From positions 64,861 to 128,860 of the forward strand of contig CACEMT010000002.1 of the NCBI GenBank assembly GCA_902560685.1: a stretch of 64,000 nt of DNA, written 5' to 3'. The notes under the pieces are model-generated. The model was given only the letters and a program-made list of their open reading frames with translations, was not told the DNA's origin and made no database searches. This DNA is from an uncultured Pelagibacteraceae bacterium. GTDB taxonomy: Bacteria; Pseudomonadota; Alphaproteobacteria; Pelagibacterales; Pelagibacteraceae. Below are positions 1 through 64,000 of the stretch, in pieces (position 1 is the first letter of the stretch; each line of letters starts with the position of its first letter). The position numbers were made by a program, and so were the translations under genes.

Positions 1-1
1 A

Positions 2-670
2 AGAGGAATTTTACAACCAATAGTAGTTAGAAAATCCCCTGATCAGTCTGATAAATTTGAAATTATAGCTGGTGAAAGAAGATGGCATGCAGCACAAAGC
101 GCTGGACTTCATGAAGTGCCTATTGTCGAAATTGAAGCTGACGATTTAAAATCATTAGAATTTGCAATTGTAGAGAATGTACAAAGAAGTGATTTAAATC
201 CGATAGAGGAAGCTAAAGGTTATAATAAACTGATAGATGATTTTAATTATGACCAGGAGAAAGTATCAAAGTTTATAGGAAAGAGTAGAGCACATGTAGC
301 TAACAGCTTAAGGTTACTTTCGCTTCCAAATGAAGTCATTTTGCTTATTGAGGAAAATAAAATCTCTGCTGGCCACGCAAAAGTGCTAGTTGGGCTTGAT
401 AATGCACACTTTCTAGCAAAGAAAATTATTGAAAAGAAACTGTCGGTGAGGCAAGCTGAAAATTTAATTAGAGCTTTAAAAAATAATAAAACTAATAATT
501 TAACAAGCAAAAATCCAAACTTAACAAGCTTAGAAAAAAGCATAGAGGATAAAACTGGAATTAAAATTTTTATTAAAAATAAAAAAAATAATACGGGGTC
601 TGTTACATTTGAGTATAAAGATTTAGATCAATTAAATAGGTTAATAATGGTTATAAAAGCTAATTATTAG
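2..670 (+). CDS. parB: Chromosome partitioning protein ParB, 5'-truncated by window start
   Basis: The frame is open back to base 2 (RGILQPIVVRKSPDQSDKFEIIAGERRWHAAQSAGLHEVPIV...), giving the ParB GERRxRA-like motif and ENVQRxDLNPIEEAxGY; the track start at 116 (GTG) is internal. Confidence 0.93.
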   Translation, partial: RGILQPIVVRKSPDQSDKFEIIAGERRWHAAQSAGLHEVPIVEIEADDLKSLEFAIVENVQRSDLNPIEEAKGYNKLIDDFNYDQEKVSKFIGKSRAHVANSLRLLSLPNEVILLIEENKISAGHAKVLVGLDNAHFLAKKIIEKKLSVRQAENLIRALKNNKTNNLTSKNPNLTSLEKSIEDKTGIKIFIKNKKNNTGSVTFEYKDLDQLNRLIMVIKANY

Positions 671-1650
671 CTAGCTGTATTTAAAATAAAATCAGAAATA
701 ATATACTTTGAATTTTGATAGTTTTTTTTAACACTTAATTCTAAGTTATATATTTTCTCAATAAGATTTTCAGCATCGCTTAATTTCCATTTGGAAACTT
801 GACTTTTAACAATATCTTTATCCTTCCAAAAAATTTGAGGCTTATAAGAAGAAATAATTTGATCAATATTTATATTTTGATTTTGATTTTTTTTAATTTC
901 CAAGATTCTTTTAGTCTTGATTAGTAAAGTTCTTATTATTAGTAAACTATCATCTACATTAAAATTATTTTCATTTATTATTTTCATAGTTTTTTTTAAA
1001 TTTTTCGCTAAACAATTGTCTGCAAGTTCGCTTACACCATAATCCTCATATAGATTTGTAAGTTTGACTACCTCTTCAATGTTTATTTTATCTTTGTTTA
1101 ATAGATACAGTGAAATTTTATCTAATTCTGTTATTAAATTTTTTCTGTCTCCATTGCACTTATCTACAATTAAATTAATTATCTCTTGAGAAAGAGATAT
1201 CTTTTTTTCCTTAAAAAAATTATTTACAATTTGGCTTAATGTCCTTAATTCGTCTTTATAAAATGGAGTGCAAACTAGCTGATTATCCTTTTCAAAAAAT
1301 GCTCTTAATTTTGATTTTTTTTCTAGATTGCCTGAATTTAGAATAATTATTGTATCATTTGCTCCTCTATCCAATAAATCTTTAATTAAATTCACTATTT
1401 TATCACTTACTCTTGAAATTATTATTATTTTTTTTTCTTCAAAAAAAGATTTGTTTATTATTGATGATATGAATCTATCAGTATTATTTAAAACTTCGCT
1501 TTCATCAAATTTTTCAACACTACCTTTAAAATCATTGATAAATACTTGTTTTATCTTCTCATCTTTGAAACCTTCGTTTTCACCATAAAATAAAAAAAAA
1601 TTTAAATTTTTCGATTTTATCTTTCCTAATTCAAAATTTTTAATAATCAT
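667..1650 (-). CDS. holA: DNA polymerase III subunit delta
   Basis: 327 aa HolA-like (FLFYGENEGFKDEKI N-terminus, C-terminal LxxxDxxIK-type region); position next to lptE-leuS is typical in alphaproteobacteria. Confidence 0.85.
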   Translation of the reverse strand: MIIKNFELGKIKSKNLNFFLFYGENEGFKDEKIKQVFINDFKGSVEKFDESEVLNNTDRFISSIINKSFFEEKKIIIISRVSDKIVNLIKDLLDRGANDTIIILNSGNLEKKSKLRAFFEKDNQLVCTPFYKDELRTLSQIVNNFFKEKKISLSQEIINLIVDKCNGDRKNLITELDKISLYLLNKDKINIEEVVKLTNLYEDYGVSELADNCLAKNLKKTMKIINENNFNVDDSLLIIRTLLIKTKRILEIKKNQNQNINIDQIISSYKPQIFWKDKDIVKSQVSKWKLSDAENLIEKIYNLELSVKKNYQNSKYIISDFILNTAS

Positions 1651-1658
1651 GATATTAA

Positions 1659-2111
1659 TTATAGAGTTTGTATATAAAGAATTATTTCATCCGAAATTTT
1701 TTCAGTTAAATTTTCTATTAAATTATCTTCATATTTTTTTAGATCAAATTTACTAGAGATTGTGTTGTAATTTGTTGTAGCAATAAAATTTTTGTCTTTA
1801 ATAATTATATCTGTATTTTTTTTTAGGTTTATAATTAATTTTACACTTAGTTGATATGATTTTGGATTCCCTTTTGTATCCATTGAAGCAACTATTTTAT
1901 TAATGTTACTATCTACAATTTCTAAATTATAATTATTATTTTTTTTCTCATAAATCTTTAGTCTATTTTTAATTATATAATTAATTTTACTATCTCCTCC
2001 CACCTCATCTAATTTAATAGCAAGATCTGCATTTTTAAATACCAGTGGCTGATATCCACAACTAGAAGCAAATAAAAAAATTAGAATTGTAAAGATAACT
2101 TTTCTCATCAT
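1659..2111 (-). CDS. lptE: LPS-assembly lipoprotein LptE
   Basis: Lipoprotein signal (ASSCGYQPL), about 150 aa, between leuS and holA. Confidence 0.8.
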
Positions 2112-4651
2112 TTTATTAAAATATTTATTAATCTATTTTTTACAAAAAAGCTTTTATCAATTATTTTATTTTCAAAAATATTTTTTATTTTTTCATTATT
2201 TTTAATTTTAGAAATCAGTTCTTCTTGGGAAATATCTTTGTTAGTTTTAATCATCGCTCTTTTTTTACCATTAATTTGTACCACATATTCTATATAATCT
2301 TCTTGTAACATTTTTTTATCAATCTGTGGCCAATTTTGGAATATATTATCATTTAAATCATTTAAGCATTCTGATGCATAGTGAGGAACAATAGGCAACA
2401 AAACTGATAAGATTTTAGTATAATTTTCTCTGAGTTCTTGGCTATTAAGCTCTCCATTAATACTTTGATTTAAAAAATTATAAATTTCATAAATATTAGC
2501 TATGATAACATTGTAATGAAATCTATCCAAATTATTATTAATTTTACTGATAAATTTATTTGTATTTTTTGAAATATCTATAGAAGATACATTAGAATTT
2601 TTTTTCTTTAATTTTTCTTTAATTTTTCCATGTAATACCCAAAGCTTTTGAATAAATTTATAAGAAGCAGCCATACCTTGCTCAGACCATTGTACGTCTT
2701 TTTCTGGAGGACTGTCGGATAATATAAATAATCTTACTGAATCTGCTCCATAATTTTCAATAATAGTTTCTGGATCTATTGTATTTTTTTTTGATTTTGA
2801 CATTGATTCTGAAGGTCCCACAATAACTTTTTTTTCTGGATTATTCTTAATATAAAAATTTTTTCCATCCTTACTTTCTATTTCTTCTGGACTTAACCAA
2901 TTATTATTTTGATCTTTATATGTTTCATGGCAAACCATACCTTGTGTAAACAAACCTTCAAATGGTTCTTTAATATTAAATTTGTCATTTTTATAATCAA
3001 TCGCTCTCATAAAAAATCTTGAATATAAAAGATGTAAGATTGCATGTTCCACACCTCCTATGTATTGATCAACAGGCATCCAATATTTAATGTCTTCTTC
3101 ATCAAATCCATAATTAGAATTTTTTGGTGAACAAAATCTTAAAAAATACCATGAAGAGTCAACAAATGTATCTAATGTATCTGTTTCTCGCAAACATGCG
3201 GTTTCATTTATTTCTATTTTTTTCCAATCTTTTTGATGATCGAGAGGGTTACCCTTGCAGTTTAGATTTATATTTTCTGGAAGTTTTACCGGTAGTTGTT
3301 CTTTTGGAATTTTAACAACATTATTATCCGAGTCATAGGCGATTGGAATTGGACATCCCCAGTATCTCTGCCTTGAGATACCCCAGTCTTTTAAGCGAAA
3401 GTTAATTTTTTTCTTACCTATCTTTCTTTTCTCCAAAATTTCTATTGTTTTAATTATTGACTCATTCGGAGCCTTAAAACCATTAAGAATATCTGAATTA
3501 AAAATTATTCCTGCATCTAGGTAAGCTTCTTTTCCAACTTTAAAATTATCACCTTCATTAATTGGTTTAACAACCGCTTTAACTGGCAATTTATATTTAA
3601 TTGCAAAATCCAAATCTCTTTGGTCGTGGGCAGGACATCCAAATACTGCTCCAAATCCATAATCCATCAAAACAAAGTTTGCAAAGTATACTGGTACTTT
3701 TTGATTATTATTTAATGGGTTAATAGCAAATAAATCAGTTTTGTAGCCAATTTTTTCCCCCAAAGCTATTGACTCTTCAGTTGTTCCAGTTTTGGAACAT
3801 TGTTTTTTAAATTCTAAAAAATCTTTTTTATCATTAAAATATTTAGATAAAGGGTGATCAACTGAAACAGCAAGAAATGAGAAACCATATAAGGTATCAG
3901 GCCTAGTAGTAAAACATTTTATTTCATTAATTGGCAAACTTCCCTCAATTTTAAAATTGATTTCACATCCAAATGATTTACCAATCCAATTTTTTTGCAT
4001 TACTTTGACTTTATTTGGCCAGTCATCAAGCTTTTCAAGACCACCAAGAAGATCCTCAGAAAATTTTGAAATATTAAAAAACCATTGATTTAGTTTTTTT
4101 CTTTCAACATTAGCACCTGAACGCCAACCTTTTCCATCAATTACTTGCTCATTTGCTAAAACTGTTTCATCAACTGGGTCCCAATTTACATAATTTTCCT
4201 TTCTATAAACTAATCCTTTGTCAAATAATTCTAGAAAGAAAAGTTGTTGATGCTTATAATAATCTTCTGAGCATGTAGAAATTTCTCTATCCCAATCTAT
4301 TGATAAACCTAATTTTTTTAATTGATTTTTCATTACTAAAATATTTTTTTCAGTCCAAATTTTTGGATCTAAATTATTTTCTCTTGCTGCATTTTCTGCC
4401 GGCATTCCAAATGAATCCCATCCCATCGGATGAAGTACATTATAACCCTGCATTTTTTTATATCTCGATAGCACATCACCAATTGTATAGTTTCTAACAT
4501 GGCCCATGTGAATTTTTCCGGATGGATAAGGGAACATTTCTAAACAATAAAATTTTTTTTTATTATTATCTCTCTTAACTTTAAAAGAATTATTTTCTGA
4601 CCAAAAACTTTGCCATTTAGACTCAACTGTTTTAAAATTGTATCTTTCCAT
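2108..4651 (-). CDS. leuS: Leucyl-tRNA synthetase
   Basis: 847 aa; [30 protein letters not shown] and MSKSKKN motifs. Confidence 0.98.
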
Positions 4652-4692
4652 TAGATTTTAACTTGAACAAATTTTTTTTATTAAATCAATTT

Positions 4693-5265
4693 TTAGTTTT
4701 TCTCAGAAGGTGTTTCTGTATATATATATTCTTTATTATTTTTATCTTTAAATTTTTTTTCATATATTGCAGCTTTTCTTAATATACTTTTATTTAACTC
4801 TTTAACAACAGAACCAGTATTTTCCGAAATTTCACAATTAGTATTAGATGTTAAACATTTTTTTACAAATAATTTTATTTCTAAGGAATTACTTCTAACT
4901 TCATTAGATAAAAATCTTATTGAGATTTTAACAGATTCATTTTTATCTGAATTATCAGAATACCAATCAGTTATAATTATTCCTCCACTATAGTTTGCTG
5001 ACATTAAAGGCATAAAACTTATTGTATCTAGTGTTGCTCTCCACAATGGATTCGAGCTTGCAAAATCAAATTTTCCTCCGCCTCTATCTATTGTGTCCAT
5101 TAATCTCCACCCTCTACCTTCTTCCATATTTTTTTTTACTCTCAATTTTGGGTCAGGAGGATAATCTTTTGCGCTTACTTTTTTGTATTTTAAAGCCTGA
5201 CATGAGTTTAATAAAGCTAGTGAAAAGATTAACAAAACTACATTTAGAAATTTCATAGGTTTCAT
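4693..5265 (-). CDS. DUF3576-type lipoprotein
   Basis: Lipobox LLNSCQ, GGGKFDFASSNPLWRATLDTISFMPL...YSGGIIITDWY; located upstream of leuS as in other alphaproteobacteria. Confidence 0.7.
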   Translation of the reverse strand: MKPMKFLNVVLLIFSLALLNSCQALKYKKVSAKDYPPDPKLRVKKNMEEGRGWRLMDTIDRGGGKFDFASSNPLWRATLDTISFMPLMSANYSGGIIITDWYSDNSDKNESVKISIRFLSNEVRSNSLEIKLFVKKCLTSNTNCEISENTGSVVKELNKSILRKAAIYEKKFKDKNNKEYIYTETPSEKN

Positions 5266-5451
5266 ATTTTATTATAATTTCATTAAAAAGATCGTTTTAT
5301 TGTAAAAAAATATTGTATTTCATAGAATGCTTAAAAAGTCACTATTTTAGCTATTTTTAAGTGTTGCTCTTTTACAACAAAATTACAATATTTTTTATTA
5401 TTTTGCTTAAAATATAGGCCTTATTACGAATCTTTTGTTAGAAATACGCTG

Positions 5452-5469
5452 TTTATAATTAATTATAAA
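5452..5469. promoter_or_regulatory. 18-bp perfect palindrome TTTATAATTAATTATAAA upstream of the porin
   Basis: Read directly; 21 bp upstream of the porin ATG and just before the AAGGAG SD. Confidence 0.5.
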
Positions 5470-5490
5470 AACAATAATAAGGAGTTATAT

Positions 5491-6396
5491 ATGAACATGA
5501 AAAAACTAGGATTAACTGCATTAGCAGGATCTTTAGTAGCTTCTTCTGCATTTGCAGGAGCGCTAGACGTTACAGGTTCATCTAAAATCACTTATGCTTC
5601 TAAGCATGACAGTGAAGTAACTGGAAACCCGTTCTCAATGAGCACAGGTGTTACTTTTGCTGGATCAGGTGATCTAGATAACGGTGGAACTATGAGCTGG
5701 ACATTAGCAACAGACAACGTTGCTTTCTCTTCAAGTAATATTAAACTTGATATGGGTGACTCTGGTTCTATTCACTTTGGTAACGCATCTTCAGTAGCTG
5801 GTCAGAAAAAATATGCTGACGTAGTACCTACTGCAGGTGAGCAAGTTTATGATGATGTTGACGCTACAGACAATGGTTTAGCTGACAACGTATCAAATAG
5901 TAACATGCTAGGATACAATGGATCATTTGGTGGTCTTACTGTATCTTTAGGTTGGGCAAAAGACTCAGGTGGAGCTGACTCTTCTTGGGCAGTTGAATAC
6001 CCAGACCTAATCGATGGAATGACTATCGGTTTCTCAATGGGTGAAGATGGTTCTTCATCTGATGATACATCAGCTTGGATTAAATACACATCTGGTGCGA
6101 TCACTGCTGCATGGCAAAGATCAGAAGTTGACTTTATAGCTTCAGGAACTGCTGACCAAGAAAGTGACCACGTTGGTGTTTCTTTTGCTATGAATGACAG
6201 CTTAACAGTATCAGTTGGTAGACAAGAAGTTGATATGGGTGCAGGAAAAGTTGATGAAGAATCAACTGGTGTTGCTGCTTCATACACAATGGGTTCTATG
6301 ACTATTGCTGCTCACAGTAACAAAACTGACGATGTAGGTGGAACTTCAGGATCTGAAGACTCAGTTACAGAAGTTTCAGTTGCGTTTGCATTCTAA
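5491..6396 (+). CDS. Outer-membrane porin
   Basis: 301 aa with signal peptide MNMKKLGLTALAGSLVASSAFA, beta-barrel alternation, terminal aromatic VSVAFAF; codon/base composition distinctly less AT-rich than neighbours. Confidence 0.85.
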   Translation: MNMKKLGLTALAGSLVASSAFAGALDVTGSSKITYASKHDSEVTGNPFSMSTGVTFAGSGDLDNGGTMSWTLATDNVAFSSSNIKLDMGDSGSIHFGNASSVAGQKKYADVVPTAGEQVYDDVDATDNGLADNVSNSNMLGYNGSFGGLTVSLGWAKDSGGADSSWAVEYPDLIDGMTIGFSMGEDGSSSDDTSAWIKYTSGAITAAWQRSEVDFIASGTADQESDHVGVSFAMNDSLTVSVGRQEVDMGAGKVDEESTGVAASYTMGSMTIAAHSNKTDDVGGTSGSEDSVTEVSVAFAF

Positions 6397-6421
6397 TTTA
6401 GAAGCATAGTAATATAAATTT

Positions 6422-6452
6422 AAGGCCCCTAGAAATAGGGGCCTTTTTTTTT
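6422..6452 (+). terminator. Rho-independent terminator of the porin
   Basis: AAGGCCCCTA-GAAA-TAGGGGCCTT followed by a T run (10-bp stem, GAAA tetraloop). Confidence 0.95.
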
Positions 6453-6455
6453 ACT

Positions 6456-6974
6456 TTAATCAAAAATACCGATTCCAGCATAACCAGCAATTTTAAGCAG
6501 AGACAGCCTATTTAGATTTTTTTTACTTATTCCACCCAAAGCAACAATTTTACTTTTTGAAAGTTTTGATAAATTTACAAACTTATAAAATCCTAAATAG
6601 TTCTTTTCTAATTTAAATAAAGATGAAATAAATATTTGACTAACTTTTTGTGTTTCTTTGATCCTAATTTCTCTTAAATTATGAGCAGAACCAATTAATA
6701 AAAAATTACTCTTTATTTTATAATTTAAGTGTTTTGTATCTGTATTGAATGAGGGTAAATAAGCTCCATTTAAATTAAATTTTAACGCAAGCTTAACATT
6801 ATTAGACAAATAAAACTTTCTTCTATTTTTTTTACAAAAATCCCTTATTTTAATTAATAAATTTGTATTAATAGGTGAACTATAATTTCTATATATTATA
6901 GAAATATCTTTATCTAATTTTTTTATATGATTAGGGTCAAATTTATTTATAAAATAGTACTTATTTAAATGCAT
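6456..6974 (-). CDS. ThiE/TenI-like TIM-barrel protein (possibly degenerate)
   Basis: NGAYLPSFNT, LLIGSAHNLREI, IVALGGISKKNL and GYAGIGIF match the thiamine monophosphate synthase/TenI fold; start taken at internal Met (MHLNKYYF). Confidence 0.6.
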   Translation of the reverse strand: MHLNKYYFINKFDPNHIKKLDKDISIIYRNYSSPINTNLLIKIRDFCKKNRRKFYLSNNVKLALKFNLNGAYLPSFNTDTKHLNYKIKSNFLLIGSAHNLREIRIKETQKVSQIFISSLFKLEKNYLGFYKFVNLSKLSKSKIVALGGISKKNLNRLSLLKIAGYAGIGIFD

Positions 6975-7631
6975 CAAACTGTTCAAAACTTATTAAATAT
7001 AAATACTCAAATTAAAGCAAAAATTAGTGAGTTAAAATATAATAATTACAAACCTGAAATTATAGCTATATCAAAAACATTTTCGACAAGTCATATTTTG
7101 CCTTTAATAGACTATGGTCATATCCATTTTGGTGAAAATAAGGTTAAAGAGGCAATAGAAAAGTGGATGGAAATTAAAACTAATAATAAAAATATAAAAC
7201 TTCACATGGTGGGAAAACTTCAAACAAATAAAGTAAAAATCGCTCTAAAAGTTTTTAACTATATCCACTCATTAGATAATTTAAAGTTAGCAAAAAAAAT
7301 ATCTGAGGAGCAAAAAAAATATGAAATTAAACCGAAAATATTTATTCAAATTAATGTTGGAGAGGAAAGTCAAAAATCAGGTATAAATATTGAAAGTTTG
7401 CCAAATTTCTTTAACGAATGTAAAAAACTTGATTTAAATATAATTGGAACTATGTGCTTGCCCCCAATAGATAAAGACCCAGAAATCTTTTTTTCTAATA
7501 TGTTAAAAATTAACAATGATTTAAAATTAAAAGAGCTTAGCATGGGAATGTCAGAAGATTATCTTAAGGCTATAGAATATTATTCAACATATTTAAGAGT
7601 AGGATCAAAAATATTTGGACCAAGAAGTTAA
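6969..7631 (+). CDS. YggS-family PLP homeostasis protein
   Basis: 220 aa; IAISKTFS, HFGENKVKEA, LHMVGKLQTNK, IQINVGEESQKSG, LSMGMSEDYLKAI, LRVGSKIFG. Confidence 0.95.
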   Translation: MHQTVQNLLNINTQIKAKISELKYNNYKPEIIAISKTFSTSHILPLIDYGHIHFGENKVKEAIEKWMEIKTNNKNIKLHMVGKLQTNKVKIALKVFNYIHSLDNLKLAKKISEEQKKYEIKPKIFIQINVGEESQKSGINIESLPNFFNECKKLDLNIIGTMCLPPIDKDPEIFFSNMLKINNDLKLKELSMGMSEDYLKAIEYYSTYLRVGSKIFGPRS

Positions 7632-8119
7632 TTAATAATTATTTTTGTTTTTTTATCTATAATTTTTATAAGAATTAAAAAATCTTTCTTTGAAAGTCCT
7701 ACACAGCCAGCGGTAGGCTTATAATTTTTTGAAAGATGAATAAAAATTGCACTTCCTTTATTTTTTTTAGGTTTATTATAATTATATTTTATTAGAATAA
7801 AATAGTTATACTTGTAATCTGATCTAAATAATTTTTCGTGTCTAATTTTTTTATTTATTTTAATTTCTTTATTATAAAATTTACTTTTACTGTCATTGCA
7901 CCAACCCATTTTTTTTTTAATTTTTTTGCAATATAACTTAGTAAAAGGTTTTTTAACTCTATCAGGTCTCCAGTATAAAGTACCAAATCTGAACATTCCT
8001 GATGGTGTTTTAAAATCTCCTTCTATCTTATTTTTTGAAACACCTTTTTTCCCAATACAGCATTTAAGTTTAAATTCTCCTACAATTAGAGTATCTTCAT
8101 TTATTAATTTAATTATCAT
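7628..8119 (-). CDS. L,D-transpeptidase catalytic domain (YkuD) protein
   Basis: CCIGKKGVSKNKIEGDFKTPSGMFRFG and AIFIHLSKNYKPTAGCVGLS (HxxxxxxxxxGC active site). Confidence 0.85.
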   Translation of the reverse strand: MIIKLINEDTLIVGEFKLKCCIGKKGVSKNKIEGDFKTPSGMFRFGTLYWRPDRVKKPFTKLYCKKIKKKMGWCNDSKSKFYNKEIKINKKIRHEKLFRSDYKYNYFILIKYNYNKPKKNKGSAIFIHLSKNYKPTAGCVGLSKKDFLILIKIIDKKTKIIIN

Positions 8120-8132
8120 AATTTAAATATTT

Positions 8133-8702
8133 ATGAGCAAACAAAATGTTTTAATTTTCAAAATACCAGAATTATTTAAAATTTTAAATGAATTAAAAAA
8201 TTACCTTGATTTTACAATTCATTCTTCACTAGAAGAAGAAGATTTATTTATTTTAAAAAAAAAAATTTCAAATTATTTGATTTTAACAGATTCAAAAAAC
8301 CAAATTGCAGGAGAAAAGTCGCAATTAATATTGAATAAATTTCCTGATTCAATTTATTCAATAATTGAAAAAATAAATGTAGCACTTCTAAAACAAAAAT
8401 ATTCTGAACAATCTGACATATTAATTGGCAAATATTCAATAGATCTTAATTCAAGATTCATTAAGAGTAACAATGAAAACTTGAAATTAACTGAAAGGGA
8501 GATCGAAATTATACTTTTTTTACAAAATTCCAAAACTCCCCAAAAAATTGAAAATCTTCAAAAGAAAGTTTGGGGTCATAACTCTAATTTAGAAACACAC
8601 ACAGTAGAAACTCATATTTATAGATTGAGAAAAAAAATTATAGATAAGTTTAAAGATAGTAATTTCATTAATAGTACAAAGACAGGTTATAAAATTTTAT
8701 GA
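8133..8702 (+). CDS. OmpR/PhoB-type winged-helix protein with degenerate receiver domain
   Basis: C-terminal LTEREIEIILFLQ...VWGHNSNLETHTVETHIYRLRKKI...STKTGYKIL is an OmpR-type effector domain; the N-terminal about 95 aa lack an evident acidic pocket/phospho-Asp. Confidence 0.8.
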   Translation: MSKQNVLIFKIPELFKILNELKNYLDFTIHSSLEEEDLFILKKKISNYLILTDSKNQIAGEKSQLILNKFPDSIYSIIEKINVALLKQKYSEQSDILIGKYSIDLNSRFIKSNNENLKLTEREIEIILFLQNSKTPQKIENLQKKVWGHNSNLETHTVETHIYRLRKKIIDKFKDSNFINSTKTGYKIL

Positions 8703-8806
8703 AAAAAAGAAATTTTATAGCAAAAGATCTTTTATCAAAAAAATATAAACCAAGAATTGTTAGGCCTAAAAAAGGAAAAGGAAGTTTTAAAAGAAAAAAA
8801 AAATAA
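8699..8806 (+). CDS. Small ArfA-like protein (alternative ribosome-rescue factor A candidate)
   Basis: 35 aa MKKRNFIAKDLLSKKYKPRIVRPKKGKGSFKRKKK, ATGA overlap with the upstream stop; (R/K)xKKGKGSxxRK matches the ArfA (former DUF331) core motif. Not in the supplied track. Confidence 0.6.
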   Translation: MKKRNFIAKDLLSKKYKPRIVRPKKGKGSFKRKKK

Positions 8807-8807
8807 G

Positions 8808-9737
8808 TTAAAGCCTTGCACCAATTTGTTGGATAACTTTTGAAGACATTTCAGTTCCTTTTTCTAAACTTTCTTTAATTGATAAATTGTTTATGTGACC
8901 ATGTAAAAATCCAGCAGCAAAAAGATCTCCAGCCCCTGTTAAGTCAACAATTTTAAGATCTTTTTGAATTTCGCATTCAAAGACTTCATTTCCTTTTATG
9001 GCAATAGCTCCATTTTCACCTCGCGTAAGAACAATTAATTTACTAAGTTGTTTAGAAAAGTTTATTACTTCGTCAAAATTTTTAGCATCAATTAAAGATA
9101 TAATTTCTTGTTCATTAGCAAATGTAATATCTAATTTATTTTTTACTAAATCTAAAAAATGAGGTTTATGTCTATCAACACAAAATTGATCGGATAATGA
9201 CATTGCAACTTTATTTGCACTGCTTATTGCTTTATCAAATGCTTTTTTAGGTTCACCTTCATCCCAAAGATAACCTTCAAGAAATATTATTTCACTTTTT
9301 TTAATTGCATCAGAACTAATATCACTTTCATTAATTTTTCCTGCAGTCCCTAAGAATGTACACATTGTTCTTTCAGAATCTGGTGTAACTAAAATTAAGC
9401 ATGTTCCAGTTGGCAGTTGCTCTTTTTTTTTGGAGTAAAAATATTCCACATTTTCTTTTTTTAATCCTTCCTCATATTTACTTCCAAGATCGTCATCAGA
9501 TACTTTTCCTATAAATCCTACTTTATTGCCTAGTTGAGATATACCTACTATTGAGTTTGCTACTGAACCGCCTGAAACAGTTTTTTCTATTTTAAGATTT
9601 GTTAATAATTTTTTAAATTCATTTTCATCAAAAATTAATTTCATAGTACTTTTGGTCAAATTATTTTGAACTATAAAATTGTCATCAACTTTGCATATAA
9701 CATCTACAATCGCATTTCCTATTCCTAAAATTTTCAT
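8808..9737 (-). CDS. PfkB-family carbohydrate/adenosine kinase
   Basis: GGSVANSIVGISQLG and DLTGAGDLFAAGFLHG motifs. Confidence 0.9.
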   Translation of the reverse strand: MKILGIGNAIVDVICKVDDNFIVQNNLTKSTMKLIFDENEFKKLLTNLKIEKTVSGGSVANSIVGISQLGNKVGFIGKVSDDDLGSKYEEGLKKENVEYFYSKKKEQLPTGTCLILVTPDSERTMCTFLGTAGKINESDISSDAIKKSEIIFLEGYLWDEGEPKKAFDKAISSANKVAMSLSDQFCVDRHKPHFLDLVKNKLDITFANEQEIISLIDAKNFDEVINFSKQLSKLIVLTRGENGAIAIKGNEVFECEIQKDLKIVDLTGAGDLFAAGFLHGHINNLSIKESLEKGTEMSSKVIQQIGARL

Positions 9738-9739
9738 AA

Positions 9740-10393
9740 TTAAGCTTTCTTTGTTTTTATTGGTGATTTTCTATTAGGATAACAAGTCGTACAAATTTTA
9801 CAAGTTAAACCATAGCACTCTCTGGCTTTACAATATTCTCTGCCATAATAAATTATTTGTAGGTGGAGCTTATTCCAAAATTTTTTGGGGAATAATCTTT
9901 TTAAATCCATCTCAGTTTGAATAACATTTTTACCATTAGTTAGACCCCATCTTTGTGCTAGTCTATGAATATGTGTATCAACCGGAAAAGCTGGGTGTCC
10001 AAAACCTTGAGACATAACGACACTAGCAGTTTTATGTCCAACACCTGGAAGCTGTTCAAGCTGTTCAAATGTTTCTGGAACTTTTCCTTTGTATTTTTTA
10101 ATTAATTGTTTTGAAAGAAAGTAGATACTTTTGGCTTTAACTCTAAAGATACCAATACTTTTAATTAAAGTTTCAATTTTTTTTCTTCCTAATTTAACAA
10201 AGTGCTCTGGTTTATTGTATTTTGGATAAATATTTTTTGTAACATTATTTACATTTACATCTGTAGTTTGAGCAGAGAGCAATACAGATATCAATAAAGT
10301 AAATTTATTTCTATGCTTTAAAGGAATAGGTGTTTTTGGATAAATTTTATTTAATATACTTAATATTATTTTAGATCTTTGAATTTCATTCAT
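9740..10393 (-). CDS. nth: Endonuclease III
   Basis: LLSAQTTDVNVN, LPGVGHKTASVV, FPVDTHIHRLAQRWGL, C-X6-C-X2-C-X5-C FeS cluster. Confidence 0.97.
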   Translation of the reverse strand: MNEIQRSKIILSILNKIYPKTPIPLKHRNKFTLLISVLLSAQTTDVNVNNVTKNIYPKYNKPEHFVKLGRKKIETLIKSIGIFRVKAKSIYFLSKQLIKKYKGKVPETFEQLEQLPGVGHKTASVVMSQGFGHPAFPVDTHIHRLAQRWGLTNGKNVIQTEMDLKRLFPKKFWNKLHLQIIYYGREYCKARECYGLTCKICTTCYPNRKSPIKTKKA

Positions 10394-11166
10394 TTAAAAT
10401 TCAAAACATCTCTCATTGAATAAAGCCCAGGTTTTTTCATCATTAACCATTTTGCAGCAGTAAAAGCACCTTCCGAATAAAGAGCTCTATCAAATGCTTC
10501 ATGATTTAATGTAATGATTTCTTTACCACTTGAGAAAGTCACTTCATGCTCACCAACAACTTCATCTTTTCTTAATGAATTAAAATTAATTTTTTTTCCA
10601 TAAGGAAAAGTTTTTTTGTTTAAATATTTTTTACCCATTAATTTATAAAAATCTTTTTTCTTTCCCACGGCTATTCCTTTGCCAAGCATCAAAGCTGTGC
10701 CAGAAGGATGATCTTTTTTATGTTTATGATGAATTTCAAAAATTTTGCTTAAAAAGTTATCGCCGAGAGATTTAGATGCTATTTCAGTTAAATACATTAA
10801 TAAATTTATACCTAAACTCATATTACCTGCTCTAAGTATTGGTATTTTTTTTGAATATTTTTTGATTAAATTTTCCTCTTTTTTTGAAAATCCAGTTGTT
10901 CCAATTACTACTCTTTTTTTTAGTTTTGCAGCAATTTTCAAAACCTCAAATGTGCATTTAGGAACCGTAAAATCTATTATTATATTAGTATTTTTAAATG
11001 CACTTTCAGTATTAAGACTAGGTTTGATTCCAAGAATTTTTTTATTTATAATTCTATTTTCAGTAAGGGCTACTAATTTAAAATTTTTATCTGATTTAGC
11101 AGATTTAATTATCTGTTGTCCCATTCTTCCCATGCAGCCAGTTATTGCTAAATTAATTTTTTTCAT
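10390..11166 (-). CDS. dapB: 4-hydroxy-tetrahydrodipicolinate reductase
   Basis: ITGCMGRMGQQI, EIHHKHKKDHPSGTAL. Confidence 0.97.
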   Translation of the reverse strand: MKKINLAITGCMGRMGQQIIKSAKSDKNFKLVALTENRIINKKILGIKPSLNTESAFKNTNIIIDFTVPKCTFEVLKIAAKLKKRVVIGTTGFSKKEENLIKKYSKKIPILRAGNMSLGINLLMYLTEIASKSLGDNFLSKIFEIHHKHKKDHPSGTALMLGKGIAVGKKKDFYKLMGKKYLNKKTFPYGKKINFNSLRKDEVVGEHEVTFSSGKEIITLNHEAFDRALYSEGAFTAAKWLMMKKPGLYSMRDVLNFK

Positions 11167-11195
11167 TTAGTAATAATTGTTTATAGAAAAAAAAA

Positions 11196-11435
11196 ATGCA
11201 ATCAATAATATTTATTACATTATCAGTAATAATCATGGGTTTTGTATTATTTTTAGGAGTGAAAGCAATTCAAAAAGGTTTAAATGCAAAAAATAATAAA
11301 GAATTCAATCAAGAAAAAAGTGATGAATTAAATAATAGTATTTCTGAAGAACTAGAAAAATTAAATGAATTATTTAAATCTGGTGCAATTTCAGAAGAAG
11401 ACTTTCAGAAAGCAAAGAAAAAAATTTTAGATTAA
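11196..11435 (+). CDS. Small membrane protein with SHOCT-like C-terminus
   Basis: N-terminal TM helix; C-terminal EELEKLNELFKSGAISEEDFQKAKKKIL matches the SHOCT motif. Confidence 0.75.
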   Translation: MQSIIFITLSVIIMGFVLFLGVKAIQKGLNAKNNKEFNQEKSDELNNSISEELEKLNELFKSGAISEEDFQKAKKKILD

Positions 11436-12556
11436 CTTTTCCAAAAACTTTTAGCTTTTTGAAAGAATTTTTTAATGCTTGGATTTGATTTTTCATTTTC
11501 AATTTCTCTAAATTTTTCAAGTAATTCCTTCTGCTCTTTATTTAGCGAAATAGGCACTTCAGTATTTACTTGAACATAAAGGTCACCAAATCCACTTCCT
11601 CTCATATACGGCATTCCTTTTGCTTTTAGCCTAAATTGTTTTCCACTTTGAGTCCCTGATGGTATTTTAATTTTCGCTTTTCCCCCATCAACGGTTGGTA
11701 TTTCAATGGATGTTCCTAAGGCTGCATCTGCAATAGAAATTGGGCATTCAAAAAATAAATTTTCGTCTGATCTCTTAAAAAGATCATGTGAATAAACATT
11801 AATAAATAAATATAAATCACCATTTCCTGCTCCTCTAGATCCAGCTTCACCTTTGCCGGTAAGTCGTATTCTTGTTCCATCATCAACTCCTTTTGGAATT
11901 GAAACTGAAAGTCTTTTTGAAGCTTGCTTTTTACCCTGTCCTCCACAGCCAGTACATGGATTAGTTATCATTTCACCTGATCCAGAACATTGTGGGCAAG
12001 TTTGTTGAACAGTGAAAAAACCTTGACTCGATCTAACCTGGCCGTGACCACCACACATAGAACATGAATTAGTATCGTGACCAGGTTTTGATCCTGATCC
12101 TTTGCAGATATCACATTTTTCGGAAGTTGAAAATTTTATGTCCTGTTTTTTTCCAGAATAAGCTTCTTCCAGAGTAATTGATAAATCATATCTTAAGTCA
12201 GATCCTCTATTATTTGATCTTCTTGATCGTCTTCCACCACCAAATCCTTCTCCAAAAAAATCTTCAAATATATCTGAAAAAGAACCTGAAAAATCAAAAT
12301 TACCGAAACCTCCTCTTCCACCGCCTCCATTTTCAAACGCTGCATGTCCAAAGCTATCATAGCTTTGCTTACGTTCGGAGTTAGAGAGAACATGATAGGC
12401 TTCAGAAGCTTCTTTAAATTTTTCTTCAGCTGCTTTATCACCTTTGTTTTTGTCTGGGTGATGTTTTACTGCTAATTTTCTATATGCTGATTTTATTTGA
12501 TCAGGAGTTGCACTTTTGTTTACACCTAGGACGTCGTAATAATCTCTTTTTGCCAT
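11432..12556 (-). CDS. dnaJ: Chaperone DnaJ
   Basis: J-domain with HPD, G/F-rich region, four CxxCxGxG-type zinc repeats. Confidence 0.98.
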   Translation of the reverse strand: MAKRDYYDVLGVNKSATPDQIKSAYRKLAVKHHPDKNKGDKAAEEKFKEASEAYHVLSNSERKQSYDSFGHAAFENGGGGRGGFGNFDFSGSFSDIFEDFFGEGFGGGRRSRRSNNRGSDLRYDLSITLEEAYSGKKQDIKFSTSEKCDICKGSGSKPGHDTNSCSMCGGHGQVRSSQGFFTVQQTCPQCSGSGEMITNPCTGCGGQGKKQASKRLSVSIPKGVDDGTRIRLTGKGEAGSRGAGNGDLYLFINVYSHDLFKRSDENLFFECPISIADAALGTSIEIPTVDGGKAKIKIPSGTQSGKQFRLKAKGMPYMRGSGFGDLYVQVNTEVPISLNKEQKELLEKFREIENEKSNPSIKKFFQKAKSFWKS

Positions 12557-12582
12557 AACTAATTAGACAAATAGTTGTTAGC

Positions 12583-14511
12583 TTAGGCGCTTTTTTCTTT
12601 ATTATCGTCCTTTACTTCTTCAAAGTCTGCATCAACAACATTATCGTCTTTTTTTCCTTCTTCTTTTTCTTTTGCATCTTTTGGTGCATCACCAGGTTTA
12701 GCACTTTGCTGGGATTTATAAATTGCCTCACCTAATTTCATTGAAGCTTGGACTAAATCTTGTGTTTTTTTCTTAATATCTTCAATATCAGTTCCTTTAA
12801 GTGCGTTTCTTAAATTTGCAGAGGCAGTTTCGATTGCTTTTTTATCAGCGTCAGAAACTTTACTGCCATGTTCTTTTAGGTTTTTCTCTGTAGAGTGTAA
12901 TAAAGTATCAGCTTGGTTTCTTGCATCAACCGCTTCTCTTTTTTTCTTATCAGCTTCTTTATTTGACTCTGCTTCTTTGACCATTTTATTAATCTCTTCT
13001 TCACTTAAACCACCAGAAGCTTGAATTTGAATTTTCTGCTCTTTTCCAGTCCCCTTATCTTTTGCAGAAACATTTACAATTCCATTAGCATCAATATCAA
13101 AAGTAACTTCTACTTGAGGCACTCCCCTTGGAGCTGGTGCTATTCCTACTAATTCAAAATTTCCAAGTAATTTGTTGTCTGATGCCATTTCTCTTTCACC
13201 CTGAAGCACTCTTATAGATACAGCTGGCTGATTGTCTTCAGCAGTAGAAAAAACTTGGCTTTTTTTAGTTGGTATAGTTGTATTTTTATCAATAAGCTTT
13301 GTTGATACACCGCCAAGAGTCTCAATTCCTAACGACAAAGGTGTAACATCTAACAATAATACATCTTTAACATCTCCTTGAAGTACTCCCGCTTGAATTG
13401 CAGCACCCATAGCTACAACCTCATCAGGGTTTACACTTTTGTTAGGCTCTTTTCCGAAGAAGTTTTTTACCTCTTCAATTACTTTGGGCATTCTTGTCAT
13501 TCCGCCAACTAAAATTATTTCGTTAATTTCACTCGCAGATAATCCAGCATCTTTAAGTGCAGTCTTGCAAGGTGGAATTGTTCTTCCAATTAAATCTTCA
13601 ACCAAAGCCTCTAATTTTGCTCTAGTCATTTTTAAATTAATGTGTTTTGGACCTGTTTTATCTGCAGTTATAAACGGTAAGTTAATTTCTGTTTGAGTAG
13701 CAGAAGATAATTCAATCTTTGCTTTTTCAGCAGCTTCTTTTAATCTTTGTAAAGCAAGTTTATCTGATTTTAAATCAATTCCATTTTCTTTTTTGAATTC
13801 ACTTAGTAAATAATCTACAATAGTGTTGTCAAAATCTTCACCACCCAGAAATGTATCACCATTAGTAGACTTTACTTCAAAAACTCCATCACCAAGTTCT
13901 AATATAGAAACATCAAAAGTTCCTCCACCCAAATCATAAACTGCAATTTTTTTATTTTGTTTTTTATCTAAACCATAAGCCAAAGAAGCAGCCGTTGGTT
14001 CATTAATTATTCTTAAAACTTCTAATCCAGCAATTTTTCCAGCATCTTTAGTTGCTTGTCTTTGAGCATCATTAAAGTAAGCAGGAACTGTGATTACTGC
14101 TTTGGTAACCTCTTGACCAAGATATTTTTCAGCTGTTTCTTTCATTTTTTGTAAAACAAATGCTGAAATTTGAGAAGGAGAATATTTTTTACCTTGAGAT
14201 TCTATCCATGCATCACCACCGTCTGATTTGATAATTTTAAATGGAGAAGTTTCAATATCTTTTTTAACTGTTTGGTCTTCAAAGTTTCTACCTATCAGTC
14301 TTTTAACTGCAAAAATTGTATTTTCTGGGTTTGTAACTGCTTGCCTTTTTGCAGGTTGACCAACTAATTTTTCTTCACCTTCAGTGAAAGCAACTACTGA
14401 AGGAGTTGTTCTTGCGCCTTCAGCATTTTCTAAAACTTTTGGCTGCGTACCTTCCATAATTGATACACATGAGTTAGTTGTTCCTAAATCTATTCCTATT
14501 ACTTTGCTCAT
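12583..14511 (-). CDS. dnaK: Chaperone DnaK (Hsp70)
   Basis: [21 protein letters not shown] and [15 protein letters not shown]. Confidence 0.99.
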
Positions 14512-14569
14512 AATTTACTTTCCTAATTCATATATGTGTTATTTGTTAATCTACAAGTTCCTTAAAAAA

Positions 14570-15193
14570 CTAATTTTTATTAGATTTTGATTGATTTTCC
14601 TCACTTTTTTGATTTTGTTTTAAATCTTCATCTTTTTCACTCGATTTTTTTGAAACAGCTACTAGAGAGGGTCTAAGCAATCTATCTTTCATCATGAACC
14701 CTTTCTGTATTTCCTGTACTACTGTTCCTGGTTCTTTATTATTATCTTCAACTTCCATCATTGCTTGATGTAGATTAGGATCTAATTTCTGATCAATTGA
14801 ATTAATTTCTTCAATATTATTTTTTTTTAATATTGAGATCATATCTTTTTGAATTACATTTAGATGTTCAACTGTCTTTTTTAGCGTTTCAGAATTTTTT
14901 AGTTTTTCATCATTTTCTAATGCAAATTTTGACCTTTCCAAATTATCAACTAAATTTAAAGTTTCTCTAGCTAGTGAAAAACCTCCATAGTCAAATGCGT
15001 CGTCTTTTTCTTTTTCAAATCTTCTTCTTTGATTTTCAATTTCTGCATAAGCTCTCGCAAGTTTATCCTCTAATCCTTTTATTTTATCTTCTGGTTTTAA
15101 ATCTTTATTTTCAGGAGTTTTAACTGTGTCTTTATTTTCCTTAATATCGTTATTGTCTTCAGATTGAGAGTTTTGGTTTTCTTCTTTTTCCAT
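14570..15193 (-). CDS. grpE: Nucleotide exchange factor GrpE
   Basis: RAYAEIENQRRRFEKEK... LDPNLHQAMMEVEDNNKEPGTVVQEIQKGFMMKDRLLRPSLVAVS. Confidence 0.95.
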   Translation of the reverse strand: MEKEENQNSQSEDNNDIKENKDTVKTPENKDLKPEDKIKGLEDKLARAYAEIENQRRRFEKEKDDAFDYGGFSLARETLNLVDNLERSKFALENDEKLKNSETLKKTVEHLNVIQKDMISILKKNNIEEINSIDQKLDPNLHQAMMEVEDNNKEPGTVVQEIQKGFMMKDRLLRPSLVAVSKKSSEKDEDLKQNQKSEENQSKSNKN

Positions 15194-15229
15194 ACCCTTC
15201 TATATGGTAAGAAAAATGATAATTTCCAG

Positions 15230-15832
15230 ATGAAAAAAAAAAAAATTTTAAATTTATTTATTGGCTCCAATAATCCAGGCAAAATAAAGGAAATAAGAGA
15301 TTTATTACCTAAAACAACGCAAATTTTAACACCCAAAAATTTTAATTTAAAGAGCCCAAAAGAGACCGGATCAACATTTGAAGAAAATTCATTTCTTAAG
15401 GCAAAATTTTTCTCAAAAAAAACTAAAATGATTTGTTTAGCAGACGATTCTGGTCTTGAAGTAGATAGTTTAAAAAAATTGCCAGGAATATATTCAGCAA
15501 GGTGGGGAGGAAAAAAAAATAATTTTAATCTAGCAATTAAGAAAGTTTATAAAAAATTAAAAAAAAATAATAAGAATTGGTATAAAATAAAACAGACTGC
15601 TAGATTTGTTTGTGTACTCACAATATATTGGCCAAATAATAAATTTGTAATTGTTAATGGTATTGTAGAGGGAACTATTTCTAAGTTTAAAAAAGGCAAT
15701 AATGGTTTTGGATATGATCCTATATTTATACCTTTAAAAAAAAAACTTACTTTTGGGCAAATGAAGCCTAAAGAAAAATATAAAATAGATCATAGAATTA
15801 AAGCCTTTAAAAAGATTAAAAAATTTTTCTAA
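15230..15832 (+). CDS. rdgB: RdgB/HAM1 non-canonical purine NTP pyrophosphatase
   Basis: IGSNNPGKIKEI, CLADDSGLEVDSL..PGIYSARW, GFGYDPIF; start moved to MKKKKILNLFIGSNN, so no overlap with grpE. Confidence 0.95.
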   Translation: MKKKKILNLFIGSNNPGKIKEIRDLLPKTTQILTPKNFNLKSPKETGSTFEENSFLKAKFFSKKTKMICLADDSGLEVDSLKKLPGIYSARWGGKKNNFNLAIKKVYKKLKKNNKNWYKIKQTARFVCVLTIYWPNNKFVIVNGIVEGTISKFKKGNNGFGYDPIFIPLKKKLTFGQMKPKEKYKIDHRIKAFKKIKKFF

Positions 15833-16967
15833 AATTATTATTTTCAGCTACATAAAAGTTTAATATGTGGCTTATTTTGTTTTTATTTATTTCAAAAATT
15901 CCTATTTTTCCCTTAAATTTATTTTTTTTATAAAAAATTTTATTATCAATAACAAAATCATTTTTGTATATTAAAAAATATACTAATCCCACTAAGTCAA
16001 AGCTTAAAAAAGATATTTGATTAGGGTAATCATTGTAAATTTTAAAGTATTCTGAAACAAAATTATCATAATTTTCTTTATTTATTGATGGAAAGTATAT
16101 TGGTTGTAGGTTTTCTTCTTTTAGAATCGATTTATCAAACCATTGATTAAGGGTTATATAATTTACCCTATTTGAAGATACATCTGTATATAACAATGAA
16201 GTAGTAACGCTTTTTAAACTTTCGTCAAAATCTGCAATAATAACTGAATCAAAATTAATCCCACCTAAGGTATCTTTTTTTTCTAGATTCAAAATTTTAT
16301 TTTCTTTATTAGCTTCATCAGAATTTTCTAATCTTTTTATTTCATCTTTTAAATTTTGTTTTCTTATTTTATATCTAGTTAGTTTTTCTATTTGGGATGT
16401 TAATATTGTTGGGTCAGTATCATATACAAATTTATCTTTTAGTTTAATTTTAGTTTTAACAACAGCGTCTTCAATTTCACTTCTAAAGTTTGAGTTTGGA
16501 ATTAGCAAAATACTTCTTTCTAGATTGTTAAATTCTTGAAATTTTTTTATGGCTTTTATTTGTGAAATTGCATTTATTCCTCCATTAATAACATTATTTG
16601 CATTATTTGTGTTTGTGTTGGAAAGAGATAAAAAAGTAATTTCTTTTAAATCTTTTAAATATTCAAGATTTTTATTAAATACAGGTCCTATTATTATTTT
16701 TATACCTTGTTCTTGAAGTTCTTTTGAAACTTTCAAGGTAATCTTTGGATCATCCCTAGTATCTTTTGGAATAATTTTTATCTTATTATTATCGATTTTA
16801 TTTATTGCTAATCTTGTAGCCTTTAAAATTGAATCTCCAATTTCTTTATATTCTCCTGATAAAGGAACAACCAAACCAATTTTAATTTTTTCATCAGCTG
16901 AAATTTGATGAATATTAAGTATTAAACCTATTAACGTAAAAATAATAAATTGAATAATTTTTTTCAT
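15816..16967 (-). CDS. LpoA-like / periplasmic-binding-fold penicillin-binding protein activator
   Basis: Signal peptide then IKIGLVVPLSGEYKEIGDSILKATRLA...DTRDDPKI; next to rsmI; start re-set to MKKIIQFIIF. Confidence 0.75.
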   Translation of the reverse strand: MKKIIQFIIFTLIGLILNIHQISADEKIKIGLVVPLSGEYKEIGDSILKATRLAINKIDNNKIKIIPKDTRDDPKITLKVSKELQEQGIKIIIGPVFNKNLEYLKDLKEITFLSLSNTNTNNANNVINGGINAISQIKAIKKFQEFNNLERSILLIPNSNFRSEIEDAVVKTKIKLKDKFVYDTDPTILTSQIEKLTRYKIRKQNLKDEIKRLENSDEANKENKILNLEKKDTLGGINFDSVIIADFDESLKSVTTSLLYTDVSSNRVNYITLNQWFDKSILKEENLQPIYFPSINKENYDNFVSEYFKIYNDYPNQISFLSFDLVGLVYFLIYKNDFVIDNKIFYKKNKFKGKIGIFEINKNKISHILNFYVAENNNFRKIF

Positions 16968-16998
16968 TTTAATGATAATATTATAATCTATTAAAATA

Positions 16999-17862
16999 AT
17001 GAATCTACAGACTGACCCAAAAATAAATAAATTAAAATCTGGTTTATATATTGTTTCTACTCCCATAGGTAATTTAGATGATATAACTCTGAGAGCATTG
17101 GAAATATTAAGAAAATCAGACCATATTTTATGTGAAGATACAAGAGTTTCAAAAAAATTGTTAACTAAGTATAAAATTAAATCGAATTTAATTTCTAATC
17201 ACAAATTTAATGAAAAAAAAAATATTAAAAAAATTATTGATATTTTAAAAACACAAGCAATTGTATCTTTAATATCTGATGCCGGAACTCCTACTATTTC
17301 TGATCCAGGCAATATACTTATTAATGAATGTGTAAATAACAAAATAAATCTATTTCCTATACCAGGACCTTCTGCGCCTATTGCAGCTCTTTCAATAAGT
17401 GGTTTTTCAAATAAATATTATTTTTATGGTTTTTTTCCTGAAAATAATTCCGAAATAAATAAAAACTTTGAAAATTTATCTAAAATTAATGCTTCAATTG
17501 TATTTTTTATATCTGCAAAAAAATTTAATAGATCAATAGGAATAATCAAAAAATATTTTTTAGATAGGAATATTTTAATTTGCAAGGAAATAACTAAATA
17601 TTATGAGGAATATTTTAGGTTTAAAGTTAATGAGATAGATCAAAAAAATATAACTTTAAAGGGTGAGATTACACTAGTACTTTCAGAAAAAAAAATTGAA
17701 AATAAAACTTCGAATAATCTAAGCGAATCTGATAAAATAAAAATAGGAAAATTAATAAAAAAACTAAGTATCAAAGAAATTGTAGATTTAATCAAAGATG
17801 GAAAAAATATACCTAAAAAAGAAATTTATAATTATTGCTTAAAAATAAAAAATGAAAAATAA
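16999..17862 (+). CDS. rsmI: 16S rRNA 2'-O-ribose C1402 methyltransferase
   Basis: LYIVSTPIGNLDDITLRALEIL, CEDTRVSKKLL, LISDAGTPTISDPG. Confidence 0.97.
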   Translation: MNLQTDPKINKLKSGLYIVSTPIGNLDDITLRALEILRKSDHILCEDTRVSKKLLTKYKIKSNLISNHKFNEKKNIKKIIDILKTQAIVSLISDAGTPTISDPGNILINECVNNKINLFPIPGPSAPIAALSISGFSNKYYFYGFFPENNSEINKNFENLSKINASIVFFISAKKFNRSIGIIKKYFLDRNILICKEITKYYEEYFRFKVNEIDQKNITLKGEITLVLSEKKIENKTSNNLSESDKIKIGKLIKKLSIKEIVDLIKDGKNIPKKEIYNYCLKIKNEK

Positions 17863-18445
17863 ATTACTTAATTTAATTTTAATTTTAATTTTACTAAATG
17901 GATGTGTGGGAGCATCATCTAAAGGATTATTTGGAACAGGTGTTTCAGTTGCTTTGGATCCACGAACTGTAGGTACCCAAATTGATGATGGAATTATGGA
18001 TAAAAATTTAGATGCAAAATTATTATTAATGAATAAGAATTATTTATTGAGTATAAGTACCCAAGTACTAGATGGTAGAATATTTATTACTGGAAAAGTT
18101 GATGATCCAGAGGAAAAATTAAAAATTACAAAATTAGCATGGGAGATAGAAGGAACAAGATCAGTTAAAAATGATTTAAAAATTAAAGAAGAATTTAATT
18201 TTAAACAATCAGCGAAAGATATTTTAATAACCTCTCAATTAAGAACAGCTTTAATTTTTAATAAAAAAATTAAATCTGCAAATTACAGTATAGATACATA
18301 CAAGAAAAAGATTTATATTTATGGGATAGCTAATTCACAAGATGAACAATCATTAGTTATAGAAGAAGCAAAACAAATTTTAGATGTCAAAGATGTAATC
18401 TCTAGCATTCTTTTAGTTGAAGACCTAAGAATTCAGAAGAATTAA
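17852..18445 (+). CDS. BON-domain lipoprotein (DolP/YraP-like)
   Basis: Lipobox LLNGCVGASS and two BON-like repeats; follows rsmI. Confidence 0.8.
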   Translation: MKNKLLNLILILILLNGCVGASSKGLFGTGVSVALDPRTVGTQIDDGIMDKNLDAKLLLMNKNYLLSISTQVLDGRIFITGKVDDPEEKLKITKLAWEIEGTRSVKNDLKIKEEFNFKQSAKDILITSQLRTALIFNKKIKSANYSIDTYKKKIYIYGIANSQDEQSLVIEEAKQILDVKDVISSILLVEDLRIQKN

Positions 18446-20754
18446 TTTTTTTTATTATAATCAATTACACCTGCAGAGTATGCGGCAACTGAAGCAAGGT
18501 TTAAAATATCTGAAGTAGATGATCTTAAAGGAGCAATTTCTATAGCCTCTCCAAGACCAATGAGTAATGGTCCAATAACTTTTGTGTCTCCTAAAGTTTT
18601 CATAATCTTATAAGAAATTGCAGCACTATGTTGCCCAGGCATAATTAATACATTAGCATTTCCAACTACTTCAGATGAGGGATAGAGTTCTTTATATTCT
18701 TCATTTAAAGCTACGTCTGGCTGCATATCTCCATCAAATTTAAAATCTACTTTTTTTTCTTTCAGTATATCTACTGCGTCTCTAATATGTTTTGTTCTAC
18801 TGGTAATTGGTTGTCCAAAAGTTGAATGTGATAAGAAAGCAACCTTAGGATTAAATCCAAATAGTCTAACTACCCTAGAAGCAGATATAGCAATCTCCGC
18901 CATTTCAGCTGAAGTTGGGTATTCATGAACTGAAGTATCTCCAATAAATATAGTTCTACCTTTATTCACTATCATATTTAGACCAAACATAATTTCTCCA
19001 GGTCTTGAATCGACAACTTTTAATACTTTATCTAAAGATTGGCCATATCTTCTGGTATTTCCTGTAACCATAGCATCTGCATCACCACATGAAACCATGC
19101 ACGATCCCCAAACCACCCTATCATTTTTAATTATTCTTTCACAATCTTTCAAATATGACGCATAAACATCTGGTTCAAGCTCTCCTTTATCCCCATGTAA
19201 TTTTTTAAAAATATATTTTAAATATTTGTCTCTTTTTTCCTTTGAATTTGAGTTTACAATTTCAATATCAAAGTTTTCTCCATATCCAATTTCTTGAAGT
19301 CTTTTTTTTACTATTTTTTCATTAGCAACTAAAATTGGTATACCTAAACTATTCTTTTTAAATGCTATAGCAGCTTTTAAGGTATTTTGATCTTCTCCGT
19401 CTGTAAACACAATTCTTTTTTGTGTTTTTTTAATTTGAGAATTTATTCCTTGCATGATTGTTACAGATGGATCTAATCTTTGTTTTAGTTGATCTGCATA
19501 AGTTTCAAAATTTTTAATTTTTTTTCTTGCAACACCACTTTTAATCGCAGCCTTTGCTACTGCTAATGGTATTACACTTATTAATCTAGGATCGAATGTA
19601 GATGGAATAATATATTCCTTTCCATAAGTTGGCCTGTCACCACCCATTGCAGCAACAACTTCATCTGGCACTCTTTCTCGAGCCAAAGAGGCTATTGCAT
19701 TTGCTGCAGCAATTTTCATCTCCTCATTAATTGTCTTAGCTCTTACATCTAATGCTCCCCTGAATATGTATGGAAAACCAATTAGATTATTTACTTGGTT
19801 GGGGTAGTCAGATCTTCCTGTTGCGATTATTGCATCATCTCTTACTTCTTCCACTTCTTCGGGAGTTATTTCTGGATCAGGGTTTGCACATGCAAATATA
19901 ATTGGATTTTTGGCCATTTTTTTTACCATTTTTTTTGTTAAAATACTTTTGGAAGACAAGCCTAAAAAAACATCAGAACCATTTATAGCCTCATCTAAAG
20001 TTCTTTTTTTTGTTTCAATTGCATGAACTGATTTCCATTGATTAAGATTTTTTCTGCCTCGATATATGACACCTTTACTATCTAGCATTATTATGTTTTT
20101 TTTAGGTACACCGGTTTTTTTTAATAAATTTGTACAAGCTATAGCTGAAGCTCCCGCTCCATTGACGACTACTTTAATTTTTTTTATTGATTTTTTTGAT
20201 ATATCAAGTGCATTAATTAATGCTGCAGTAGTTATTATTGCCGTCCCATGTTGATCATCATGAAATACTGGGATATCTAATATTTTTTTTAATTTTTCCT
20301 CAATAACAAAACAATCAGGCGCAGCTATATCTTCTAAATTTATTCCACCAAAACTACCCGCAATATTTTTGATACTCTTAATAATTTCTATTGAGTCTGA
20401 CGAGTCAATTTCAATATCAATGGAGTTGATATCAGCAAATCTTTTAAATAATACTGCTTTTCCTTCCATTACAGGTTTTGATGCCAAAGCACCTAAATTA
20501 CCCATTCCCAAAACTGCAGAACCGTTACTTATTACAGCAACTAAGTTCCCTTTGCTCGTATAGTCGTAAGCAGCATCTGGATTTTCTGATATCGCTCTTA
20601 CAGGTGCAGCAACACCAGGAGAATAGGCCAAAGCCAAATCTCTTTTTGTAGTCATAGGTTTTGAAGGAATTATCTCAATCTTGCCAGATTTATTACTATT
20701 ATGAAATTCTAAAGCCTCTTTATCTGAATAATGTTCAACTTTCCTTTTTTTCAT
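18442..20754 (-). CDS. maeB: NADP-dependent malic enzyme with C-terminal phosphotransacetylase-like domain
   Basis: 770 aa; LALAYSPGVAAP, FHDDQHGTAI, then a PTA-like domain. Confidence 0.95.
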   Translation of the reverse strand: MKKRKVEHYSDKEALEFHNSNKSGKIEIIPSKPMTTKRDLALAYSPGVAAPVRAISENPDAAYDYTSKGNLVAVISNGSAVLGMGNLGALASKPVMEGKAVLFKRFADINSIDIEIDSSDSIEIIKSIKNIAGSFGGINLEDIAAPDCFVIEEKLKKILDIPVFHDDQHGTAIITTAALINALDISKKSIKKIKVVVNGAGASAIACTNLLKKTGVPKKNIIMLDSKGVIYRGRKNLNQWKSVHAIETKKRTLDEAINGSDVFLGLSSKSILTKKMVKKMAKNPIIFACANPDPEITPEEVEEVRDDAIIATGRSDYPNQVNNLIGFPYIFRGALDVRAKTINEEMKIAAANAIASLARERVPDEVVAAMGGDRPTYGKEYIIPSTFDPRLISVIPLAVAKAAIKSGVARKKIKNFETYADQLKQRLDPSVTIMQGINSQIKKTQKRIVFTDGEDQNTLKAAIAFKKNSLGIPILVANEKIVKKRLQEIGYGENFDIEIVNSNSKEKRDKYLKYIFKKLHGDKGELEPDVYASYLKDCERIIKNDRVVWGSCMVSCGDADAMVTGNTRRYGQSLDKVLKVVDSRPGEIMFGLNMIVNKGRTIFIGDTSVHEYPTSAEMAEIAISASRVVRLFGFNPKVAFLSHSTFGQPITSRTKHIRDAVDILKEKKVDFKFDGDMQPDVALNEEYKELYPSSEVVGNANVLIMPGQHSAAISYKIMKTLGDTKVIGPLLIGLGEAIEIAPLRSSTSDILNLASVAAYSAGVIDYNKKN

Positions 20755-20804
20755 TTTATGTAATTAGATATACAAATGGAGCAAATTTAAGACTAATATG
20801 ATTT

Positions 20805-22334
20805 ATGAACCTAATTAAGTCAACCGGTACATTTAGTTTCTTTACTTTAATTAGTAGATTAACAGGATATTTAAGAGATATATTGATCGCAATTTTCCTT
20901 GGCGCTGGACCTATTGCTGATGCTTTTTTTGTAGCTTTTAGATTCCCTAATACTTTTAGAAGATTATTTTCTGAAGGAACATTTAATGCAGCTTTTGTAC
21001 CAAGTTATTCCTCAGAATTAAATAAAGGTAAGAAAAGTGCAGAATCATTTGCAAACAATATTTTTAATATTCTTTTTTTATCTTTGCTTACAATTGTTTT
21101 TATAATTGAAATTTTTATGCCATTATTTGTGACATTAATTGCCCCAGGTTTTAAAGAAGATATAGAAAAGTTGGAAATTGCAATTAATCTTACTAGAATA
21201 ACTTTTCCATTTTTATTGTTTGTAAGTTTATCATCTTTTTTTTCTGCAATATTAAATTCTCATAACAAATTTGCTGCTGCTTCTGCAACACCAATTATTT
21301 TAAATATCATTTTAATTTTAGTTTTATTATTTGGAAAATATTTATCAGATCAACTTGTGTATTATCTGTCATATGCTGTTACTTTTGCTGGGCTAATTCA
21401 ATTAATTTTTTTAATTTTTTTTGTTAAAAAATATTTTATTCCAAAAATTTCTTTTAAATTTAAAAATAATAATAAAATAAAGATTTTTTTTAAAAAATTG
21501 TTTCCAAGTATTTTTTCTTCAGGTGTTACACAAATTAATATTTTAGTTGGTACAATAATTGCTTCTTTTCAAGCAAATGCTGTTTCTTACCTTTATTATG
21601 CAGATAGAATTTATCAAATAAATTTAGCTATTGCAGGAATTGCAATTGGTACTGTTTTGTTACCAAGTTTATCTAAGTATATAAATAGTAAAAATAATAC
21701 TAAAATAGATTTTATACAAAATAAATCTTTAGAATTGAGTTTATTTTTAAGTTTGCCTGCAGCAGCTGCATTATTAATAGCATCTGAGGAAATTACTTCT
21801 GCATTATTTGGATATGGATCATTTGATACAAATAGTGTTACAAATTCAGCTCAAGCATTATTTTATTTTGCACTTGGTCTACCTGCATTTGCAATAATTA
21901 AAGTTTTTTCAAGTTTTTTATTTGCAAGACATAATACAAAAACACCTTTTCATTTTTCAATACTTTCAGTTTTGCTAAATATTTTTATAAGTGTTTATTT
22001 TTTTAATAAAATTGGCTTTATTATAATACCAATCGCAACAACAATATCTTCATGGTTTAATACTTTACTGCTTTTATTTTATTTGCTGTCAAAAAATTAT
22101 TTTTCTTTTTATAAAAATTTTCTAATTAAATTTTTAAATATATTCCTTGTAAGTTCGTTTTCTTCTTTTATTTTTTATAAATTGATTGAAAATTTTAACG
22201 AATATTTGGCTTATGAAAGTGAATATAAATTATTAACCATTGTTTTGTTAGTAATTATTACTATTTTAATTTATATAATAACTTCAATATTCACTAAAGC
22301 TTTTAAAATTTCAGATATTAAATTAAAGTATTAA
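20805..22334 (+). CDS. murJ: Lipid II flippase MurJ
   Basis: 509 aa polytopic protein; SRLTGYLRDILIA, FRFPNTFRRLFSEGTFNAAFVP. Confidence 0.95.
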   Translation: MNLIKSTGTFSFFTLISRLTGYLRDILIAIFLGAGPIADAFFVAFRFPNTFRRLFSEGTFNAAFVPSYSSELNKGKKSAESFANNIFNILFLSLLTIVFIIEIFMPLFVTLIAPGFKEDIEKLEIAINLTRITFPFLLFVSLSSFFSAILNSHNKFAAASATPIILNIILILVLLFGKYLSDQLVYYLSYAVTFAGLIQLIFLIFFVKKYFIPKISFKFKNNNKIKIFFKKLFPSIFSSGVTQINILVGTIIASFQANAVSYLYYADRIYQINLAIAGIAIGTVLLPSLSKYINSKNNTKIDFIQNKSLELSLFLSLPAAAALLIASEEITSALFGYGSFDTNSVTNSAQALFYFALGLPAFAIIKVFSSFLFARHNTKTPFHFSILSVLLNIFISVYFFNKIGFIIIPIATTISSWFNTLLLLFYLLSKNYFSFYKNFLIKFLNIFLVSSFSSFIFYKLIENFNEYLAYESEYKLLTIVLLVIITILIYIITSIFTKAFKISDIKLKY

Positions 22335-22336
22335 TA

Positions 22337-23338
22337 ATGAAAAAAAAAATTTTTTCTGGAGTTCAACCTACTGGAAATTTACATTTAGGAAATTATTTAG
22401 GAGCAATCAAAAATTTTGTTGCACTGCAAAATGAAAAAGATAATGAATGTGTTTATTGTGTTGTAGATTTGCATGCAATTACTGTTAAACAAGACCCAAA
22501 AATTTTAAAAGATAATATAAGAGAAACAACAGCTGCTTTCCTTGCTAGTGGATTAGATTATAAAAAAAGTATTATTTTTAATCAGTCCTTGGTGCCAGCA
22601 CATTCTGAAGGCTCGTGGATTTTAGGATGTATTGCAAGAATGGGGTGGTTAAATCGAATGACACAATTTAAAGAAAAAGCTGGTAAAGACAAAGAAAAGG
22701 CGAGCGTAGGCCTTTACATATATCCAATACTTATGGCTGCTGATATTTTGTTATATGATTCAACGCATGTCCCAGTTGGAGAAGATCAAAAACAACATTT
22801 AGAACTATCTAGAGATATTGCTCAAAAATTTAATTTAGACTTTAAATCCCCTGATTTTCTTAAAGCACCAGAACCATTAATACAAAAAAATTTTGCAAGA
22901 ATTATGAGCTTAAAAGATGGAACAAAAAAAATGAGTAAATCTAATCCTTCAGATTTTAGTAGAATTAATTTAACAGATAAAAAAGATGAGATAGTGAATA
23001 AAATAAAAAAAGCTAAAACTGATAATTTAGCTTTGCCTTCAGATGATAAAAAATTAAGTGAAAGGCCAGAAGTTGAGAATCTTTTAGGGATTTATTCAAG
23101 TTTAAATAATCAAACACTTCAAAATTCAATAAATGAATTTAGTGGAAAAAATTTTTCTGAATTTAAAAATAAACTTTCTGATCTTGTTGTAGAAAAAATT
23201 TCCCCAATATCTAACGAAATAAATAAATTAAAAAAGGATAATAACTTTATAGATAAGATTTTAAAAGATGGAGCTGAAAAAGCTGATAAAATTACTTCAA
23301 AAAAAGTTAATGAAATGAAAAAAATCATAGGTTTTTAA
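22337..23338 (+). CDS. trpS: Tryptophanyl-tRNA synthetase
   Basis: FSGVQPTGNLHLGNYLGAIKN and KMSKS. Confidence 0.98.
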   Translation: MKKKIFSGVQPTGNLHLGNYLGAIKNFVALQNEKDNECVYCVVDLHAITVKQDPKILKDNIRETTAAFLASGLDYKKSIIFNQSLVPAHSEGSWILGCIARMGWLNRMTQFKEKAGKDKEKASVGLYIYPILMAADILLYDSTHVPVGEDQKQHLELSRDIAQKFNLDFKSPDFLKAPEPLIQKNFARIMSLKDGTKKMSKSNPSDFSRINLTDKKDEIVNKIKKAKTDNLALPSDDKKLSERPEVENLLGIYSSLNNQTLQNSINEFSGKNFSEFKNKLSDLVVEKISPISNEINKLKKDNNFIDKILKDGAEKADKITSKKVNEMKKIIGF

Positions 23339-23382
23339 TTTTAAACCCTTTATTTTTTTATTATAATAATTATATAAGAATT

Positions 23383-23925
23383 ATGTTTGTACAAACTCAA
23401 AATACTCCTAATCCGAACTCTTTAAAGTTCCTACCAGGAAAGAAAGTATCTAATGATAAACCAATAGAAATAACTGATAAAACTAAAAGTAATAATGAAT
23501 TAATAAGAAATATTTTATCCATAAATGGTGTGACTGGTATTTTTTTATCAGATGATTTTCTATCAGTTAATAAGCAGGAGAAAATAGAATGGGAAGATTT
23601 AAAACATATAATAATATCTTTTATTAATGACTATTATTCTAATGGTAATGAAATTGTAATTGATAAAAAAACCATAAGTTCTTCGAAATTAAATTTATCA
23701 GATGTAGAGAAAAAAATTATTGATGTATTAGAAAAAAAAGTAAGACCAGCAGTGGCAAGAGATGGTGGAGATATAAAGTTTAAAGAATTTAAAGATGGAG
23801 TTGTGACAGTTAGTTTACAAGGAAGTTGTTCAGGCTGTCCAAGCTCAACAATGACCTTAAAACAAGGTGTTCAAAATTTACTATGCCATTATATTCCCGA
23901 AATTAAAGAAGTAATAGCTATCTGA
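23383..23925 (+). CDS. NifU/NfuA-type Fe-S scaffold protein
   Basis: N-terminal Nfu domain (TQNTPNPNSLKFLPG) and C-terminal GSCSGCPSSTMTLKQGVQNLL. Confidence 0.93.
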   Translation: MFVQTQNTPNPNSLKFLPGKKVSNDKPIEITDKTKSNNELIRNILSINGVTGIFLSDDFLSVNKQEKIEWEDLKHIIISFINDYYSNGNEIVIDKKTISSSKLNLSDVEKKIIDVLEKKVRPAVARDGGDIKFKEFKDGVVTVSLQGSCSGCPSSTMTLKQGVQNLLCHYIPEIKEVIAI

Positions 23926-23956
23926 AAATATTAGAGAATCAACTATAATAAGTTAA

Positions 23957-25084
23957 ATGAAAAAATTTAATCAATTAACATTTTCTAAAGTTAAAAAATC
24001 CCTTCAAGAAAGAAGATATAAAATTTCAAAAAAAAATAAAATTATTTCTGGAAGTTTTTCTAGTTTTTATTACTTGTCATTAGCCAGTATTTTTTTGGTA
24101 TCCTTTTTTTATTTAATACCTGTCGCATTCAATTTTTATAAAACAAATTTTAAAGATAATAAAATTGTAGTTAATTCTTCAAATAAAAATTTTAATAAAG
24201 TTTTAGAAGGCAAAGAAATTGAAACTATAGATGAAGGAACCGAAACAGCAGATTTTAAAAATTTATACTATGATGTTTTTGACATGGATATTAACGAAAA
24301 AGATACAGTTAGACTAAGTGCATCCACTATTGATCAATTGTTTAAAGATGAGAATTATAACTTAAAAGACATAAGAAAAAATAAATTAGTAAAGCCAATA
24401 AATATTGATCTTCTTCCAGCAGAGATTAAATCAATAGAAAATACGCGAGCAAGAAAAGAACTATTTATTCAAATAATCTTACCTTTAATTTTAGAGGAAA
24501 ATAAAAAAATAAGATTAGAGAGAAAAACATTATTTTCAATTTTAAATAAAAATAACAATAGTGAAGAAGAAAAAAATTGGTTGAAAAGTAAATTTAAACA
24601 ATATGGAGTAAGAAATAGAGATCTGGCAACCTTAAAAATAAGAATGGACGAAGTGCCAGTTTCATTAGCAATTGCCCAAGCAGCAAAGGAAACTGGATGG
24701 GGAACTTCTAGATTTGCTCAAGAAGGAAATGCATTGTTTGGTCAATGGACTTATAGTGGAGATGGAATTAAACCAGCCGGATCGGATTCTGAAGATACTC
24801 ATAAAGTTATGAAGTTTAAGATTCTAAAAGCTTCAGTTAGAGCTTATCAAAGAAACTTAAATACTCATAAAAGTTATAGAGAATTTCGAAAAGTTAGAGC
24901 AATTCAAAGAGATGTTTTTGGAACATTAAACAGTATTGAGCTCGTGAATTATTTAGACAAATATGCCGAAACTGGAAAAGAATATATTAAAATTTTAAAA
25001 AAAATTATAGAACAAAATAAATTAAAAGATTTTGATGATGCTAAAATCTTACCTAGCAGTATAAAGGAAAAAAGTTTAATTTAA
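23957..25084 (+). CDS. Bax-like glucosaminidase-domain protein
   Basis: MDEVPVSLAIAQAAKETGWGTSRFAQEGNALFGQWTY glucosaminidase motif; N-terminal TM. Confidence 0.85.
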   Translation: MKKFNQLTFSKVKKSLQERRYKISKKNKIISGSFSSFYYLSLASIFLVSFFYLIPVAFNFYKTNFKDNKIVVNSSNKNFNKVLEGKEIETIDEGTETADFKNLYYDVFDMDINEKDTVRLSASTIDQLFKDENYNLKDIRKNKLVKPINIDLLPAEIKSIENTRARKELFIQIILPLILEENKKIRLERKTLFSILNKNNNSEEEKNWLKSKFKQYGVRNRDLATLKIRMDEVPVSLAIAQAAKETGWGTSRFAQEGNALFGQWTYSGDGIKPAGSDSEDTHKVMKFKILKASVRAYQRNLNTHKSYREFRKVRAIQRDVFGTLNSIELVNYLDKYAETGKEYIKILKKIIEQNKLKDFDDAKILPSSIKEKSLI

Positions 25085-26139
25085 TTTTGTTTTATAGAAA
25101 ATTGCATTCCAAGCCATCTCCAACCAATATCATCATTTAAAGAGCAGTTAATTCTACCTCTTCTAAAATTAAATTTATCTCTAAATTTAATATAAAGCTT
25201 ATTATCTATTAATTCTGTTTCTGATTTATCCCATCCTTTTCCTTCATCAGAAAAACAATTTATTTTTTCTAAATTTTTTTGATCTTTAAAAAATTCTATA
25301 ATTGTTTCAGGTGGATTATTATTTTGAAATATTAATTTGTCTTCTGGTAAAATTTTTTTATACTCTAATGGGTATAAGTCCAACAAAAAATTAAATCTTT
25401 CTAAATCTCCATATTTTTCATTAATAGGAAATCTAGGTAATTCATATTTATCTTTATTCAAATCAATTACCCCAGAATTTTGTCCAAAGCCATACTTGAA
25501 TTTACTAGAAATATATTTTTTTTGTTCTAAGCTGAATTCTCCAAAGGGGTAGGAAAAAAATATGGGATTATAACCAATATTATTATTAAAAATCCTAATT
25601 GATGTATCAATATCTTTTTTAAATTCATTAAAACTATATTCAACTAGATATTCATGAGAATGAGAATGATTTCCTATAAAAGCAAAATTTTCCTTCTCAA
25701 TCTCCTTTATCTGCTCCCATGTCATGTATCCATATTTGCCAACTGGTTGAGTTGAGACAAATAATATGAATGGAATTTTTTCTTTTTTTAATATGGGCCA
25801 AGCATTTTCATAAAATGAACTAAAAGCATCATCAATAGTTAGTAAAATTTGTTTTCTTTCTTTTTTAAAATTAAAATTTTTATCAAAATTTGAGGGTATA
25901 ACAAAATTAATTTTTTTATTATTAATTTGTTCGATTTGTTTTTTAAATATATCAATTTTAATATTTGTTGAAGGATATTGATTTTCATTAAAACGATGAT
26001 ACATTAATGAAACTATTCCCATATCGCTTGAATAGTATTTGTTATTATCGGCATTAACACTATATATTGAGATGAGATAAAAAAATATGAACAACTTAAT
26101 AATAGATGCAGCAAACGACAAAATTTTTTTTAAAATCAT
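25081..26139 (-). CDS. Polysaccharide deacetylase family protein
   Basis: SLMYHRF, LLTIDDAFSSFYENAWPIL, IGNHSHSHEY (NodB fold); start uncertain (ATG 26139 or TTG 26094), overlaps tsaB either way. Confidence 0.82.
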   Translation of the reverse strand: MILKKILSFAASIIKLFIFFYLISIYSVNADNNKYYSSDMGIVSLMYHRFNENQYPSTNIKIDIFKKQIEQINNKKINFVIPSNFDKNFNFKKERKQILLTIDDAFSSFYENAWPILKKEKIPFILFVSTQPVGKYGYMTWEQIKEIEKENFAFIGNHSHSHEYLVEYSFNEFKKDIDTSIRIFNNNIGYNPIFFSYPFGEFSLEQKKYISSKFKYGFGQNSGVIDLNKDKYELPRFPINEKYGDLERFNFLLDLYPLEYKKILPEDKLIFQNNNPPETIIEFFKDQKNLEKINCFSDEGKGWDKSETELIDNKLYIKFRDKFNFRRGRINCSLNDDIGWRWLGMQFSIKQN

Positions 26140-26458
26140 AGCTGATAAGAAATCATACACTAGTGAGATTGTTAACAATAGAGAAAATTTTGATAAACTT
26201 ACGTTGTTGATAGTTAAATTTTTAGAAAATAATCATTTAAATATTAATAAAATAAATAATATTTTTGTAAATCAAGGCCCTGGAAAATTTTCAGGCATAA
26301 GAGCATCATTGGCTACCGCTAAAGCCTTAAGCTTTGTGAATAAAATAGACTTATATGGCTTCAATTCTGATCAAATAATTAATAAAAATTATACAAAAGT
26401 TATTGATTTATTTAATAAAGGCCTGCTAAATAAAAATTTGATAAAACCCCAATATTAG
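26087..26458 (+). CDS. tsaB: TsaB-like protein, unusually short
   Basis: NNLIIDAANDKIF, VNQGPGKFSGIRASLATAKALSFVNKIDLYGFNS; tail ..NLIKPQY resembles the TsaB C-terminus. Confidence 0.8.
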   Translation: MNNLIIDAANDKIFFKIIADKKSYTSEIVNNRENFDKLTLLIVKFLENNHLNINKINNIFVNQGPGKFSGIRASLATAKALSFVNKIDLYGFNSDQIINKNYTKVIDLFNKGLLNKNLIKPQY

Positions 26459-26472
26459 AGTTAATATAAATT

Positions 26473-26883
26473 ATGTCAGAAACTATTGAACAAAAATGTA
26501 TTGCTAAAGGAGTTAAGCTAACCGATCAAAGAAGAATTATTGCAAAAGTAATGTCTGAAGCACAGGATCATCCTGATGTAAATGAATTATATATTAGGGT
26601 TTCTCAATTAGATTCTAAAATTAGTATTGCAACTGTTTACAGAACTGTAAAACTTTTTGAAGAGGCAGGAATTATAACAAAGCATGATTTTAAAGGTGGT
26701 AAAGCAAGATATGAAGAGGTAAACGAAGGACATCACGATCATCTTATAGATGTTAATAGTGGAGAGATAATTGAATTCGTAGATGATGAAATAGAAAAAT
26801 TACAAAAAAAAGTCGCTGAAAAATATGGCTATGATTTAGTTGATCATAAGCTTGAGCTTTATGGAATAAAAAAAAAATCATAG
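26473..26883 (+). CDS. fur: Fur-family transcriptional regulator (Fur/Mur)
   Basis: LTDQRRIIAKVMSEAQDHPDVNELY...ISIATVYRTVKLFEEAGII; HHDHLI; upstream of miaB. Confidence 0.93.
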   Translation: MSETIEQKCIAKGVKLTDQRRIIAKVMSEAQDHPDVNELYIRVSQLDSKISIATVYRTVKLFEEAGIITKHDFKGGKARYEEVNEGHHDHLIDVNSGEIIEFVDDEIEKLQKKVAEKYGYDLVDHKLELYGIKKKS

Positions 26884-26886
26884 TTA

Positions 26887-28221
26887 ATGCAAAAAAAAAT
26901 ATTTATTAAAACATTTGGTTGTCAAATGAATGAGTATGATTCTAATAGAATTTATGATTCTGTTAAAAGAATTGGATTTATAAAGAGTAAAGATCTAGAT
27001 AATTTAGATTGCTATGTAATCAATACTTGCCACATTAGAGATAAGGCAAAAGAAAAGGTTTATCATGAAATAGGTAGAGTTAAAAAAAAATACAATAAAA
27101 AAAATAAACCAATTGTTGTAATTGCAGGATGTGTGGCTCAAGCAGAAAATCAAGAAATGATAAATAGAGAGCCTTACATAGATATAGTTATTGGTCCTCA
27201 ATCATACCATAAGATAAATGAAAAATTAATAAATTTTGTTAAAGATAAAAAAATTGAAGAAACAGAATTTGATACAGTCTCAAAGTTTAATTATTTTGAT
27301 AATATTGCAAATAAAAATAGCAAAATTTCTTCCTTTTTAACAATCCAAGAAGGATGTGATAAATTTTGTAGTTTTTGTGTTGTACCTTATACAAGAGGAC
27401 CAGAATACTCTAGGCCATTTGACAAAATTATCTCAGAGGCTGAAGAATTAATTAAAAATGGAGCAAAAGAAATAATTTTGCTAGGTCAAAATGTTAATGC
27501 CTATTCTTACAAGAAAAAAATAAAAGAGTATCGGATTTCAGATATAATTAACAAACTAGAAAATTATAGTGAATTAAAAAGAATAAGATATACAACATCT
27601 CATCCAAGAGATATGACAGATGATTTGATCGAATGTTATTCAACAAGTAAAAAGTTAATGCCATTTGTTCATCTACCTATTCAAAGTGGATCAAACAAAA
27701 TACTTAAATTAATGAATAGAAAACACACTGTTGAACAATATGTTGAAATCTATGAGAAACTAAAAAAAATTAATCCTGATATTGAATTTTCAAGCGATTT
27801 TATTATTTCATATCCTGGGGAAACCGATAAAGATTTTAATGAAACAGTAAATTTAATAAAAAAAATTAAGTTTATTAATTCATATTCATTTATATTTAGT
27901 CCAAGACCTGGAACTAAAGCATCCAATTTGAAACTAATTGATAAAGAAATTGCAAAAGAAAGATTAATAAAAACTCAGGAATATTTATTTAAATTTCAGC
28001 TCAATATGAATAAATCATTTATTAATAAATCTATTGATGTTCTTGTAGAAAATAAAATAGAAGGACAAAGTAAGTTGTTTGGAAGAAATCAATATATGAA
28101 TTCAGTAATTTTTGAAGGAAATTCAGATTTAATTGGAAAAAATAGAAATATTAAAATAGAAAAGGTCAACCAAAATAGCTTATTTGGTAAAATTGAAAAA
28201 AATAATATGAAAGCAGCATAA
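26887..28221 (+). CDS. miaB: tRNA-2-methylthio-N6-dimethylallyladenosine synthase
   Basis: IKTFGCQMNEYDSNR, EGCDKFCSFCVVPYTRG radical-SAM CxxxCxxC. Confidence 0.97.
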   Translation: MQKKIFIKTFGCQMNEYDSNRIYDSVKRIGFIKSKDLDNLDCYVINTCHIRDKAKEKVYHEIGRVKKKYNKKNKPIVVIAGCVAQAENQEMINREPYIDIVIGPQSYHKINEKLINFVKDKKIEETEFDTVSKFNYFDNIANKNSKISSFLTIQEGCDKFCSFCVVPYTRGPEYSRPFDKIISEAEELIKNGAKEIILLGQNVNAYSYKKKIKEYRISDIINKLENYSELKRIRYTTSHPRDMTDDLIECYSTSKKLMPFVHLPIQSGSNKILKLMNRKHTVEQYVEIYEKLKKINPDIEFSSDFIISYPGETDKDFNETVNLIKKIKFINSYSFIFSPRPGTKASNLKLIDKEIAKERLIKTQEYLFKFQLNMNKSFINKSIDVLVENKIEGQSKLFGRNQYMNSVIFEGNSDLIGKNRNIKIEKVNQNSLFGKIEKNNMKAA

Positions 28222-29232
28222 TTGAAAAATATAGCTGAAAAAAAATTTAAATCAGAATTAAAATTTGTTTATTCTGAAAACGATGCATTAAGCATAATTT
28301 TTCAAAATAATGAAATTCTTCTAGGTGTTGTAGGTGAGTTTAATAATAATATTAAGCAATTAGAGGAAATTACTGATACAAATATATATACTAGAGGTAA
28401 TTCAATATTAGTTAAAAGTAGTGTAAAAAAAAATGAGTTAGTTAAAAATGCTATAAAATTTTTATCAGAACAATTTATCGAAAATGGTACTATTGAAAAA
28501 AAAGATATAATATCTTCAGTAAATAAATTTATGATTGATGAAAAAATAAATTCTTCAAAAAATATAGAGTATATAATTAAAACACCAAAAAAATCTGTAA
28601 TTCCAAGATCTGAGCAACAAAAAAAATATGTAAGAGCACTTAAAGAAAAGGAAATTATAATTTCTGCTGGACCAGCAGGAACAGGTAAAACATTTTTGGC
28701 AGTAGCAGTTGCTTTAACAATGCTTTTAGAAAAAAAAATTGAAAGAATAATTTTATCTAGGCCAGCAGTTGAAGCTGGAGAAAGATTAGGTTTTTTACCT
28801 GGCGATATGAGGGAAAAGGTAGATCCTTATCTAAGACCATTGTATGATTCTTTATATGATCTATTAGACTTTGAAAAGATTCAAAAAAAAATTGAGGTTG
28901 GTGACATAGAAATTGCACCATTAGCATTTATGAGAGGAAGAACATTAAAAAATTCTTTTGCAATTTTAGATGAAGCCCAGAATGCTACAGATACTCAAAT
29001 TAAAATGTTTTTAACAAGAATAGGTGAAAATTCAAAAATAGTAATAAATGGCGACCCTTCACAAATTGATTTACCAAACAAAAGTTTATCAGGTTTAAAT
29101 AGATCTAAGAAATTATTAGGACACCTAAAAGAGATCTCAGTTGTAGATTTTGATTATACTGATGTGGTTAGACATCCATTAGTTTCAAAAATTGTTAAAG
29201 CTTATTCAGACAAAAAACTGAATAATGATTAA
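28222..29232 (+). CDS. PhoH-like ATPase (TTG start)
   Basis: ISAGPAGTGKTFLAVAVAL, FAILDEAQNATDTQIKMFLTRIG. Confidence 0.95.
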   Translation: MKNIAEKKFKSELKFVYSENDALSIIFQNNEILLGVVGEFNNNIKQLEEITDTNIYTRGNSILVKSSVKKNELVKNAIKFLSEQFIENGTIEKKDIISSVNKFMIDEKINSSKNIEYIIKTPKKSVIPRSEQQKKYVRALKEKEIIISAGPAGTGKTFLAVAVALTMLLEKKIERIILSRPAVEAGERLGFLPGDMREKVDPYLRPLYDSLYDLLDFEKIQKKIEVGDIEIAPLAFMRGRTLKNSFAILDEAQNATDTQIKMFLTRIGENSKIVINGDPSQIDLPNKSLSGLNRSKKLLGHLKEISVVDFDYTDVVRHPLVSKIVKAYSDKKLNND

Positions 29233-29659
29233 AGCTAATGTAATTTTAGATTATTCTAAATGGAAAAATAAAATCAAAGATCCAGAGAATTACTTAGAAG
29301 AAAAACTTAAGAAATTATCTAAAAAACCTTATTTCAAAAAAAAAAAGCAAGAATTTTCCATACTTTTAACAAATAATAAAAAAATGAAAAATTTAAATTT
29401 TAAGTTTAGAAAAAAAAATAAACCAACAGACGTATTATCATTTCAATCAAATGATAATATATACATCGGAGATATAGCAATTAGTTATGAAATAGTGAAT
29501 AAAAGATCAAAGTTATCAAATTTTTTTATAGAATTTGATAAAATGTGGATACATGGATATTTCCATTTAATTGGGTATGATCATAAAAAATTAAAAGATT
29601 TTAAAAAAATGGCAAAAAAAGAAAATTTAATTTTAAATTATTTTCATAATTCAAATTGA
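29225..29659 (+). CDS. ybeY: Endoribonuclease YbeY
   Basis: NKPTDVLSFQ, GDIAISYE, HGYFHLIGYDHKK. Confidence 0.95.
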   Translation: MIKANVILDYSKWKNKIKDPENYLEEKLKKLSKKPYFKKKKQEFSILLTNNKKMKNLNFKFRKKNKPTDVLSFQSNDNIYIGDIAISYEIVNKRSKLSNFFIEFDKMWIHGYFHLIGYDHKKLKDFKKMAKKENLILNYFHNSN

Positions 29660-31185
29660 CATTATTATTAAAAAATAAAATATTTATTTACTTAATACCT
29701 TTAATTTTAGGTTTTGTTACTTCTTTTAGTCTTCCACCATATAGTTATTTTTTTATAAATTTTTTAACTTTTCCACTATTACTAATTTTTCTAATTTTAA
29801 ACTACAAAAAAGGAAAATGGTCATCATTTAAAATTGGTTGGATGTTTGGTTTTGGATATTTTATTTCCAATTTGTATTGGATAACAAACTCACTTAAATT
29901 TGAGGAAAATTTTAAACCTTTAATACCAATAGCATTAATTTTCATTCCTTTATTTTTAGGAATTTTTTATGGTCTAGTTACATTCGCTTGTTCTTTTTTT
30001 TCTTTAAAAAAAAAATTTTCTTCTATAATAATTTTTTCAATTTTTTTTTCTTTAATTGAATTTATTAGAAGTTTTGTTTTAGGAGGATTTCCTTGGAACC
30101 TTATTGTTTTTTCTTGGTCAGATTATTTGCCTTTTTTACAGGTTCTTTCATATATTGGGACTTATTCATTTAATTTGTTAAGTGTAACTATTTTTTTAAT
30201 ACCTACTATAATTTTATTCAATTACAGAAAAGGTATAAAAGCAATTTTTTTAATTTGCACTACATTTATTTTATTAATAAATTTTTTATATGGATCATTC
30301 ATTATTAAAAGTGATGATAAATTTATTCAAAATGATCTAAATTTTGCAGTAAAAATTGTTTCACCAAAAATTAGCATCAACAGATATTTTGAGGATGAAA
30401 GTCCTAAAAAAATAATTTCAGAACTAGTCGAATTAAGTCAGCCTAATAATTTAAAAAAAACAATTTTTATTTTCCCAGAAGGGGTACTTTCCAATGTATA
30501 TTTGGAAGATTTAAAAAATTATAGTTATATATTTTCAGAAAATTATTCCGAAAAACATAAAATTATTATGGGTATAAATAGTATTGAAGATGAAAAAGTA
30601 TTTAACTCCATGGTAGTTTTAGATAAAGATTTAAATATATTAACAAAATATAATAAAAATAAACTAGTTCCTTTTGGTGAGTTTTTGCCTTTCGAAAAAT
30701 TTTTTTTTAAATTCGGTTTAAAGAAAATTACTCAAGGCTATAGATCTTTTTCTAGTGATAATGAGAGAAAAATAATAAATATAAATAATTTAAATTTTGT
30801 TCCGTTAATTTGCTATGAAATAATATACTCAGGTAAAATTAATAAAACTGAAGAAAATTTCGATTTAATATTAAACATATCAGAAGATGGTTGGTTTGGT
30901 AATTCTGTTGGACCATACCAGCATTTCTCACACTCAATATTTAGATCTATAGAAGAAGGAAAGAATTTAGTTCGTTCAGCTAATAATGGTATTTCAGCAT
31001 TTATTAATCCTAAAGGACAAATAATAAATAAGATTAAATCAACTGAGAGGGGAGTTATTGAGGTAAAAAGTTTTGATCAAACAAAAAAAACTCCATTTAG
31101 TTCTTTTGGTAACAAGATCTTCTTTTATTTTTTATTATTTTATATTAGTTTGTTTTTTTTTTTAAAAAAAAAGGAGAATAGATGA
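29656..31185 (+). CDS. lnt: Apolipoprotein N-acyltransferase (TTG start overlapping ybeY TGA)
   Basis: Polytopic N-terminus; [27 protein letters not shown], nitrilase fold. Confidence 0.95.
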
Positions 31186-32345
31186 AGAAAAATTTTTTAT
31201 TTACTAGTGAGTCAGTTTCAGAAGGTCATCCAGATAAGGTTTGTGATAGAATATCAGATATGGTTGTAGATAGTTATCTAGGAGCAGAACCTCAGTCAAG
31301 AGTAGCTTGCGAAACATTAACAACAACTAACAAAGTTGTTCTAGCCGGAGAGGTAAGAGGACCAGAAATTAAAAAAGATGATTTAATTCAGAAAGTTAGA
31401 GAATGTATCAAGGATATTGGTTATGACCAAGATGGCTTTAGTTGGAAAGATACTACTAAGATTGAAACTCATTTACACTCTCAGTCAGCAGATATAGCCA
31501 TGGGAGTAGACTCATCTGGAAATAAAGACGAAGGTGCTGGAGATCAGGGAATTATGTTTGGGTATGCATGCAATGAAACTGATGTCCTAATGCCAGCTCC
31601 AATTCATTACTCACATAGAATTTTAAGATTAATGGCTGAGGATAGAAAATCTGGAAAGCTAAAAGGTATAGAGCCAGATTCAAAAAGTCAAATTACAATT
31701 GAATACAAAGATGGTGTACCTAATGCAGTAAAATCAGTAGTGATATCTACACAACATTCCAAAGATGTTGATTTAGCAAAAGTTAAAGAACTTTGTACGC
31801 CATATATTGAAAGATCTATTCCAAAAAATTTATTAGGAAGTCTTGATGAAAAGGAGATTTATATAAATCCTACAGGAAACTTTGTTATAGGTGGCCCCGA
31901 TGGAGATAGTGGATTGACTGGTAGAAAGATAATTGTAGATACTTATGGTGGAGCAGCACCACATGGTGGAGGTGCTTTTTCAGGAAAAGACCCAACAAAG
32001 GTTGATAGATCAGCTGCATACGCTTCAAGATATTTAGCAAAAAATGTAGTTGCTTCAAAGATTGCAGACAAATGTTTAATCCAGTTAGCTTATGCTATTG
32101 GAGTTTCAAAACCTTTATCAATTTATGTTGATCTTTTTGATAATGATGAGGAAAAAAATAGACATGTAGAACAATTAATTAATGAAAATTTTGATTTAAG
32201 TCCTAGAGGAATTAGAGAAATGCTTGGTTTAAATAAGGCGATATACGAAAAAACTGCAGCATATGGACATTTTGGAAGAGAACCAGAGTCAAATGGTGCA
32301 TTTTCATGGGAAAAAACTGATAAAGCAAATGTTTTTAGCAAGTAA
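31182..32345 (+). CDS. metK: S-adenosylmethionine synthase
   Basis: [46 protein letters not shown]. Confidence 0.99.
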
Positions 32346-32351
32346 TTAAAG

Positions 32352-32379
32352 TTGAAAATATAAAAAAAATACCTATATT
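32352..32379 (+). promoter_or_regulatory. Candidate sigma70 promoter of the nusA operon
   Basis: TTGAAA (32352-32357), 16-bp spacer, TATATT (32374-32379). Confidence 0.45.
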
Positions 32380-32402
32380 CACATTACATTGTTGAAATTT
32401 CA

Positions 32403-32428
32403 AAATGGGCCTCGGCCCATTTTTTTTT
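32403..32428 (+). terminator. Intrinsic terminator between metK and nusA
   Basis: AAATGGGC-CTCG-GCCCATTTTTTTT; the T tract runs straight into the nusA SD GGAG (32429-32432). Confidence 0.9.
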
Positions 32429-32441
32429 GGAGATAACAAAG

Positions 32442-33995
32442 ATGTTAAATAGAAGATCAGATAAACTAGAATTATTAAGGATAGCAGAGGCCGTAGCTAT
32501 TGAAAAATCTATTGATAAGGAGCTAATAATAAGTTCTATGGAGAGTGGAATTGCTAAAGCGGCAAAATCAAAATTTGGATCAGAAAACGAAATTAAAGTA
32601 CTAATAAATAGAGAAAATGGAGATATTGGTATTTTTAGAAAATTAATAATTGCTGAAAAACCTGAAAACTCAAACTTAGAAATTAGTCTTGATCAAGCAA
32701 TCGAATTAAATAAAGACAATGATGGAAAAAATATAGGAGATGAAGTTTTACAACCATTACCATCTTTTGATTTTGGAAGGATAGCAGCACAAACAGCAAA
32801 GCAGGTTATAAGTTCAAATGTTAGGGAAGCTGAAAGAGAAAGGCAATTTAATGATTTTATTGATAAGAAAGATACTATTCTAAGTGGAATTGTAAAAAGA
32901 CTTGAATTTGGAAATGTAATTGCTGATTTAGGTAGAACAGAAGCAATAATCCAAAAAAATGAATTAATACCAAGAGAAAATATAAAAGCTGGTGATAGAA
33001 TTAAAGCATACTGCTTAGATGTTAGAAGAGAACCACGTGGACAACAGATATTTTTATCTAGAGCTCATCCTAAGTTTATGGAAAAATTATTTGTTCAGGA
33101 AGTTCCAGAAATTTATGATGGATTAATCGAGATTAAATCTTCTGCTAGAGACCCAGGTAGTAGAGCAAAAATATGTGTAAAAGCAAAAGACACCTCCCTT
33201 GATCCAGTTGGAGCGTGTGTTGGTATGAGAGGAAGCAGAGTTCAAGCAGTAGTTAATGAATTACAGGGAGAAAAAATAGATATTGTTAATTGGTCAGAAG
33301 ATCCAGCAATTTTAGTGTCAAGTGCATTGTCACCAGCAGAAGTTCAACGAGTAAATGTAGATACTGAAAGAAGAAAATTAGACGTAATTTTGACAGATGA
33401 AAATTTAAGTAAAGCAATTGGTAGAAGAGGACAAAATGTAAGATTAGCAACCAAACTATTAAATTATGAAATAAACATAATGACGGACCAAGAAGATTCA
33501 GAAAAACGTCAAATTGAATTTAAAGAAAAAACAGATAATTTTGTCAAAAATTTGGAATTAGACGAAACTCTAGGACAGCTTTTAGTTGCTGAAGGTTTCT
33601 CATCAATTGATGATATTAAGGAAAGTTCAGTTGATTCCCTTATAAAAATTGAGGGTATCGAAGAAGAAACCGCTAAAGAACTTATTGAAAGAGCAAAAGA
33701 ATTTTATCAAAAAGATCAAATTGCTATTAATAACAAAATAAAAGAACTTGGTTTGGAGAGTGAATTAATAAATCATAAAGGTTTAACTCCAGGAATGCTA
33801 CTTACTTTAGGAGAGCAAAATATTTTAAAACTCTCAGATTTTGCCGATTTATCTTCTGATGAATTAACAGGAGCATATGATGTTGTCAAAGGAGAAAGAG
33901 TTAAAATTAAAGGTTATCTTGAAGAATTTGCATTATCAAAAGAAGAATCAGACGAATTAATAATGTCAGCAAGAGAAAAAGTATATAAAGATTGA
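32442..33995 (+). CDS. nusA: Transcription termination/antitermination protein NusA
   Basis: S1/KH domains, GACVGMRGSRVQAVVNELQGEKIDIV, C-terminal acidic repeats; start set to ATG 32442 with GGAG SD. Confidence 0.98.
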   Translation: MLNRRSDKLELLRIAEAVAIEKSIDKELIISSMESGIAKAAKSKFGSENEIKVLINRENGDIGIFRKLIIAEKPENSNLEISLDQAIELNKDNDGKNIGDEVLQPLPSFDFGRIAAQTAKQVISSNVREAERERQFNDFIDKKDTILSGIVKRLEFGNVIADLGRTEAIIQKNELIPRENIKAGDRIKAYCLDVRREPRGQQIFLSRAHPKFMEKLFVQEVPEIYDGLIEIKSSARDPGSRAKICVKAKDTSLDPVGACVGMRGSRVQAVVNELQGEKIDIVNWSEDPAILVSSALSPAEVQRVNVDTERRKLDVILTDENLSKAIGRRGQNVRLATKLLNYEINIMTDQEDSEKRQIEFKEKTDNFVKNLELDETLGQLLVAEGFSSIDDIKESSVDSLIKIEGIEEETAKELIERAKEFYQKDQIAINNKIKELGLESELINHKGLTPGMLLTLGEQNILKLSDFADLSSDELTGAYDVVKGERVKIKGYLEEFALSKEESDELIMSAREKVYKD

Positions 33996-34005
33996 GAAAT
34001 GACTT

Positions 34006-36216
34006 ATGGAAAAGAAAAAATTAAAACTAAAAATTTCTGAAGGCTCAAAAAAAACAATTAATAATATTGAATTAGCAAAATCTAAAGCGAATAATTCTGT
34101 AGTAATTGAAAAAAAAAATATTAGGGGTGGAACTAGAAGTTCATTTTCAAATATAAATAATCAAAAAAATCAAAATAAAACCAAGTCTCATTTTACTTCA
34201 AAAACATCTAATTTTTCAAAACCTACTGGAATTAACGATTATGAGAAAAGAAAATTGGCAGAGCAAAGAGCTACAAAAAGACTTAGAGGAGAAAATATTC
34301 CAAAAAGTAAAACTGGATCGAATATAAAAAAAAGAGAATTAAAATTAACTTTATCAAGAGCACTTAGTGATGAGGATATCGAATTTAAAGGCAGAAGCTT
34401 AGCATCTTTAAAAAGAGCAAAACAAAAAGAAAATAAGGAAAATCAAAAAAATCAAAATCTAGAAGAACTTAAACCTGTAAAAAGAGATATAAATATACCT
34501 GAGGTAATTACTATAAGAGAGCTTGCGAATAGAATGGCGGAGCAGTCGAGCAATATAATTAAACATCTTTTATCTATGGGTGTGACGGCAACAATCAACC
34601 ATAGTATTAATTCTGATATAGCAGAATATTTAGTTCAAGAATTTGGTCATAATCCAATCAAAGAAAAAAAAGCAGAAGAAATCATAAAAAAAATAAAAGA
34701 AGTTAAATCTCAAAATTTAAAGAATAGACCACCAATTATAACTGTAATGGGACATGTTGATCACGGAAAAACTTCAGTTCTAGATGTTTTAAGAAAAGCA
34801 AATGTTGTTTCGGGCGAATTTGGAGGAATTACTCAACATCTTGGTTCATATCAAATAAATTATAATTCAAATAAAATAACATTTATTGATACGCCTGGAC
34901 ATGCAGCTTTTACAGAGATGAGAGCAAGAGGTTCGAAATTAACAGATATAGTTATATTGGTAGTTGCAGCAGACGATGGAGTAAAACCTCAAACCATAGA
35001 GTCAATTAAACATGCAAAAGCCGCAAAAGTTCCAATCGTAGTAGCAATTAACAAGTGTGATCTTCCAGAAGCAGATCCACAAAAGGTAAGAAATCAATTA
35101 TTAGAACATGAATTAATTGCTGAAGAATTATCAGGTGACACTTTGATTGTAGAAATATCTGCAAAGACTAAAAAAAATATTGATAAGTTAATTGAGTCAG
35201 TTTTATTGCAAGCAGAACTGTTAGAGTTAAAATCTGATTATGACCTTAAAGCAAATGGGGTTGTATTAGAATCAAAAATAGATATTGGTAGAGGACCGGT
35301 TGTAAATATTATTGTAACATCCGGTACATTAAAAAAAGGAGATTATTTTGTAAGTGGTCTTAAGTGGGGTAAAGTTAGAGCTTTAATTAACGACAAAGGG
35401 GAAAATATAGGAGAAGCTTTACCATCTACTCCAGTTGAAGTACTAGGTATAAATGGAGCTGCAAAAGCCGGAGACGATTTTGTTGTACTAGGGACAGAAA
35501 AAGAAGCCAAATCATTATCTTCTGCTAGAATCCAAGAAAATCAACAAGGAAAAAATCCACTAACTTTTGTTACACAAGATTCTGCTTTTAAAGATAAAAC
35601 AACTGAAGAGCTTAATATTATTATTAAGTCAGATGTACATGGATCTTCTGAGGCTATAAAAAATGCTATTACACAGATCGAACACGAGGAAGTTAAACCA
35701 AAAATAATTTTATCTGATATAGGAATGATAACTGAGACAGATGTATCATTAACAAAAGCATCGAATGCATTACTTGTTGCATTTAATGTTAAGCCTAGCA
35801 AGGAAGCAAAACAGGCTGCAGAAAAAGAAAAAATTAAAATTAATTCATTTAATATAATTTATGAACTTTTAGAATTTATCAAGAATAAGATGTCAGGAAT
35901 GTTGGCACCTGATATTGAAGAAAAAATTATAGGTTCTGCGGAAATTCTTGAGATATTTAAAGTATCCAAGGTAGGTAAAGTTGCTGGATCCAAAGTAACC
36001 GAAGGAGAAATAGTACAAGATTCTAGCGCAAGGATTATACGTGATGGTACTATTATATTTAATGGAAAGATTGGATCAATTTTTAGAGAAAAAAATCAAG
36101 CAAAACAGGTATCTGCAGGTCTAGAGTGTGGAATTACAATAAAAAATTTTAATGATTTCCAAAAAAAAGATATTATTGAAGTTTTTAATTCCACTGTAAC
36201 AGAGAGGTCAATATAA
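34006..36216 (+). CDS. infB: Translation initiation factor IF-2
   Basis: PPIITVMGHVDHGKTSVLDVLR, FIDTPGHAAFTEMRARG, INKCDLP. Confidence 0.99.
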   Translation: MEKKKLKLKISEGSKKTINNIELAKSKANNSVVIEKKNIRGGTRSSFSNINNQKNQNKTKSHFTSKTSNFSKPTGINDYEKRKLAEQRATKRLRGENIPKSKTGSNIKKRELKLTLSRALSDEDIEFKGRSLASLKRAKQKENKENQKNQNLEELKPVKRDINIPEVITIRELANRMAEQSSNIIKHLLSMGVTATINHSINSDIAEYLVQEFGHNPIKEKKAEEIIKKIKEVKSQNLKNRPPIITVMGHVDHGKTSVLDVLRKANVVSGEFGGITQHLGSYQINYNSNKITFIDTPGHAAFTEMRARGSKLTDIVILVVAADDGVKPQTIESIKHAKAAKVPIVVAINKCDLPEADPQKVRNQLLEHELIAEELSGDTLIVEISAKTKKNIDKLIESVLLQAELLELKSDYDLKANGVVLESKIDIGRGPVVNIIVTSGTLKKGDYFVSGLKWGKVRALINDKGENIGEALPSTPVEVLGINGAAKAGDDFVVLGTEKEAKSLSSARIQENQQGKNPLTFVTQDSAFKDKTTEELNIIIKSDVHGSSEAIKNAITQIEHEEVKPKIILSDIGMITETDVSLTKASNALLVAFNVKPSKEAKQAAEKEKIKINSFNIIYELLEFIKNKMSGMLAPDIEEKIIGSAEILEIFKVSKVGKVAGSKVTEGEIVQDSSARIIRDGTIIFNGKIGSIFREKNQAKQVSAGLECGITIKNFNDFQKKDIIEVFNSTVTERSI

Positions 36217-36218
36217 CA

Positions 36219-36584
36219 ATGAGTAAATTAAGTAAACCAATTTCACAAAGACAATTGAGAGTTGGAGAAATGATCAAACAAGCATTAGGAATGATTTTTT
36301 TAAGAGACGAAGCTAAGCTTGGTACTTTTGAAACAAAAGAGATTACAGTTACTGAAGTAAGAATGAGTCAAGATCTTAAAATCGCAAAAGCATTTGTTTT
36401 GCCACTTGGAGGCAAAAATTCTCAAGAAATAGTTGACACACTTAAAGAATTTTCATTTGTAATTAGAAAAGTTTTATCAAAGAAGATAACAATGAAGTAT
36501 TTACCAAAGCTTCTATTCGTTAAGGATGAATCTTTTGATTATGCTGAAAAAATTGAAAACTTAATAAAACAAACAAATAAATAG
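36219..36584 (+). CDS. rbfA: Ribosome-binding factor A
   Basis: SQRQLRVGEMIKQALG...VTEVRMSQDLKIAKAFV. Confidence 0.95.
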   Translation: MSKLSKPISQRQLRVGEMIKQALGMIFLRDEAKLGTFETKEITVTEVRMSQDLKIAKAFVLPLGGKNSQEIVDTLKEFSFVIRKVLSKKITMKYLPKLLFVKDESFDYAEKIENLIKQTNK

Positions 36585-36592
36585 GAAACGAG

Positions 36593-36841
36593 ATGACTAA
36601 AAAGAGTAAAGAACTAGCTATGCATGACAAGGATACTGGATCTTCAGAAATTCAAGTAGCACAGCTAACTGACAAAATTGAAAATTTATCAAATCATATA
36701 AAAAAATTTAAAAAAGATAAGCATTCTTCAGTTGGTTTACTAAAAGCAGTAAATAGAAGAAAAAAATTATTAGATTATTTAAAAAAAAATAAACTAGAAT
36801 CTTATCAAAATGTAATATCGAAACTAAATATAAGAAAGTAG
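36593..36841 (+). CDS. rpsO: Ribosomal protein S15 (uS15)
   Basis: DTGSSEIQVAQLTDKIENLSNHIKKFKKDKHSSVGLLKAVNRRKKLLDYL. Confidence 0.98.
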   Translation: MTKKSKELAMHDKDTGSSEIQVAQLTDKIENLSNHIKKFKKDKHSSVGLLKAVNRRKKLLDYLKKNKLESYQNVISKLNIRK

Positions 36842-36847
36842 AAATAA

Positions 36848-38920
36848 ATGTTTAAAGTATTTAAAAAAGAAATTGAATTAAATGGAAAAAAAATAAGTTT
36901 AGAGACAGGTAAAATTGCTAGACAAGCAGATGGAGCAATAATTGCTAAATATGGAGAAACAGTTGTTTTGGCAACAGTTGTTGGTGCAAAAAAAATAAAT
37001 CCAGATGTAGATTACTTTCCATTATCAGTTAATTATCAAGAAAAGTATTATGCAGCTGGAAAAATTCCTGGCGGTTATTTTAAAAGAGAAGCAAGACCAA
37101 CCGAGAGTGAAACACTAATTTCAAGGCTAATTGATAGACCTATAAGACCATTATTTCCGGACGAATTTAAAAATGAAGTACAATTACTTCCAACAGTAAT
37201 ATCATACGATAAAGAAAATGAAGCAGATATATTATCTATTATTGCTTCATCAGCAGCTTTAGCTATATCAGGCATGCCATTCATGGGACCAGTCGGAGCT
37301 TCTAGAGTTGGTTTTATTGATGGTAAATATATTCTTAATCCATCAAAAAAAGAGTTAGAAAATTCAAAGTTGGATCTTGTAGTTGCAGGTACTAAAGATG
37401 CAGTTTTAATGGTTGAGTCTGAAACCAGTGGTTTAACTGAAGAAGAAATGCTTAATGCAGTTAAATTTGGCCATGAAAGTTTTATTCCAGTAATCAAAAT
37501 GATAGAGGAACTTGCCGCTGAATGTAAGAAGCCAGATTGGATTGTAGAGAAAAAAGATCTTTCAGAAGTTAAGAAAAAAATTGAAGAGGAATTTACGGAT
37601 GAATTAAAAAAGGCTTTTTCAATTAAGGATAAGCAAGAAAGATCAAATTTAATATCTGAAATAACCAACAAAGCAAAAAAATTATTTGAAGAAAATGAAA
37701 ATTTTACAGATCTAGATGTTAATTCTGAACTTAAAAACTTAGAAAAAAGAATAGTTAGAACTGATATCTTAAAAAATAAGAATAGAATTGACGGAAGAGG
37801 ACTTTCAGATGTAAGACCAATTATGTGTGAAGTTGGAATTTTGCCAAGAACACATGGCTCTGCATTGTTTACAAGAGGTGAAACTCAAGCGATAGTTACA
37901 ACTACGCTTGGAACTTCAGATGATGAACAGAGGATTGAAAGTTTGGAAGGTCTTCAAAGGGAAAGATTTATGCTTCATTATAATTTTCCACCATTCTCAG
38001 TCGGAGAAACTGGAAGAATTGGTACAGGAAGAAGAGAAATTGGACATGGAAAACTTGCATGGAGAGCTATAAATTCTTCACTACCATCAAAAGAAAGTTT
38101 TCCTTATACATTTAGAATAGTATCTGAAATCACAGAGTCTAATGGCTCATCATCAATGGCAACAGTCTGTGGAACTTCATTAGCATTAATGGACGCTGGT
38201 GTTCCAATCAAAGAACCAGTTGCAGGTATTGCTATGGGCTTAATTAAAGAAGGTGAAGATTTCAGAGTATTGTCAGATATTCTAGGAGATGAAGATCACT
38301 TAGGTGATATGGATTTTAAAGTTGCAGGAACTAAAGATGGAATTACGTCACTTCAAATGGATATTAAAATTACAGGAATTACCTTTGAAATAATGGAGCA
38401 AGCTTTAAAACAGGCTAAAGATGGAAGGATTCATATCTTGGGCGAAATGAATAAAGCTTTAGACAAATCAAGAGAAGGTGTTGGTAAACATACTCCGAAG
38501 ATGGAAAAAATTACTGTCGATAAAAAAGATATTGCAACAGTTATTGGAAAAGGAGGCGCAACAATAAGAGAAATAGTTGAAAAATCAGGCGCTAAAGTAG
38601 ATGTTAATGATGAGGGAGTTGTAACAGTTGCAGCTCCGGATGAAGAATCTCGAAACATTGCTTTGCAATTTATAAAAGACATAACTGCTAAAGCTGAATT
38701 GAATAAAATTTATAACGGAAAAGTTATGAAAATTATGGAATTTGGAGCATTTGTTAACTTTCTTGGAAAACAAGATGGTTTAGTTCATATTTCTGAACTT
38801 GCAGATAAAAGAGTTGCTAAGGTGACTGATGTTGTCAAAGAAGGCGATGCAGTGAAAGTTAAAGTTATTGGTTTTGATAGAGGTAAAGTAAAACTATCTA
38901 TAAAACAAGCTGTTGTGTAA
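36848..38920 (+). CDS. pnp: Polynucleotide phosphorylase
   Basis: Two RNase PH domains, KH ([12 protein letters not shown]) and S1 domains. Confidence 0.99.
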
Positions 38921-38946
38921 ATTAAGACTTAAATAATTTTTATTAA

Positions 38947-39096
38947 TTATTTAATTTTGTATCTGATTTTACTAATTGGGAAAATGGATATTGCACTTAA
39001 GACGGCAAATACTTCTAGTGCATGACCAGAATTACCCAAAAGTAGTTGAACAAAATAAAATATAATACAAATTACAAACCAAACTAGTATTAACAT
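38947..39096 (-). CDS. Small single-pass membrane protein, 49 aa
   Basis: MLILVWFVICIIFYFVQLLLGNSGHALEVFAVLSAISIFPISKIRYKIK; ATG overlaps upstream stop (TAATG). Not in the track. Confidence 0.5.
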   Translation of the reverse strand: MLILVWFVICIIFYFVQLLLGNSGHALEVFAVLSAISIFPISKIRYKIK

Positions 39097-39209
39097 TACT
39101 TACTCTTTTTTTTTTCTCTTTTTAGCTTTCTCTTTTCCTTTAAGGAAAGTTTGGCTTTTTTCATAACACTACCATCCTTGAATGATTTACCACTATACCT
39201 TTTAGACAT
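39096..39209 (-). CDS. Small highly basic protein, 37 aa
   Basis: MSKRYSGKSFKDGSVMKKAKLSLKEKRKLKREKKKSK; lies just downstream of fabI on the same strand and overlaps the next small ORF. Not in the track. Confidence 0.5.
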   Translation of the reverse strand: MSKRYSGKSFKDGSVMKKAKLSLKEKRKLKREKKKSK

Positions 39210-39213
39210 AAGA

Positions 39214-39999
39214 TTAAGTTATATTTTTTGGATCAGGCATGCCAACTTTATTGTAACCAGCATCTACATAATGAATTTCACCAGTAACACCACCTCCAAG
39301 ATCACTTAAAAGATATAAAGCTGAATTTCCAACATCATGTATATCTACATTTCTTTTCAAAAACGAATGATCTTCATTCCACTTATATAAAAATTTTGCA
39401 TCCCCGATTGCTGATGCAGCTAAAGTTTTAATTGGTCCAGCGCTTATTGCGTTTACTCTAATTCCTTTTGACCCTAAATCTCTAGCTAGATATTTAACAC
39501 TTGCCTCAAGTGCAGATTTACAAACTCCCATTACATTATAATTTGGAATAGCTTTATTAGATTCATATGTTAATGTAAGCATACTTCCACCTTTAGTCAT
39601 TATTTTAGAAGCTTCTTTTGCAACTTCAGTAAATGAAAAGCATGAAATTAACATACTTCTTAAAAAATTTTCTCTAGTAGTATTTAAATATTCTCCTGAT
39701 AATTCAGATTTATCTGAAAAGGCAACTGCATGAACAACAAAATCGATTTGACCCCATTTTGATTTTATATCTTCAAAAAGTTTTATTATTTCATCTTTTT
39801 TTTCAACATCGCAGCTAAATGTTACATTTGAATTTAATTTTTCCGCTAAAGGAACTACTCTTTTTTTTAAAGCATCTCCAAGGTAAGTAAATGCTAATTC
39901 AGCTCCTGCTTCAGCTAATTTTTGAGAAATGCCCCAAGCAATAGATCTTTCGTTAGCAACACCCATTATCAATCCTTTTTTGCCATTCATTAAACTCAT
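39214..39999 (-). CDS. fabI: Enoyl-ACP reductase
   Basis: GLIMGVANERSIAWGISQKLAEAGAELAFTY, SAGPIKTLAASAIGD. Confidence 0.97.
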   Translation of the reverse strand: MSLMNGKKGLIMGVANERSIAWGISQKLAEAGAELAFTYLGDALKKRVVPLAEKLNSNVTFSCDVEKKDEIIKLFEDIKSKWGQIDFVVHAVAFSDKSELSGEYLNTTRENFLRSMLISCFSFTEVAKEASKIMTKGGSMLTLTYESNKAIPNYNVMGVCKSALEASVKYLARDLGSKGIRVNAISAGPIKTLAASAIGDAKFLYKWNEDHSFLKRNVDIHDVGNSALYLLSDLGGGVTGEIHYVDAGYNKVGMPDPKNIT

Positions 40000-40002
40000 A
40001 GA

Positions 40003-41214
40003 TTAAACCTTTTCAAAAACTAAAGTTGCATTAGTTCCACCAAATCCAAAACTATTAGACATTATTGAGTTTAAATTTACATCTTTTTCAACTTTTGTAA
40101 CTATTGGAAATTTTTTTGCTTCTTCATCCATTTCAGTTATATTTATAGAAGCTGAAATAAAGCTATTTTTCATCATAATTAAACTATAAACAGCTTCATG
40201 AACTGAAGTAGCACCTAATGAGTGACCTGAAAGAGATTTTGTAGAACTTATTTTAGGAACATTTTCTTTAAAGACTTCTCCTACAGCTTTTAATTCAGTT
40301 ATATCACCAACTGGTGTTGAGGTTCCGTGAGTATTTATATAATCAATTTTGTTTTTAGCTGTATTTAATGCCATTTGCATACATCTTACAGCTCCTTCTC
40401 CAGATGGAGCTACCATATCATACCCATCTGAAGTTGCTCCATAACCAGTTAATTCAGCATAAATTTTTGCCCCTCTTGCTTTTGCGTGATCATATTCTTC
40501 TAAAACTAAAACTCCACCCCCACCTGAAATTACAAATCCATCTCTTGTTTTGTCGTAAGGTCTTGATGCTTTTTCTGGTGTATCGTTGTATTTTGAAGAA
40601 AGAGCAGTCATTGCATCAAACATAGCAGTCATTGCATAGTGAACTTCATCACTACCTCCAGCAAATACGATATTTTGTTTTCCAAGCTGTATTAGTTCCA
40701 TTGCATTTCCAATACAATGCCCACTAGTAGCGCACGCTGAACTAATTGTATAGTTAACTCCTTTAATTTTAAATGGTACTGCTAATGTCGCTGAAGCGGT
40801 ACTAGACATAGTTCTTGGAACTACAAATGGTCCCATTTTTTTTGGATTTTTTTCTCTTGTTTTGTCAGCAGCTAAAATAACATTTTGTATTGATGGTCCA
40901 CCAGATCCCATAATCATTCCAGTTAAAACATTACTTACATCTTTTTCTTCTAACCCAGAATCTTTAACAGCTTCATTCATAGAAATATAATTATATGCTG
41001 AGCCAGGCCCCATAAATCTTATGACCTTCCTATCAACATAATCTTCAAGCTTAATATTTGGCTTACCATGAACGTTACTTTTTAAATTGTATTCTTTATA
41101 TTCTTCAGAAAATGTAATTCCAGATTTTGAATTTAATAAAGATTGATAAACTTCATCCTGATTATTTCCTAAACAAGATACAACTCCAATACCTGTGACA
41201 ACTACTCTTTTCAT
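40003..41214 (-). CDS. fabB: Beta-ketoacyl-ACP synthase (FabB type by context)
   Basis: [52 protein letters not shown]; between fabA and fabI. Confidence 0.93.
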
Positions 41215-41717
41215 TATTTAAATAATCCTACTTTTAAATTTTCTGCTGAATAAATTTTTTTATTATCAGCAAACAAAACTCCATTTGCTAAACCAACAGT
41301 TGTTCCACCAGGAGATATAATTTTTTTCATATCAATTACATATTTTGCTTTTTTTACACTTTTCAAAACTTCTCCAGTAAATTTTACAGTACCAACTCCT
41401 AAAGCCCTACCTTTTCCAGGATTACCTAGCCATCCTAGATAAAAACCTACTAGTTGCCACATTGCATCTAAGCCAAGACATCCAGGCATAACCGGATCCT
41501 CTTTAAAATGACAATTAAAAAACCAAAGGTCATCTTTGATATCTAGTTCGGCAGTAATAGAGCCTTTTTTGAAAGCACCATTATCTTCTTTAACTTCTGT
41601 TATTCTATCAAACATAAGCATTGGAGGAAGTGGTAATTTGGCGTTTCCTGGCCCAAAAAGCTCCCCATTTCCACAATTAATTAATTCTTTGTAACTATAA
41701 GATGATTTTTTTTCCAT
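41214..41717 (-). CDS. fabA: 3-hydroxydecanoyl-ACP dehydratase/isomerase
   Basis: [43 protein letters not shown]. Confidence 0.96.
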
Positions 41718-41795
41718 AAATATAGATCTTTAATACTTTATTTATTAAAATTACAATATACAAATGCTTAAGGTTTGTTATAAATTTGGCAAAAA

Positions 41796-42212
41796 ATGGA
41801 AAATAATAGCATATTTGTTGAAAAATTAAGGTCTTCAGGGCTAAGACCAACTAAACAAAGAATAAAAATTTGTAAATTGTTGTTTGACAGAAAAGAAACA
41901 TTTCATTTTACAATTAACAATCTTTCAAAAATATTAAAAAAGGATAAAAGTGAAAAAATTTCTTTAGCAACAATATATAATACGGTCCATTCATTTAAAA
42001 AAAAGGGATATTTAAAAGAAATATCAGTAAATCAAAATAAGAGTTATTTTGATACAAATACTTCAAATCATCATCACTTTCTTGATATAAACACTAATGA
42101 ACTAATAGATTTAAAAAATGAGGATGTTCATAATATTAAGATAAAAAAAAGAATACCTGGAAAAAAAATTAATTCTATAGAAGTTTTAGTTAAAATTGAA
42201 AATAGTAACTAA
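41796..42212 (+). CDS. irr: Irr-like Fur-superfamily regulator
   Basis: LRSSGLRPTKQRIKICKLLF...ISLATIYNTVHSFKKKGYLKEISV..KSYFDTNTSNHHHFLD; divergent from fabA as in other alphaproteobacteria. Confidence 0.82.
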   Translation: MENNSIFVEKLRSSGLRPTKQRIKICKLLFDRKETFHFTINNLSKILKKDKSEKISLATIYNTVHSFKKKGYLKEISVNQNKSYFDTNTSNHHHFLDINTNELIDLKNEDVHNIKIKKRIPGKKINSIEVLVKIENSN

Positions 42213-42273
42213 TCTCAAAAATATTACAAAATCGTTAAATTATATAAAATTGCATTGAGACAATTCTGCTGTA

Positions 42274-44546
<2,273 letters not shown>

Positions 44547-44564
44547 GCTTTAATAAAAAATAAA

Positions 44565-45014
44565 CTATTCAATCTTGCCCCAAGAATTTTTTGTATTTAA
44601 CCATCCAGTATAGTTATCAGACTTTATTTTACACCAATCATATATACACTTTTTTAATATTACCAGTCTTCCTTTTTCTAATTTAAATAATGGTCTTGAA
44701 AATTTGCTATTTTTGCTAAATATAATTTTGTCTTCAAGAACTACTAATGAATTAGATTTTTTTAGTTGAGAAATATGTATCCATCCACTATTTTTTTTAT
44801 GATCAATTATTCTTCTAAAATTTTCTTTTTTATCAATTACTTTTACTGGTAAGAATTTTTTTTTATAAATATATTTTATTGGATAATCAAACCCAGGCCC
44901 ATATCTTACATTAACTTTTTTATTTTTTAATGATAAAAAATAATTATTTTCAATAGCAATACAATTGTTAAAAATGCCAAAAAAAATAATCGTTAAAATT
45001 ATTATTTTTTGCAT
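44565..45014 (-). CDS. Secreted SH3-like domain protein
   Basis: Signal peptide; KKVNVRYGPGFDYPIKYIY...GWIHISQL...WCKIKSDNYTGWLNTKNSWG bacterial SH3 repeats. Confidence 0.85.
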   Translation of the reverse strand: MQKIIILTIIFFGIFNNCIAIENNYFLSLKNKKVNVRYGPGFDYPIKYIYKKKFLPVKVIDKKENFRRIIDHKKNSGWIHISQLKKSNSLVVLEDKIIFSKNSKFSRPLFKLEKGRLVILKKCIYDWCKIKSDNYTGWLNTKNSWGKIE

Positions 45015-45757
45015 ATACAGTTTATTTTTTTTTTAAATTCGACTCTTCTAAAATCTAATTTGCTTAAATCTAGGATTAATATTTTTTTACTTGATTTATC
45101 TCCAATTTTTAAGATTTTTTTTAAAACTTCTATAGCTTGGATATTGCCAACTACTCCAGCAACAGGACCCAATATACCTTCATACTCACAATTTAAAATA
45201 TCATCTGAAGGTTCAGTTTGATAAAAACATTTAAGACAAGGATCATTTTTATTTTTAAAATCAAAAGTAAAAATATGGCCGTCCATTTTACTGATTGCCC
45301 CAACAATTAAAATTTTTTTTTGATTTAAACAATATTTGTTTAGTAAAAATTTAGTTTTAAAATTATCAGATCCATCAACAATAAAATCATAACTTTTAAA
45401 TATTTTTTCAATATTTTTTTTACTAATTCTTTCTTTAAAAGTTTTAATTTTAACTTGTGGGTTAATCAATTTAATTTTTTCTTTTACAGAATTAACTTTA
45501 AACTCCCCTACATCCCTAGAATTATATAGTGACTGTCTATGAATATTAGAAATATTTACTTTATCATTATCAATAATGCCAATATTACCAACACCTGCCC
45601 TACTCAAATAATCAATTACAGGGCAACCTAACCCGCCAGCTCCAACAACTAAAACCTTTGAATTCATTATTTTTTTTTGTCCTATTGGCCCAACATCTTT
45701 TAAAATTATTTGTCTAGAGTATCTCTCTATTCCTTTTTTATTAAGAGTATTTTTCAT
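45002..45757 (-). CDS. MoeB/ThiF-type adenylyltransferase
   Basis: RYSRQIILKDVGPIGQKK, VLVVGAGGLGCPVIDYLSRAGVG, DGSDNFKTKFLLN. Confidence 0.92.
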   Translation of the reverse strand: MKNTLNKKGIERYSRQIILKDVGPIGQKKIMNSKVLVVGAGGLGCPVIDYLSRAGVGNIGIIDNDKVNISNIHRQSLYNSRDVGEFKVNSVKEKIKLINPQVKIKTFKERISKKNIEKIFKSYDFIVDGSDNFKTKFLLNKYCLNQKKILIVGAISKMDGHIFTFDFKNKNDPCLKCFYQTEPSDDILNCEYEGILGPVAGVVGNIQAIEVLKKILKIGDKSSKKILILDLSKLDFRRVEFKKKINCICKK

Positions 45758-46191
45758 TTACCAGTTGATCCAAAACCACCAGATCCTCTTATGGATTCGG
45801 GCAACTGATCTACTTCTTCAAGCTCCATTTTTAGGATTGGCATTAATACCATTTGCGCTACCCTATCATTGTTATTTACAATAAAATCTTTATTTCCATG
45901 ATTAAACAATATTATTTTTAATTCACCTCTATAATCACTATCGATAGTTCCAGGAGTATTTAATACACCTATATTAGATTTTGCAGCAAGTCCTGATCTG
46001 GGTCTTATTTGTATTTCTAAATCTTCCGGTATTGCAATAGACAAGCCTGTTGGAATTAATTCTAGAGTATTTGGCGCAATTTTTATTGGACTATCTATAG
46101 ATGCCATCAAATCCATACCCGAAGATCCGCTGGTTTTGTATTCAGGTAATTTAACTTTCGAATTAAGTCTTTTAACTAAAACTTTAACCAT
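45754..46191 (-). CDS. dut: dUTPase
   Basis: SGSSGMDLMA, RPRSGLAAKSNIGVLNTPGTIDSDYRGEL, RGSGGFGSTG. Confidence 0.98.
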   Translation of the reverse strand: MVKVLVKRLNSKVKLPEYKTSGSSGMDLMASIDSPIKIAPNTLELIPTGLSIAIPEDLEIQIRPRSGLAAKSNIGVLNTPGTIDSDYRGELKIILFNHGNKDFIVNNNDRVAQMVLMPILKMELEEVDQLPESIRGSGGFGSTGK

Positions 46192-47390
46192 TAATTTAAT
46201 TGTGAAATTATTCTATTAACTATTTCATTAGCAAGAATTGACTTTTTCATTTTTGGAAGATTTTCTTCAGATTTGTTTTTATAGTATATGGAAACTTTAT
46301 TAAAGTCTGACTCAAATCCTATATCTTTTTTAGATATGTCATTAGCTATTATCCAATCACAATTTTTTTCAGATAATTTTTTTAAAGCATTATTTTTAAG
46401 GGAATTTGTTTCAGCTGCAAAACCAACTACTAATTTTGGCCTAAGTGAATTATGATTTGAAATATGTCCCAAAATATCAGTATTTTTTTCTAAAGAAAGT
46501 TTTGAAATTGTATCTTTTTTTATTTTCTCTTTTTCCTTATTTTTTAATTTAAAATCTGCAACAGCTGCTGAGAAAATTGCAACATCTGTTGGTAGATTAT
46601 TCAAGGTTGCTTCTAACATTTCATCAGCTGTTCTAACTTTTATTAAATTTACATCTTTGATTGAATTTAAGTTCACCGGGCCAGATATTAAAGTAGTATT
46701 AAAACCATTTTCACTTAAAGACTTTGCAATTTCATAACCTTGCTTCCCACTAGATTTATTTGATATGAATCTAACAGGATCAATATATTCATGAGTTGGA
46801 CCAGCGGTCACAAGTGCTTTAAATTTATTATTACTTTCTATTTTTTTGAAATAGTTGTTTATGTAATTTATAATTTTTTCTGGTTCAGACATTTTTCCCA
46901 TACCATATTCTCCACAAGCCATTTCACCAATTTCAGGTCCAATTATCTCGTAACCAAAATCATTTAATTTTTTTAAATTATTTTTATTTGATTGATGTTC
47001 CCACATTCTTACGTTCATTGCAGGGGCAATAAAGATTTTTTTATCAGAAGCAAAAACAACAGTAGAAGCTAAATCATCTGATAATCCAAAACTAATTTTT
47101 GAAATTGTATTTGCAGTTGCTGGAGCTATTAAAATTAAATCAGCCCATCTTGATAATGAAATATGGTCCATTTCAGATTCATTATCTGAATTAAATAAAT
47201 CTGTATAAACTTTTTCTTGTGATAATGATGCCACAGAAAGTGGCGTTATAAAATTTTTCGCATTATTTGTAAGAATTGTTTTTACACTTGAACCATTCTT
47301 TTTTAAAATTCTAATAACTTCTAAGCTTTTATATGCTGCAATACCGCCACATATAATTAACAGGATTTTTTTTCCATTTAAATTTTTCAT
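46191..47390 (-). CDS. coaBC: Phosphopantothenoylcysteine decarboxylase/synthetase
   Basis: GKKILLIICGGIAAYKSLEVIR, APAMNVRMW, TAGPTHEYIDPVRFISNKSSGKQG. Confidence 0.97.
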   Translation of the reverse strand: MKNLNGKKILLIICGGIAAYKSLEVIRILKKNGSSVKTILTNNAKNFITPLSVASLSQEKVYTDLFNSDNESEMDHISLSRWADLILIAPATANTISKISFGLSDDLASTVVFASDKKIFIAPAMNVRMWEHQSNKNNLKKLNDFGYEIIGPEIGEMACGEYGMGKMSEPEKIINYINNYFKKIESNNKFKALVTAGPTHEYIDPVRFISNKSSGKQGYEIAKSLSENGFNTTLISGPVNLNSIKDVNLIKVRTADEMLEATLNNLPTDVAIFSAAVADFKLKNKEKEKIKKDTISKLSLEKNTDILGHISNHNSLRPKLVVGFAAETNSLKNNALKKLSEKNCDWIIANDISKKDIGFESDFNKVSIYYKNKSEENLPKMKKSILANEIVNRIISQLN

Positions 47391-47397
47391 TGCCAGA

Positions 47398-48978
47398 TTA
47401 AAATACTATGACCCCAAGAAATACAAGCAATAATAATCCAATAATACTTTGATTTCTAAACGATTTCATTTCTAATTTTTTTTCATTTAATGCTGAAAAA
47501 GAATTAGATTCCTGAGGTATTTTTCCACTCGCCATGAAGGTTAAAGCTTGGTTTGCTTTATCCATTATTTTTGGTAATTCAGGAAATTTTTTCAGTACTT
47601 CAGCAGAATCTTTCAAAGTCTCAGTTAAATTATTAATTGGATCTTTAGTTTCTTTAAGCCACTTTTCTAAAACTGGTTTTGATGTTTCCCAGATATTTGT
47701 GTCAGGGTTTAGTTTTCTAGCCACACCTTCAACTACAACCATTGTTTTTTGTAGAAGTAATAACTGAGGTTGGGTTTGCATATTAAATTTTTCTGTAACA
47801 TCAAACAATTGTTTTAATAATCTTCCTCCTGAAATATCCTTAACAGATTGTCCAAAAATAGGTTCTCCTATAGATCTTAATGCTTGAGCAAGCTCATCAA
47901 CATTTACATTATTTGGGACCAATTCAGCTACAATATGTACTTCTGCAACCTTTTTATAATCTCTTTGAATAAATCCATAAAGTATCTCTGCTAAGTACCG
48001 TCTATTTAATTTATCCATTCTTCCCATAATACCAAAATCAATTGGTATTATTTGTCCGTTATCATCTATAAAAAGATTGCCTTGATGCATATCAGCATGA
48101 AAAAAACCATCCCTTACAGCGTGTCTTAAAAAATGTTGAATAATATTAGTAGATATATTTTTTATATCAATTTTTTTAGTTTCCAAAATTTCTTTTTCTC
48201 TTATAGAAACTCCATCAATCCAATCTAAAGTTAAAATCTCTTCACTTGTAAAATTCCAATAAATTTTTGGAACATAAAAACCCGAGTCATTTTTTGTATT
48301 TTCATAAAATTCATTAGCAGCAGCTGCTTCAAATCTTAAATCCATTTCATGATTGGTAATCTCCTTAAGCAAAAAAACTACCTCTACAAGTCTAAGCCTT
48401 TTCGTTTTTCCAATTAAACTTTCAATCAGATATGCTAGTAACATCAAAGCATCGATCTCATCATTAAAAGTTTTTTTAATATTTGGTCTTAAGATTTTAA
48501 TGGCTACATCTTTTATAGTTCCATTATCATTTATTTGAGCTTTATGAACCTGCGCAATAGATGCGGCTGCAATAGGTTCACCAAAATTAATTAATGAATC
48601 AAATATTTCATTTCCAAGATTTTTTTTAATTATTTCTTTGGCTTCGTGAGTAGAAAATGGTGGTAAACGATCTTGAAGCTTTTCTAGATGCAAAGATAGG
48701 TCTTCACCAATAATATCGGGCCTGGTAGATAAGAATTGACCCAATTTAATAAATGTTGTCCCCATTTCTTGAATTGAGCTGCATAATTTTTCTTCTTCAG
48801 TTAATTTATTAGTTTGATAATTATTTTTAGAAAAAGAAATAGAGAATAAATTTAACAAAATTTTAATTATAAATGGCGGCTGATGTTGTTTAGAAATAAC
48901 TTTTAAAGCATCTGACAAAGCTAATTTTCTTGCAATCTTAAATAAGATAAATAATTTTTTGAACATTATATTTTCCAA
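47398..48978 (-). CDS. ubiB: Ubiquinone biosynthesis regulatory kinase-like protein
   Basis: GTTFIKLGQFLSTRPD, AAASIAQVHKAQ, HADMHQGNLFI. Confidence 0.95.
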   Translation of the reverse strand: MENIMFKKLFILFKIARKLALSDALKVISKQHQPPFIIKILLNLFSISFSKNNYQTNKLTEEEKLCSSIQEMGTTFIKLGQFLSTRPDIIGEDLSLHLEKLQDRLPPFSTHEAKEIIKKNLGNEIFDSLINFGEPIAAASIAQVHKAQINDNGTIKDVAIKILRPNIKKTFNDEIDALMLLAYLIESLIGKTKRLRLVEVVFLLKEITNHEMDLRFEAAAANEFYENTKNDSGFYVPKIYWNFTSEEILTLDWIDGVSIREKEILETKKIDIKNISTNIIQHFLRHAVRDGFFHADMHQGNLFIDDNGQIIPIDFGIMGRMDKLNRRYLAEILYGFIQRDYKKVAEVHIVAELVPNNVNVDELAQALRSIGEPIFGQSVKDISGGRLLKQLFDVTEKFNMQTQPQLLLLQKTMVVVEGVARKLNPDTNIWETSKPVLEKWLKETKDPINNLTETLKDSAEVLKKFPELPKIMDKANQALTFMASGKIPQESNSFSALNEKKLEMKSFRNQSIIGLLLLVFLGVIVF

Positions 48979-49670
48979 CCTGAGTGTATAGCAACTATCC
49001 CACCGCTTAGATTTCTGTATTTACATTTTACAAAATTATTTTTTTTCATTTTTTCAACAAGTTGTTTTTGGTCTAAGAAATTTTCAATACTTTTTACCAA
49101 ATATTCATAAGGTTTTTTTTGTCCAACAATAACTCCACCAATTTCTGGAATTAACCTAGAGTAGTTTTTATAAAATATATCTAAATTATTATTTTCAATT
49201 TTTGAAAATTCTAAACACATAAATTTTCCACCCTTTTTTAAGACTCTATAAGCTTCTTTTAAACTTTTGTTTATATTTTTAGTATTTCTAAGTCCAAAAC
49301 TTATAGTATAAAAATCAAAGCTATTATCTGGGACATTTAATTTTTCAGCATTAGAAACTTTCCACTTTATGTTTTTATATTTTCCTAAATTTTTTTTACA
49401 TTCCTTAATCATATTTATATTTTGATCAATACAAAGAATTGAACTATTTTTATTCGTTGCTTCTATATATAATTTAGCAATATCTCCAGTACCACAAGCA
49501 ACATCTATCAATTTTTTTTTATTCGAAGGATTCATCATTGTAACAAAATCTTTTTTCCAAATTCTATGGATACCTAATGACATTAAATCATTCATTAAAT
49601 CGTATTTTTTAAAGACTTTATCAAAGACGTCTTTAACCATACCTTTTTTTTGTTGGAGAACTTGATCCAT
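48966..49670 (-). CDS. ubiE: Ubiquinone/menaquinone methyltransferase
   Basis: VFDKVFKKYDLMNDLMSLGIHRIWK, DVACGTGDIA, FGLRNTKNINKSL. Confidence 0.97.
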   Translation of the reverse strand: MDQVLQQKKGMVKDVFDKVFKKYDLMNDLMSLGIHRIWKKDFVTMMNPSNKKKLIDVACGTGDIAKLYIEATNKNSSILCIDQNINMIKECKKNLGKYKNIKWKVSNAEKLNVPDNSFDFYTISFGLRNTKNINKSLKEAYRVLKKGGKFMCLEFSKIENNNLDIFYKNYSRLIPEIGGVIVGQKKPYEYLVKSIENFLDQKQLVEKMKKNNFVKCKYRNLSGGIVAIHSGWKI

Positions 49671-49708
49671 AGTTTAATATTTAATTTAAATTAATAATAT
49701 AATCTTAA

Positions 49709-50572
49709 ATGCCAGAATTGCCAGAAGTAGAAATAGTAAAACGATCACTAAAAAATAACGTTAAGTATAAAAAAATTAAAAAAGTTATTATTTCAAATAG
49801 AAATCTAAGGTTTAAAATTCAAAAAAAATTTGAAAATACTTTAAAAGGAAGATTAATTTTAAGTGTAGAAAGGTTTTCAAAATACATAATTCTTACCTTA
49901 AGTAATAATAAATATTGTTTAATACACTTAGGAATGTCAGGGACATTACATTTAGTTCGCTATGACAAAAAAGGCACTTTTACAAATTTAAGTTTTTATC
50001 ATTCAAAAACATTACCAAAGAAACATAACCATATTAAAATAAAATTTTCTAAATTCATGATTGTTTATAATGATCCTAGAAGATTTGGTTTTTTTAAAAT
50101 ATTTAATAATCAAAAAACACTAAAAGATTATTTTTCAAGATCTGGTCCAGAAGCAACATCTAATAAATTCAATTATAAATATCTAAAAAGTAAATTAATT
50201 AATAAAGAAAAAAATATTAAAAATTTTTTATTAGATCAAAATTATGTTTCAGGAATTGGAAATATTTATGCAAATGAAATATTATTTTATTGTAAAATTA
50301 ATCCCCAAAAAAAATGTAAAAAAATAAATAAAAATCAAACTATTAAGTTAGTTAAAAATTCAAAATTTGTTTTAAATTTAGCGATTAAATTAGGAGGCTC
50401 ATCAATTAGAGATTTTAAAAACATATCTGGTAAATCAGGTTTATTTCAAAATGAGTTTAAAGTTTATGGAAGAGAAAATAAAAATTGTATAACAGAAAAT
50501 TGTAAAGGCAAAATATCTAAGATTTTTATATCAAATAGATCAACTTTTTTTTGTAATTTATGTCAAAAATAA
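49709..50572 (+). CDS. mutM: Formamidopyrimidine-DNA glycosylase
   Basis: MPELPEVEIVKRSLK; C-terminal zinc finger region. Confidence 0.97.
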   Translation: MPELPEVEIVKRSLKNNVKYKKIKKVIISNRNLRFKIQKKFENTLKGRLILSVERFSKYIILTLSNNKYCLIHLGMSGTLHLVRYDKKGTFTNLSFYHSKTLPKKHNHIKIKFSKFMIVYNDPRRFGFFKIFNNQKTLKDYFSRSGPEATSNKFNYKYLKSKLINKEKNIKNFLLDQNYVSGIGNIYANEILFYCKINPQKKCKKINKNQTIKLVKNSKFVLNLAIKLGGSSIRDFKNISGKSGLFQNEFKVYGRENKNCITENCKGKISKIFISNRSTFFCNLCQK

Positions 50573-50623
50573 TTTAATAAAACTATTGACCATATTTGAT
50601 TACCAAGCTATACAATCGCGCGT

Positions 50624-50884
50624 ATGGCAAATACAAAATCTGCAATTAAATCAATTAAAAAAATAAGTAGAAAAACTACAATTAATCGTTCTAGAAAAAG
50701 TAGGTTTAAAAAGGCAATAAAAAAGATGAATTTAATTTTGGAAGATAAAAATAAGAAAGAAGCTTTAACGTATTTACCGAAATTAAACTCAGAATTAATG
50801 AAAATTGCAAAAACTGGCATAATCAAAAAAGAAAATGCTGCAAGAAATATTTCACGAATAACAAAAAAAATTAATTCTCTATAA
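50624..50884 (+). CDS. rpsT: Ribosomal protein S20 (bS20)
   Basis: MANTKSAIKSIKKISRKTTINRSRKSRFKKAIKKM...GIIKKENAARNISRITKKIN. Confidence 0.97.
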   Translation: MANTKSAIKSIKKISRKTTINRSRKSRFKKAIKKMNLILEDKNKKEALTYLPKLNSELMKIAKTGIIKKENAARNISRITKKINSL

Positions 50885-50899
50885 TTAAATCAACTTCAA

Positions 50900-50947
50900 G
50901 TAGTTTAATAATTTTTTATTTTAATTTTAATAAAATTTTAAAACTAC
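50900..50947. repeat. Imperfect AT-rich inverted repeat downstream of rpsT
   Basis: GTAGTTTAATAATTTTTTATT ... AATAAAATTTTAAAACTAC. Confidence 0.5.
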
Positions 50948-51145
50948 AGAGAGTATTACAACTCTTAATATAAATAATTTAATCTATATACTAAATGTAA
51001 AATAAAAATAAATATAAATACCACATCTAGATTTATAAATTTTTTTTTTAAAAAATTTTTTTTTAAATTATTAAATACAATTTTTCCGCTAATCAAATTC
51101 ACCTAAAAATTTTACAAGTGCAGATTTTATTTTTTTTTAAAAAAG

Positions 51146-51176
51146 GCAATAAATTTATTGCATTAACTATCGATAG
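51146..51176. promoter_or_regulatory. Two perfect palindromes in the dnaA leader
   Basis: GCAATAAATTTATTGC (51146-51161) and CTATCGATAG (51167-51176), ending about 20 bp before the dnaA ATG. Confidence 0.55.
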
Positions 51177-51196
51177 GTTTTAATTGGACTTCTTCC

Positions 51197-52609
51197 ATGA
51201 AAAATATTTTAACAAAAAAATCTGAAAATTATTCTGTCAAAAAAATAGATTGGAACAAAATCCAAATAGATATGAAAGAAAAGCTTGGAAGAGATATTTA
51301 TGAATCTTGGTTAAAAAAAATTAATTTTATTGATGAATTTAATACTTATATTTTAATATCAGTGTCTACAAGATTTATCCGTGATTGGATTACATCTAGA
51401 TACCTTGATCAGATTTTACAAATAATAAAAACACACAAGAAAGAAATAAATAGAATAGAATTTACAATTAATGATCAAAAAAAAGATAAAATTGATATCA
51501 AAGATAACGAAAGTGAAAATGAAGATAATAAAAATGTATCATTTATTAAAGACTCATTTTTTCAGTATAATAGAATTGATCCTAATAAGAATTTTGATAA
51601 TTTTATAATTGGATCAAGTAATAAATTAGCTTTTGAAGCATCAAAAAAAGTTTCAGAAGACCTTTCTCACTACAATCCATTATATATTTATGGGGGAGTT
51701 GGTATGGGCAAAACTCATTTACTAAATTCTATTGGACTAGAACTCAAATCAAAAGGTAAGGTAATGTTTATTTCTGCTGAAAGATTTATGTATCATTTTG
51801 TAAAATCGATTAAATCAAATGATATGGTAAAATTTAAAGATTATTTTAGGAATACAGATGTATTATTAATAGATGATATTCAATTTATGAATGGAAAAGA
51901 AGCTATGCAAGAAGAATTTTTTCATACTTTTAATGCTTTAATTGACAAAGGTTCGCAAGTAATAGTTTCTGCTGATAGAGCTCCAAATAAACTATCTCGA
52001 ATCCAGGAAAGAATAAAATCAAGATTTGCAGGCGGTTTAGTCGTTGATATTCAAAATCCGGATTATGAATTGCGTTATAAAATTGTTAAAGCCAAAGTAG
52101 ATGAATTGAGATTAAATCAATCAATTTCATTAAATCTATCAGAAGAAATTCAAAAATTTATAAGTTCAGAAATTAGAACTAGTATTAGGGAATTAGTTGG
52201 AGCACTTAATAGAGTTATTTCATTTTCAAGAATATATAATAAATTACCATCACTTGCAGAAGCAAAAATAATACTTAAGGATTTATTAAACTTATCAGAA
52301 AATAAAGTAACTATTGACTCAATACAGACAATTGTTTGTAAATTTTTCAAAATAAGTAAAAATGAAATGTTATCAGCTAGAAGATCCAGATATTTAGTTA
52401 GACCTAGGCAAACTGCAATTTATCTTTCAAAATTACTTACATCAAAATCTCTTCCTGAAATTGGTAGAGCATTTTCTAATAGGGATCATACAACTGTTAT
52501 TCACTCGGTAAAAACAATTGATAAACTTAGACAAGAAGACAAAGAACTAAGTTCTAATATTGATAATTTAAAAAATAAAATTTTGTATAATAAAGAAAAT
52601 GAAATTTAG
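51197..52609 (+). CDS. dnaA: Chromosomal replication initiator DnaA
   Basis: PLYIYGGVGMGKTHLLNSIG, LLIDDIQFMNGKEAMQEEFFHTFN, GRAFSNRDHTTVIHSVKTI. Confidence 0.99.
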   Translation: MKNILTKKSENYSVKKIDWNKIQIDMKEKLGRDIYESWLKKINFIDEFNTYILISVSTRFIRDWITSRYLDQILQIIKTHKKEINRIEFTINDQKKDKIDIKDNESENEDNKNVSFIKDSFFQYNRIDPNKNFDNFIIGSSNKLAFEASKKVSEDLSHYNPLYIYGGVGMGKTHLLNSIGLELKSKGKVMFISAERFMYHFVKSIKSNDMVKFKDYFRNTDVLLIDDIQFMNGKEAMQEEFFHTFNALIDKGSQVIVSADRAPNKLSRIQERIKSRFAGGLVVDIQNPDYELRYKIVKAKVDELRLNQSISLNLSEEIQKFISSEIRTSIRELVGALNRVISFSRIYNKLPSLAEAKIILKDLLNLSENKVTIDSIQTIVCKFFKISKNEMLSARRSRYLVRPRQTAIYLSKLLTSKSLPEIGRAFSNRDHTTVIHSVKTIDKLRQEDKELSSNIDNLKNKILYNKENEI

Positions 52610-53711
52610 TTTGAATCAGCAAGATCTTCAAAAATCATTAAATTATTGTCAAGGAGTTATTGAAAAAAGAAGTACACTACCAATTTTATCCAATGTACTG
52701 CTTGATGCGTCAGAATCAAAACTAACTATAGTAGCTACCGATCTAGATTTAATTTTTATTCATCAAATTTTAAATGTTGAAATATTAGAAGAAGGAAAAA
52801 CAACTACTTCGTCTTCAATAATGTATGATATTGTTAGAAAATTTTCTTCTGGAAAAAAAATTAATTTTTCAAGTGCTGGTGACAGCAAGATACATTTAGA
52901 ATCTGAAAAATCAGATTTTAATTTAAATTGCATTGACGCGTCAGAATTTCCTTTAACTGATGAAAATTTTAACAAAAATCAGTTTTTAATTAATTCAAAA
53001 GATTTACTTAAACTATTAAATAAATGTAAATTCTCAGTTTCTAATGATGAAACAAGACACTATCTAAGCGGAATTTTTTTACATCAAAATCATGTAGAAG
53101 ATAAATATTTTTTAACTGCAGCTGCTACAGATAGCCATAGAATGTCTATATCCAAAATAAGACTAAAAGAAAAAATAGAATTTGAGCCAATAATTTTACC
53201 TAAAAAAACAATCTTTCAACTTTGTTCATTGTTAGAAGATTTTGAAGGAGATGTAAAAATTTCAAATATTAAATCAAAAATAAAATTTGAATTCAATAAT
53301 AGTATTTTAATTTCAAAATTAATTGATGGAAAATTTCCAAACTATGTTCAAGTTATTCCTAAAGAAAATCAAAAAAAACTTCAAGTTGATTTGAAATTAT
53401 TTTTAGACTCAGTAGATAGAGTTGCGTCAGTATCTTTAGATAAAAAAGATGGAGTAAAATTTAATTTGACAAAAGATGTTTTAAATCTTTCTGTAAACAA
53501 CACCAATAGTGGTGATGGAAAAGAGAGCTTAAATGTAAAATTTGATCATGATTTAGATATAAGTTTTAACTCTAGATATTTAATTGATGTAGCATCACAA
53601 TTAGATGGTGATCAAATCGAAATTTATCTTAAAGATACTGGCTCGCCAGCTTTAATAAAAGATCCTGGAGATTTTGACAGTATATATGTTGTAATGCCTA
53701 TGAAAGGCTAG
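52599..53711 (+). CDS. dnaN: DNA polymerase III sliding clamp
   Basis: 370 aa beta clamp; ends DSIYVVMPMKG; follows dnaA. Confidence 0.97.
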   Translation: MKFSLNQQDLQKSLNYCQGVIEKRSTLPILSNVLLDASESKLTIVATDLDLIFIHQILNVEILEEGKTTTSSSIMYDIVRKFSSGKKINFSSAGDSKIHLESEKSDFNLNCIDASEFPLTDENFNKNQFLINSKDLLKLLNKCKFSVSNDETRHYLSGIFLHQNHVEDKYFLTAAATDSHRMSISKIRLKEKIEFEPIILPKKTIFQLCSLLEDFEGDVKISNIKSKIKFEFNNSILISKLIDGKFPNYVQVIPKENQKKLQVDLKLFLDSVDRVASVSLDKKDGVKFNLTKDVLNLSVNNTNSGDGKESLNVKFDHDLDISFNSRYLIDVASQLDGDQIEIYLKDTGSPALIKDPGDFDSIYVVMPMKG

Positions 53712-54409
53712 ATTATTTTCTCGATCTCTTCATATATATTTTTTTGAAGTAAATCTAAAAATTCACCCGAATTCATATTAGGATCAATTGGATCTAAAAT
53801 TGAAACAGTTAATGTTCTGTTTGGTTTTAATTTACCATTTTTAGGCCACACGTCTCCAGAGTTAAGAGCCACAGGCTGACAAGAAATTTTTAGTTCTTCA
53901 TAAATTCTTTTTACCCCTTTTTTAAATGGAGATCTATCCAACACCTCAACTCGAGTTGCTTGAGGAAATATAATTATTGGTCTATTTGAATTATTTGTAT
54001 GTTTTTTTATTTGATCAGAAAAGCCTAAGTTATCTTTAGAAATCTTATTTCTGTCTATTGATATAGAGCCTATTTTTTTTAAATACCATCCGAAAATTGG
54101 AATTTTTAATAATTCTTTTTTTAAAATAAAAACTGGTGAATTAAATAAGTACTGTAAAAAAAATGTTTCAAACTGTGACTGGTGAGCACTTGCAATAAAA
54201 AATTTTTTATTCTTTAAAATTTTTTCTTTTCCTTTAATTACTATTTTTGTTGACAAAAATAATTCTAAACAAAATTTAGACCAAAAGCCAAGAATTCTGC
54301 CACCATAAAGTGTAATTTTTTGAGGTAAAATTAAAGCAGGTAAAAAAAATATACAAACAAAAATAACTCCAGAATAAAAAAAAAATAGAAAAAGTGTTCT
54401 TTTAATCAT
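53708..54409 (-). CDS. plsC: 1-acyl-sn-glycerol-3-phosphate acyltransferase
   Basis: ASAHQSQFETFFLQ (HX4-D/E-type box), IIIFPQATRV. Confidence 0.88.
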   Translation of the reverse strand: MIKRTLFLFFFYSGVIFVCIFFLPALILPQKITLYGGRILGFWSKFCLELFLSTKIVIKGKEKILKNKKFFIASAHQSQFETFFLQYLFNSPVFILKKELLKIPIFGWYLKKIGSISIDRNKISKDNLGFSDQIKKHTNNSNRPIIIFPQATRVEVLDRSPFKKGVKRIYEELKISCQPVALNSGDVWPKNGKLKPNRTLTVSILDPIDPNMNSGEFLDLLQKNIYEEIEKII

Positions 54410-54420
54410 CTACTAAAAAG

Positions 54421-55635
54421 TTAAATAATATTATTTAACTTTTGTCTTTTTGTTATAATTTTTGTTGAAGTTTTATTTATCAAAATTTCTACTGGCTTTG
54501 GTCTTAGGTTATAATTTGAACTTAAGACCATTCCATATGCTCCTACATCACAAATTATAATTATATCTCCTTGATTTAATTTTTGATAATCTGAAACAGT
54601 CAAAAATTTATCAGTAGTTTCACATATTGGGCCAACAAATTCATGCTTTTTTAATACTCTTGTTCTACTAAGTTTTGAAGGAATAATTCTATGCATTGCA
54701 CCGTATAAAGCCGGTCTTAATAAATCATTCATAGCAGAGTCTAAAATAACAAAATTTTTTGAACTAGTCTGTTTTATGTAAGTAATTTTTGAAATTAAAT
54801 ATCCAGCATTACCAACAATTGACCTTCCTGGTTCAAAAATTATCTTTGATTTATTTTTTTTCAAAAAAGATTTTATTAACTTATTATACTTTGAGTAATT
54901 TAAATTATTTAAACTATTCCCATATTGAATGCCCATTCCACCACCTAGATCTATATATTTGAAATTATATTTTGACTGTTGAATAATTTTTTTAACTACA
55001 TTCAACATATTCTTGTAAGGTATATGGCTAGTAATTTGACTTCCAATATGCACGCTTAAACAAATAATATTAATAAATTTTGAACTTTTATATTTTTTAA
55101 GAAGTTCTAAAAATTTTTTTTCAGTTAAACCAAATTTATCTTCTTTTTTTCCTGTAGAAATTTTTTTCAGGGTTTTGGCGTCGATATCTGGATTAAGTCT
55201 TATACCTATATTTATTTTTTTTTTATTCTTTTTAGCAATTTTTTCAATTTCAATAATTTCATTTTCAGACTCTGTATTAATTAATAAAATTTTTTTGCTT
55301 ACAGCAAATTTAATTTCATCTATAGTTTTTCCAACACCAGAAAAAACAATTTTTTCAGGTTTAATTTTAGCTTTCAAGGCTCTTATAAGCTCACCTTTTG
55401 ATACAACATCTGCTCCTAATCCAAATTTATTAATTAAATTTAAGATTTTTAAATTAGAATTAGACTTTACTGAGAAGCAAATTAAAGGATTTATAGTTTT
55501 GAAATTTTTTTTAAAATTATTAATATTATTTTTTATTTTATCATATGAATAAACATACGAAGGTGTACCAAATTTTTTTGCTAATATTTTGGCACTAACA
55601 TTCTCTATATAGAAGAGCCCTTTTTTATATCTCAT
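54421..55635 (-). CDS. lysA: Diaminopimelate decarboxylase
   Basis: FGTPSYVYSYDKI, SVKSNSN, HIGSQI, YIDLGGGMGIQY, GPICETTDKF. Confidence 0.96.
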   Translation of the reverse strand: MRYKKGLFYIENVSAKILAKKFGTPSYVYSYDKIKNNINNFKKNFKTINPLICFSVKSNSNLKILNLINKFGLGADVVSKGELIRALKAKIKPEKIVFSGVGKTIDEIKFAVSKKILLINTESENEIIEIEKIAKKNKKKINIGIRLNPDIDAKTLKKISTGKKEDKFGLTEKKFLELLKKYKSSKFINIICLSVHIGSQITSHIPYKNMLNVVKKIIQQSKYNFKYIDLGGGMGIQYGNSLNNLNYSKYNKLIKSFLKKNKSKIIFEPGRSIVGNAGYLISKITYIKQTSSKNFVILDSAMNDLLRPALYGAMHRIIPSKLSRTRVLKKHEFVGPICETTDKFLTVSDYQKLNQGDIIIICDVGAYGMVLSSNYNLRPKPVEILINKTSTKIITKRQKLNNII

Positions 55636-55757
55636 TAAACTATATTTTTTTGATTAATATATTTGTAATTACTTTGCTTATATTCTGGGTCAGCTTTTTT
55701 TCCACACGAAACAGCAAATGTTAAAAGAGCTATAATTAATATAATTTTTTTTATCAT
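55635..55757 (-). CDS. Small LptM-like lipoprotein, 40 aa
   Basis: MIKKIILIIALLTFAVSCGKKADPEYKQSNYKYINQKNIV; lipobox AVSC|GKK, stop overlaps lysA ATG, start overlaps the argH stop; lies between argH and lysA. Not in the track. Confidence 0.75.
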   Translation of the reverse strand: MIKKIILIIALLTFAVSCGKKADPEYKQSNYKYINQKNIV

Positions 55758-57148
55758 TTTGATTCTTTCTTATACTTTTTTATCATCTTCTTAACATTTT
55801 CAAAAGATGTACCTCCATAAGATTTTTTTGATTTTATTGAGCTTTCTAAATCAAATACTTTTAAAATATCTTCATTAAGCATAGGCTCTATTCTTTTTAA
55901 CTCTTTTAAAGTTAATTCATTTAATTTTACTTTTTTAGATTCTGCATAATTTACAATTTTAGAAGTTATTTGATATGCTTTTCTAAATGATAAATCATAA
56001 TATTTAACAATATAATCTGCTAAATCCGTTGATGTTGTATAGCCAATGTTAGCCAATTCATACATTCTTTTTTTATTAGGAGAAAAGTTTTTTAATATTT
56101 CTGCAAGTATCAAGGTTGAATTTTTTAACTGATCAAAAGAATTAAATACTAATTCTTTATCATCTTGAAGGTCTTTAAAATAAGAAAGAGGAAGTCCTTT
56201 TAAAATTGTAAGCATTGAAAATAAGTTGCCAAAACTATTTCCTGTTTTTCCTCTTAAATATTCTAATGGATCAGGATTCTTTTTTTGTGGCATTATGGAA
56301 GATCCAGTAACAACTTTATCATTAAGCTTAATTAGTTGGAAAGCATCAGAATTCCATATAATAAATTCTTCTGCCAATCTTGAAATATGTATAGAACAAA
56401 CTGATACTGAATATAAAAAATCTAATACAAAATCTCTATCCGAAATAGTATCAATTGAATTATTTGTTGGATTTTTAAATTTTAATTTTCTCGAGGTATA
56501 GTTCCTATCAATGTTAAAACCTGTTCCTGCCAAAGCAGCAGCACCCAATGGATTTTCTAATAAATTTTCTAGATTATTTTGAAATCTTTTTTTGTCTCTT
56601 TTAAACATTTCTACGTAAGCTAGCAAATAGTGAGCGAATGAAATAGGTTGTGCATTTTTTAAATGTGTAAAACCTGGCATTATAGTTTTAATATTTTTTT
56701 CAGCATTTTTAATAATAATTTTTTCTAAATTATTTAAATGATTAATAATTTCTTTAGTTGAACTTCTTAACCAGAGTTTAAAATCAGTAATTACTTGGTC
56801 GTTTCTAGATCTTCCTGTATGAATATATCCAGAATCTTCTCCAATAATTTCAAATAATCTATTTTCAATATTCATATGGATATCTTCAAGATTAGAATTA
56901 AAATTAAATTTTTTTTTTATGATTTCATTTTTTATTCTATTTAATCCCCAAATTATTTTATTTTTAATTTTAAATGTTATAATTTTTTGTTTAAATAACA
57001 TTTCGACATGAGCAATTGATCCTTGAATATCTTCTTTAAATAGTCTTTTATCTACATCAATTGAACTGCCAATTTTTTTGAAAATCGAGGAAGTATCTTT
57101 CTTTATTCTTGTATTCCAAATAGCCTTATTGTTTTTATTTTGTACCAT
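55754..57148 (-). CDS. argH: Argininosuccinate lyase
   Basis: IHTGRSRNDQV, TGSSIMPQKKNPDPLE. Confidence 0.97.
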   Translation of the reverse strand: MVQNKNNKAIWNTRIKKDTSSIFKKIGSSIDVDKRLFKEDIQGSIAHVEMLFKQKIITFKIKNKIIWGLNRIKNEIIKKKFNFNSNLEDIHMNIENRLFEIIGEDSGYIHTGRSRNDQVITDFKLWLRSSTKEIINHLNNLEKIIIKNAEKNIKTIMPGFTHLKNAQPISFAHYLLAYVEMFKRDKKRFQNNLENLLENPLGAAALAGTGFNIDRNYTSRKLKFKNPTNNSIDTISDRDFVLDFLYSVSVCSIHISRLAEEFIIWNSDAFQLIKLNDKVVTGSSIMPQKKNPDPLEYLRGKTGNSFGNLFSMLTILKGLPLSYFKDLQDDKELVFNSFDQLKNSTLILAEILKNFSPNKKRMYELANIGYTTSTDLADYIVKYYDLSFRKAYQITSKIVNYAESKKVKLNELTLKELKRIEPMLNEDILKVFDLESSIKSKKSYGGTSFENVKKMIKKYKKESK

Positions 57149-57171
57149 GTTATGTAATTATACCTTTTAGA

Positions 57172-57702
57172 ATGAAATTATTAACATTAAAATTTATTTT
57201 AGTTTTTATATATCTAATATCATCAAGTGCATCATATGCAATACAGCAGCCAAATTTAAAGAATCTAATTATTCATAAAGATCCAAAAAAACTAGAAAAA
57301 ATAAATTTTATAAATATTAACAATGAAATAGTTAATCTAAAAATGTTCGAAAACTCACTTATTATTATAAATTTTTGGGCGACTTGGTGTGCTCCATGTA
57401 TAGAAGAAATGCCATCTTTAAGCAGGTTACAATCCAACACAGCTTTTAAAAATCTTCAAATAGTACCTATTAATGTTGGAAGAGATAATGTTGAAAAATC
57501 AAAGAATTTTTATAAAAAATTAAAAATAGATAATTTAGAAATATATTTTGATAAAGATGTAGAGCTTGCAAAAAAGTTTTTGTTAAGAGGGCTACCTACT
57601 ACAGTATTCATAAACAAAAAAGGTGAAGAGTTTGCTCGAGTAATAGGATTTATTAATTTCGACGATAAAAAAATTATAAAATGGTTAAAAACATATGACT
57701 AA
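57172..57702 (+). CDS. TlpA/ResA-like periplasmic thioredoxin
   Basis: Signal peptide; INFWATWCAPCIEEMPSL, GLPTTVFINKKGE; divergent from argH. Confidence 0.93.
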   Translation: MKLLTLKFILVFIYLISSSASYAIQQPNLKNLIIHKDPKKLEKINFININNEIVNLKMFENSLIIINFWATWCAPCIEEMPSLSRLQSNTAFKNLQIVPINVGRDNVEKSKNFYKKLKIDNLEIYFDKDVELAKKFLLRGLPTTVFINKKGEEFARVIGFINFDDKKIIKWLKTYD

Positions 57703-57717
57703 AAGTTTTTTTTACTT

Positions 57718-58368
57718 ATGAAATTTAGTTTAAATACAAAAATCATAAAACCAGGAAATAATATTAAAAATGCTATAATTTTACTCCATGGTTATGGAGG
57801 AGACGGTAACGATATAAGTGCAGTGACGCTTAACTGGAAAAGATTTCTACCCGAAACAATATTCTTCTGTCCTGATGGTATCGAAAACTGTCCAATTAAT
57901 CCAGGTGGTTTTCAATGGTTTGGTTTAGATAAAGATGACCCAGCGTATATTCTTGAAGAATCGATTAAAGCTGAAGAAAAATTAAATATTTTTATAAATG
58001 AAATTAGTTCAGAATATAATTTAGATAATTCTAAAATTTGTATATCAGGTTTTAGCCAAGGTTGTATGATGTCTATAAATTTAGGTTTAACGGCAAAAGA
58101 AAATTTTAATTGTATTGTAGGATTTTCAGGAAAAATAATTGATAAAGAAAATATATCAAAGAGAATAAAATCTAAAACAAAAATGCTTTTAATCCATGGA
58201 GATCAAGATGTTGTTGTACCACCAAGCCATTTACTAGAAGCAAAAGATTTTTTAATGAGACATAAAATAAATGTTGAAACTAAAATGATAAAAAATTGTG
58301 GGCATCATATTCCAATTGAAGCTTCTAGCATTGCACTAAACTATATAAAAAAAAACTTATATATTTAA
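57718..58368 (+). CDS. Carboxylesterase/phospholipase (alpha/beta hydrolase)
   Basis: AIILLHGYGGDGNDI, ISGFSQGCMMSINLGL, LLIHGDQDVVVP. Confidence 0.9.
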   Translation: MKFSLNTKIIKPGNNIKNAIILLHGYGGDGNDISAVTLNWKRFLPETIFFCPDGIENCPINPGGFQWFGLDKDDPAYILEESIKAEEKLNIFINEISSEYNLDNSKICISGFSQGCMMSINLGLTAKENFNCIVGFSGKIIDKENISKRIKSKTKMLLIHGDQDVVVPPSHLLEAKDFLMRHKINVETKMIKNCGHHIPIEASSIALNYIKKNLYI

Positions 58369-58430
58369 TAAAATTTTAATAAATATTTTGTACCATTGAT
58401 TAATAAAATTAATTAAGTTAGTCTTATTTT

Positions 58431-59000
58431 ATGAATAATACTTTTAATGCCTTCAGTTCTTTAGAAAAATGTCCTGCGCTTGTTTTGAACGCAGACTATA
58501 GACCATTAAGCTATTATCCACTTTCTCTATGGAGTTGGCAGGACTCTATAAAATCAGTTTTTTTAGATAGAGTTTCTATAGTAAGTTATTATGATAGGGT
58601 GATTAGAAGTCCTTCATTTAGTATGAAGTTACCAAGTGTGATTGCTTTAAAAAGTTATATTAGACCACAAACCAATCCAAATTTTACAAGGTTTAATGTT
58701 TTTTTAAGAGATAAGTTTTCATGCCAATATTGTGGTAATAAAAAAGATTTAACTTTTGATCATTTGCTACCAAGATCAAAAGGTGGAAAAACTAATTGGG
58801 ATAATGTAGTAACAGCTTGTTCGGCATGCAATGTACAAAAAGGAGGAAGATTACTTAAATTCTCTGGAATGACATTAAATCAAAGACCGTATCAGCCAAC
58901 AACGGAAGACTTACATAAAAATGGAAAAAATTTTCCTCCAAACTTTCTGCATAAAAGTTGGATTGATTATTTGTACTGGGATGTGGAGCTAGAGCCTTAA
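58431..59000 (+). CDS. HNH endonuclease family protein
   Basis: CQYCGNKKDLTFDHLLPRSKGGKTNWDNVVTACSACN. Confidence 0.92.
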   Translation: MNNTFNAFSSLEKCPALVLNADYRPLSYYPLSLWSWQDSIKSVFLDRVSIVSYYDRVIRSPSFSMKLPSVIALKSYIRPQTNPNFTRFNVFLRDKFSCQYCGNKKDLTFDHLLPRSKGGKTNWDNVVTACSACNVQKGGRLLKFSGMTLNQRPYQPTTEDLHKNGKNFPPNFLHKSWIDYLYWDVELEP

Positions 59001-59534
59001 TTAAATTTTTTCAGAAATACCGATTGCAATTTTAGATCCAGTTTTTATTATTTTATCCATTATTGAATAAAAACCCTTCTTAGTTGCTCCTTCTTCATAT
59101 GCAATATCTTTATGTTGTAGTTCGTCATTTCTAAACTTAACAATTTTTTTTTTAAGTTCTTTTTCATCATTTTTTAGTTGGTTAATTTGATTTTGATAGT
59201 GTTGATCAATTACTTCTTCTACTGAAGCAGTACATAGCATTGTTGCTTTTTTTCCAATTATAGCAGATCCAAAACCAAGCCCAACTCCTAATAAGTCCCA
59301 TAACGGTAGAAATTTTGTGGGTTTAATATTTCTTTTTTTAATTTCTTTTTCAAAATAATCACAATGCTCTTTTTCATGAACTTGCATTTCTTCGATTTTT
59401 TTTTTTAATTTTTCATTTTTAATTATAGTATTTAAAGCTAAAAGTTGTCCCTCATAAATTTTGATCGCACCTCTTTCTCCAGCATGATCAACTCTAATAA
59501 ATTCTTCTACTTTATTTTTATTTGTTTTTTTCAT
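59001..59534 (-). CDS. coq7: Coq7-type demethoxyubiquinone hydroxylase
   Basis: RVDHAGERGAIKIYEGQ, HEKEHCDYF, ELQHKDIA di-iron motifs. Confidence 0.96.
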   Translation of the reverse strand: MKKTNKNKVEEFIRVDHAGERGAIKIYEGQLLALNTIIKNEKLKKKIEEMQVHEKEHCDYFEKEIKKRNIKPTKFLPLWDLLGVGLGFGSAIIGKKATMLCTASVEEVIDQHYQNQINQLKNDEKELKKKIVKFRNDELQHKDIAYEEGATKKGFYSIMDKIIKTGSKIAIGISEKI

Positions 59535-59997
59535 TTTTAATTACTTTTAAAATTAATATAAAAATTATAAACGATAACAAAAAGTTTATTGTCGCAAGAG
59601 ACAATCCTAAAATTCGAAAATCAACATTTTTACAACTATTTACCTTTGAATTTAGTAATTTTAAAAGTTCATTTTTATCTGTAATGCTTAATGAACTTCC
59701 TGTACAACCTGTAAATTCTTTAAATATTTCTTGTTCTATTCCAACATGATATCCCGAAAGTATAAAACTTAAAAAGAAAACTAATAACAATGCATATAAC
59801 CAAATTAAATTTTTTGTGTAGCTTATTCCTAAGAAAGTTAAAAAAATTGCAACTAAATATGGTATTCTTTGATAAATACATAATTTACAAGGGCTATATC
59901 CTAAAAAAAATTCAATATATAAAGCTATCAATAATGAAAGCAGAGATATAATAAAAATAATTGTATAAAACTTTTTAATTTCAAAAATATTGTTCAT
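59518..59997 (-). CDS. dsbB: DsbB-family disulfide bond formation protein
   Basis: Four TM helices, CKLCIYQRIPY and second-loop Cys pair (CTGSS...CKNVDF). Confidence 0.87.
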   Translation of the reverse strand: MNNIFEIKKFYTIIFIISLLSLLIALYIEFFLGYSPCKLCIYQRIPYLVAIFLTFLGISYTKNLIWLYALLLVFFLSFILSGYHVGIEQEIFKEFTGCTGSSLSITDKNELLKLLNSKVNSCKNVDFRILGLSLATINFLLSFIIFILILKVIKNEKNK

Positions 59998-60001
59998 AAA
60001 T

Positions 60002-60607
60002 TTACATGATAAAATTATTTAAAAACTTATAAACAAAATAAGCAAATATTATTAAAATTATAGAAGCAATTATAGATATTTTAAATAATTTTTTTTCAAT
60101 TAATAATTTCATTGCTGAGCCAAAATTTCCAATTAAAAATGCAATTAAGAAGAATCTTGAACCCCTAGTTAATAAAGAAATAGTGACAAAATATATTATG
60201 TTAAAATGTATAAACCCACTACTTATGGTTAAGAGTTTAAAAGGCACAGGTGAAAATCCTGCTATTGCCAGTAAAGTCATCCATGCTATTACTCCCCCTT
60301 CTGAAGATACTTTATTTTTCCAGAAAGATGGGTCTACACCATAAAATTCAAAAATTTTTATACCAATTTCATTAAAAAAAACATAACCAATAAAATATCC
60401 TAAACAAGCTCCAAGAACAGAACCTATTGTGGCGATTAATGCAATTTTAATCCACTCATGTCTTTTTGCTATAGTCATTGGAATGATTAATACATCAGGA
60501 GGTATTGGAAATATGAAACTTTCTATAAATGAAATAAAACCTAAAAAAAATTTTGATTTTTTATGACCTGCTAATTTAATTGATTTTAAATAAAGTTCTT
60601 TGAACAT
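60002..60607 (-). CDS. DedA/YqaA family membrane protein
   Basis: FIESFIFPIPPDVLIIPMTIAK, LGACLGYFIGY, ALLAIAGFSPVPFKLLTISSG. Confidence 0.9.
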   Translation of the reverse strand: MFKELYLKSIKLAGHKKSKFFLGFISFIESFIFPIPPDVLIIPMTIAKRHEWIKIALIATIGSVLGACLGYFIGYVFFNEIGIKIFEFYGVDPSFWKNKVSSEGGVIAWMTLLAIAGFSPVPFKLLTISSGFIHFNIIYFVTISLLTRGSRFFLIAFLIGNFGSAMKLLIEKKLFKISIIASIILIIFAYFVYKFLNNFIM

Positions 60608-60675
60608 ATTTTCTTTTAATACAATAATTCTTCTTATACTATTAATTTATAAACAAATTAATGATAATTAAATTA

Positions 60676-60762
60676 GGGCGAATGGCGGAACTGGTAGACG
60701 CGTTGGACTCAAAATCCAATAGTAGTAATACTGTGAGAGTTCGATTCTCTCTTTGCCCACCA
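60676..60762 (+). tRNA. tRNA-Leu (anticodon CAA)
   Basis: GGGCGAATGGCGGAACTGGTAGACGCGTTGGACTCAAAATCCAA...GTTCGATTC...TTTGCCCACCA; class II with variable arm and encoded CCA. Confidence 0.97.
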
Positions 60763-60769
60763 AAAAATT

Positions 60770-62470
60770 ATGGATTTAAAAAAAATAAATAGTTTAACTG
60801 AATTATTTTTTATTCAGTATGAAAAACAAAAAGATAAAAATAAAATATTATTATCATCTTTAAAAGAACCTAGAAAAAACTATAGTTGGCAACAAACATT
60901 TGAATTAATCAATAATCTTTCTTATGAATTGAAAAAATATGTAATCAAAGGTGATAGATGCTTATTGATCTCTGAGAATAGACCTGAGTGGTTTATTTCT
61001 GATATTTCAATAATGTTATCAGAATCTATAACAGTTCCAGCCTATACAACTTATGCTGAAAGAGATTATGAATATATAATAAATGACTGCAAACCATCGG
61101 TAGTTTTTGTTTCAAACACAGAACAATTTAAAAAAATTAAAAATATAATTAAAAATAAAGATTTTATAAAAAAAGTATTTTCTTTTGAAAAATTAGAGAT
61201 ATCAAATCAAGATCAATATATAAATATTAATAACTTAATTCTAAATAATAAAAATAATAATTTTAAAACAAAAATTACAAGAAAAGATGTAGCATGTATT
61301 ATCTATACTTCTGGAACTCAGGGAAATCCCAAAGGTGTAATTTTAAGTCATGGAGGAATTTTAAATAATTGTGAAGGTGCAATAGAAATTTTAAAACCAT
61401 TAATAAATAAAGATCAAATAAGATTTTTGACCTGGTTACCTTTGTCTCACTCCTACGAACATACAGTTCAATTTGTTCAAATTACTGTTTCAGCTAGAGT
61501 ATTTTATGCAGAGAGTATTGAAAAACTAATAAAAAATATGAGTGATTGTAGTCCAGAAATTATGACTGCTGTTCCAAGATTTTATCAAAATCTTTATCAA
61601 AAAATTAATGCAAGTTTTAGTAAAGCAACAGGAGTAAAAAAAGTGCTTGTTCAAAAAATGCTAAACCTTGGACTTAAAAAAATTAAAAAAGAACCTTTAA
61701 ATTTAATAGAAAAAATCCAGGATGGTATTTTAGAGAAAATAGTAAGGAAAAAAATCAAGGCTCAATTCGGAGGATCTCTAAAAACATTTGTTTCAGGAGG
61801 AGGAGCTCTTGATAAAGAGGTAGGATTTTTTTTAAATGCTATAGGTCTTCCAACATTGCAAGGTTATGGTCTAACAGAAGCATCTCCAGTAGTGAGCTGC
61901 AATCCAATACATGACATTAGAGTAGAAACAGTTGGACCTCCTTTTAAAGGAAATGAAGTAAAAATTGCTGAGGATGGAGAAATTCTTGTGAAAGGTGAAA
62001 ATGTTATGCTTGGCTATTGGAATAACAAAGAAGAAACAGACAAAGTTTTAAAAGATGGATGGCTTCATACAGGAGATATAGGAGTTTTTGAAAACAATTA
62101 TTTAAAAATAACAGATAGGAAAAAAGATATTTTAATTACTCCAGGTGGAGATAATATTTCACCATTAAAAGTCGAAAATGAATTAGCTAATTCTGAAATA
62201 ATTGATCAAGCAATTGTTTATGGAGATAGTAAACCATATCTTGTAGCACTGTTAGTTCTTAGTGACGAAAAAAAATCATTAACAGATGAAGAAATTAAAC
62301 AGGAAATAGAAAAAACAAATAAAAAATTATCTAAAATAGAAAATATTAAAAAATTTTTTACAATTAATGAAAAATTTTCAATTGAAAATGGAATGTTAAC
62401 ACCAACTTTAAAGTTAAAAAGATTTAAAATTATACAAAAATATAAAAATTTGTTTGAAAAACTTTATTAA
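60770..62470 (+). CDS. Long-chain acyl-CoA synthetase (AMP-forming)
   Basis: IIYTSGTQGNPKGVILSH, LQGYGLTEASPVVSCN, GWLHTGDIG, DRKKDILITPGGDNISP. Confidence 0.95.
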   Translation: MDLKKINSLTELFFIQYEKQKDKNKILLSSLKEPRKNYSWQQTFELINNLSYELKKYVIKGDRCLLISENRPEWFISDISIMLSESITVPAYTTYAERDYEYIINDCKPSVVFVSNTEQFKKIKNIIKNKDFIKKVFSFEKLEISNQDQYININNLILNNKNNNFKTKITRKDVACIIYTSGTQGNPKGVILSHGGILNNCEGAIEILKPLINKDQIRFLTWLPLSHSYEHTVQFVQITVSARVFYAESIEKLIKNMSDCSPEIMTAVPRFYQNLYQKINASFSKATGVKKVLVQKMLNLGLKKIKKEPLNLIEKIQDGILEKIVRKKIKAQFGGSLKTFVSGGGALDKEVGFFLNAIGLPTLQGYGLTEASPVVSCNPIHDIRVETVGPPFKGNEVKIAEDGEILVKGENVMLGYWNNKEETDKVLKDGWLHTGDIGVFENNYLKITDRKKDILITPGGDNISPLKVENELANSEIIDQAIVYGDSKPYLVALLVLSDEKKSLTDEEIKQEIEKTNKKLSKIENIKKFFTINEKFSIENGMLTPTLKLKRFKIIQKYKNLFEKLY

Positions 62471-62583
62471 ATTCATTTTGTAAAAAATTGTTTATTAATC
62501 GCTATTTATCTAACTTTTTCAAGTATTTTAAAAAATATAAAAAAAATAAATTTTTTTTTAAAATTTTGTTATTAATTAAAGAA

Positions 62584-62612
62584 TTGACATAACTAAACAA
62601 AAAAAATAAAAA
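62584..62612 (+). promoter_or_regulatory. Candidate promoter of the 27-aa basic gene
   Basis: Perfect TTGACA (62584-62589), 17-bp spacer, TAAAAA (62607-62612). Confidence 0.5.
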
Positions 62613-62624
62613 CGTAGTTAATAA

Positions 62625-62643
62625 ACGAATCATAAAGATTCGT
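62625..62643 (+). promoter_or_regulatory. 5'-UTR hairpin of the 27-aa basic gene
   Basis: ACGAATC-ATAAA-GATTCGT, 7-bp perfect stem just upstream of the GGGAG SD. Confidence 0.55.
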
Positions 62644-62662
62644 AAAAAAAAGGGAGCTAAAG

Positions 62663-62746
62663 ATGGCTAAAAGAAGAAAAAAAGCTGCTAAAAAGAAAAC
62701 TAAGAAAAAAGCTAAAAAAGCTAAGAAAAGAAGAAGAAGAAGATAA
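62663..62746 (+). CDS. 27-aa extremely basic (histone-like) protein
   Basis: MAKRRKKAAKKKTKKKAKKAKKRRRRR; SD GGGAG 9 nt upstream of ATG, promoter-like sequence and terminator. Not in the track. Confidence 0.75.
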   Translation: MAKRRKKAAKKKTKKKAKKAKKRRRRR

Positions 62747-62770
62747 ATTAGTATTCTTTTTAATAAATTG

Positions 62771-62809
62771 CGCTTCTCATGGCATTAGTTATGAGAAGCG
62801 TTTTTTTTT
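62771..62809 (+). terminator. Rho-independent terminator after the 27-aa basic gene
   Basis: CGCTTCTCAT-GGCATTAGTT-ATGAGAAGCG followed by T9; its end meets the convergent carD-like stop codon. Confidence 0.92.
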
Positions 62810-63653
62810 ATTCAATTGTTTCAGTTAATTCTTCAGTTTGTGCCGTCTGTACTTTTTCTACAACTGGCTTCAGTGCTTGTTTTTCAAGATTTCTTTTTAA
62901 AGCTTTATCAAGTTTTTTTTGTGTATCTTCTAAACTTGCGCCAAGAATAATTTGAAATTCCATTAATATTCTTTCGTATGCTTTTTCAAAAAGTTGTCTT
63001 TCACTATAAGATTGATCTACCATTAAATCATCACCTTTATTTAAATCTCTAACAACCTCAGCTAAATCATAAATTTTTCCAGAAGAAATTTTAGCTTCAT
63101 ATTCCTGAGCTCTTCTACTCCACATTGATCTTTTTATTTTTGGTTTACTCTTTAAAATACTTATACATTTATTTAATTGGTTTATCGTGGCTAGTGGTCT
63201 TAAATTAGATTGTTTATTTACGGGAACCATTCCATTTGCTTTGTCCTTTTCAAACTTTAGGACATACGTTTCAACATCAATACCACCTATATTTATTTTT
63301 TTAAACTCTGTTATTTGACCTACTCCATGTTTTGGGTAAACAACATAGTCCTTAACTTTATATATTTTTTTTTCAGAGGGTTGAACTTTTATTTTTTTAA
63401 TTTCTGGTTTCTGATCTGGCCCTCTTGAAACTTTAATATTCTCTTGTTTTTCAGAAGGTTTATCTGAAGTTTTAATTTCTTTAATCTTTTTAACTATTTT
63501 TTTTACTTTTAAATTTTTTTTCTTTTGTTTATTAACAATTTTTATTTTTTTATTAGATATCTTTTTCTTAGCAGTTTTTGCCTTACTTTTTTTTTTAATT
63601 TTTTTGGATTTAAAGGTTTTCTTTAAAATATTTTTCAAATTTATTTTCTTCAT
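62808..63653 (-). CDS. CarD/CdnL-like RNA polymerase-binding regulator with long Lys-rich N-terminal extension
   Basis: Core [48 protein letters not shown]...[28 protein letters not shown]; about 95 residues of K-rich sequence precede it. Confidence 0.9.
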
Positions 63654-63936
63654 TTTTAAATTTTTCGTTATCTAATGGTGGCTCTTTTTTTTTTGAAATA
63701 TTTGGCCAAATTTCTGAATATTTTGTATTTATATCTAACCATTTTTCAATACCTTCGTTTGTATCTGGCTCAATAGCATCGATTGGACACTCAGGTTCAC
63801 AAACGCCACAATCTATACACTCATCTGGTTTTATTACAAGCATATTTTTTCCCTCATAAAAACAATCTACTGGGCAAACCTCTACGCAATCCATCAACTT
63901 ACATTTGATACATTTTTCGTTAACTATATAAGTCAT
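63610..63936 (-). CDS. fdxA: Ferredoxin (FdxA-type)
   Basis: [21 protein letters not shown] and [19 protein letters not shown]. Confidence 0.97.
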
Positions 63937-64000
63937 TTTTTTAAATTATTTATTACTCTTTTTTTTGTGTCGCCTACAATTTTTGGGTCTAAGTAAAGTA
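63933..64000 (-). CDS. 3' end of an upstream gene (possibly S4-domain RNA-binding protein by synteny), truncated by window end
   Basis: Frame ...[21 protein letters not shown] ending in TGA that overlaps the ferredoxin ATG (ATGA). Confidence 0.4.

Follow-up and report, generated by a model that had tools for sequence, protein, structure and literature searches.

The rimP-leader, termed the most ubiquitous transcription attenuator, consists of a GGGc...gCCC stem followed by a stretch of U and lies 4–130 nt before the first gene of the rimP-nusA-infB operon; its effector was left open, RimP and NusA being the two candidates (Naville and Gautheret 2010, PMC2965389). Autoregulation by NusA is documented in B. 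subtilis, where NusA-stimulated termination in the leader controls its own gene nusA (reviewed in PMC12288461), while in E. coli NusA represses its own operon, according to work cited in PMC2965389. Here we describe the corresponding region of SAR11 (Pelagibacterales), starting from a window of 64,000 nucleotides (the whole stretch of DNA analysed) assigned to an uncultured Pelagibacteraceae bacterium. With a probability of roughly 0.6, we consider that the element between metK and nusA acts as an attenuator of transcription within the 5' leader of nusA-infB-rbfA-rpsO-pnp, i.e., the SAR11 rimP-leader, and that it likely serves negative feedback by NusA. The rimP-leader attenuator itself is already known; what is new here is a leader standing directly on nusA after the loss of rimP. 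A literature search that left most subscription journals outside its reach found no paper on the SAR11 form of the leader, and the paper on structured RNAs of Pelagibacter (PMC2704228) does not mention nusA.

The features of the locus are collected in Table 1. An original prediction, made from the letters of the window, had already placed the promoter, the hairpin, the T tract, the GGAG and the ATG, and direct reading gave the same coordinates throughout. The operon (32442–38920) is slimmer than in other alphaproteobacteria, rimP being missing ahead of nusA, and neither ylxR nor truB was seen between nusA, infB, rbfA and rpsO in the ORF list of the window.

Table 1. Features from metK to the nusA operon (positions in the window).
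Feature	Position	Strand	Remarks
metK	31182..32345	+	upstream, co-directional; stop codon 32343-32345; ORF and domain reading
-35-like TTGAAA of predicted nusA leader promoter	32352..32357	+	direct read; fixed distance in 102/103 genus sequences
-10-like TATATT	32374..32379	+	16-nt spacer from TTGAAA; direct read and genus comparison
Short leader before terminator stem	32386..32401	+	predicted unpaired, fold of 42-nt RNA
Palindrome TTGAAATTTCAA	32392..32403	+	direct read; conserved in part only
Terminator hairpin AAAATGGGC-CTCG-GCCCATTTT	32402..32423	+	GGGc...gCCC core as in rimP-leader
Hairpin parts	AAAATGGGC 32402-32410, loop CTCG 32411-32414, GCCCATTTT 32415-32423	+	
T9 (U) tract of terminator	32420..32428	+	first four T also in stem
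GGAG, nusA Shine-Dalgarno sequence	32429..32432	+	abuts T tract; direct read
nusA (NusA_N, S1, KH_5, HHH_5)	32442..33995	+	ATG 32442-32444, 517 aa; regulated gene, proposed effector
infB, rbfA, rpsO, pnp (rest of operon)	34006..38920	+	ORF and domain reading

The SAR11 leader resembles the rimP-leader in being a short terminator in the leader of a nusA-infB operon, near the first start codon, with a GGG/CCC stem and a G-rich 5' arm in 142/142 distinct sequences (GGGC...GCCC in the window), a U stretch of T9 or T10 right behind the stem in all 142, no antiterminator, and a sequence conserved beyond the structure. Some 20 nt separate the hairpin from the start codon, to be compared with the 4–130 nt of the definition, and the operon is nusA-infB, without rimP. 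Two differences stand out: published leaders precede rimP-nusA-infB, whereas in SAR11 rimP is gone and the leader comes directly before nusA, and the SAR11 promoter and terminator are packed within about 70 nt. In the metY-rimP-nusA-infB operon of E. coli, GGGCTTTAGGCCCTTTTTTT, located 17 nt before rimP, nearly matches SAR11 forms such as GGGCTTTGGCCCATTTTTTTTT, but metY, rimP and a second upstream terminator are all features of E. coli that are lacking here. With the autoregulation of NusA in B. subtilis, the SAR11 locus shares the operon and the logic, i.e., a leader terminator of the intrinsic kind ahead of nusA, here between the predicted promoter and the nusA operon; yet in B. subtilis the effect is reported from experiments, rimP (ylxS) comes first and the leader measures 180 nt, whereas the SAR11 leader of about 55 nt is read from sequence. 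Across 61 genomes, the Rfam family RF01770 (rimP) scored the SAR11 nusA leaders at about 20–24 bits, within the background, no genome exceeding the gathering cut-off of 47, and Rfam scans of the window and region yielded no meaningful match. Because RF01770 does not recognise these leaders, the SAR11 leader is a match to the published rimP-leader motif and not to the Rfam family.

RimP was found in 170 of the 192 alphaproteobacteria sampled, whereas a genome-wide search recovered it from none of 61 SAR11 genomes (18 near complete), and the RimP C-terminal domain gave nothing over the cut-off in SAR11 genomes. In 30 of 50 rimP-bearing alphaproteobacteria (about 60%), GGG...CCC...TTT turns up in the 260 nt preceding the RimP domain; the inverse motif does so in 3, the reverse strand gives 13 and shuffles give 2.4%. 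Since rimP is absent from SAR11 and the leader is kept, the leader has, on this comparative reading, outlived rimP and now precedes nusA, on which it sits directly because rimP was lost. Outside SAR11, three rimP-less alphaproteobacterial families have a GC hairpin and a T tract right before nusA (L103, L114, L115), and several other rimP-less families have no hairpin before nusA (L105–L110).

To follow the hairpin across SAR11, the regions around the nusA start were compared in 73 genomes from two families and in 80 named loci obtained by a nusA search (all records of Pelagibacteraceae or Pelagibacter), i.e., 153 partly overlapping loci. GGG...CCC and a T tract occur at most about 20 nt from the nusA start codon in 153/153 of these loci (some overlap), so that the absence of the hairpin upstream of nusA in relatives, which the original prediction had named as one observation that would count against it, was encountered nowhere. 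Over the 142 distinct sequences, none of the three GGG/CCC pairs shows any variation, and the T run counts 9 in 139 of them and 10 in 3. The inner C–G pair is present in 123/142, the inner segment taking 38 forms, and the second outer pair varies as a pair between groups (A–T in 119, G–C in 19), while in some genera (L053, L058, L060, L061, L063) an outer pair is lost and the core retained. Within the genus, identity over the T tract and both arms of the stem reaches 99.2%, compared with 58% over the 50 nt upstream and 61% at nusA third codon positions. As an internal control for run length, the A stretches of the promoter spacer in these genus sequences were measured, and the longest ranges from 3 to 10. 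Each genus genome has one such site, always at nusA, besides a few GCCCCC look-alikes.

The promoter-like element is conserved as well. In 102 of the 103 genus sequences, TTGNWW-16-TATAWW ends 22–25 nt before the stem, an arrangement found in 0.06% of dinucleotide shuffles, which bears out the promoter candidate that had been proposed upstream of the terminator. The other family mostly has TTGATT-17-TATAGA or TATAAG, 25–28 nt before the stem, and genus g6 has TTGATA-17, 22 nt before it; promoter matches are poor in genera g5 and g7. When the best sigma-70 match is taken instead, it beats shuffles in g1 and g8 only, and it is uninformative in the other groups because the DNA is so AT-rich. Counts within the window do not exceed chance either: over 12 kb there are 2 terminator-like sites, for 3.7 expected in shuffles, and the promoter match (10/12) is 1 of 55, for 61 expected. 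It is thus conservation across SAR11 relatives, and not single-genome counts, that raises the promoter and terminator above chance. As judged from the sequence and these comparisons, the leader holds a promoter-like element and a terminator in this order, and selection acts on both.

From the position of the promoter, a start site is predicted near 32385–32387, with an RNA of about 42–44 nt, in agreement with the 20–45 nt first suggested between start and terminator. The stem has 9 bp with 4 GC pairs according to the terminator scan of the window, and the predicted terminated RNA (42 nt) folds into the hairpin alone, the preceding 16 nt remaining unpaired (-13.5 kcal/mol, z -2.8). Since the nusA start codon is preceded by a conserved promoter and then by a conserved terminator, nusA can be expressed from this promoter only if polymerase passes the terminator. 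Under the proposed mechanism, polymerase would start at the promoter (32352–32379), make an unpaired leader of about 16 nt and meet a weak GGGC/GCCC intrinsic terminator, where some transcripts would end at the U tract (about 42–44 nt) and others continue into the ribosome-binding site and nusA. Polymerase arriving from metK (or trmB) would face this terminator too. With rising NusA occupancy of the polymerase, termination would probably increase and nusA mRNA decrease, hence negative feedback. From related systems, we infer promoter use, partial termination and control by NusA. The attenuator first read into the window is upheld insofar as a conserved promoter, followed by a terminator, precedes nusA, but that reading had failed to recognise the known rimP-leader.

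A terminator lying behind one gene and in front of another may also serve the former: it could be the ordinary gene-end terminator of metK (or trmB), abutting nusA owing to tiny gaps, with nusA expressed by leaky, unregulated read-through. The gene upstream of the hairpin is indeed co-directional at every SAR11 locus examined, being metK in g1, g8 and g9 (57–61 nt away) and trmB in the other family and in genera g5–g7 and g11 (39–94 nt away); trmB was assigned from the Methyltransf_4 domain in L005 and from position and sequence at the remaining loci. The hairpin is alike behind both genes and is retained where trmB replaces metK. Because the upstream gene may be either of them, the hairpin travels with nusA, and the suggestion that it doubles as the metK terminator can stand only as part of its role, the notion of a simple metK terminator being weakened by the same hairpin behind trmB. 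For a genome-wide comparison, we turned to a complete relative (G012, L125–L192; 1.34 Mb, about 1,350 ORFs) and, using our own hairpin criteria, counted about 27 intergenic hairpins resembling intrinsic terminators, which suggests that SAR11 uses few of them. For 13 of these 27 sites, a co-directional gene starts no more than 80 nt downstream. Yet most co-directional sites begin 15–37 nt past the stop codon, whereas that of nusA starts 57 nt past it, a conserved promoter occupying the interval, and it ranks 26th of 27 in stability (second weakest), hence weak for a gene-end terminator. Finally, its sequence is frozen beyond what structure demands and agrees with the rimP-leader. Altogether, a mere gene-end terminator appears quite unlikely. 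As for gene order, trmB separates metK from the nusA leader in L005, L001, L002, L017, L051–L063 and L070, and is missing there in g1, g8 and g9.

If the hairpin is an attenuator, as we favour, the question becomes which effector acts on it. RimP is ruled out in SAR11, since rimP has been lost from these genomes, and the same loss strengthens the candidacy of NusA, which plausibly is the best candidate there, by analogy with B. subtilis and given its known feedback on the operon in E. coli. That an abundant order without rimP keeps a near-perfectly identical leader means that RimP is no general requirement, leaving NusA or a general factor. Because no pairing with an antiterminator or with the start codon is kept and the stem sequence is invariant, a protein acting on termination would be the simplest control. 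Several points speak against the favoured reading: the promoter matches of g5 and g7 are poor, several rimP-less families have no hairpin before nusA, and the terminator lies about 44 nt from the predicted start, which gives NusA little time to join. The attenuator might instead respond to another effector, such as cold-shock proteins melting the weak hairpin, nucleotide levels or the state of the polymerase. Cold-shock domain proteins occur in 17 of 18 genomes checked, Csp-mediated antitermination has been proposed for the E. coli nusA-infB operon (a proposal cited in PMC6511841), and the nearly fixed T9 length would suit such a scheme. However, E. coli transcript patterns are reported to be inconsistent with Csp antitermination in that operon (PMC6511841), the G-rich arm, being invariant, hints that its sequence is recognised and not only melted, and a general effector would leave the confinement of the motif to rimP/nusA operons unexplained. 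We regard an effector other than NusA as unlikely. To go one step further, and viewing SAR11 as a deletion experiment made by nature in which the whole order has lost rimP, the frozen GGGC/GCCC leader terminator kept on nusA may be recognised in a sequence-specific manner by NusA or NusA-bound polymerase, a possibility that we take seriously without favouring it. If true, the element would be a minimal NusA sensor of about 44 nt and a rare case of an attenuator in very streamlined free-living genomes. In any case, the leader is very short and suited to direct in vitro tests, and attenuation would have persisted in genomes with very few intrinsic terminators.

A post-transcriptional role was also considered, in which the hairpin would hide the Shine-Dalgarno sequence and the start codon, or protect the 5' end of the mRNA. 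In the RNA fold of the window itself, the leader does pair with the GGAG and the start codon, but no more than 14 of 103 genus sequences have a fully paired start codon, and pairing energies average out against such a function (own leaders -3.57, swapped leaders -3.44, shuffled leaders -4.2 kcal/mol). Occlusion of the Shine-Dalgarno sequence by the hairpin, as originally envisaged, was thus rejected: relatives do not retain the extended fold seen in the window, and own leaders hardly beat swapped ones and do worse than shuffled ones. Moreover, a near-fixed T9 is needed neither for protection nor for occlusion, which makes a post-transcriptional role very improbable. An antiterminator was discarded on similar grounds, its pairing showing up in the fold of the window but own leaders pairing no better than shuffled ones over the 103 genus sequences. 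Last, the palindrome TTGAAATTTCAA is present where it had been pointed out, and 12-mer tallies recover it in about half of the genus sequences; such variability across the genus led us to reject it as an operator and lends no support to a role for it.
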